Positions 1-29,829 of a stretch of 29,829 bases of DNA are shown piece after piece. Source of the DNA: a virus; the IMG/VR virus record IMGVR_UViG_3300034072_000396, positions 1 through 29,829 of that record. One strand, given 5' to 3'. The number at the start of each line of letters is the position of its first letter. Position 1 is the stretch's first letter. Below the pieces are notes generated by a model. It saw only the letters and a program-made list of their open reading frames with translations, searched no databases and had not been told where the DNA came from. Both the position numbers and the translations under genes were made by a program.

Positions 1-831
1 GTACACTTCATCCATCTTCACAGCGTGTGCACGTGCGTGCTCTTCGGTCAGCTCATCAACAAGGTTGACGATAGCATCCTCACCGAGGCTCGAGTAGTAC
101 TGCGTGCGAGCGCCCCAAATCTTTGGGGACAGCGTCAGGTGCTTGTAGACAGGATCGCTAGTCGTGATGGCAGCACCTTCGCTGATAGCGTAGGCAGCAT
201 TGCCGCTGACGATCTTGCGTGTCTTGTAGGTGTCGCTGCTAACAGGGACGACCTGTGCGAGCTGTGTAGCGATGCCGTACTCAGCACGCAGCTTGATGAT
301 AGCGTCGTCCATCTCTTCTGGCACGAGGATGCCAGCCGATGCGTTGTTTGCGCTGGTGAGCGTCTTGAACTCAAAGCCACGATCACGGAGCCAGTTCTCA
401 GCGTCTGCCGATCCCTTGCCACTGATGGCCTTGAGGAACATGGCTACCTTGTAGGCAGCTTCATTGCTGGCATAGTGGCGCGACTTTACGCGCGATGCCG
501 AAGCAGGTACCGACGTGCGCTGTGGCATGGCACCTCCCGTGAGTGTGTTGGATTTGGTGTCAGCCACTACCTTGCGTGCGTTGTCGGCTAGGAAGGCTTT
601 GACCTTGGCACGCTGCGTGTTGATACGTGCCATCTTTTCTTCGATGGCTGTCAGGCCGTCTGCAACTGCAGACAGCGCCTCTTCTGTCATGGCAGCTTCA
701 TCGCCACCTTCGGCGACCATAGCTGCGAGTCCTTCGCGGATCTGCTGCACCACTTGTGCCATTTCCTCAGGCGTTGCCTCAGGGTTAGCCAGCAGTGCAT
801 CGATCAGCGCAAGCATCTCTTCGAGTGTCAT
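1..831 (-). CDS. HK97-fold major capsid protein (3' end outside window)
   Basis: This is the precursor of the main shell protein of the head. The first 277 residues are present and the frame is still open at the left edge. The first ~100 residues are acidic and helix-rich, like an HK97 delta (scaffolding) domain that the prohead protease would remove. The mature-like part follows, with a run around AYKVAMFLKAI and then 'ASAGILVPEEMDDAIIKL', typical of the N-arm and early P domain of HK97-type capsid proteins. The ATG at 829-831 overlaps the protease stop as ATGA, so the two are translationally coupled. The exact delta-domain cleavage site is not visible. The family call is from residue pattern and gene order. 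Confidence 0.88.
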   Translation of the reverse strand, partial: MTLEEMLALIDALLANPEATPEEMAQVVQQIREGLAAMVAEGGDEAAMTEEALSAVADGLTAIEEKMARINTQRAKVKAFLADNARKVVADTKSNTLTGGAMPQRTSVPASASRVKSRHYASNEAAYKVAMFLKAISGKGSADAENWLRDRGFEFKTLTSANNASAGILVPEEMDDAIIKLRAEYGIATQLAQVVPVSSDTYKTRKIVSGNAAYAISEGAAITTSDPVYKHLTLSPKIWGARTQYYSSLGEDAIVNLVDELTEEHARAHAVKMDEVY

Positions 832-1619
832 ACGTTGATTCCTTTGCTGAGTAGTAATGCCTTGGCCTGCGTTGGTGTCAGGCCTTTGGGCTGTTGTTGT
901 GGGTTGGCGTTTGCAAGCATTGCGATCAGTTCCTTGCGTGCCTTACCGAGCGTGCCTGCCAAGGCTTCGAGCTTCGCAACATTGCTGCTGGAGAGCACAC
1001 GTCCGGCTTTCTTGTCTGAGTCCCTCAGGTTGAATCGCACCGAGGCTCGCTGCATGAAATCGTCAACCAATGATTCTAAGTCTTCTGTGTGATCGTCGAA
1101 CGATCCCCAGCCGCCTTTCAGCGACACGAGGCCCGTTTGTCTGTTAGCGCCTACCACTACTGGTGACACCTCGAAGATGTCCAAGTCCAGCAGCTCACGC
1201 ACGCCATCGTCAGCGATGCGGTCATTCTTAACCATGAAGCCGATGCTGAACTCGTCGAAGGTGCCTGCTGCCAGGTGCTTGCTTGCTTGTTCACCGTCGA
1301 AGGTGTCAAGTGCCAGCGTACCGATTGCCATGAGTCCACCATTGGCACGCATCTCTTCTGGCAGCCTGTCATCGCCTGGCATCATCTGCACCAGCTCAGC
1401 CGTGCCGATTGGGCGCTCAATGTTGTGTGACCACAGCACCTTGAAGCGTCGGCCTTGGTCTGCGTACTGGCTGATGCTCTTCGTGAACGCACCAGGGATG
1501 ATGCGCTCGTTGTAGCTGTCGATGTTGCCGAATGTGGAAACGACCGCCTCGAACTCTCCAGTGGTGGATTGCTTGAAGCCAGTGCGTTGGAAGTTCAGCC
1601 CTTTGTATTCGATCCGCAT
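828..1619 (-). CDS. prohead maturation serine protease (HK97 gp4-like, peptidase family U35)
   Basis: This protease cleaves the capsid scaffolding domain inside the prohead. The protein has 263 residues. The expected catalytic residues are visible: His65 in LWSHN, Ser125 in FDEFSIGF and a conserved Glu150 in DIFEVSPV. N-terminal 'GEFEAVVSTFGNID' and 'ERIIPGAF' are also typical of the family. The catalytic domain ends near residue 170. The remaining ~90 residues are charged and helical and could act as a scaffold-like tail. The start has AGGGG about 8 nt upstream. It lies directly before the capsid gene (ATGA overlap), as in HK97-type head operons. Confidence 0.93.
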   Translation of the reverse strand: MRIEYKGLNFQRTGFKQSTTGEFEAVVSTFGNIDSYNERIIPGAFTKSISQYADQGRRFKVLWSHNIERPIGTAELVQMMPGDDRLPEEMRANGGLMAIGTLALDTFDGEQASKHLAAGTFDEFSIGFMVKNDRIADDGVRELLDLDIFEVSPVVVGANRQTGLVSLKGGWGSFDDHTEDLESLVDDFMQRASVRFNLRDSDKKAGRVLSSSNVAKLEALAGTLGKARKELIAMLANANPQQQPKGLTPTQAKALLLSKGINV

Positions 1620-1643
1620 AGGTTACCCCTAATAAACAAGAAT

Positions 1644-1678
1644 AGGCACACGTTGCAGCGGGTGCATCACGTGTGCCT
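1644..1678 (-). other. stable RNA hairpin between the small gene and the protease gene
   Basis: A perfect 10-bp inverted repeat (AGGCACACGT / ACGTGTGCCT) encloses a 15-nt loop. That loop carries a further TGCA/TGCA pairing, so nearly 14 bp can form with a 2-nt bulge. On the minus-strand transcript it is followed by a T-rich but interrupted stretch (ATTCTTGTTTATT) and then the protease ribosome site. It could be a weak terminator, an RNase processing site or an mRNA stabiliser that sets protease and capsid levels apart from portal. It is one of the few real intergenic gaps in the head operon. Confidence 0.6.
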
Positions 1679-1706
1679 GAAGGCTTACGATTTGAGTTGT
1701 AGTTGG

Positions 1707-1916
1707 TTAGTCCAGATCCACTTCGAGTAGCTTGGCGATCCTTTCCAACAGTGCACGGTCTCGTGTCCGTGCTAGCTTATTCTTTAGCCTGTTGCGCAGT
1801 CTGTAGTCTGATGACGTAAGACCGTGCGCATCGGCTCCGAGTGCAACATACGCAGCAGTGACCGCAGGATGCAAGCGTGTCTGCTTAGAAGTTTTCCGCA
1901 CTAATCCCTCGCTCAT
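1707..1916 (-). CDS. small basic protein of unknown function, head operon
   Basis: The product has 69 residues and I recognise no family. It is rich in Arg and Lys (for example DYRLRNRLKNKLARTRDR) and ends in an acidic helix, ERIAKLLEVDLD. No signal peptide or membrane segment is visible. The ATG overlaps the portal stop as ATGA, which argues for real, coupled translation. It sits between portal and protease, where many siphoviruses place small scaffold-associated or regulatory proteins. Its role is not inferable beyond that. Confidence 0.7.
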   Translation of the reverse strand: MSEGLVRKTSKQTRLHPAVTAAYVALGADAHGLTSSDYRLRNRLKNKLARTRDRALLERIAKLLEVDLD

Positions 1917-3937
1917 TGTATCCTCCTGCGTTCAACGCCTCTGATGATGCACCGACAGTTGACGAAATCAGCAGGATCGGCTGCGATCCCTGGTGCCTGG
2001 ATGTTGTCAGTGAAGCCGTTGCCAGCATCCACCACCTTGCCATCCAATGCTTCGTGGGATGGCCTGACCTCATCATCACGCTGCGTGATCCAAACCTTCA
2101 CGACCTGACGGTCTGGCGTGCGGCGTGTGTTCATCTTCTGCCAAGTGGCCTGCTGGGTGGTGCTCGTCTGCTGTGCTACCACCGTCTGTGCGATGGTGCG
2201 TGCACGCCCTTCGCTGATCTTGCCCACGCCTTCGTTGATGGCCTTGGCAATGTCTGCCACGCTCTTGCCTGCGTTGTCGCTGATGATCTTTGCCACGTCT
2301 GCTTTGATCGTATTGCTGGCACGGCTGATGTTCTCGATGTTCTGCTTGGTGACCTGCTGTTCGATCTCATCCACGAAAGACTGCACCTCGCTGAAGTCAG
2401 CCCCCACATCCTGCACAGCAATGGCCATGATCTGATCTAACAGCCTGCGACGCAATGCACCTGATGAACGCATGAAGCGATCGATCAGCACCTGTATGTC
2501 GATGCGGTTGGCATCGGGCCCTGCCTTCACGCTTGTTGCTTGCTTGGCTGCATCGGTGAACAGTGCCGCAGCGTATTGCTCCATCTCCTTTGCATACTTG
2601 GCATTGATGCCATCCAGTTGCTTCCATGCTGCGGCTGCCTTATCCTCAGCCATCACGAAACGTGCGTTTTTGGCGTCGTATTCGCCCTCTAACGGCCCCG
2701 AAGGCGTTGAGGCATCATCTACACCGTCAAAGAATCCAAAGCCGCCTGTGGGCGCCACAGCGTCCGTTTGGTACTGGTCGCCATCGTCTGTAGGGTCTAA
2801 CCCGAGGCGCTCACGTGCCTCATTGCGTGTGATCAGGTTGTTTGACCATTGGCTGATGATCAGATTGGCCGTGTCGGTGTCGGTCTTAAGCGATTCGACC
2901 TGGGAAGTGTCGAAGATGCACTGCAAACCACCCAGCTCTTCACGCAGTCCCAATGTCAGCTGATCAGCCCAGTCCTTCCAGGTTGGCACACGTGTGAGAC
3001 TGGTGAACTCACGGAAAGCCGTTTCCATGTTGGAGTACGTGCTCGACAGCAGGCCAGCGTAGACCATCGCCACCACAGGGTGCACACGGTAGACGCCACA
3101 GATGGCAGACTCGAGCTGACCATACAGCCCCTCAGCTTGCAGCTCTGCCATGTTCATAGCCATGCGTTCCACTCGCACTTCACCAGACAGCACACCGAGC
3201 TTGCCACGGCCCGTGCCTGTGAACGAATCAGCCCACATCTTACGCAGTGCCTCAGCCTGTGCTTCTGTGGGGATCGTCGGCAGGAACATCAGGTGGCCTG
3301 GCACGCCGTTGTTACGCATCTGGGAATAGATCGTCTGATCGATCTCATTAAGCGCCTGCACCTTCGCACCAGCTATCTCAATAGGTGAGAGGCCGATGGT
3401 GGGGTTGAGTGGGTCTGGTGTCCACTTAATGTGGATAATGTCCTTAGCTGGCACATATCGCTGCACACCATCGACCATGTAGTTATATCCTTCGATCCAT
3501 CCGTACTGCGAAGGGATCGGAACCATCTGCCCTGCGTGGTATGGGTAGAGTTCCACCACAGCGCCCGTAAGATCAGAGCGCACCTTGTGGATGTACGCAT
3601 TGCCACCAGTGTACACGTACATTGTCACGTACCGCCAGAACTGGCTGCCACTCATGTGAGGATTCGGTCGCTGGAAAAGGCGCTCGATGGGGTGGTTATC
3701 CACGTAGTCACCTGATGGCCTGGTGACGATGATGGGCGCTTCGTTCATGGTGCCTGATAGCGCCATCACGCAGCCCTGCACGGCGCTGTTCTTGTACAGG
3801 CCCTCTTGGATTTGGAGCTTGAACTGCTGCAAGCTCGGAACCGCAGCACGGCTGGCAACAGACTGGCCAATAACTGGCAGCTGTGCGGCCTTCTGCGATC
3901 CGCCGAAAAGTGATACTATCCGTTCTGCAAATGTCAT
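1913..3937 (-). CDS. portal protein fused to a C-terminal Mu F-like minor head domain
   Basis: The 674-residue protein joins two head functions. Residues ~1-400 are an HK97/lambda-type portal, the dodecameric DNA channel at the head vertex. Supporting motifs are 'NHPIERLFQRPNPHMSG', 'YVYTGGNAYIHK', 'GLSPIEIA' and 'VVAMVYAGLLSSTYSNMETAFREF'. A linker (~400-450) precedes residues ~480-674, which carry the phage Mu F / SPP1 gp7 head-morphogenesis signature: 'VWITQRDDEVRPSHEALDGK' and a terminal 'FVNCRCIIRG'. In many phages these are separate adjacent genes; here they form one frame with no stop. The gene follows TerL by an ATGA overlap. The portal part is confident and the MuF part is well supported by the D-RPSHE-LDG plus NCRC pattern. 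Confidence 0.93.
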   Translation of the reverse strand: MTFAERIVSLFGGSQKAAQLPVIGQSVASRAAVPSLQQFKLQIQEGLYKNSAVQGCVMALSGTMNEAPIIVTRPSGDYVDNHPIERLFQRPNPHMSGSQFWRYVTMYVYTGGNAYIHKVRSDLTGAVVELYPYHAGQMVPIPSQYGWIEGYNYMVDGVQRYVPAKDIIHIKWTPDPLNPTIGLSPIEIAGAKVQALNEIDQTIYSQMRNNGVPGHLMFLPTIPTEAQAEALRKMWADSFTGTGRGKLGVLSGEVRVERMAMNMAELQAEGLYGQLESAICGVYRVHPVVAMVYAGLLSSTYSNMETAFREFTSLTRVPTWKDWADQLTLGLREELGGLQCIFDTSQVESLKTDTDTANLIISQWSNNLITRNEARERLGLDPTDDGDQYQTDAVAPTGGFGFFDGVDDASTPSGPLEGEYDAKNARFVMAEDKAAAAWKQLDGINAKYAKEMEQYAAALFTDAAKQATSVKAGPDANRIDIQVLIDRFMRSSGALRRRLLDQIMAIAVQDVGADFSEVQSFVDEIEQQVTKQNIENISRASNTIKADVAKIISDNAGKSVADIAKAINEGVGKISEGRARTIAQTVVAQQTSTTQQATWQKMNTRRTPDRQVVKVWITQRDDEVRPSHEALDGKVVDAGNGFTDNIQAPGIAADPADFVNCRCIIRGVERRRIQ

Positions 3938-5103
3938 AGTGTAATTGCTGAGAATGTGTGTAGGAAGGAGTCCACACTGTAGGCCAGTGCGTCCACCATA
4001 TCGTCATGCTGGCCTTCTGGGAAAGATAGCAGCTCGTCGATGAACTCCGAAGGCAGCGACCGTGTGAAGATCAGCTGGCCGTGTTCGATCTTGCCCTCTG
4101 TAGGCAGGAAGCGTGTAATCTTGTCCTTTGTGGGCCGTACGGCTTGCACTGGCAGGCCACGCATCAGGAGCTGTTCAACTACGGCCTGCTGGAACTGCAC
4201 GCTCTCCACGCTGACCACCGCAGGTTGCCACTGGCGATGCATGGCAGTGATGAAGTCGATGATGCCGTGGAACGATTGCTGGATACGCTGGCAGTCGAGC
4301 ACGTAGATACGGCCTTCGCTGTCACGGCCTGTGACCACCGCTGCTGTCCAGTCTGCTGACGTCTTCGTGGAGATAGCCAAGTCAACACCCATGGTCACGA
4401 AAAGATCGGATGGTGCACGATCACACCATTGGAGCCATTCGCGCTTAATGCGTGCACCCTTCATGTCCACGTACTCAGCCAGCCACTCCTGCTGCCAGCT
4501 GACAGAGGGAAGCGACCGCTGCTGCCTGTCGATCTCGCTTTGCTTCAGTAGTGGGTTGCGGTACTCGCTGGTGACTGGCACGTGCACGAAGTTCCAATCC
4601 TCATCTCGCTTGTGCGTGTCCTCGAGTTGCTTGAAGAAGTTACCACCGTTCGGCGTGCTAAAGAAGTACGCATCGCCTTCCAAGTCTGCCAAGGTGGGGC
4701 TGATGACGTTGTGCCATGCTTCCTCCATATAGGGGCTGTGTGCCGCCTCATCGATGATCACGCGCTTGTAGTGGTTGCCGCGGATGCCGTCGTAGCGGTG
4801 CAGGCCAAAGAACTCAATGCGGCCTCCTGACTGTAGGATGATCGTATCATCTTTGAGCTTGACGCCAGCAATGATCGGCGCAAGGCCGTGCACGCACTCA
4901 TTCCATCGCTTGGCAAACTCCACAGCAGTTGGCATGATAAAGGCCACTGGGTCGCCTTGCCCTGCGACCTCAGCCAGCAGGTTGTAGGCCAGCACCGACT
5001 TACCAAAGCGCCTGTGGCACCTGATGTGGTTGAAGCGCTTGCGAGACTGCACGACGTGCAGCTGGCCTGGGTGGAGATTAACTGTCAGCTGTTTGGGCAT
5101 CAC
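3934..5103 (-). CDS. terminase large subunit (TerL)
   Basis: TerL is the DNA-packaging motor ATPase and headful or cos nuclease. Its 389 residues show both domains. The ATPase has an atypical Walker A, CHRRFGKS (29-36), a Walker B, VIIDEA (115-120), and motif III, FFSTPNG (147-153). The RNase H-like nuclease has acidic residues at Asp241 (MGVDLA), Glu300 (VSVES) and Asp367/368/371 (QHDDMVDALAY). At 389 residues it is somewhat shorter than the usual 420-550. Both catalytic centres are intact. It begins four bases inside the end of the methyltransferase gene and overlaps the portal start. Confidence 0.95.
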   Translation of the reverse strand: MMPKQLTVNLHPGQLHVVQSRKRFNHIRCHRRFGKSVLAYNLLAEVAGQGDPVAFIMPTAVEFAKRWNECVHGLAPIIAGVKLKDDTIILQSGGRIEFFGLHRYDGIRGNHYKRVIIDEAAHSPYMEEAWHNVISPTLADLEGDAYFFSTPNGGNFFKQLEDTHKRDEDWNFVHVPVTSEYRNPLLKQSEIDRQQRSLPSVSWQQEWLAEYVDMKGARIKREWLQWCDRAPSDLFVTMGVDLAISTKTSADWTAAVVTGRDSEGRIYVLDCQRIQQSFHGIIDFITAMHRQWQPAVVSVESVQFQQAVVEQLLMRGLPVQAVRPTKDKITRFLPTEGKIEHGQLIFTRSLPSEFIDELLSFPEGQHDDMVDALAYSVDSFLHTFSAITL

Positions 5104-5807
5104 AAGTCCAGCGCAGGTTGTGTGCTGATCTGTTCTACGGCGTGCTGTATCCTGGCCCGTGCGATGTCGATATACTCTGCCTCGCGTTCGATGCCTACGA
5201 AGCGGAAGCCCTCAAGGATCGCGCCCTTGCCAGTGGATCCGCTGCCGGTGAACGGGTCGAGCACTACACCGCCGGGTGGCGTTACGAGCCGGCATAGGTA
5301 GCGCATGAGGTCGACTGGTTTCTCAGCCGGGTGTTTAGTGGTGCGCATATTACCAGCCATCCATTTGCAGTCGTAAATATCTGCTGCTGTTCGGTCTGGT
5401 ATTTCTGCATCCGGCATAGCTGCGAACATCACGATTTCGTAGCGCGGCCTGAGTGCATTCTTGTACGAAGGGCCTATCCACATTTTGTCCCAAACCATGC
5501 AGCTATGCGCTGTCATGTCCAGCAAGCTCAAAGCCCGTATCAATGTTGGTATCGATCGCCAATTGCCAAAGGTTAGTAAGTAACCAGTAGGCTTCAATAC
5601 GCGCTGACATTCACGCATCCAAGCGGCAAACCAGTAGGCACTATTTTCAATATCGGCCCATGTGCCGCTTTTGGACTTACTGTTGCCCACCGATGTCGCT
5701 CCGATTATGTAGGGCGGATCGGTCACCACCGCGTCGATGCTGTTATCTGGCATGGTGCGGAGTACCTCGAGGCAGTCGCCGTGGTGTAGATCAAAGCTGC
5801 TGTGCAT
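5100..5807 (-). CDS. DNA methyltransferase, N4-cytosine/N6-adenine type (beta class)
   Basis: This 235-residue enzyme transfers a methyl group from SAM to an exocyclic amino group of DNA. The catalytic motif IV is D30-P-P-Y33 near the N-terminus. The SAM-binding motif I is DPFTGSGSTG (184-193) near the C-terminus. This order defines the beta class. 'KHPAEKPVDLM' (158-168), typical of the class, lies between. No restriction endonuclease is adjacent, so it is an orphan phage methyltransferase, probably protecting phage DNA from host restriction or marking it for packaging. Its placement between TerS (17-nt overlap) and TerL (ATGA overlap) couples it to packaging. The recognition sequence cannot be read from the sequence. 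Confidence 0.92.
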   Translation of the reverse strand: MHSSFDLHHGDCLEVLRTMPDNSIDAVVTDPPYIIGATSVGNSKSKSGTWADIENSAYWFAAWMRECQRVLKPTGYLLTFGNWRSIPTLIRALSLLDMTAHSCMVWDKMWIGPSYKNALRPRYEIVMFAAMPDAEIPDRTAADIYDCKWMAGNMRTTKHPAEKPVDLMRYLCRLVTPPGGVVLDPFTGSGSTGKGAILEGFRFVGIEREAEYIDIARARIQHAVEQISTQPALDL

Positions 5808-6168
5808 CGATGCTTCCCCATGACAGCGTGATCTTGTTATCCGTGCTGTTGTCGGTCTTGATCTCTTGGCGGTCTGACTGACCGAGCCATTGCTTACCGA
5901 GCCAGATCAGCATTGCCGTGTTACCACCCTGCGCTGCTTTCCACTGCAGTCTGCGCAACGATGCTTTGCCGTCCTGACCGAACATTTTATGAAACTCATC
6001 AAAACCAGCGTATCCGGCCTCTTTGAGTCTGCGATCGATGGTGGCCACTGACACCTTCATCACGGCTGCACACTCTTCTGCTGTGCACTGTATTTCTGCC
6101 AGGCTTTGGAGCTGTTCCAAGTCCAGCTCTTTGCGAGGCCTACCGCCTTTGGGATCGCCTTTTGCCAT
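5791..6168 (-). CDS. terminase small subunit-like DNA-recognition protein (TerS)
   Basis: The product has 125 residues. A basic N-terminus (GGRPRKELDLEQL) leads into a helix-turn-helix, about residues 27-50 ('CTAEECAAVMKVSVATIDRR'). Then comes a conserved region, 'GKASLRRLQWKAAQGGN' and 'MLIWLGKQWLGQSD', seen in many phage DNA-packaging proteins of the small-terminase type. TerS binds the packaging site and recruits TerL. The position, two genes before TerL in the same transcript, supports this. It is the first gene after the terminator at 6198-6262, so it starts the packaging and head transcription unit. A plain HTH regulator is the alternative. Confidence 0.8.
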   Translation of the reverse strand: MAKGDPKGGRPRKELDLEQLQSLAEIQCTAEECAAVMKVSVATIDRRLKEAGYAGFDEFHKMFGQDGKASLRRLQWKAAQGGNTAMLIWLGKQWLGQSDRQEIKTDNSTDNKITLSWGSIDAQQL

Positions 6169-6197
6169 TGCCGCGCCTAACGTGTTCGTTCTGCGTT

Positions 6198-6262
6198 AAA
6201 AAGTGCCGAGGCCCGTTGAGATACTCTTGGCATGGATTTGGTCAGCTGATCAGGGCCTCGGC
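6198..6262 (-). terminator. rho-independent terminator closing the early operon
   Basis: On the minus strand a perfect 10-bp GC-rich stem (GCCGAGGCCC / GGGCCTCGGC) is followed by AC and five T residues. The loop is long (38 nt) and contains palindromic TGATCA and CAGCTG. It lies in the 180-nt gap between the end of the ATPase gene (6348) and TerS (6168), so it separates early replication genes from packaging and head genes. Read-through, antitermination or a late promoter inside 6263-6347 would be needed for TerS expression. I see no convincing consensus promoter there. Confidence 0.75.
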
Positions 6263-6347
6263 GTTGGGTGGGGAGACAGCACCACGTGCGAATGTAAGCA
6301 GGAACGGTGCTAATAGTTGCAAACAAGTTTTCCGCATGAACGGAGCA

Positions 6348-7166
6348 TCAAAACACGTCACGTGGGAAGTACTCCTGGCGTGGTTCGATGGCTGCTGCGT
6401 GGAGTAGGATGCGACCATCGACTATGCGGAGCGTCTGGGGCTGTGGCTTAACTGCAAGGTTGGATTTAGCACAGGCCAGCCGGATGATTGATGGTTCCTG
6501 CTCGGATGGGTTGTCGAGTGTCCAAATGACGCGTGCGTGCTGGCTGATGGCTGTGCTGCCACGTATGTCTGCCAGTCCTGGTGGTGCGCTGCCACGTGTG
6601 CGCATGGCTGACTTGTTCATGTGGTGGATGACCAAGATAGGTTTGTTGGTGTTGCGTGCCTGTTCTGCCAGCCATGCCACGGACTGCCCTGCTGCGCTGC
6701 TGTTTTCGTCCACACCTGCGCTGGCAGCGCTTAGTGAGTCCACGACGGCGAACACGACGTCTGGGTGGTGTAGAATGTCGCTGATGAGTTCACGATCTGC
6801 TTTGCTGGTTAGCGATGGCGTGCCGCCTTCGGTGTTTGTGAGGCGTGGCTCAATGATCTGCAGTGGATTGATACCGAGGCGTTCAGCACGTGCCATGTGG
6901 AACGGCTCACCTGCTTCTGCTTCGATCCATAGGACGCGTTGGAGGCGGATGAGGTCTGGCTTTGGGAGGTAGTGACCATCCCAGAAGCTATCTCCCGTGA
7001 GTATCTGCTGGCACACACTCAGGGCCAGTAGCGACTTACCGACGCCAGGATCAGCTGCCAGCATGGTAACGTATCCATTGGGTAGCCAGCCAGGTACGAG
7101 CCAGCTAACATCCTGGTAGCGCCTGCGAAGGTCTGACCACGTGTTGAGTTTGTCGAGATCGATCAT
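6348..7166 (-). CDS. RecA-fold replicative ATPase/helicase (RepA/AAA_25 type)
   Basis: The protein has 272 residues. Walker A is AADPGVGKS (37-45) and Walker B is VVFAVVDSLS (137-146). Two histidines, 181-182 in VIHHMNKS, and 'ADIRGSTAISQHAR' (199-211) fit the hexameric RepA/DnaB-like helicase core of plasmids and phages. It likely unwinds DNA at the phage origin or acts as a helicase loader. It is the last gene of the early block and is coupled upstream by an ATGA overlap to a small unknown gene that follows the initiator-like proteins. No primase or zinc domain is fused. Confidence 0.88.
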   Translation of the reverse strand: MIDLDKLNTWSDLRRRYQDVSWLVPGWLPNGYVTMLAADPGVGKSLLALSVCQQILTGDSFWDGHYLPKPDLIRLQRVLWIEAEAGEPFHMARAERLGINPLQIIEPRLTNTEGGTPSLTSKADRELISDILHHPDVVFAVVDSLSAASAGVDENSSAAGQSVAWLAEQARNTNKPILVIHHMNKSAMRTRGSAPPGLADIRGSTAISQHARVIWTLDNPSEQEPSIIRLACAKSNLAVKPQPQTLRIVDGRILLHAAAIEPRQEYFPRDVF

Positions 7167-7402
7167 GCCATTTCCTCGATCATGCAGCGCAGTTGCTGCC
7201 AGCGTTCAATCTGTTGCTCATGCCAGGCACGGAAAGCACGCTCGAAGTGATCCGGCCCTGCATCGATGTACGCTTGCAGCTTGGTTGGCTGTCCTGGTGG
7301 CGTGAGGGATAGCAAGTACATCAGGAAGTCGTACACGGCTGTGTAGCTGTGTCCTCGTGCCTCCATTGCGCTGCACACTGTCTGTAGTGGTGTCTGTGTC
7401 AT
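7163..7402 (-). CDS. small protein of unknown function in the replication operon
   Basis: The 79-residue product matches no family I recognise. It is mostly helical, with a middle segment 'AVYDFLMYLLSL' and a charged C-terminal helix 'FERAFRAWHEQQIERWQQL'. It has ATGA overlaps with both neighbours (initiator-like protein upstream, ATPase downstream). That coupling suggests a partner of the helicase, for example a loader or adaptor, but nothing in the sequence proves it. Confidence 0.72.
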   Translation of the reverse strand: MTQTPLQTVCSAMEARGHSYTAVYDFLMYLLSLTPPGQPTKLQAYIDAGPDHFERAFRAWHEQQIERWQQLRCMIEEMA

Positions 7403-8283
7403 TGCTGGCTCCGGTTGTTAGCAATCCACTGATCGGCTTTCTTGGTGAAGTCCGTGATTCGCTGGCCACTGCCTGTCTTCCACTCCTGGCCTTCGTAGTG
7501 CTTGCCAAAGTGCTCAGCTTCGAGTGCTGCTATCTCCGGCTGACCAAAGTACGCAGGATGCTGCTGGAAGTAAGCGATGACCGTGGCAGGAAGTGGCGGT
7601 GATGTGCGCTTCCAACGTCGCATGGCAGCCTGCCAGTCCTTCATGGGTGATCGGCCTACCATCCAGCCCTTGCTTTCGTAGAAGTCGTGGAACTCTTCGG
7701 CCTGCGACTGCCTCATCTGGATGTCAGCTGCATAACCTTTGCACTCATCGAGCGATGGTGCGACGAACGCAGTTCGTTGCCTCTTACTCTTAGAAGTAGT
7801 CTTTTCTTCTCTTATCTCTTCTAATCTATTCTTATCTATTTGCATTGCGGTCGCAGTGCGTTCGCATTGCGGATGCATTGCGGATGCATCACGGTTGTGT
7901 CGCTTGTTTGCGGCCTTGCGTGCCTTGTCTTGTAAGTCCTTGTACTTAGCAAGGTTAGCTTCGACGCGGTGAGAGTAAATATACCCTTCCCCATCGTCAT
8001 CGTCATCTGTTGTACGTGCGAAAAGTCCGAGTTCAACCATGTAATCGATCATTCCGATGTAGTGACTTTCACCACGTGTTGCAGGATCGTACTGCGCATG
8101 CATGCGAGCGCACAACATCACGCTATGCGTTAGCAATGCGGTCGCAATGCGGTCGCAATGCTCATGCATGATCTCAATAATTGCCCAGTAGACACCCAGT
8201 CCTTCGTAGCCATAGCGGCCTGTCAGCAGCTGCAACTTCAGGTCGTTGCGTGCATTGTGATCGTGTTGGAACCACTCTTTCAT
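7399..8283 (-). CDS. replication initiator-like protein with Lin1244/Lin1753-type N-terminal domain (DUF4373)
   Basis: The 294-residue protein begins 'MKEWFQHDHNARNDLKLQ', followed by 'GYEGLGVYWAIIEIMHE', the hallmark of the Lin1244/Lin1753 domain found in phage replisome organisers. I chose the ATG at 8281-8283 because it overlaps the previous stop as ATGA and begins exactly at the domain. A longer in-frame start exists at 8361 but runs inside the upstream gene. A basic, low-complexity linker follows (~120-165). The C-terminus contains 'FHDFYESKGWMVGRSPMKDWQAAMRRW', a motif common at the end of phage replication proteins. It probably binds the origin and recruits the ATPase encoded downstream. 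Confidence 0.82.
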   Translation of the reverse strand: MKEWFQHDHNARNDLKLQLLTGRYGYEGLGVYWAIIEIMHEHCDRIATALLTHSVMLCARMHAQYDPATRGESHYIGMIDYMVELGLFARTTDDDDDGEGYIYSHRVEANLAKYKDLQDKARKAANKRHNRDASAMHPQCERTATAMQIDKNRLEEIREEKTTSKSKRQRTAFVAPSLDECKGYAADIQMRQSQAEEFHDFYESKGWMVGRSPMKDWQAAMRRWKRTSPPLPATVIAYFQQHPAYFGQPEIAALEAEHFGKHYEGQEWKTGSGQRITDFTKKADQWIANNRSQQ

Positions 8284-8645
8284 GACGGTATGTTCCAATA
8301 GTATTTGCCATCCTGATATTCCAAACCTACAATGCGCAGGCTGGCTGGCTCTTCGCTCCATTTGTACTCAATAAGGCCCTTCCTGTTCCATTTGCTTAGC
8401 ATACGCTTAGCTGATTCTTTGGAGACGCCCATCAGCATGGCCAGATGCCGACCTGAAAACACCAATTCGTTTTCTTCGGTGTAGTATGGCCTACCGTCGT
8501 CATCGTAATCTTCGAGTACATCAGCACACTTGTGCAGCAACAGCAAGGTGAAAGCTTTGTAATGCGTCGCGTTGTCCATAATCCAATGATGAAACACTTC
8601 GCGTGGTATCATCAGTGGCGCAGGGTTGGTAAATCTGTATTCCAT
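8280..8645 (-). CDS. winged-helix DNA-binding protein of the replication operon
   Basis: The product has 121 residues. The N-terminal half ('MIPREVFHHWIMDNATHYKAFTL') resembles the start of phage replisome-organiser or helix-turn-helix proteins. Residues ~62-100, 'VFSGRHLAMLMGVSKESAKR' followed by 'WNRKGLIEYKW', read as a winged helix: recognition helix, then a basic wing. It is likely an accessory initiator or a regulator of the operon. AGGAG lies about 8 nt before the ATG. Immediately upstream is a strong terminator-like hairpin, so its expression may be attenuated. Confidence 0.75.
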   Translation of the reverse strand: MEYRFTNPAPLMIPREVFHHWIMDNATHYKAFTLLLLHKCADVLEDYDDDGRPYYTEENELVFSGRHLAMLMGVSKESAKRMLSKWNRKGLIEYKWSEEPASLRIVGLEYQDGKYYWNIPS

Positions 8646-8655
8646 AGTAACTCCT

Positions 8656-8729
8656 AAACAAAAACCCTCCGAGAGTTGTCCGGCTCACCAAAGCCGTGCA
8701 GCCGTCACCGGTCTGCAACTCTCGAAGGG
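8656..8729 (-). terminator. long-stem terminator/attenuator in the leader of the replication genes
   Basis: On the minus strand a 14-bp stem (CCCTTCGAGAGTTG / CAACTCTCGGAGGG, one G-U pair) is followed by TTTTTGTTT. It ends only a few bases before the ribosome site of the gene starting at 8645. The 37-nt loop contains a second 5-bp stem, CGGCT / AGCCG. It also holds a 7-nt stretch (8685-8691) complementary to an upstream segment at 8746-8752. The arrangement looks like a regulated leader rather than a simple operon end, because coupled replication genes continue straight after it. Which signal it senses, if any, is unknown. Confidence 0.7.
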
Positions 8730-8770
8730 GTGTAATGCATCATGGTTGGTGATTTGACGTATGCAAACTA

Positions 8771-8785
8771 TTAAGCCATGCTTAA
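8771..8785. promoter_or_regulatory. palindromic site upstream of the structured leader
   Basis: A perfect inverted repeat (TTAAGC-N3-GCTTAA) lies just past the end of the nuclease gene. On the minus strand TTGAAG, then 17 nt, then TAGTTT overlaps it. That is only a weak match to a sigma-70 promoter. A palindrome inside a possible promoter spacer would suit an operator. Promoter activity is uncertain. Confidence 0.35.
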
Positions 8786-8789
8786 GACT

Positions 8790-9110
8790 TCAAGGCAAAT
8801 CGGTTGATGATGAAAACTTTCCGTGCACGGCGTCGTATATGGCCGTCAGGGCCTCGTAGACGTCGCAGACCACTGTAACCTGTCCCTTCCATGCCTCATG
8901 CCATTTGGCTTCGTCTGGCGTGAGTTTACGGGCCGATCTGGGCTTCCTGTAGTCTTTGATCTCCAGCAGCACGTTGACACCGTTGCTACCCACCAGGATG
9001 TCAGGCAGGCCCTTGCCAACAGCTGACAGGATGCAGACTGAGTACCCTGCTTTGCGCAGGGCCTTCACTATCTCGGTCTGGTTGTCATCTACACGTGCTG
9101 CAAGTCTCAT
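8790..9110 (-). CDS. VRR-NUC / PD-(D/E)XK-type nuclease
   Basis: The 106-residue protein has the layout of small phage VRR-NUC or Hjc-like nucleases. An N-terminal Glu13 lies in 'NQTEIVKALRKAGYSV', 'GKGLPDILVG' holds Asp37, and Glu50-x-Lys52 lies in 'VNVLLEIKDYR'. 'LTPDEAKWHEAWKGQVTVV' is the conserved follow-on helix and strand. The family cuts branched or flap DNA, fitting replication and recombination of the phage genome. It is coupled to the preceding gene by ATGA and is followed by the structured leader. Confidence 0.87.
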   Translation of the reverse strand: MRLAARVDDNQTEIVKALRKAGYSVCILSAVGKGLPDILVGSNGVNVLLEIKDYRKPRSARKLTPDEAKWHEAWKGQVTVVCDVYEALTAIYDAVHGKFSSSTDLP

Positions 9111-9403
9111 CTAATGTAATCCCCATATACGTTGTGGTATCCTGTCACAGGACTGGCTGGCGTATATCGCTCTAATACGCCCCTTACGTCGCGCACAGTG
9201 GCCTCCAAAGCTGCTGAGGGTAGTTGGACACGCCTTTGAGCATCCAAACGCGCCAGAGCACGCTCACGGGTTGCTTTGATGAGGTTGCTGGCCTCACGCT
9301 CTGATACCCAGCCACCTGACTTTGTGGGGTTCTCCACGCCGTCTTTAAGCACGGCACGCATTCGCTTCAACCAGGCCTGGAACTCTTCGTTAGAATGGAA
9401 CAT
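9107..9403 (-). CDS. small helical protein of unknown function
   Basis: The product is 98 residues with the start at 9401-9403, chosen because AGGAG lies about 8 nt upstream. A longer in-frame reading exists but lies inside the SSB gene. The sequence is helical and charged ('FHSNEEFQAWLKRMRAVL', 'WVSEREASNLIKATRERALA'). No known domain is recognised. It overlaps the SSB-like gene by 14 nt and the nuclease gene by 4 nt, so it probably works in DNA replication or recombination, but that is only context. Confidence 0.68.
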   Translation of the reverse strand: MFHSNEEFQAWLKRMRAVLKDGVENPTKSGGWVSEREASNLIKATRERALARLDAQRRVQLPSAALEATVRDVRGVLERYTPASPVTGYHNVYGDYIR

Positions 9404-9752
9404 CTTCGATCTCCTGTTGTACTGTGGTGCCGTCCTGCTTTGGTAGGCTGTTTGGGCCGATACCCTGCACGTCAAAGCACTTTACGCTGGTGAACCAGTC
9501 CGTGGTGCCATCCGTGCGCTTGGTGTAGGCTCTGCCTGTCAGCTCGCACGTGCAGCTGACTGTGGTGCCGATGTTGAGCGTGCTAATCAAATCCTTTGCA
9601 GCACCTACCAGTTCGAGCTTTACCTCCTGTGGGTATTTGTCATGCTCGATGCGCACCACGATGGGTCGCTTGCTGAATGTTTCGGTGATCTGTTCCACGT
9701 CGAACTTGTGCACCAGGGTGCCTTCGACTGTGAACGTCTGAACTCGTGGCAT
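9390..9752 (-). CDS. DUF3127-like OB-fold single-stranded DNA-binding protein
   Basis: The 120-residue product reads as an OB fold: 'FTVEGTLVHKFDVEQITETF' then 'KRPIVVRIEHDKYPQEVKLEL', 'STLNIGTTVSCTCELTGRAY' and 'WFTSVKCFDVQG'. The YPQ motif is typical of DUF3127. The acidic tail ends EIEDVPF, like the protein-docking tip of SSBs (compare DIPF). I chose the ATG at 9750-9752, with AGGAGG just upstream, because the OB fold starts there. The same frame stays open upstream for 31 codons encoding a membrane segment (see 9753-9845). It likely coats single-stranded DNA for the annealing protein, nuclease and helicase of this operon. Confidence 0.8.
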   Translation of the reverse strand: MPRVQTFTVEGTLVHKFDVEQITETFSKRPIVVRIEHDKYPQEVKLELVGAAKDLISTLNIGTTVSCTCELTGRAYTKRTDGTTDWFTSVKCFDVQGIGPNSLPKQDGTTVQQEIEDVPF

Positions 9753-9845
9753 TATGCCTCCTGTCTGTGTGTTGAAAATCGCGGTGAACAGCACCGCCAC
9801 TGTTATCAGGCCCAATGCGGTCAGGCCGTAGTTGTCATCTGTCAT
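9753..9845 (-). other. in-frame upstream extension encoding a membrane segment, fused to the SSB frame
   Basis: An ATG at 9843-9845 opens a 31-codon stretch (MTDDNYGLTALGLITVAVLF...) that runs without a stop into the SSB ATG. Alone it looks like another of the tiny membrane proteins of this array: short acidic N-terminus, one hydrophobic helix. Its start overlaps the previous gene through ATGACAGATGA, exactly as at 10117-10127. Initiation here would give a 151-residue membrane-tethered SSB, while initiation at 9752 gives the soluble form. Whether it is translated is unknown. Confidence 0.5.
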
Positions 9846-9939
9846 TTCTCTTCTGGAAATCTTGATAGGCAATGTAAGCTATACCAGCGCATACGAGCAC
9901 GAAGCCAAGAGATACGGCTAGCTCTAGTACTTGGTTCAT
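9835..9939 (-). CDS. tiny single-helix membrane protein (34 aa)
   Basis: The product reads MNQVLELAVSLGFVLVCAGI, then AYIAYQDFQKRNDR. It has one transmembrane helix and a basic C-terminus, so the C-terminus is probably cytoplasmic. ATGA overlaps the upstream stop, and the ribosome site (CGGAGG) lies inside the upstream coding end. The end 'YQDFQKRNDR' resembles 'YDDYRSRHDR' of the gene at 10117-10233, marking it as a copy of the same unit. Function is unknown. Confidence 0.6.
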   Translation of the reverse strand: MNQVLELAVSLGFVLVCAGIAYIAYQDFQKRNDR

Positions 9940-10127
9940 GGCTGCCTCCGGTGTTGCTTCCAATCGACTGTTGTGCCTATCGTAGCAAACACTGCGAAAA
10001 CGGCCGTAGCTAACACGCTGCCTGTGGCCATGTAAAGCAATACGGTGAGTACCGCGTTGTAAATCGATATACCTGTTGTCATCGGTTCGTGTCCTGATCC
10101 GTAAAAGTTTGCAGTATCATCTGTCAT
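9936..10127 (-). CDS. small membrane protein (63 aa), paralogue of the 10230-10376 gene
   Basis: It begins MTDDTANFYG, has hydrophobic stretches around 'YNAVLTVLLYMATG' and 'ATAVFAVFATI', and ends DWKQHRRQP. The C-terminal half aligns with the neighbour at 10230-10376 (YMATGSVLATAVFAVFATI against YQATGSSTATVAFAIASAV, both ending DWKQHRR). The nucleotide match (14 identical bases at 9952-9965 and 10246-10259) supports recent duplication. An internal ATG (residue 16) could give a shorter form. Function is unknown. Confidence 0.62.
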   Translation of the reverse strand: MTDDTANFYGSGHEPMTTGISIYNAVLTVLLYMATGSVLATAVFAVFATIGTTVDWKQHRRQP

Positions 10128-10233
10128 GTCTGCTGCGGTAATCGTCGTAAACAACGAATGCTATCAATGCCACTGTGGTCATGAGTGCAGCCGCAGCGAG
10201 TGCGAAGCCTGTGGCGATGAGGTAAGCGATCAC
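10117..10233 (-). CDS. tiny membrane protein (38 aa, GTG start)
   Basis: GTG at 10231-10233 follows AGGAGG by about 6 nt and overlaps the upstream stop as GTGA. The product is almost entirely hydrophobic (IAYLIATGFALAAAAL, then TTVALIAFVVY) with a basic end, DDYRSRHDR. The stop overlaps the next ATG through ATGACAGATGA. It is paired with the 48-residue gene upstream. The same pair is repeated downstream (9936-10127 and 9835-9939). No known family is recognised. Confidence 0.58.
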   Translation of the reverse strand: MIAYLIATGFALAAAALMTTVALIAFVVYDDYRSRHDR

Positions 10234-10376
10234 GGCTCCCTCCTATGTTGCTTCCAATCTTGGTAAAGTAGTACAGCTGAGGCAATGGCAAATGCAACCG
10301 TTGCTGTGGAGCTGCCTGTTGCTTGGTACATCGTCCAAGCCATGACAGCGGCAAAGATTCCTATGGCTATGGTCAC
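10230..10376 (-). CDS. tiny membrane protein (48 aa, GTG start)
   Basis: GTG at 10374-10376 sits behind GGGAGGGAGCC, which is itself the coding end of the upstream gene. The product has hydrophobic segments around 'IAIGIFAAVMAWTMY' and 'ATVAFAIASAVLLY' and ends QDWKQHRREP. Its C-terminal half is paralogous to the protein at 9936-10127. Tiny phage membrane proteins of early operons often act on host envelope or cell-division targets, but no target can be named here. Confidence 0.6.
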   Translation of the reverse strand: MTIAIGIFAAVMAWTMYQATGSSTATVAFAIASAVLLYQDWKQHRREP

Positions 10377-10597
10377 GGCTCCCTCCCTTCTGGCTTGCTA
10401 AGTCGCGCCCGCTCGGCTAACATAGCGTCTGCGAATTCGTAGGCTTTGCGAGCTGTTGCCTGCGGGTCAAAAACAGTAACTGTGCGAAATTCCGAAGACA
10501 GCTGAGGGTCTATTTTGCGCACGATAATTTCCTTGGCCATTGCACCTCCTATTGCCTTGGCCGCGAAATAATCACGGAGCTTGGATAGTTCGTTCAC
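10373..10597 (-). CDS. small conserved phage protein of the 'LRDYFAAKA...ADAMLAER' type
   Basis: The 74-residue product starts at a GTG (10595-10597) and carries 'LSKLRDYFAAKAIGG' at the front and 'ARKAYEFADAMLAERARL' at the back. This pairing recurs in a widespread group of small phage proteins without known function. An internal ATG (MAKEIIVRK...) is preceded by AGGAGG and could yield a 55-residue form. The family pattern spans both halves, so I keep the GTG start. It ends KPEGREP*, the shared junction cassette of this region. Confidence 0.68.
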   Translation of the reverse strand: MNELSKLRDYFAAKAIGGAMAKEIIVRKIDPQLSSEFRTVTVFDPQATARKAYEFADAMLAERARLSKPEGREP

Positions 10598-10929
10598 GGC
10601 TCCCTTCCTTCGGCCTTGGCGATGGCCTGCAACGCTTTGGAGTAGATTAGTTCTACAGTTTCTTGCCTGTAGAAGTCAGGGTGCGCATCAGTTCCGATGT
10701 ATTCTACGCATTCCTTCAACGCCTCGAGCATCTCCGGCGCGGCGGCGATGATCTTCCAGTCGGCAGCTAGGAGGCTTATCCGGTCACCTGGGTCATGTCG
10801 ATAGAATGCCAGCATCTCTTGCCCGCTAGCGTCAACCATTACCTTGTCCGGATCCCATGAAAACTTCTTGTGGAGATAGCTATCTTCTCGCACTTGCCAC
10901 GGCCCCGGCGTGTGCTTCGGTTCGTTCAT
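10594..10929 (-). CDS. conserved small phage protein, 'HTPGPW...AAPEMLEAL' family, copy 2
   Basis: The 111-residue product begins 'MNEPKHTPGPW' and carries 'LLAADWKIIAAAPEMLEALK' in the middle, ending 'AIAKAEGREP'. This family is very common in phage early regions and has no established biochemical role. It is a tandem paralogue of the next gene upstream (10926-11255); both ends are nearly identical and the centres have diverged. The start at 10927-10929 overlaps the upstream stop as ATGA. A longer in-frame reading exists but runs inside the paralogue. Confidence 0.75.
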   Translation of the reverse strand: MNEPKHTPGPWQVREDSYLHKKFSWDPDKVMVDASGQEMLAFYRHDPGDRISLLAADWKIIAAAPEMLEALKECVEYIGTDAHPDFYRQETVELIYSKALQAIAKAEGREP

Positions 10930-11255
10930 GGCTCCCTCCCTTCGGCCTTGGCGATAGCGGCGACTAGCGCCCAATCACGCACGGCCTTAGCGGCCTTGTA
11001 CTGAGGTTGTTCACGAAGCCAGCCATTGTTGACACAGCCATCTATCTGTGCGGTCAGGTATTTCAACGCCTCGAGCATCTCCGGCGCGGCGGTAATCAGG
11101 CAAGTGTTGGCTGCGCACTCTTCAACGGATCGTTCAGGCTTGTGAACGCGCTTGTGTAATGCAACAGCAACAAGTTCGCCATCTGCATCACGAACAAAAT
11201 CGAACTCTCGCTGATCAGAATACCACGGCCCTGGTGTGTGCTTTGGTTTGTTCAT
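10926..11255 (-). CDS. conserved small phage protein, 'HTPGPW...AAPEMLEAL' family, copy 1
   Basis: This is a 109-residue paralogue of the following gene, with 'MNKPKHTPGPWYSDQREFDF', 'ANTCLITAAPEMLEALKYL' and the same AIAKAEGREP ending. The stretch encoding the AAPEMLEAL region is identical to the paralogue over about 29 nt. AAGGAG lies about 8 nt before the ATG. It is the first gene after a 118-nt gap holding a perfect hairpin (11283-11310). Function is unknown. Confidence 0.76.
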   Translation of the reverse strand: MNKPKHTPGPWYSDQREFDFVRDADGELVAVALHKRVHKPERSVEECAANTCLITAAPEMLEALKYLTAQIDGCVNNGWLREQPQYKAAKAVRDWALVAAIAKAEGREP

Positions 11256-11276
11256 AGTGCTCTCCTTTGCCTCGCC

Positions 11277-11414
11277 TTAAATATGGCCGCTAGCATCACC
11301 AAGCGGCCATCCATCACATATCAACGCAACCCGTGTCGGGTGCTCGATGGTGTAGGCGATAGGCAGCCCATAGTTAGTGAATAGGAATGATTGAATTGAG
11401 ACATTGTGCCATCG
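11277..11414 (-). other. start-less open frame with protein-like sequence (possible frameshift relic)
   Basis: The 118-nt gap between two genes contains a 45-codon open frame without ATG, GTG or TTG near its beginning. It reads ...FTNYGLPIAYTIEHPTRVAL and then ICDGWPLGDASGHI*. The composition looks like real protein. It is in the +1 frame relative to the end of the DnaA-like gene (11374-11685), so a frameshift could extend that protein by up to about 40 residues. It may instead be the remnant of a lost gene, or chance. Confidence 0.3.
11283..11310. other. perfect inverted repeat upstream of the HTPGPW genes
   Basis: Nine-base arms (ATGGCCGCT / AGCGGCCAT) are separated by 10 nt, about 20 nt before the ribosome site of the gene at 11255. 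No T-run follows on either strand, so it is not a classical terminator. An operator or an mRNA processing or stability hairpin is more likely. Confidence 0.5.
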
Positions 11415-11685
11415 CTACTACGATGGCGTTCGATTGCGTGTTGACCTGTATGGTCATCATCTCGACCAGGTGCTCCACGGTTGTGCGATCCCTGTTGATC
11501 AGCTGAGACAGACGATCCCAGTCCCAATGCCATTGCTTGCGCAGTGTGTACACCAGCGCGGCCCTTAGCTGCACACGCCACTGGTGGCGCTGTTTGCAGG
11601 TCAGGTCGTCAGGCTTCACGCCAAAGTGCTTTGCTACCATGCTGCGTATCTGATCGTCTGTCAAGTCCAGGTGCTGCGGTATCAT
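11374..11685 (-). CDS. stand-alone DnaA domain IV-like DNA-binding protein
   Basis: The 103-residue product resembles the C-terminal, DnaA-box-binding domain of the bacterial initiator DnaA. 'IRSMVAKHFGVKPDDLTCKQ' matches the first helices. 'RAALVYTLRKQWHWDWDRLS' matches the central helix. 'LINRDRTTVEHLVEM' (62-76) corresponds to the DnaA signature (compare NRDHSTV). No AAA+ domain is present. It may mark the phage origin, regulate early genes, or compete with host DnaA. It overlaps both neighbours by ATGA. The reading frame may be extended by frameshift (see 11277-11414). Confidence 0.72.
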   Translation of the reverse strand: MIPQHLDLTDDQIRSMVAKHFGVKPDDLTCKQRHQWRVQLRAALVYTLRKQWHWDWDRLSQLINRDRTTVEHLVEMMTIQVNTQSNAIVVAMAQCLNSIIPIH

Positions 11686-11969
11686 GGCTGCACCTCTGTG
11701 GGATCGCGTTGCTCAGTAAACTCTGGGTTTACATACCGATAGTAATGCGCACCTGTTCGTTCGTACTCTTCATCAGGGTTAGGCTCCATTGACACAATTC
11801 TTAAATAGTCAAAGAGCTTCTCACCGTCTAAATCCCAAACGTAGATGCCGGAATCAAGATGTGCTTTGTGCCAGTCGTTAGCTTTCCCGTAAGCTGGACC
11901 CCATGATGAGTAAACACCGACGATCTCTTCATCGTCGGAATAGCCCCAGGTAACAATGTAAATCTTCAT
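11682..11969 (-). CDS. small acidic protein of unknown function
   Basis: The product is 95 residues when started at 11967-11969 (MKIYIVTWGYSDDEEIVGVY), which overlaps the preceding stop as ATGA. It reads as an alpha/beta fold with 'YGKANDWHKAHL' and 'WDLDGEKLFDYLRIV', and many acidic and aromatic residues. I recognise no named family. The end PTEVQP* is one of three uses of the same junction cassette (AGGTGCAGCCATGA). Confidence 0.68.
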   Translation of the reverse strand: MKIYIVTWGYSDDEEIVGVYSSWGPAYGKANDWHKAHLDSGIYVWDLDGEKLFDYLRIVSMEPNPDEEYERTGAHYYRYVNPEFTEQRDPTEVQP

Positions 11970-12706
11970 GGCTGCACCTGCTTTGCTTTGTAGGATCCAT
12001 CCTTCCACACCACATTGAGCCGCTCCTGTGTTTGTGCGATCACAGGCCGCAGGGCGTCACGCACGATGCTGGGCTGTGCTTTGATCAGCGTCACGTAGTC
12101 GGTCAGTTCCTGCGCTGTTTGTGCCTCTGCCAGCATCACTGTGAAGTCCTCTATGATGATCTGATCACCTGGGTGCATCGGTGCAGCGATTGCAGGGTTG
12201 ATCGCGTGCCGTTCCAAGCTGGCCCCTGGCAGATCTTCCACTTCGCTCTCATCATTGTGGCCGACACCGAACGCTGCCAGGATAGCACGGCGCTTTGCTT
12301 TGGTCACGGCCTTCATCATGGCATTGGACAGCGCCTCGCCTTTGAGCCCTGCAATGCTGACCACGCCAATATCATCAACAGTGCTGCCGTCACGCTTCAG
12401 CACACGGGCCTGCGCAAAGTAGGTATCTCCCATTGCGCCCTTGTCCACGATGTTGACTGACAGCCCGTGTATCTTGGTCAGTTGTGCTGCTGCTGTTTTG
12501 GTGGCATACAGTGTTTTCTTGCCTTGCAGGGTTAGCACCTCGAAAGGCTTGGTCATCGGGTCGAGGCCTGCACGATTGCAGACGGCGTGGTAGTAACTAA
12601 CCAGCTCTGGCTCTGACAGGCTGGATAGGTCGCTCTTCAATACCAGCTTGGTAAACAGTTCAGCCATCGCTGTGTCGCTTGTGGTTTGGATCAGTTCGGT
12701 GCTCAT
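11966..12706 (-). CDS. probable phage single-strand annealing/recombination protein
   Basis: The 246-residue product shows 'NRAGLDPMTKPFEVL', 'TLYATKTAAAQLTKIHGLSV', 'GEALSNAMMKAVTKAKRRAI' and 'LAAFGVGHNDESE'. This pattern belongs to a group of phage proteins usually placed with recombinases or annealing proteins. In that group a conserved KA-TKAKRR helix follows a beta-rich core. It would pair complementary single strands during replication. The neighbours (Gp157-like, SSB, nuclease, helicase) fit. The C-terminal ~70 residues after 'PAIAAPMHPGD' are variable. The assignment to RecT, ERF or Rad52 type is uncertain. Confidence 0.65.
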   Translation of the reverse strand: MSTELIQTTSDTAMAELFTKLVLKSDLSSLSEPELVSYYHAVCNRAGLDPMTKPFEVLTLQGKKTLYATKTAAAQLTKIHGLSVNIVDKGAMGDTYFAQARVLKRDGSTVDDIGVVSIAGLKGEALSNAMMKAVTKAKRRAILAAFGVGHNDESEVEDLPGASLERHAINPAIAAPMHPGDQIIIEDFTVMLAEAQTAQELTDYVTLIKAQPSIVRDALRPVIAQTQERLNVVWKDGSYKAKQVQP

Positions 12707-13230
12707 TTGATCTCCAGTCGTGATGTTTGGATTAGTGCGCAGCCTGGCACGTCAGCGCCTGACTTGAGGGCCTCAGCGATAGCCTTTTTGTCCACGCTGA
12801 TCGTTACCTTGGTTGTCTCCTTCATGTATTCGGTCGGCACTCGCTCTTCATCGTACACTTCCACCTTTGGTGGGTTGCGCTTGATGCGCAGCGTGTGACG
12901 ATCCGTTACCACCTCAGTGCGTTCCGTTATGGTCATGTAATGGATGACCGCCGTGTGCAGCCTGTCAGCACGTGCCTCACGTTCATTGCGTAAATCTTGC
13001 AGACGCTTCATCTCAAGATCGATCGCTTCGCAACTGTTCATCAGGTTCTGACGTAGTGCCAGCATATCTTCCAGGTGCGCACTAAGCATCTCGCCAGCTT
13101 CCTGCACTGCCATCTCGAACTCTGCCACTTGCTCAGGATCGTCAGTGCTGGCGATCAGGTGCATCAGCTCGTTAAGCCGTGACGCTGGCGTGCCTTCTGG
13201 CCACTTGTGCCTGTTGACTTCGTAGATCAT
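12703..13230 (-). CDS. siphovirus Gp157-like protein
   Basis: The 175-residue product has a long coiled-coil N-terminal half (about 25-95, heptad-like and rich in Glu, Leu and Met). A beta-rich C-terminal half follows: 'HTLRIKRNPPKVEVYDEERV', 'PTEYMKETTKVTISVDKKAI', 'EALKSGADVPGCALIQ', 'SRLEIK'. This is the pattern of the siphovirus Gp157 family, first noted in Streptococcus thermophilus phage Sfi11. Its biochemical role is unsettled. It usually sits next to recombination or SSB genes, as here. GGAGGT precedes the ATG. Confidence 0.85.
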   Translation of the reverse strand: MIYEVNRHKWPEGTPASRLNELMHLIASTDDPEQVAEFEMAVQEAGEMLSAHLEDMLALRQNLMNSCEAIDLEMKRLQDLRNEREARADRLHTAVIHYMTITERTEVVTDRHTLRIKRNPPKVEVYDEERVPTEYMKETTKVTISVDKKAIAEALKSGADVPGCALIQTSRLEIK

Positions 13231-13898
13231 AAGTAGACCTCCGGCGTGACGTCAAAGGCACGGAACAGCTGCCGACGGAACATGACGGCTTCTGTGTAGG
13301 AAGGGAAGTATGGCGTAACGTACAATACTTTCTTATGCTGCACTCCAAAGCGGCAGCTACCATTGTCACTATGCCCACGGATGTTGCCTTTAGCATTCCT
13401 ATTCTTGGCTGCTTTGTTGACAGCTGCATATGGTACGTTGCCCAGCCACTCAGAGATTTTGCTGCTGGAGAACAGCTTATCGTATTCATTGGTTTGCGGC
13501 TTTGTTAACCATAGCCTTGCCCATTTGGTCTGGCTTGATTGCTTGCCAGCTTCAACGTGTGCCTCAGCTGCTTTGATCGTGTCAAGTCCTGGCGTGGGCG
13601 TCATGCTGACTTGCGCCCAGGTCTTTTGCTTTGCTGCCTTGGCATCAATTTCAGCCACGGCCTGCTTTGCCTTGACTGTCTTGAGTTCAGACCGCAGCTC
13701 ACCTATGGTGCGATTCATCGATGCGACCTGATCGGTCATCTGATCCACGAGCGTGTGTGCTCGCTCCAGCTGGAAACGTAGCGTGTTCGCATCAGCAATC
13801 GCTGCGTTGTATTGCGTCCACGCTGCACGGATTGCAAGCGCTGACGTGATAGTGGCAGCAGCACCGGCTGTCCACATAAAGATGGTGTTTGGTTCCAT
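13227..13898 (-). CDS. membrane-anchored coiled-coil protein with AP2-like C-terminal region
   Basis: The product has 223 residues. An N-terminal hydrophobic segment (about 7-27, 'FMWTAGAAATITSALAI') is followed by a coiled coil (~35-90), a linker, and a basic C-terminal region. There 'GNIRGHSDNGSCRFGVQ' then 'YVTPYFPSYTEAVMFRRQLF' resembles the three strands and helix of AP2/integrase-type DNA-binding modules. If so, it could tether DNA to the membrane. The AP2 reading is tentative. GGGAG lies about 9 nt upstream of the ATG, and the stop overlaps the Gp157-like start. Confidence 0.6.
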   Translation of the reverse strand: MEPNTIFMWTAGAAATITSALAIRAAWTQYNAAIADANTLRFQLERAHTLVDQMTDQVASMNRTIGELRSELKTVKAKQAVAEIDAKAAKQKTWAQVSMTPTPGLDTIKAAEAHVEAGKQSSQTKWARLWLTKPQTNEYDKLFSSSKISEWLGNVPYAAVNKAAKNRNAKGNIRGHSDNGSCRFGVQHKKVLYVTPYFPSYTEAVMFRRQLFRAFDVTPEVYL

Positions 13899-13919
13899 TG
13901 GGCTGTCTCCCGTTGGTGA

Positions 13920-14042
13920 TTAGAAAGGTTGTGTGATGTCGTTACACATGAAGATAAACAATCCGCCTGCAATAGATACTCCGATCACCCAGGCCAGCAG
14001 CCACAGCACGTCACGGATGATGTTTTTGATGATGCGCATCAT
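13920..14042 (-). CDS. tiny membrane protein (40 aa)
   Basis: The product is MMRIIKNIIRDVLWLLAWVI, then GVSIAGGLFIFMCNDITQPF. It has a basic amphipathic start and one hydrophobic helix (about 12-32). The ATG overlaps the upstream stop as ATGA, and AGGTG in the shared junction cassette serves as its ribosome site. It resembles the other tiny membrane genes of the early region in layout, but I see no clear sequence kinship. Function is unknown. Confidence 0.6.
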   Translation of the reverse strand: MMRIIKNIIRDVLWLLAWVIGVSIAGGLFIFMCNDITQPF

Positions 14043-14263
14043 GGCTGCACCTCTGCTGGGCTGTGGCTGAGCACGTAGTCCTCGCATTCGTCAAACGTGT
14101 TGAATGCCTTGGACGCTCCTGGCTTGGCAAAGAACACGGCACGGTACGTGTGGATGTTCGGCGTGTTCTCGTGCACTCGCACGAATGCCCACGGCCTGCC
14201 GTCTGCTGTGACGGTGATATGGCCTGCGTGCTTTGGCGATGGGATGAATCGAATCTTTGGCAT
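14039..14263 (-). CDS. small protein of unknown function
   Basis: The 74-residue product reads MPKIRFIPSPKHAGHITVTA, with later 'RAVFFAKPGASKAFNTFDEC' and the end SPAEVQP*. It looks like a small beta-rich fold with a C-terminal helix, and nothing specific is recognisable. Its leader (GGAGACACACCATG) is the same as that of the gene starting at 14692, another reused junction. It is the second gene from promoter P1. Confidence 0.66.
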   Translation of the reverse strand: MPKIRFIPSPKHAGHITVTADGRPWAFVRVHENTPNIHTYRAVFFAKPGASKAFNTFDECEDYVLSHSPAEVQP

Positions 14264-14283
14264 GGTGTGTCTCCTGTTGTTGG

Positions 14284-14436
14284 TTAGTTGCTTTCGGCTC
14301 TGTCGATCTGTAGGATGTAGCGCAGCAGTGCCTGCCTTACTACTTCGGTCTTCGTGCGTCGCTCTTTCTTGGCTTTGTCTGCCACCTTGGTCATCAGCTC
14401 ATCCTCGAGAAATACGTGCAATCGCTTGCGTGCCAT
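14284..14436 (-). CDS. ribbon-helix-helix (CopG/Arc-type) DNA-binding protein
   Basis: The 50-residue product has the classic RHH layout: strand KRLHVFL (4-10), helix A 'EDELMTKVADKAKKERR' and helix B 'TKTEVVRQALLRYILQ'. It would bind DNA as a dimer of intertwined strands. I chose the ATG at 14434-14436 because AGGAGG lies about 6 nt upstream. The longer frame reads through promoter P1. It sits directly downstream of P1, whose inverted repeat is duplicated at P2, so it is the natural candidate repressor of both early promoters. That link is inference. Confidence 0.82.
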   Translation of the reverse strand: MARKRLHVFLEDELMTKVADKAKKERRTKTEVVRQALLRYILQIDRAESN

Positions 14437-14462
14437 TAGGCCTCCTGTTGTTGGTTGTTGTG

Positions 14463-14496
14463 TGTGCAATATACGCCTATGCTTGCACAATGTCAA
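14463..14496 (-). promoter_or_regulatory. early promoter P1 with inverted-repeat operator
   Basis: On the minus strand TTGACA (14496-14491), a 17-nt spacer and TATATT (14473-14468) form a near-consensus sigma-70 promoter. Inverted repeat arms TGTGCAA / TTGCACA (14463-14469 and 14483-14489, 13 nt apart) overlap the -10 and spacer and look like an operator. It drives the RHH gene at 14436 and everything downstream. The -35 lies inside the 3' end of the previous gene (encoding LDIVQA*). Confidence 0.85.
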
Positions 14497-14692
14497 GCAC
14501 GGCTTCATCGTACCATGCCTCAGCTTGTGGGATGCCGATGCGCTCGCACAAGATCTCGTAGGCTGCGGTATCTACCAGCATTGCTTCGGTGGTGTGCTGA
14601 TCCTTCAATCCGAGCATGATCTCTTTGACGGTCTCGGTGCCGTAGGCTGCGATCTTGTTTTTCAGCAGGTCGAGTGGGCGTTGCGTTGTCAT
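14477..14692 (-). CDS. small protein of unknown function, first early gene
   Basis: The 71-residue product begins MTTQRPLDLLKNKIAAYGTE and continues with 'TVKEIMLGLKDQHTTEAMLV' and an acidic helical end. I chose 14690-14692 because GGAGAC lies upstream and the longer frame runs through promoter P2. It is the first gene transcribed from P2. Its last codons (LDIVQA*) are formed by the -35 region of P1, so the gene end and the promoter share DNA. No family is recognised. As the first early gene it could be a host-takeover or regulatory protein. Confidence 0.68.
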   Translation of the reverse strand: MTTQRPLDLLKNKIAAYGTETVKEIMLGLKDQHTTEAMLVDTAAYEILCERIGIPQAEAWYDEAVLDIVQA

Positions 14693-14720
14693 GGTGTGTC
14701 TCCGTTGTGTTTGTTTGTTG

Positions 14721-14754
14721 TGTGCAATATACGGCCATACTTGCACAATGTCAA
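14721..14754 (-). promoter_or_regulatory. early promoter P2 with inverted-repeat operator
   Basis: TTGACA (14754-14749), a 17-nt spacer and TATATT (14731-14726) repeat P1 almost exactly. The same TGTGCAA / TTGCACA arms (14721-14727 and 14741-14747, 13 nt apart) are present. About 34 of 37 bases around the block match P1. A T-rich stretch on the minus strand upstream of the -35 (opposite the A-run at 14775-14781) could act as an UP element. It drives the 71-residue gene and the whole early operon leftward. Confidence 0.86.
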
Positions 14755-14796
14755 GCGTTATTTCCATCTAGGTCAAAAAAAGTTTGCCCTTAGTGC

Positions 14797-14823
14797 GTAA
14801 GTTGCACAACATCAACAACTTAC
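14797..14823 (+). promoter_or_regulatory. inverted repeat in the leader of the plus-strand gene
   Basis: Eight-base arms (GTAAGTTG / CAACTTAC) flank an 11-nt loop. The left arm runs into TTGCACAA, the same half-site as in the P1/P2 operators. It lies 12 nt before the ATG of the only plus-strand gene. It could be an operator or a 5' UTR hairpin that limits translation. No convincing plus-strand promoter is visible. Confidence 0.5.
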
Positions 14824-14835
14824 ATAGGTAAACAA

Positions 14836-15060
14836 ATGTACTATTTACAGATAGACGATGGCGAGGTTACAGTTAGCCGCGTTCGCATCGGCTTCATTGG
14901 TGACAGTGGACACATCCGCAGCTGGTTCGTGGACGCTCGCACGCCAGCAGGTGACCGCATCGCCTATGGTGAGTTCCAGTTGCACAAGCTCGACAGCGTG
15001 CACCGGATCGTAGCCACTGCCATGGCCATCGTCACCAGGCAAAACGACCTCGCAAATTAG
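14836..15060 (+). CDS. only plus-strand gene: small protein of unknown function
   Basis: The 74-residue product begins MYYLQIDDGEVTVSRVRIGF and has 'SWFVDARTPAGDRIAYGEFQ' and 'VHRIVATAMAIVTRQ'. Codon choice matches the other genes (mostly G/C in third position), while the opposite-strand frame reads like a shadow, so I accept it as real. It diverges from early promoter P2 and converges on the phosphoesterase gene, a place where phages often keep a regulator. No helix-turn-helix is visible. The ribosome site is weak (TAGGTAAACAAATG). Confidence 0.62.
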   Translation: MYYLQIDDGEVTVSRVRIGFIGDSGHIRSWFVDARTPAGDRIAYGEFQLHKLDSVHRIVATAMAIVTRQNDLAN

Positions 15061-15084
15061 GACTCACACTCCTGATTTTCTATG

Positions 15085-15960
15085 TCAGTAGGCCTCGTGG
15101 ATGACAGGCTCCACGTATGATCTCGATGCTGCCAGGGTAGTGGTCAGGTCAACATACCAGCCACCCATGCGTGTTATGCTAAATCCCTTTTCGGTTTCCC
15201 ATCCTGCGTAGCGGTCGCCCTGTTTCTTGTAGGAGCCTGTCTGTAGGTTGTGCACCGTGCTGTCTTGCTCTTTGTTGTAGTACCCATTGAGCCTGCGCAC
15301 GGTCACTGGCAGGTGCCATTTGTTGTGGTCATGGCCCCGTATGATGATGTCGGCATCAGGGTGCTGCTGCTGTGCAATGTCGGCACGCATGATGCCCTTC
15401 GAGCGTGGTGCTGCACCTCCATAGCCGTGGTGGTAGTGCATCGTCGTGGCTATCATCTCAGGGTTTGACGTGCCATTGCCTTTCTTGCGGATCGAACGAA
15501 AGACGATCCAGCCGCTGTAGCCACCGAGCCAAGCGTCCACGCCCTGCATCCGCAGACGCTCGACCAGGCGCTCTGCTGGGTTTGTCTCCAAGCGCCGCAG
15601 GATGTTCGTTTCGTGGTTGCCTTGTCCCAGGATGATCGGCACCTTCCATTGTGCCAGCCATTCGGCACTGTCACGGATCACGTGATCGATGTAGTCCCCT
15701 CTGTTGTACTCAGGCCTGATGTCAAACTTCGAGCCGCGCGGGTCGTACTTGCCCTGCATCAGGTCGAACCAATCGCCATTGATGACCACCAAACCTTCCT
15801 TTGCTTTGATCGTCTGAAAGTGCTTGGTCAGCAGATCGCGGTCACACTTCATGCTATCATAGTGCACGTCGCTGATCACCAGCAGGTGAGCTGTTTGCTT
15901 GTAGTCATAGTTGACGTGGTGGATGTTACGGCTGATCTCTTTAATCTCGAAGGTTGCCAT
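15085..15960 (-). CDS. calcineurin-like metallophosphoesterase
   Basis: All motifs of the dinuclear-metal phosphoesterase fold are present in the 291 residues: D31-x-H33 (ISDVHYD), G62-D63 (NGDWFD), GNHE (114-117), HYHHGY (175-180) and GHDH (209-212). Such enzymes hydrolyse phosphomono- or diesters (nucleotides, cyclic nucleotides, DNA ends). The substrate is not readable. It is the last gene of the tail operon and lies next to the early control region, so it may be a late-expressed nucleotide or nucleic-acid enzyme rather than a structural protein. AGGG precedes the ATG. Confidence 0.9.
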   Translation of the reverse strand: MATFEIKEISRNIHHVNYDYKQTAHLLVISDVHYDSMKCDRDLLTKHFQTIKAKEGLVVINGDWFDLMQGKYDPRGSKFDIRPEYNRGDYIDHVIRDSAEWLAQWKVPIILGQGNHETNILRRLETNPAERLVERLRMQGVDAWLGGYSGWIVFRSIRKKGNGTSNPEMIATTMHYHHGYGGAAPRSKGIMRADIAQQQHPDADIIIRGHDHNKWHLPVTVRRLNGYYNKEQDSTVHNLQTGSYKKQGDRYAGWETEKGFSITRMGGWYVDLTTTLAASRSYVEPVIHEAY

Positions 15961-15980
15961 TGCAGGCCCTGTGTTAGTGG

Positions 15981-16505
15981 TTACGCTGTCACTTGTCCCA
16001 ATTCGGTGAACATCCGCAGGCTGATGCCAGCAGATGCTGTGTAGGCTGTTGGTGTCGCATTGGAGTACAGAGCCACGGCGTGAAAGTTGATGGCCGTGTT
16101 TCCAGTCCCTGTGGTGAAGTGGATATCAGGATCTACCCTAGCCTCGCTCACGGTGTCGCTGATGCGCTCGTAATCGGCTGAGGTGATCTGCACGACGCCC
16201 ACCAGGTTGGATGTGCTGGGGTTGTAGGCCGATCCTACCGTCGGTGCTGATGGCGCTGTCTCATTCCAGATGTACACTGACAGGTCGTTGAGCTCTTTAT
16301 CAGCAGCGCTCGCTGCCGTCTCACGTACCACCAGCTGCCGGATGACACCAGCCTGGCTCGTCGACTCTGCCATATTGGTAAACTCCAGCACGTCAATGTC
16401 AATAGGATACCACTGCGCAGGGGCCGTGGTGGAGACGTTGGCATAGGACTGCCAGCCGGAATCGCGCCAATCCTTGGCAATGGGTGTGTTAGGTATGCAG
16501 CTCAT
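15981..16505 (-). CDS. probable minor tail/virion surface protein
   Basis: The 174-residue product is beta-rich, low in Lys and high in Thr, Ser and Ala, typical of virion surface proteins. Examples are 'WYPIDIDVLEFTNMAESTSQ' and 'SDTVSEARVDPDIHFTTGTG'. It ends 'TAYTASAGISLRMFTELGQV', resembling the closing strands of jelly-roll domains. AGGA lies about 8 nt before the ATG, and an 18-nt gap separates it from the preceding tail gene. The tail assignment rests on composition and on its place after the tape measure and baseplate genes. The exact function is unknown. Confidence 0.6.
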   Translation of the reverse strand: MSCIPNTPIAKDWRDSGWQSYANVSTTAPAQWYPIDIDVLEFTNMAESTSQAGVIRQLVVRETAASAADKELNDLSVYIWNETAPSAPTVGSAYNPSTSNLVGVVQITSADYERISDTVSEARVDPDIHFTTGTGNTAINFHAVALYSNATPTAYTASAGISLRMFTELGQVTA

Positions 16506-16523
16506 GTGTGATCCTTGTGATTG

Positions 16524-17300
16524 TTATACTGGAGTAATCGTTCCTGCTGTTGGCATGTTGCCGTCTTGCCATTCACACTCGGTGCGATGGCCTGATACAT
16601 AGCCGTACACTGATGATGGTGCGATGTATATGGTGTCCACGACAGCACCTGCTGTCTGCAACAGCACGCGCACGTCGAACTCATCACCTACTGCCAATGG
16701 GACGTGGCAGCCGCCATTAAGGCGTGCATCTCTGATGTGGTTGTTATCATGTCCTGACTGCTGCGCTGTCATGTAATCGATGACACGCCAGATGGTGCCA
16801 TTCTTGAAGAATGCCAAAAACGCATTCTCGATCTGTGCTTCCAGTGGCACGACGAGGTGCAATGCTGAGAAAAACCACCAGACGCCTTGTGTGCCTTTAG
16901 TAGGCTCGAAGTACCAGCGAGCATTGGCAGCTGATGCCGTCCCCTCGAAGCGCGATCCCACGCACCTGATCACCTCGTTATCAAAACCGATCGGGTCGTA
17001 CGTGGCAGGGCTTTGCGTTATGTTGAGGTCGAGCTTGATATCCCACTCAGTGCTGGCCTGATAGTCACCTACCCAATGCTTCGCCCTGCGCTCCGCATCC
17101 ATAACATTACGCTGTGCGGCCTGATCACGAGCGATCGTTTCACGCAGATCGGTCGGATTCTGTACGACTGTGATGTTGGACTCAGTCCGTATTGAAGATT
17201 GATACGTCGTAGCACTACCACCTCTGGCACGCCTTCCATTCTCGAAGGCCAGCGAAGCAGGGGCCACCTTACGTCCTCGTATGGGGTCATTGATTGGCAT
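16524..17300 (-). CDS. tail tip/fibre protein with jelly-roll (C1q-like) C-terminal half
   Basis: The product is 258 residues from the ATG at 17298-17300, which shares one base with the previous stop (TGATG). The N-terminal ~90 residues are charged ('PTDLRETIARDQAAQRNVMD') and may attach it to the tail. The C-terminal ~150 read as a jelly roll: 'WFFSALHLVVPLEAQIENAF', 'LAFFKNGTIWRVIDY', 'LNGGCHVPLAVGDEFDVRVL'. FKNG plus L-GD-F-V-V is characteristic of C1q/TNF-like receptor-binding domains. It is a candidate host-recognition protein; a fibre-attachment protein is the alternative. Confidence 0.62.
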   Translation of the reverse strand: MPINDPIRGRKVAPASLAFENGRRARGGSATTYQSSIRTESNITVVQNPTDLRETIARDQAAQRNVMDAERRAKHWVGDYQASTEWDIKLDLNITQSPATYDPIGFDNEVIRCVGSRFEGTASAANARWYFEPTKGTQGVWWFFSALHLVVPLEAQIENAFLAFFKNGTIWRVIDYMTAQQSGHDNNHIRDARLNGGCHVPLAVGDEFDVRVLLQTAGAVVDTIYIAPSSVYGYVSGHRTECEWQDGNMPTAGTITPV

Positions 17301-19093
17301 CAGACACTCGGAAGAAAATAGGTGATAGTGGACGTGCCAGACTCGAAGGACTGCACTACACGCACAACGCACGCCTTGTTGAATGCATACTGTGTAAGTG
17401 TGGAAGCCAACCCTTCTTGCAGTTCGTGAACAGCGCCCACTTGGTCAAGCAGTGTCGTGCTGTCTGTCCTCCACTCCACCTCCACACGGCATTGGTCGCT
17501 GCCACTGAATGTCTCAAATAGCGCCTTCGTGAGCGCCTTTGGCAGGCACGCATCACGCTGCACGGTGTTCATCCATGCCAGGTGCTCTGGCTCATCTGCT
17601 GATACTGGCTTTGCGCTGCTGGTGCTATCCCAGTATGTCGTGGCCGTTCCACCGTCAGCACCGCCACGCACTACCACTCGTGTGTCATGGTGTGCCTTAG
17701 CGAAGCCATACGACAGTCCGCCCCAAGAAAAGGCACCGTCATTGCTGAAGATGCAGTTGGTCTGATCGACTCCGATGCTCTCACGCTGTTTGTAGGTTAT
17801 CCCTGCCAGCACACGCTGTGTCTGGTTGCGCTTAGGCGTTGGACAGTTGTGCAGGATAGGCTCGAAGTTGATGGATCGCTCCGATCGTGACCGTGCGCTG
17901 CTGGTGATCAGCTCGCTGATGTTCTTATCGTCACCTTCCAGCGCCACGCGCATCTCTGATTTACCGATCACACCAGCACCATCAGACACGCCATTAATGC
18001 CAACGGCACTGCCCAGGCTGTACACAGATGGCGTCCCGTCGCTGCGCTTGTTACCCAGCAGCGTGGACACCTCCACATTCCACCTGATGTAATTGCCGCC
18101 GACGTCTACCACGTACTCAGGCTTCCAGTACATCTTCACACACATGGTCTCGCACAAGTCGCTGATCTGATCTTTCACGCACTGCGCTTGTGATAGTCCG
18201 TACTCATCATTGGGGCTGTACAGTCCACCGATTTTCTCGCCGTCGGCCACGATGTATTGGAGGATGAAGGCGCTCCCATCATTGAGATCAGCAAACGCAT
18301 TGCCGCTGCCGTCGGTGTTGTATCCCTTGAAGCGTGCACCCGTGTTGATTAGGTCACGCAGCCGTTGGTCGTAGTCAAAGTTCGTGCTGATTGGTGTGGT
18401 GTTCGTGAAGCGTGTGCAGGTCAGCCATACCCATGCTGATAGACGGCTCTGCACGTCGTCACAGAACTGTGCCCACGACTTGAAGTGCGCTGTGGCAGGC
18501 TGTGCATTGCTGGCCTCTCCAAAGTCATTGCGCCACTGTGACCGTCCCGTTATGGCGTAGTAATCGTAAATCAACCCACCTGTCTGCGTTGTGCCTCCTG
18601 GCACGATGCCGTTCATGTTGCCAGACAAGTCGAGCATGGCATGGTACGCACCGTCCACCAGGTTGTACGTGGTCTCCAATTCGCCGTTGTCGTTCAGATC
18701 ATAGTCAGCACCTTCTGTGTTCTCCACCACACCCACAAATAGCAGCGTCCACGTCGCACCGTTCGTGCCGGAATCAGTCCAGTACATGAAGGTGTTGTGT
18801 GCATCGTAGCTGCCAAATAGGATGTTCGAGTAGCTGTTGTATTTGTTGCGCAGGTACGTCTGCAATGCTGAAGGAAGCCTGCTGAAGTTGAGCGTCACAG
18901 ACCACGTCGCAGCTTCTGCCAGGCCATATGGCAGCACATCGTCAAAGCCATACTCAAGATCACCGAAGGCCACGATGCAGCCCTCATCTAAGGTGACCAC
19001 GCTGCCATCTAAGTCTTCATCGTATGGCATGATGTCCATACGATATTGCCAATTGTTGTAGGCGCTCGTGCGTATTGCTCGGTATATAGCCAT
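17300..19093 (-). CDS. large distal tail/baseplate protein
   Basis: The product is 597 residues from the ATG at 19091-19093 (TGATG with the upstream stop). A 50-codon in-frame extension upstream lies inside the neighbouring gene and is ignored. It is beta-rich, with 'GDLEYGFDDVLPYGLAEAAT' near the N-terminus and later 'GLYSPNDEYGLSQAQCVKDQ'. The C-terminal part includes 'MRVALEGDDKNISELI'. Order (tape measure, small tail gene, this gene, fibre) places it at the distal tail or tail-hub position. No enzymatic motif is obvious. Confidence 0.66.
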   Translation of the reverse strand: MAIYRAIRTSAYNNWQYRMDIMPYDEDLDGSVVTLDEGCIVAFGDLEYGFDDVLPYGLAEAATWSVTLNFSRLPSALQTYLRNKYNSYSNILFGSYDAHNTFMYWTDSGTNGATWTLLFVGVVENTEGADYDLNDNGELETTYNLVDGAYHAMLDLSGNMNGIVPGGTTQTGGLIYDYYAITGRSQWRNDFGEASNAQPATAHFKSWAQFCDDVQSRLSAWVWLTCTRFTNTTPISTNFDYDQRLRDLINTGARFKGYNTDGSGNAFADLNDGSAFILQYIVADGEKIGGLYSPNDEYGLSQAQCVKDQISDLCETMCVKMYWKPEYVVDVGGNYIRWNVEVSTLLGNKRSDGTPSVYSLGSAVGINGVSDGAGVIGKSEMRVALEGDDKNISELITSSARSRSERSINFEPILHNCPTPKRNQTQRVLAGITYKQRESIGVDQTNCIFSNDGAFSWGGLSYGFAKAHHDTRVVVRGGADGGTATTYWDSTSSAKPVSADEPEHLAWMNTVQRDACLPKALTKALFETFSGSDQCRVEVEWRTDSTTLLDQVGAVHELQEGLASTLTQYAFNKACVVRVVQSFESGTSTITYFLPSV

Positions 19094-19566
19094 CAGACTT
19101 TGTACCTGTGTTCCAGTGTGAGATTCAGACGTCGTGTGCCTGTGCTGCTGTTGACAGCTTCTGACCAGTTCGTGATGTTGACAGGGTGCGCAGTGTTCGT
19201 GGTGTTCGGCCACTTGCGTGATCCACCAAGCAAACGTGCCCACAGGTACGGCTTGCCAGCGATCACACCTGCCAGCGTGTCGATGTTGTCCAGGTCTTGG
19301 TTGCCGCCGTCGTTGTATCTGAATGGGTAAGACTCCACATTGAACGCCCTGCGCTTCGTGCCTTTGCCGAACGTCGCACCGCTCACATCAGCAATGCTGG
19401 CAAACTCAAAGAGCCAGTGTGCCTCAGGCTTCACGATGTAGATGGCCGTGGTAGTGTAGCCACTGTAGCCAGCAATGGTCGTAAGGCCCACGTCGTTGTA
19501 CGCAGTGCCTGCACCAGCGTCGGCGTTCGCTGCGTAGATGATCAGCTGCCAGTCTGTTAGAGCCAT
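19093..19566 (-). CDS. minor tail protein following the tape measure
   Basis: The 157-residue product starts 'MALTDWQLIIYAANADAGAG' and is rich in Tyr, Thr and Gly. It has 'YTTTAIYIVKPEAHWLFEFA' and ends 'TGTRRLNLTLEHRYKV'. The ATG shares one base with the tape-measure stop (TAATG). Its position immediately after the tape measure is where siphoviruses put distal tail proteins. I do not recognise a Dit fold with confidence. Confidence 0.62.
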   Translation of the reverse strand: MALTDWQLIIYAANADAGAGTAYNDVGLTTIAGYSGYTTTAIYIVKPEAHWLFEFASIADVSGATFGKGTKRRAFNVESYPFRYNDGGNQDLDNIDTLAGVIAGKPYLWARLLGGSRKWPNTTNTAHPVNITNWSEAVNSSTGTRRLNLTLEHRYKV

Positions 19567-22500
19567 TATCGCAATCCTCTCACCTGTTTACGGAATCGCT
19601 GCCGTTCATATAGCCTGTCATCAAGTGCAATGTCAACACCCATCTGTTGCTTCATCAGCGCTTGGTCTGGTATCCTGTCGAGACGATCGCGCACGTCAGC
19701 CATGATCGATGCCACCGTGCTGAGGCCGCCGTTGATGTCCACGAAGGTGCCGCTCTTTTCTTTGGCGATCAGATCCAATGGCCTGCCACTGTTCATCGCT
19801 TCGAGCACGTCACGGTATTTGCTCGTGGCTCGTGCGTTAACTACGAACTCACGACCGTGCACCACACCTGCCACTTCGTTGACGCCACCATTCCCAGTGT
19901 ATCCGCCCTCCTTAAAGCCACCTGACACCGCAGCACGTGCCGCAGCCACGAGGCCTTGCAAGATCGCTGTGGTCGCAGCCGCAGCTGCAAGGCCAGCAGC
20001 ACCAAAGGTTGCTACGTTCGCAGGGTTTGGCGATGCTGCATTGATACCGAATATCTGCGCAGTCAGCACAGGCACCAAGGCCTGCAAGCTATCGAGAGCC
20101 ACAAGCACCAGTGACTTGAAAGCATTTTCCCCACTGACCACAGCAGATGCGAAGGCACCAGCAGCAGCCGCTCCCACCTTGGCATACACGTCGCTGGTGG
20201 ATTGCTCCAGCTTGTTGTTCAGTGCATCCAGCTGATTGTTGCGCTGTTCTGCTGTCAGCGTGGTGTCATTGCTGACCTTCACAATGTCAGCCTGCACCTG
20301 GTTAAAATAGTCCAGCGAGGCCGTGGCCTGCGCTTGCGTGGATGCTGCCACCTGTTGCAGTGCTTGTGTCGCAGCCTGTGCGATCACTGACTGCGTGTCT
20401 ACGCTTGCAGACTCCAGTTGTGCCAGCCTGTCCAATGCTTCCTGGTAGGTGATCTCACCTGCACGCAGCGCCTCGTTGATGGCCTCCGCTTGCTCTGCCA
20501 GTTGGTTCGCTTGCTCTGCTGCATCCTCAGCATCGAGCTCCACCTTAAACTCACGCAGCGCACCGCTGATGCCGACGATCGTATCTTGGAAGCCACGCAG
20601 CTCACCAGTGCGCACCTTGTCGATGGCCTTCGCGAATCCTTGCTCTATCTCTGTGCGTTGTTCCTGTGTGAGATTCAAGTTCTGCAACAGAATGTCACGC
20701 TGATCTTCGAGCGCTGCCACTTGCTCTTCAATGCTACGGATGATGTCAGACCGCGTCTGTGCGATGCCAGCATCACGGAAGGCACGCGCCGTCTCACGTG
20801 CTGCATCCGAGCTTGCCAGTGCAGCACCGTCCCTAATGGCTTTGATCTGTTGCGCGATTAGGTCAGCGCCTGGCAGCTCACCAGCCAGCAGACCCTCTTC
20901 GATCGTGCGACGTAATGCATCGATCTGTTCCTTAGCTTGGTCTTCATTGATGAGGCCTGCCTGCACCTGTGCGAAGATAGCCTCTAATCCCTTCGTGAAC
21001 TGTGGCAATGACTCCACCAGGCCACGCACCTCTGCCTCTGCTGCTGAGGTGATCTGCTTAGTGCGTGCGTCTATGATCTTTGCCAGCGTGTCACCAGTCA
21101 GATCGAACGATGCGAACTGGCGTTCTAAGATCGTCAGCGTCTGTTCATTGATGGCAGCGACTGCATCACGTGCACGCTGCTCTGCGCTGATCAGGTTGTT
21201 GAGTCGCTCTTCTGCGAACTGGCCTTCGAGCGTCACACGCTCACGTTCCTGTGTTAGCACCAGCTGCTTCTGCTGTTCCAGCAGCTCTGCCAATGCAGCC
21301 TGCGCTTCCGGCCCACCAGCACCACCTGCACTGATCACTGCCTTCTGCAAGGCGATCTGTTCCTCCAGCGTCTTGGCTGCGGCTTCCTGCTGAATCCTTA
21401 GCAGCTCGGTCTCACGTTCCCGTGCATCTGCAATCAGGCCTGCTGTCAGCTCACGCTGCACACGCAATGTCTCAGCCGCTGCTGCTGCACGCTGTTGTGC
21501 CACCTGCTTCTGCCGTACCGGATCGATGGCGAAGGCAGCACGATCCTGCGCAGCTTCGAGAGCCCGTGCTTGTGCCTGTGCTTTGCGTGCCTCTGCTGTG
21601 AATTGCTTGGCACCTCCAGCAACAGCTGCCAAGTACTTGGTGACGTTGGCCTGTGCTGCTGCCAGTGCGTTATTGAAGTTGTCAGCCAGCTGGTTAACGT
21701 CACCAGCAGCCGTAAGTATTGCCGCCCTGTTAGCGTTGGCAAAGTCACGAATGACATCCTCTGCCACTTCGTACTTATCTGCAAGCGCTTTGATGGCATC
21801 GTCATTGAGCTTGTTTGCTTTGATCAGCCCAGTGACTGCTGCCTGCCATGCCTTAGTGTTGTCGGCTGCTGACTTGGCTGCATCGGCTGATGCCTCGCTG
21901 CCCTCTTCGACTAATCCGAGCGCCGATCCAATGGATGACACCAGACCACCGATCTTGTTTGATAGGTCAGTCACGAACTCAGCGACACCAGCGATGGCCT
22001 CACGGACGAAGTCGAACGACAGCGCCCAATCACGCACTGCCTTAGCAGTGCTGACCACGCCATTGATCAGATCGCTTGCAAGGTTGATGAGGCCACCGAC
22101 CACCGCCATAGTTGCCTTCAATGGCAGCAGCAGAACCTTGATTGCTACTGTCAGCACGGTCTTAATCACCTTGGCAAGGGCTGCCGTTACATTGCGTATT
22201 GTGTCGAATATCCCACCGACGTTGTCACCTTCGCCTGCCAAGTTCGTGAACGCTTCACGCACTGGCTTTGTAGCGTCTGCAAACTCAGCGAACAGATCGG
22301 AGATAGCACCGAACACCAGCTCAATGGCTGTGATGAATGGATTGAGAGCCACGTCAATCACATTGGTGATGATCTGTTGCAGCGTCTCGAAGATGCCACT
22401 AAACTCACCAAGCGCATCACCACCGAGTGCATCGCTGACAGCCTGTTTGATACGCAGGAAGCCATCGACAATCGGGTTGATAATGGGGGCCACGAACTCT

Positions 22501-23951
22501 TCGTAAAAGCTCACCAGCCCCTTGCCAATGTCTGTGATCGTGTCAGTGAAGGCACGCTCTAGCTTCTGGATTGGGTCTTGCTGTGCAAGGCGCTGATCGA
22601 TCAGCTGGCCTGCCTTGTCTGCTTGTGCCGTAATCTCATCTGTTGGTAGCGGTGCGCCGTAGACAGTAGCGTACAAATCGCTGCCCAAATCCTCAGCGAT
22701 GGAACCACCGAACAGCGTGAACAGCTCACCACGTGTTGCTTCGTTTATCTCACCTGCAGCACGTGCCTCTTCAATCGCTGCGACGCTGCGACGTGCCGCC
22801 TCTTCTGCTGTGATGACGCCTTGCTCTGCCAGCTGTGTGATGCCTTGCAGCGTATCACCGATCGGCCCTGCCACCTGTGCAACACCTGCTGCCAAATCAC
22901 CTGACTTGATCCTGTTGTTTAGCTCTTTGACGCCATCACCAATCTTCGCTAAATCTTTAATGCCAGCAGCTGATGCCTTCTGCAACATGGATCGAAAGCC
23001 GTCTGCACTTATGCCAGCCTCAGCAGCGTTGCCACTGAACTCATTAAACGTGTCCAGCAGGCCTTCAACATCAGCCACACCTGATTGCGAAGCAGCCGCC
23101 ACCTGGTTGAGTGCGTCATCATAGCTGATGCCGAATTGTTTGGCAATCTGTGCAGCACCTGTCAGCAGTGCTGGCGTCTCTACTCCCAGCGACTTTGCCA
23201 GAGCATCGGTGCGTGCCGCTGCTTCACCCAGGAAGTCATCTGGCACGACGCCTTGCAGCCTGTTGCGGAACTCACCAATCAGCGTGATCGATTCTGCGAC
23301 GTTCTCACCAAGGCCCTTTTGGAAGGCGATGCTGGCCTGATCTTCGAGCTTTTCAAGATCGGCACCTGTTAGGCCTGTCTGCACTTGTAGGTTCTTCAGT
23401 GCTTCGTTGGCTTCACGCCCTGCTGCCACCACAGTACCGATGGCAGCGCCAACAGCAGTGATCGCAGCACCAGCCGCTGCCAGTTGTGGGATAGGCAGCG
23501 CACTCAGCACGCCGCCCAACCCACCAGATGCGGCTTCACCAATCTTGCCAAGGCCGCCCACCTTTTCTTGCAAACCAGCAAAGAATCCACCAGTAGATGC
23601 TGTGGACTCTTCAACAGTGCCTGTCAGTTTCTTGAACTCTTCATCAATGCGTGCTGCTGATGCTGCGAACTCATCAGCTTCTGCCTTGGCCTTGTTAAGA
23701 TCAGCGAGCAGCCCATCGATGGCACCACTGTCACCGCTGGCAAGTGCAGACTTGAGTGCGTTCTCAAGTTCAGATACTCGCTTGTTAGCGATGCCAGCCT
23801 GTGTGTTGAATTGCTTGAAGCCATCACCGAGCTTCTGCTTCTCCAATGCCCTCAGCTCTTCACCCAATTCAATGGTGCGCTTTTCAGCGAGTGTCAGCCC
23901 TTTGACAAAATCGCCAACATCGACTGTGATTTCATTTGTCAGCTTAGCCAT
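19566..23951 (-). CDS. tail length tape measure protein
   Basis: The 1461-residue protein is the scaffold around which the tail tube polymerises. At the usual ~0.15 nm per residue it predicts a tail of about 210-220 nm. It is helical throughout, with hydrophobic stretches near 150-185 ('GGVLSALPIPQLAAAGAAIT') and 595-635 ('VLTVAIKVLLLPLKATMAVV') and near the C-terminus. These are likely the segments that enter the host envelope. Very long Ala/Gln/Glu coiled-coil regions fill 770-1250. The ATG follows a full-length Shine-Dalgarno (GGAGGTGAT). No lytic transglycosylase or peptidase motif is visible. Confidence 0.93.
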   Translation of the reverse strand: MAKLTNEITVDVGDFVKGLTLAEKRTIELGEELRALEKQKLGDGFKQFNTQAGIANKRVSELENALKSALASGDSGAIDGLLADLNKAKAEADEFAASAARIDEEFKKLTGTVEESTASTGGFFAGLQEKVGGLGKIGEAASGGLGGVLSALPIPQLAAAGAAITAVGAAIGTVVAAGREANEALKNLQVQTGLTGADLEKLEDQASIAFQKGLGENVAESITLIGEFRNRLQGVVPDDFLGEAAARTDALAKSLGVETPALLTGAAQIAKQFGISYDDALNQVAAASQSGVADVEGLLDTFNEFSGNAAEAGISADGFRSMLQKASAAGIKDLAKIGDGVKELNNRIKSGDLAAGVAQVAGPIGDTLQGITQLAEQGVITAEEAARRSVAAIEEARAAGEINEATRGELFTLFGGSIAEDLGSDLYATVYGAPLPTDEITAQADKAGQLIDQRLAQQDPIQKLERAFTDTITDIGKGLVSFYEEFVAPIINPIVDGFLRIKQAVSDALGGDALGEFSGIFETLQQIITNVIDVALNPFITAIELVFGAISDLFAEFADATKPVREAFTNLAGEGDNVGGIFDTIRNVTAALAKVIKTVLTVAIKVLLLPLKATMAVVGGLINLASDLINGVVSTAKAVRDWALSFDFVREAIAGVAEFVTDLSNKIGGLVSSIGSALGLVEEGSEASADAAKSAADNTKAWQAAVTGLIKANKLNDDAIKALADKYEVAEDVIRDFANANRAAILTAAGDVNQLADNFNNALAAAQANVTKYLAAVAGGAKQFTAEARKAQAQARALEAAQDRAAFAIDPVRQKQVAQQRAAAAAETLRVQRELTAGLIADARERETELLRIQQEAAAKTLEEQIALQKAVISAGGAGGPEAQAALAELLEQQKQLVLTQERERVTLEGQFAEERLNNLISAEQRARDAVAAINEQTLTILERQFASFDLTGDTLAKIIDARTKQITSAAEAEVRGLVESLPQFTKGLEAIFAQVQAGLINEDQAKEQIDALRRTIEEGLLAGELPGADLIAQQIKAIRDGAALASSDAARETARAFRDAGIAQTRSDIIRSIEEQVAALEDQRDILLQNLNLTQEQRTEIEQGFAKAIDKVRTGELRGFQDTIVGISGALREFKVELDAEDAAEQANQLAEQAEAINEALRAGEITYQEALDRLAQLESASVDTQSVIAQAATQALQQVAASTQAQATASLDYFNQVQADIVKVSNDTTLTAEQRNNQLDALNNKLEQSTSDVYAKVGAAAAGAFASAVVSGENAFKSLVLVALDSLQALVPVLTAQIFGINAASPNPANVATFGAAGLAAAAATTAILQGLVAAARAAVSGGFKEGGYTGNGGVNEVAGVVHGREFVVNARATSKYRDVLEAMNSGRPLDLIAKEKSGTFVDINGGLSTVASIMADVRDRLDRIPDQALMKQQMGVDIALDDRLYERQRFRKQVRGLR

Positions 23952-23955
23952 CCGA

Positions 23956-24321
23956 TCACCTCCGATGCTTTAGTTTGCGTTTGTTGAACTTCGAGCTGGT
24001 GCGCTCCATGAACCAGTCATCCTTGGTGTACTGTGGCTTACGTAGACTGATGGCCTTGTGCACCATAGCACGGCGGTGGTATGTCTCCAGTGCCATGTCG
24101 AGCACGGCATCCGGTGTCATGTTCCAATACCCTGCGTATCTCATCGCTGTTGCATCCACACGCACGTCTTCTGGTAAGTAGTCCACGTAATCCTCCGAAT
24201 CATCAAGCGTGCAGTCAGGATCATCCTTTGCCATCCCGTACTGATCACGCTGCACCACCTCTGCCACAGGCCACAGCCGTATGCAATACACCTCGAACTG
24301 AACGTTAAGCCACCTTTGCAC
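23956..24321 (-). CDS. tail assembly chaperone C-terminal extension (gpGT-type, by frameshift)
   Basis: This frame lies in +1 (equivalently -2) register to the chaperone before it. It contributes about 121 residues after slippage at 24322-24325. It reads 'VQRWLNVQFEVYCIRLWPVA', 'DATAMRYAGYWNMTPDAVLD', 'MALETYHRRAMVHKAI' and ends in a basic tail. The 'Y-NMTPDAVLDMALETY' motif is typical of the T part of gpGT proteins, which recruits the major tail protein to the tape measure. No good independent start with a ribosome site is visible. Fusion with the upstream frame gives 302 residues. Confidence 0.78.
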   Translation of the reverse strand: MQRWLNVQFEVYCIRLWPVAEVVQRDQYGMAKDDPDCTLDDSEDYVDYLPEDVRVDATAMRYAGYWNMTPDAVLDMALETYHRRAMVHKAISLRKPQYTKDDWFMERTSSKFNKRKLKHRR

Positions 24322-24865
24322 AAAAGTTCGTAACCCAGTCGGCCACCTCCGCAGCCGAAACATCGAGCCATTCGTCATCCGTGATGCCTTCGATGTGGTC
24401 GCTGATTGCGACCGCTTGTATGCACTCAATGCCCAGCCGTAGCGCCTCCAAATCTTCTGGGTAGCGTGGCGTGGTGAAGTGCAGCATCTTGGCAATGATC
24501 GGTGTTTCTTTCATGGTGTCGCTAAGTTCAGCCTGCATCTCTGCCAGGATGCGCTCACGGTACTCATCATCATTGAACGGCACCACTTCGCCTGTCTCTT
24601 CACATGCTCGCTCGTGCTGCTTGCGTCTTTCGTCCAAGCGGCGCTGCACCTCTGCCAGGTTCCACGTGCCATCCAATGACACCAGCCGCAACAGCTCAGG
24701 ATGCTTGCGTGTCACATCTACAAAGTAGCGTGTCATCTCAGCTTGGTTGGCTGCTTTGATGTGGCGCTTCATCTTGTCGGCCCACTCACGCAGGCTGTCT
24801 GCATTGCGAAGCGTGATAGGCTTGTGCTCGATGTTGCGTGCACCGCTGGCGAAGGTGATCTTCAT
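24305..24865 (-). CDS. tail assembly chaperone (gpG-type)
   Basis: The 186-residue product is helical and acidic: 'ITLRNADSLREWADKMKRHI', 'FNDDEYRERILAEMQAEL', 'LEALRLGIECIQAVAI'. It sits between the major tail protein block and the tape measure, the universal place for lambda G-like chaperones. It coats the tape measure before tube assembly. Its last codons (AAC TTT TGT) contain the likely slip site for the longer GT form. The start overlaps the GT-C-like gene stop as ATGA. The low-frequency fusion ratio cannot be judged from sequence. Confidence 0.85.
   Translation of the reverse strand: MKITFASGARNIEHKPITLRNADSLREWADKMKRHIKAANQAEMTRYFVDVTRKHPELLRLVSLDGTWNLAEVQRRLDERRKQHERACEETGEVVPFNDDEYRERILAEMQAELSDTMKETPIIAKMLHFTTPRYPEDLEALRLGIECIQAVAISDHIEGITDDEWLDVSAAEVADWVTNFCAKVA
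24322..24325 (-). promoter_or_regulatory. putative programmed frameshift site (TTT-T, +1)
   Basis: In the chaperone frame the end reads AAC TTT TGT GCA AAG. The phenylalanine tRNA on TTT can re-pair with TTT one base later, with the less common Cys codon TGT waiting in the A site. Translation then continues GTG CAA AGG, straight into the gpGT extension. The downstream frame cannot be reached by the common -1 slip. A -2 slip elsewhere in the overlap remains possible. Confidence 0.55.
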
Positions 24866-25722
24866 ACGTGGCTGTCAGGGATGAAACAAGTGATGAGGTA
24901 TCCAATGAATGCGAACTCATAAGTAAGGGCAACAGCAGCCGCAGCGCACAGCACGAACGGTGCCGCCTGCATCGTGCGCACACGATCGACGCTGACTGTC
25001 AGCGATGCCATAGCGATGATGAAAGCCAGCACTGCTTCTGTGGTTGGCTGCATCAGCCATGCCCAGACAGCGCCCCATGGCAGCACCCAGATACGCCAGT
25101 CGTGCGCTACCTTGCGATGCTCTGCCAGGCAGTAGGCACGGGGATCAGCCAGCCAAGGCACTCGCACCTCATCAGGATGCGTCGGCTTTGACTCCCTGCG
25201 CAATTGCAGCAGGACAAACCCAGCGACCAATGCCATGACCGCAGCAGGGGCGTTGTGTGACGTTACCCATATCATGAGAGGTCCGTACAGGAAAGATCGC
25301 TCATGCGCGATTTGTGAGGCAACTACGGCCATTGCAGCGGCCCATGGTGACCATAACGCCAGCAGGCCAGATGCTATGATGGTCAGCTGCGAAGTGGCAT
25401 CTACCAACGTAGTCCACGAACCCAGCCGACGTGTGGCAGGAAGCGCTCCCCACAGAGCTGCTGTAATCATGCCAGCCGTCGAACCGTACAGAGCCGCAGC
25501 CCACAGGTACAATCCCACGGCAGTCATGGCCAGCGAGGCCAGCGAAACGACAGGCCAGTTGCTGATGTACTTAGCAACAGACCGCAGGCTGTAGGGGCGC
25601 GGCACAAACTCACCACGCCCCATAGCCAAATAGAATGCACCATCAGGTGTGACCACGTCACCACGCTGCCACCGTGTGACGGCAGCAGGCAACAAAGCCA
25701 GGATGATGGCAGCAGCGATCAT
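24862..25722 (-). CDS. polytopic membrane protein resembling GT-C glycosyltransferases
   Basis: The 286-residue protein has about eight hydrophobic helices (near 2-16, 56-80, 82-96, 113-138, 145-175, 208-224, 227-245 and 253-280). The first external loop has 'TPDGAFYLAMGRG' (Asp27) and 'VPRPYSLR' (40-47). An acidic residue in the first loop and a D-G-x-x-Y-L pattern are common in GT-C enzymes, which use polyprenyl-phosphate sugars. 'IAHERSFLYGP' (139-148) also fits. It lies inside the tail operon, coupled by ATGA to the major tail protein before it and the chaperone after it, which is a very unusual place for a membrane protein. A superinfection-exclusion protein is the alternative. Confidence 0.6.
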   Translation of the reverse strand: MIAAAIILALLPAAVTRWQRGDVVTPDGAFYLAMGRGEFVPRPYSLRSVAKYISNWPVVSLASLAMTAVGLYLWAAALYGSTAGMITAALWGALPATRRLGSWTTLVDATSQLTIIASGLLALWSPWAAAMAVVASQIAHERSFLYGPLMIWVTSHNAPAAVMALVAGFVLLQLRRESKPTHPDEVRVPWLADPRAYCLAEHRKVAHDWRIWVLPWGAVWAWLMQPTTEAVLAFIIAMASLTVSVDRVRTMQAAPFVLCAAAAVALTYEFAFIGYLITCFIPDSHV

Positions 25723-26270
25723 CCGTAGAACACCGCGCCGTATTTGTCGAGGTCAGAGTCCAGGAACTTGTCAACGTGAGTTGTAAGCATACCGCTGAAC
25801 AGCACCGACGTCAGCGTGATGTCACCTTCCAGAGCCGCAGCGGTGAACACCAGCGATGGCCGGTTGTACGTGTTGCCAGACTGCGACCATGAGCCGCTGG
25901 CCTTCGACAGTGCACCTGCACAGGCGAATACCTTGGTCTTGTCGCTTCCTACTTGCACGCCGCCTTTGACTACGCACAAGAGCTGAGTGCCAGAAGCAGC
26001 GCCCAGCAGCTGCGTGCCATCCTCAAACAGGATGTCTTCAATCCCGCCGCCTTCGCTCTGTGGAGCATAGGTGCGAATGAAGTCTGAAAAAGTCTGATCG
26101 TCTTGGATTTGTTCGATCGTGATTGTGGCAAGGCCTGTGTCATCCTTGGCCACGTCGGTGCTGATCTGGTCAGTACCAACGAATAGCGGCGTCGTGCCTA
26201 CCGTTGGCGTAATCCCGTTTGTGAACAGGTAGAACGCAACAGAGCGGCCGCCGTGAATAATGCGAGCCAT
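25719..26270 (-). CDS. major tail (tube) protein
   Basis: The 183-residue beta-rich product forms the stacked tube of the tail. It starts 'MARIIHGGRSVAFYLFTNGI' and contains 'TTPLFVGTDQISTDVAKDDT', 'CVVKGGVQVGSDKTKVFACA' and the late segment 'ALEGDITLTSVLFSGMLTTH'. Size, position two genes before the chaperones and Thr/Ser/Gly richness support the call. The start shares one base with the glycosyltransferase stop (TAATG) and the stop overlaps the membrane gene (ATGA). The many surface Ser/Thr residues are possible glycosylation targets. Confidence 0.78.
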   Translation of the reverse strand: MARIIHGGRSVAFYLFTNGITPTVGTTPLFVGTDQISTDVAKDDTGLATITIEQIQDDQTFSDFIRTYAPQSEGGGIEDILFEDGTQLLGAASGTQLLCVVKGGVQVGSDKTKVFACAGALSKASGSWSQSGNTYNRPSLVFTAAALEGDITLTSVLFSGMLTTHVDKFLDSDLDKYGAVFYG

Positions 26271-27049
26271 TACTTGGTTCCTTCTTTGAGTGTGAGTTGC
26301 ATTTCGGTCATAGCATTCATGCTGTCGCGCAGGTTGTTAGCATAGAACGAACGCAGCCCCTCATCTTGGTTTTCGTGCACCTCCATGAGTAGCAGTTCCA
26401 CGTTGCGCTCCATCTTGGCAAGCCGCGTTTCCAGTGATGCGTTGTAGCCTTCGTGGATGACGATAATAGATGTAGGCTGAGCACCCCAGCCGAGCTTCTG
26501 GATGTTAGGATAGATTTGCTCGTGGACACGGCCGACCCACTTTGCGCCTGTGCTGCCACGATACAGTCGCAGCTGATAGGCCGACGAAACGCTCCCCATG
26601 TTGGAGTGCGTCTTGCCGTTAAAGTCAGGTTCGTACGATACCACGCCAGCGAACGCACCGCCAGTCCCTGGTGGTGATTGCTTCGCTACTCTTGCGATCC
26701 GCTCGTGTTGGCAGTGCGCAAGCCGATCGTCAGAGTCTATCCAGAATCTCCAGTCATTCGTCGCCATCTCATCAGCCAGGTTGCGAGCATGACCGAAATG
26801 GAAGTCGCCAGTGTATATCCACTTGCGATTGCGGATCGTGCGAGTACCTTGCTGCACGACTTCCATTTCCGACAGGCTCTCCTCCTGGCCCTGCATATTC
26901 GACAGGATGCACACCTCGCAATGCTGTGGCAGCGTCTCCATCATGCGTGCCAGGTGTTGCAGGTCTTCATTGCGAGTGATCACGACGAAGCTGACAGGGA
27001 ATAGCTCTTGTGTATCCTGTGGTGCACCTTGCTGGGGTGTATTGTTCAT
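26270..27049 (-). CDS. GT2-type glycosyltransferase (SunS-like, soluble)
   Basis: The 259-residue product is a GT-A fold transferase that uses an activated nucleotide sugar. 'VSFVVITRNE' (19-28) opens the nucleotide-binding fold, the metal-binding motif is D105-S-D-D108 (WIDSDD), and 'WVGRVHEQI' (171-179) plus 'IVIHEGYN' (196-203) match the acceptor-side signature of GT2 enzymes like SunS. There is no membrane helix, unlike GtrB. I chose the ATG at 27047-27049 (ATGA with the upstream stop). It lies directly before the major tail gene, so its target may be a virion protein. Modification of a host glycan or DNA is the alternative. Confidence 0.86.
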   Translation of the reverse strand: MNNTPQQGAPQDTQELFPVSFVVITRNEDLQHLARMMETLPQHCEVCILSNMQGQEESLSEMEVVQQGTRTIRNRKWIYTGDFHFGHARNLADEMATNDWRFWIDSDDRLAHCQHERIARVAKQSPPGTGGAFAGVVSYEPDFNGKTHSNMGSVSSAYQLRLYRGSTGAKWVGRVHEQIYPNIQKLGWGAQPTSIIVIHEGYNASLETRLAKMERNVELLLMEVHENQDEGLRSFYANNLRDSMNAMTEMQLTLKEGTK

Positions 27050-27519
27050 AGTGCGATATGTAGATAGTTGATGTCCAGTTGTGCTCCCACAGCAATGCCA
27101 TTGCCGCCTGTGTCCCAGTGGCCATCCCATCCGATAAATCGGAACCCAGTGATCACGGTCTTAAACAGACCGCCCGTGTGTGTGTCGCTGGGTTTGCTGC
27201 TTATGATCGCAGACTCCCAATTCGCCAGGGCATCCTCAGCAGCCTGCACGATCTCACCATACTTGGCAGTGCCCAGCCCTTGGTTTTGTGGATCGCTCTG
27301 AACGCGGGCGTCAAACAATATCCCTACCGTGCACGTTCCCGTGCTGTCACCAGCGCCATCCTCCAGTACTTCTCCCACCGTCTGCGTGACGATGTAAGGG
27401 TAGCAGTTGACGTCTGCATTGAACGATGGCCTATGCACCTTGTGGACGGTGAACAGGGCGTTGGCATCCAGTGCATTGCGCACCGAATCGAGTATGAATA
27501 CTGATCTGTTAGCGGCCAA
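27046..27519 (-). CDS. probable tail terminator protein
   Basis: The 157-residue product reads as the alpha/beta fold of tail terminators, which cap the tail tube and join it to the head: 'FILDSVRNALDANALFTVHK', 'CYPYIVTQTVGEVLED', 'IVQAAEDALANW', and a closing strand 'GAQLDINYLHIAL'. It follows the gp10-like connector (11-nt overlap) and precedes the tail-tube block, the standard position. Sequence-only recognition is moderate and gene order carries much of the weight. Confidence 0.68.
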   Translation of the reverse strand: MAANRSVFILDSVRNALDANALFTVHKVHRPSFNADVNCYPYIVTQTVGEVLEDGAGDSTGTCTVGILFDARVQSDPQNQGLGTAKYGEIVQAAEDALANWESAIISSKPSDTHTGGLFKTVITGFRFIGWDGHWDTGGNGIAVGAQLDINYLHIAL

Positions 27520-28018
27520 GATAGTACCTCTGTAATTCGTCAGCGATTTCAGACAGGATGTCCGGCATTTCTACCTTGTTAAACTCACGGATGCCAGGTG
27601 CTAAGAATGGCCGTTTCTTCTGGCCTCCCTTGCCAAGCTCGTGCAGCTCTGCATAGAACAGCGTAGTGCTGCGCTTGCCTGCCTTTACTGTGGCGTCGGT
27701 GTCGATGCCTGAAAGCAGCACGACCTCATCACCTGCCACCGTCACCTCGGAGATGTTAGTCTTGAAACGTGCATCAGGTGCCAGCGCTCGTTGGATGTTG
27801 CCATACAGCGTGCGCAGCTTACTGGTGGTGTTCGGTTGGCTGAAGTACTTCTGCCCTGTGCGCTTGCTCCTGCGGTCTGGCTTTGTTTCGGTCTGTAGGT
27901 TGTTAGCATAGTACGTCTGGAGGCGCTGCGGCGCTTCCTGCAACAGATACCCTTTGACCAATGGCAGCACCGCCTTGCGGAGGTCTGCCAGTGCATCGCT
28001 GATGGGATTAGACGCCAT
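27509..28018 (-). CDS. HK97 gp10-like head-tail connector
   Basis: The 169-residue product starts with a helix ('ALADLRKAVLPLVKGYLLQE') and has the family signature near the C-terminus: 'TLFYAELHELGKGGQKKRPF', 'LAPGIREF'. Members sit in the neck between connector and tail terminator. It overlaps the gp6-like gene by 11 nt and the terminator gene by 11 nt. A basic loop near residues 46-56 (KPDRRSKRTGQK) is a local peculiarity. Confidence 0.83.
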   Translation of the reverse strand: MASNPISDALADLRKAVLPLVKGYLLQEAPQRLQTYYANNLQTETKPDRRSKRTGQKYFSQPNTTSKLRTLYGNIQRALAPDARFKTNISEVTVAGDEVVLLSGIDTDATVKAGKRSTTLFYAELHELGKGGQKKRPFLAPGIREFNKVEMPDILSEIADELQRYYLGR

Positions 28019-28580
28019 AGACGATGTACCTTGATAGTCGCTGTGTCACACGTGGTCGCATCTGTAGGATGGCCTTGGAGAATGCCACGCCTGCATCGGT
28101 CTCTGTGATGGCCGACACACCGAAGCGCTCCGCATCAGCAGCCCATGGTGTTTCGTAGTACAGTTCCTTCACCATCTCGTAAGCGCACAGCTGCACGTCC
28201 TGCGGCACCGTAGCATACCCTGCTGTTAGATCGATCTTGTAGTACCTGGCAGCGAAGCCGTTGGAAGCATACAGACTGTAGCCATCCACGGATGGCATGA
28301 CGTAATAGCCAGAGCCTACCACCCACGCCTCGCTTGGATCGCTGCGCGTGGACACCGTAGTGAGCGCCACAGTCGTCGTGTAAGGCAGGCGCATGATCTG
28401 TCTGTTGTTGCCTTCCATGTACCGCGTCACCGCCTTCTGTGCGATGGGCTGATTGCAGATGCCGTCGATCTCTTCGCTGACCATGTCAATCAGCCTGTCA
28501 ATCATGGCGTCGTGCGTGGTGTCGCTGGCTGCTATGTTGAGCCAGTCGCTCTTCAGGATCGCTCGTGATACTATTGCCAT
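28008..28580 (-). CDS. HK97 gp6-like head completion/connector protein
   Basis: The 190-residue product begins 'AILKSDWLNIAASDTTHDAM' and continues 'IDRLIDMVSEEIDGICNQPI', the helical start of gp6/gp15-type ring proteins. A beta section follows ('MRLPYTTTVALTTV'). 'IDLTAGYATVPQDVQLCAYE' is a hallmark of the family. It would form the ring under the portal that retains DNA. Directly upstream lies the endolysin (TGATG junction), which is an uncommon neighbour. Confidence 0.85.
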   Translation of the reverse strand: MAIVSRAILKSDWLNIAASDTTHDAMIDRLIDMVSEEIDGICNQPIAQKAVTRYMEGNNRQIMRLPYTTTVALTTVSTRSDPSEAWVVGSGYYVMPSVDGYSLYASNGFAARYYKIDLTAGYATVPQDVQLCAYEMVKELYYETPWAADAERFGVSAITETDAGVAFSKAILQMRPRVTQRLSRYIVYGV

Positions 28581-29143
28581 CAGGCCACCTCATGACGAAA
28601 CAGGAACTCATACACGACGTCATCGTCATCACTGAGGTGCTTTGGCAGTCGGTAGTCCAGCACTTGCGTGTGTGCGAACTTGCGAACGTTCACCTCATCA
28701 GACTGGTTGCCTCCGAGCACGTACACGTAGAATGCATCCTCACCGACCTTAAAGCCTACGTGTCCACCGCCTTTGCGTTTCATGACCACCACGCAGCCGT
28801 TCGGGCGGAAGTCATCACAAGGCACGCCCCACCCAGACCATGAGCGTGCCGCAGCTGAGTCCGTGCCTTTGTAGCCTGCCTGCTCGATGCACCAGTTAAC
28901 AAAGGAGGAACACCACGGCACGCTGTCCTGCGTGGCTTTGAGAGACGTGGTCGCATGGTACTCCACGATGCGGTCATTGTTGCCAGAGCCTGCAACCTCT
29001 TTGACGCCTTGCTCACCTTCTGCGATCGTGTGCCAGCTGAACTTCATGTCCGTGCGTGGCGTCACAGTCCAGGTAGTTTGGGCTTGCGTCTGTTCAGCTT
29101 TTCGTTCGCCATCTTTAGTGCGAACATCTTGATTTGCAGCCAT
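28580..29143 (-). CDS. endolysin, CHAP/NlpC-P60-type peptidoglycan peptidase (TIGR02594-like)
   Basis: The 187-residue enzyme cleaves peptide cross-links of the cell wall for lysis. The catalytic triad is visible as Cys78 (VPWCSSFVNW), His128 (GGGHVGF) and Asn146 (VLGGNQSDEV). 'AARSWSGWGVPCDDFRPNG' between them matches the TIGR02594 family. The N-terminal ~30 residues are charged and overlap the preceding tiny ORF. No signal peptide is present, so release depends on the holin encoded just upstream. GAGAGG lies about 8 nt before the ATG. Confidence 0.93.
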   Translation of the reverse strand: MAANQDVRTKDGERKAEQTQAQTTWTVTPRTDMKFSWHTIAEGEQGVKEVAGSGNNDRIVEYHATTSLKATQDSVPWCSSFVNWCIEQAGYKGTDSAAARSWSGWGVPCDDFRPNGCVVVMKRKGGGHVGFKVGEDAFYVYVLGGNQSDEVNVRKFAHTQVLDYRLPKHLSDDDDVVYEFLFRHEVA

Positions 29144-29190
29144 GCTATCAGCCTCTCAATCCACGTGGGTTTATCAGTTGTTTCCTGCAT
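29062..29190 (-). CDS. possible 42-aa basic amphipathic protein overlapping holin and endolysin
   Basis: An ATG at 29188-29190 inside the holin end opens a frame of 42 residues: 'TWIERLIAWLQIKMFALKMA' followed by a basic tail 'NEKLNRRKPKLPG'. It overlaps the endolysin by 82 nt. The amphipathic helix and basic end could be a lysis accessory or membrane-active peptide. The ribosome site is poor (AAGAAAGAAG directly abutting), so it may be a shadow of the flanking genes. Confidence 0.35.
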   Translation of the reverse strand: MQETTDKPTWIERLIAWLQIKMFALKMANEKLNRRKPKLPGL

Positions 29191-29596
29191 CTTCTTTCTT
29201 AGCATCGCCAGCGAACAGTCCGACGATAAACAGACCGAGCGTGACAATAGCCATCTGCACCTCAGTGCTAATGTCTACGATGCCCAGCACATTGAGGATC
29301 GTAGCCAGGCCACCGATGATGGCACCGATTGTTGTTTTCCAGTTCTTCATCTTCGCACCTACTATTGATTTGAGAATGTACGGTGTTACTCGTACTGTTA
29401 GCTTACCTATCAACCACAGCCTGCGCAGGTGATCGCCAAAGGTCATCGGCTCTTCACGCTCTGGCACTGGTATCATCTCGACAGGGCGCTGCGGCTCTGG
29501 TGCAAACTCTGGCCGTTCTATGACCACAGGCTGCATCGGTGCCGTCGTTATACGTCCTGCTTCATCAACCTGCCACTTGCTCTTGGCTGTGTCCAT
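29174..29596 (-). CDS. holin-like protein with cytoplasmic N-terminal extension
   Basis: The 140-residue frame ends in a typical small holin: 'MKNWKTTIGAIIGGLATIL', a second hydrophobic helix 'VQMAIVTLGLFIVGLFAGDA' and a charged tail. The first ~82 residues are hydrophilic and rich in Pro and Glu ('RPEFAPEPQRPVEMIPVPER'). An internal ATG at 29348-29350 with AGGTG upstream would give a 58-residue holin. The outer ATG also has a good site (AGAGG). It sits just before the endolysin, as holins do. Which form dominates is unknown. Confidence 0.78.
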   Translation of the reverse strand: MDTAKSKWQVDEAGRITTAPMQPVVIERPEFAPEPQRPVEMIPVPEREEPMTFGDHLRRLWLIGKLTVRVTPYILKSIVGAKMKNWKTTIGAIIGGLATILNVLGIVDISTEVQMAIVTLGLFIVGLFAGDAKKEDAGNN

Positions 29597-29757
29597 TGTG
29601 TCCCTCTAATGACTACCACATCACCGATCTGTGCTGTGCGATCTTCCTGCCATACCACACCGAGCCGTGCAGGGAACTGGCTGCGATCTTCAATGGTCAC
29701 CACGTTGACCACGTGTCCAGTCTCTTCATCGATCAGCACGTATCGGGCTGGTATCAT
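29548..29757 (-). CDS. small beta-rich protein upstream of the holin
   Basis: The 69-residue product reads 'MIPARYVLIDEETGHVVNVV', 'FPARLGVVWQEDRTAQIGDV' and a basic end. Short proteins of this type (VLID-x5-VVNV, then IGD-V) recur near tail or lysis genes of many phages and resemble fibre-associated or membrane-adjacent modules. It overlaps the holin frame by 49 nt, and its ATG overlaps the upstream stop as ATGA. Function is unknown. Confidence 0.65.
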   Translation of the reverse strand: MIPARYVLIDEETGHVVNVVTIEDRSQFPARLGVVWQEDRTAQIGDVVVIRGTQWTQPRASGRLMKQDV

Positions 29758-29829
29758 TTGGTATCCTGTGCACGTTCCTGTTCAGCTCTTCGATCAGCAG
29801 CCCAGCCTCTATAGATGCTGAACACACCA
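29754..29829 (-). CDS. 3' end of an unidentified gene cut by the right edge
   Basis: The last 24 codons are present: GVFSIYRGWAADRRAEQERA, then QDTK and TGA. The stop overlaps the next ATG (ATGA), so the frame is real. The charged helical C-terminus after a short aromatic stretch would suit a small membrane or spanin-like lysis protein, but too little is visible to say. Confidence 0.55.
   Translation of the reverse strand, partial: GVFSIYRGWAADRRAEQERAQDTK

Follow-up and report, generated by a model that had tools for sequence, protein, structure and literature searches.

The locus described here raises the question of why a phage would place a predicted glycosyltransferase gene directly before its tail tube gene and a polytopic membrane protein gene directly after it, and whether the three products act together. 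The window, meaning the whole 29,829-nt stretch that was analyzed, comes from IMG/VR virus record IMGVR_UViG_3300034072_000396. The genes on its minus strand begin with a protein containing two transmembrane (TM) segments, followed by a CHAP-domain protein, a head-tail connector, a Neck1-like protein and a terminator, and continue with the GT2 enzyme, the tube protein, the membrane protein, a chaperone pair and the tape measure. The features of interest are as follows.

27046..27519, minus strand: presumed tail terminator, 157 aa, so named because it lies between the Neck1/tail-completion protein and the tube protein
26270..27049, minus strand: soluble GT2 enzyme (GT-A fold), SunS/GmaR-like, a predicted protein glycosyltransferase, 259 aa
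25719..26270, minus strand: presumed major tail (tube) protein, 183 aa, the likely acceptor, named by synteny
24862..25722, minus strand: polytopic GT-C-like membrane protein, 286 aa, with an invariant Asp27 in its first loop
24305..24865, minus strand: presumed tail assembly chaperone, 186 aa, so named because it precedes the tape measure
23956..24495, minus strand: second chaperone reading frame, a putative programmed frameshift, overlapping the first in a +1/-2 relation
19566..23951, minus strand: tail tape measure protein, 1461 aa (PhageMin_Tail 4e-10, phrog_1272 2.5e-26)

A reading made from the sequence alone had placed the glycosyltransferase, tube and membrane genes here with overlaps of 1-4 nt, and direct inspection of the junctions bears this out. 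The terminator/GT2, tube/membrane and membrane/chaperone junctions are each ATGA, a 4-nt overlap, and the GT2/tube junction is TAATG, an overlap of 1 nt. The start of the GT2 gene was set at the ATG at 27049 rather than at the open reading frame start at 27130 because of the 4-nt overlap with the upstream stop. All three genes are under purifying selection, with dN/dS values of about 0.06-0.2 for the GT2, 0.12-0.15 for the tube protein and 0.07-0.38 for the membrane protein. The family searches found no match for the terminator. The +1/-2 chaperone overlap (window 23956-24865) also occurs in two related contigs (L003 and L007), and therefore points to a putative programmed frameshift; only the downstream part of the second frame is expected to be expressed. 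The CHAP-domain protein, encoded at 28580-29143 and flanked by the 2-TM protein and the connector, matches endolysins as well as baseplate hub/tail lysozyme domains from large phages of Klebsiella and Erwinia, the latter at about 50% identity.

The GT2 protein contains the three motifs first noticed in it, DSDD (105-108), VHEQI (175-179) and IHEGY (198-202), and in nine relatives D105, D107, H176, E177, Q178, I179, H199, G201 and Y202 are invariant. Searched alone, the window protein (P0001) fell just under the cut-off of Pfam PF00535 (3e-4, 21.1 bits against 23.3 bits) and matched the NCBIfam SunS model at 1e-7 (30.9 bits), a model that is matched by all nine relatives. Membership in the SunS family proper (the TIGR04195 equivalog) was rejected, since 30.9 bits compares with a curated cut-off of 350 and makes the protein a distant relative only. 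A profile built from the nine phage relatives and run against PDB sequences found SunS (9e-17), GmaR (1e-14) and ThuS (6e-11), the fifth and final match being a generic GT2 (1e-5). The AlphaFold model (pLDDT 89.6) gave 172 Foldseek matches in the PDB at E<=0.001, glycosyltransferases foremost, with SunS and ThuS top-ranked. The fold, these matches and the invariant acidic residues D105 and D107 place the protein among the GT2 enzymes of GT-A fold. The HE, HxGY and RN positions that it has in common with its nearest solved homologues, which act on proteins or peptides, place it in the SunS/GmaR-like group.

By profile and by predicted structure, then, the enzyme is SunS/GmaR/ThuS-like, and its best solved relatives put sugars on proteins or peptides. 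The existence of the GT2 enzyme is thereby upheld, and its type can be narrowed to the protein-glycosylating one. No TM window was found in it, which excludes a bactoprenol enzyme of the GtrB type. Among isolate phages, tblastn with the GT2 matched only SPbeta-type and unannotated Listeria records; no mycobacteriophage match was found.

The tube protein had no Pfam, PHROG or PDB sequence match, its family profile returned nothing useful from the PDB, and a search of isolate phages was likewise without a match. Its identity was assigned from synteny only, with the terminator upstream and the chaperone pair (+1/-2 overlap) and tape measure downstream. Tube-protein and GT2 searches yielded 12 related contigs besides the window, and the tube relatives in these are 39-77% identical to the window protein. 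In every one of the 13 contigs the tube gene is immediately preceded by the GT2 gene, although GT2 identity falls to about 30%; some of them, L066 included, were located through the tube protein alone, yet carry the GT2. No conserved cysteine is present in the tube family. S-glycosylation of the kind carried out by SunS was rejected for this reason, and O-linkage is favored. The Ser and Thr residues that do not vary in the family (T17, T38, T49, T51, S125, S127 and T164) are the leading candidate sites.

The gene order of this synteny-rich phage group could be partly inherited. More distant GT2 relatives, which are larger proteins from other phages, are by their gene neighborhoods a line of evidence independent of the synteny in the tube contigs. 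An SU10-type major capsid gene (PF17236) lies upstream of the GT2 on the same strand in 16 of 29 such loci and downstream in none, and the arrangement recurs in 12 of the 22 GT2 clusters formed at 50% identity. Gaps between the two genes are mostly 361-753 nt. Linkage of the enzyme gene to a structural gene is thus seen both with the tube (13/13 contigs) and with the major capsid protein (16/29 distant loci), suggesting that capsids are glycosylated in other uncultured phages. Depending on the phage, the GT2 clade accompanies a shell gene or a tube gene, as expected of a dedicated virion-modifying enzyme.

The 16 loci fall within L025-L053 (for example, L034:5514-8717 and L027:3489-6176), with the GT2 gene just 3' of the SU10-type capsid gene and usually one small gene in between. 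At L025:4875-6363, the capsid match consists of two parts separated by about 475 nt, where an intervening element may lie.

The membrane protein is harder to place. It had no family match in Pfam, PHROGs or NCBIfam, no match in tblastn of isolate phages and no relatives in pattern scans of bacterial genomes; its family profile found nothing useful in the PDB, with no sequence similarity to GT-C structures. A comparison with viral models gave one homologue, a 284-aa protein of an uncultured phage with 29% identity. The first loop contains DGAFYL and VPRPYSLR, as originally described, and the family as a whole has an invariant motif there, PDGxxYxxxGRGxxxPxPYxxR (P26, D27, G28, Y31, G35-G37, P41, P43, Y44 and R47); R98 and D108 are also conserved. 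Asp27 is a candidate catalytic residue. The loop is rich in Arg and Lys, and the positive-inside rule would put it in the cytoplasm, which counts against a GT-C-type active site on the other side of the membrane.

The fold comparison that the sequence-only reading had proposed for this 286-residue protein was run with Foldseek on a low-confidence AlphaFold model (pLDDT 57.8, pTM 0.62). The first nine PDB matches all have the GT-C fold and include STT3, ALG12, ArnT and further oligosaccharyltransferase structures, with probabilities of 0.99 to 0.69 and a best E value of 0.027. Later matches are mostly unrelated transporters with probabilities below 0.1, together with a few more entries of GT-C fold, such as PIG-U and archaeal OST, at 0.2-0.5. 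Because no match reaches E 0.001, we regard the result as support for a GT-C-like fold and not as proof. The original GT-C-like guess thus gains modest structural support, while the PDB profile search was empty.

The protein might instead be a structural or signaling protein without enzymatic activity, for instance a factor in superinfection exclusion or lysis timing, with a helical bundle whose resemblance to GT-C enzymes is superficial. Its small size for a GT-C enzyme, the missing family match, the low-confidence model and the weak best E value would all be consistent with this. However, the high-probability PDB matches belong to a single fold class, and conservation is strongest in the first-loop Asp motif (PDGxxY...GRG...PxPYxxR), as GT-C enzymes would show. 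We consider a non-enzyme a minority possibility that deserves some weight.

Whether the three genes form a unit can be judged from the related contigs. The membrane gene follows the tube gene in 9 of the 13 contigs, mostly with short overlaps, is absent from three and is an internally deleted remnant in one. The absences are in L004, L017 and L066, whose records may be fragments, and in all three the chaperone follows the tube gene. L004 is a close relative of the window (GT2 75% and tube 77% identical), yet has no membrane gene. In a further contig, L059, a full-length membrane gene is flanked by a peptidase-like lysis gene on one side and the head-tail connector on the other. L021 and L060 have an internally deleted copy at this same lysis gene/connector locus, which keeps the first TM segment, the loop motif and the C-terminus; GT2 and tube genes are intact in L021. 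The deletion in L060:6932-7150 relative to L059:6920-7837 is in frame and leaves an open reading frame. The two ends of contig G008 each hold part of the membrane gene, which indicates a circular map of about 34.6 kb.

Relatives that lack the membrane gene or have only a remnant of it still keep GT2 and tube, and so retention of the GT2 does not depend on the membrane protein. The same three-gene order does recur elsewhere, as the nine contigs show, while the other four have no intact adjoining membrane gene. A fixed GT2-tube-GT-C triplet was rejected on these grounds (no gene in L004, L017 and L066, a deletion in L021, a position before the connector in L059), and the idea of a three-gene module does not survive, as relatives drop or move the membrane gene and keep the other two.

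These losses bear on two further explanations in which the glycosyltransferases work as a pair. The active site of GT-C enzymes faces outward from the membrane and draws on lipid-linked sugar donors, and phage tails assemble in the cytoplasm. The suggestion that the virion is the target of both enzymes, with the GT-C-like protein building or handing over a lipid-linked sugar bound for the tail, would fit the ordered triplet in nine contigs; we find it very improbable, given that a GT-C active site would lie across the membrane from the tails in the cytoplasm and that the GT2 is kept without the membrane gene in relatives as close as L004.

The other explanation follows serotype conversion, in which gtrB and a serotype-specific gtr gene form a GT2 and GT-C enzyme pair. 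Here the GT2 would load bactoprenol, the GT-C-like protein would modify a surface polysaccharide and block superinfection, and the tube gene would be a mere neighbor. The pairing matches and both genes share one operon, but the GT2 has no transmembrane segments and resembles SunS and GmaR rather than GtrB. Moreover, no GtrA-like flippase gene is found among the minus-strand membrane ORFs of the window, the genes sit in a late structural operon, and L004, L017, L066 and L021 retain the GT2 without an intact membrane gene. We judge this explanation improbable. A complete gtrABC serotype cassette was rejected, the GT2 having no TM windows and the window no GtrA-like ORF.

We lean somewhat toward a reading in which the GT2 glycosylates the tube protein and the compact GT-C-like protein has a task of its own at the envelope. 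Its first half seems quite likely. The GT2 would be a cytoplasmic, nucleotide-sugar-using enzyme that is produced along with the tail and serves the neighboring tube protein exclusively, which it would glycosylate probably on Ser/Thr; the translational overlap with the tube gene would supply enzyme and substrate together. On the second half our confidence is evenly balanced. The membrane protein would correspond roughly to a core GT-C module that rides facultatively in the late operon. Working on the outward side of the membrane, it would most likely take sugar from a polyprenyl-phosphate carrier and, late in infection, add it to an envelope glycan of the host. Because a GT-C site and cytoplasmic tails lie on opposite sides of the membrane, the acceptors of the two proteins probably differ. 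The genes with their junctions, conservation and linkage, the fold and nearest relatives of the GT2, and the losses and moves of the membrane gene are observations; the acceptor, deduced from the gene neighborhood, is inferred, as are the sugar, the GT-C activity and the biological purpose.

A bolder form, which we think unlikely, is that a phage of roughly 30-36 kb coats its tube by means of the GT2 and re-glycosylates the host surface with a minimal stand-alone GT-C enzyme. If this were true, progeny would be kept from binding again to infected cells or to debris, and the compact GT-C-like proteins would make up a new class of phage enzyme.

Glycosylation of virions by phage enzymes is already known, mycobacteriophages being reported to modify both capsid and tail tube proteins with enzymes that they encode (PMC12363180). 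Two things are new, namely the link of a SunS/GmaR-like clade to tube genes and to capsid genes of SU10 type, and the presence of a compact GT-C-like family within a tail operon. A GT2 clade of protein-glycosylating type is tied to genes of the virion shell in two contexts that are unrelated, the tail tube and the SU10-type capsid, which suggests that dedicated virion glycosylation is common in uncultured phages, well beyond the mycobacteriophages. The GT2 and the tube protein make a testable enzyme-acceptor pair.

Several known systems resemble parts of this locus. The gtrABC cassettes likewise combine a GT2 and a polytopic glycosyltransferase gene in a phage; unlike them, the window has no GtrA, a GT2 without a membrane anchor and a late structural operon as the setting. 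The GT-C enzymes STT3/PglB, ALG12 and ArnT may share a fold class with the membrane protein, as Foldseek suggests, and like it have a first-loop Asp after TM1, but the matched structures have about 420-860 aa against 286 aa and no sequence similarity. In the mycobacteriophage systems (Che8 gp110, Corndog gp38 and Myrna), phage-encoded enzymes target capsid and tube proteins, and the available part of the report mentions no membrane GT-C partner (PMC12363180). The peptide S-glycosyltransferases SunS and ThuS (SPbeta sublancin and thurandacin) have the same GT-A fold, aspartate motif and HE, HxGY and RN positions as the window GT2; they act on small bacteriocins, whereas its neighbor is a tail tube protein without a conserved cysteine. 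GmaR of Listeria, which has a related GT2 domain (E 1e-14), transfers GlcNAc to flagellin, a helical filament/tube protein, and carries TPR and antirepressor domains (PMC9638930), whereas the phage protein consists of the glycosyltransferase domain and C-terminal helices.
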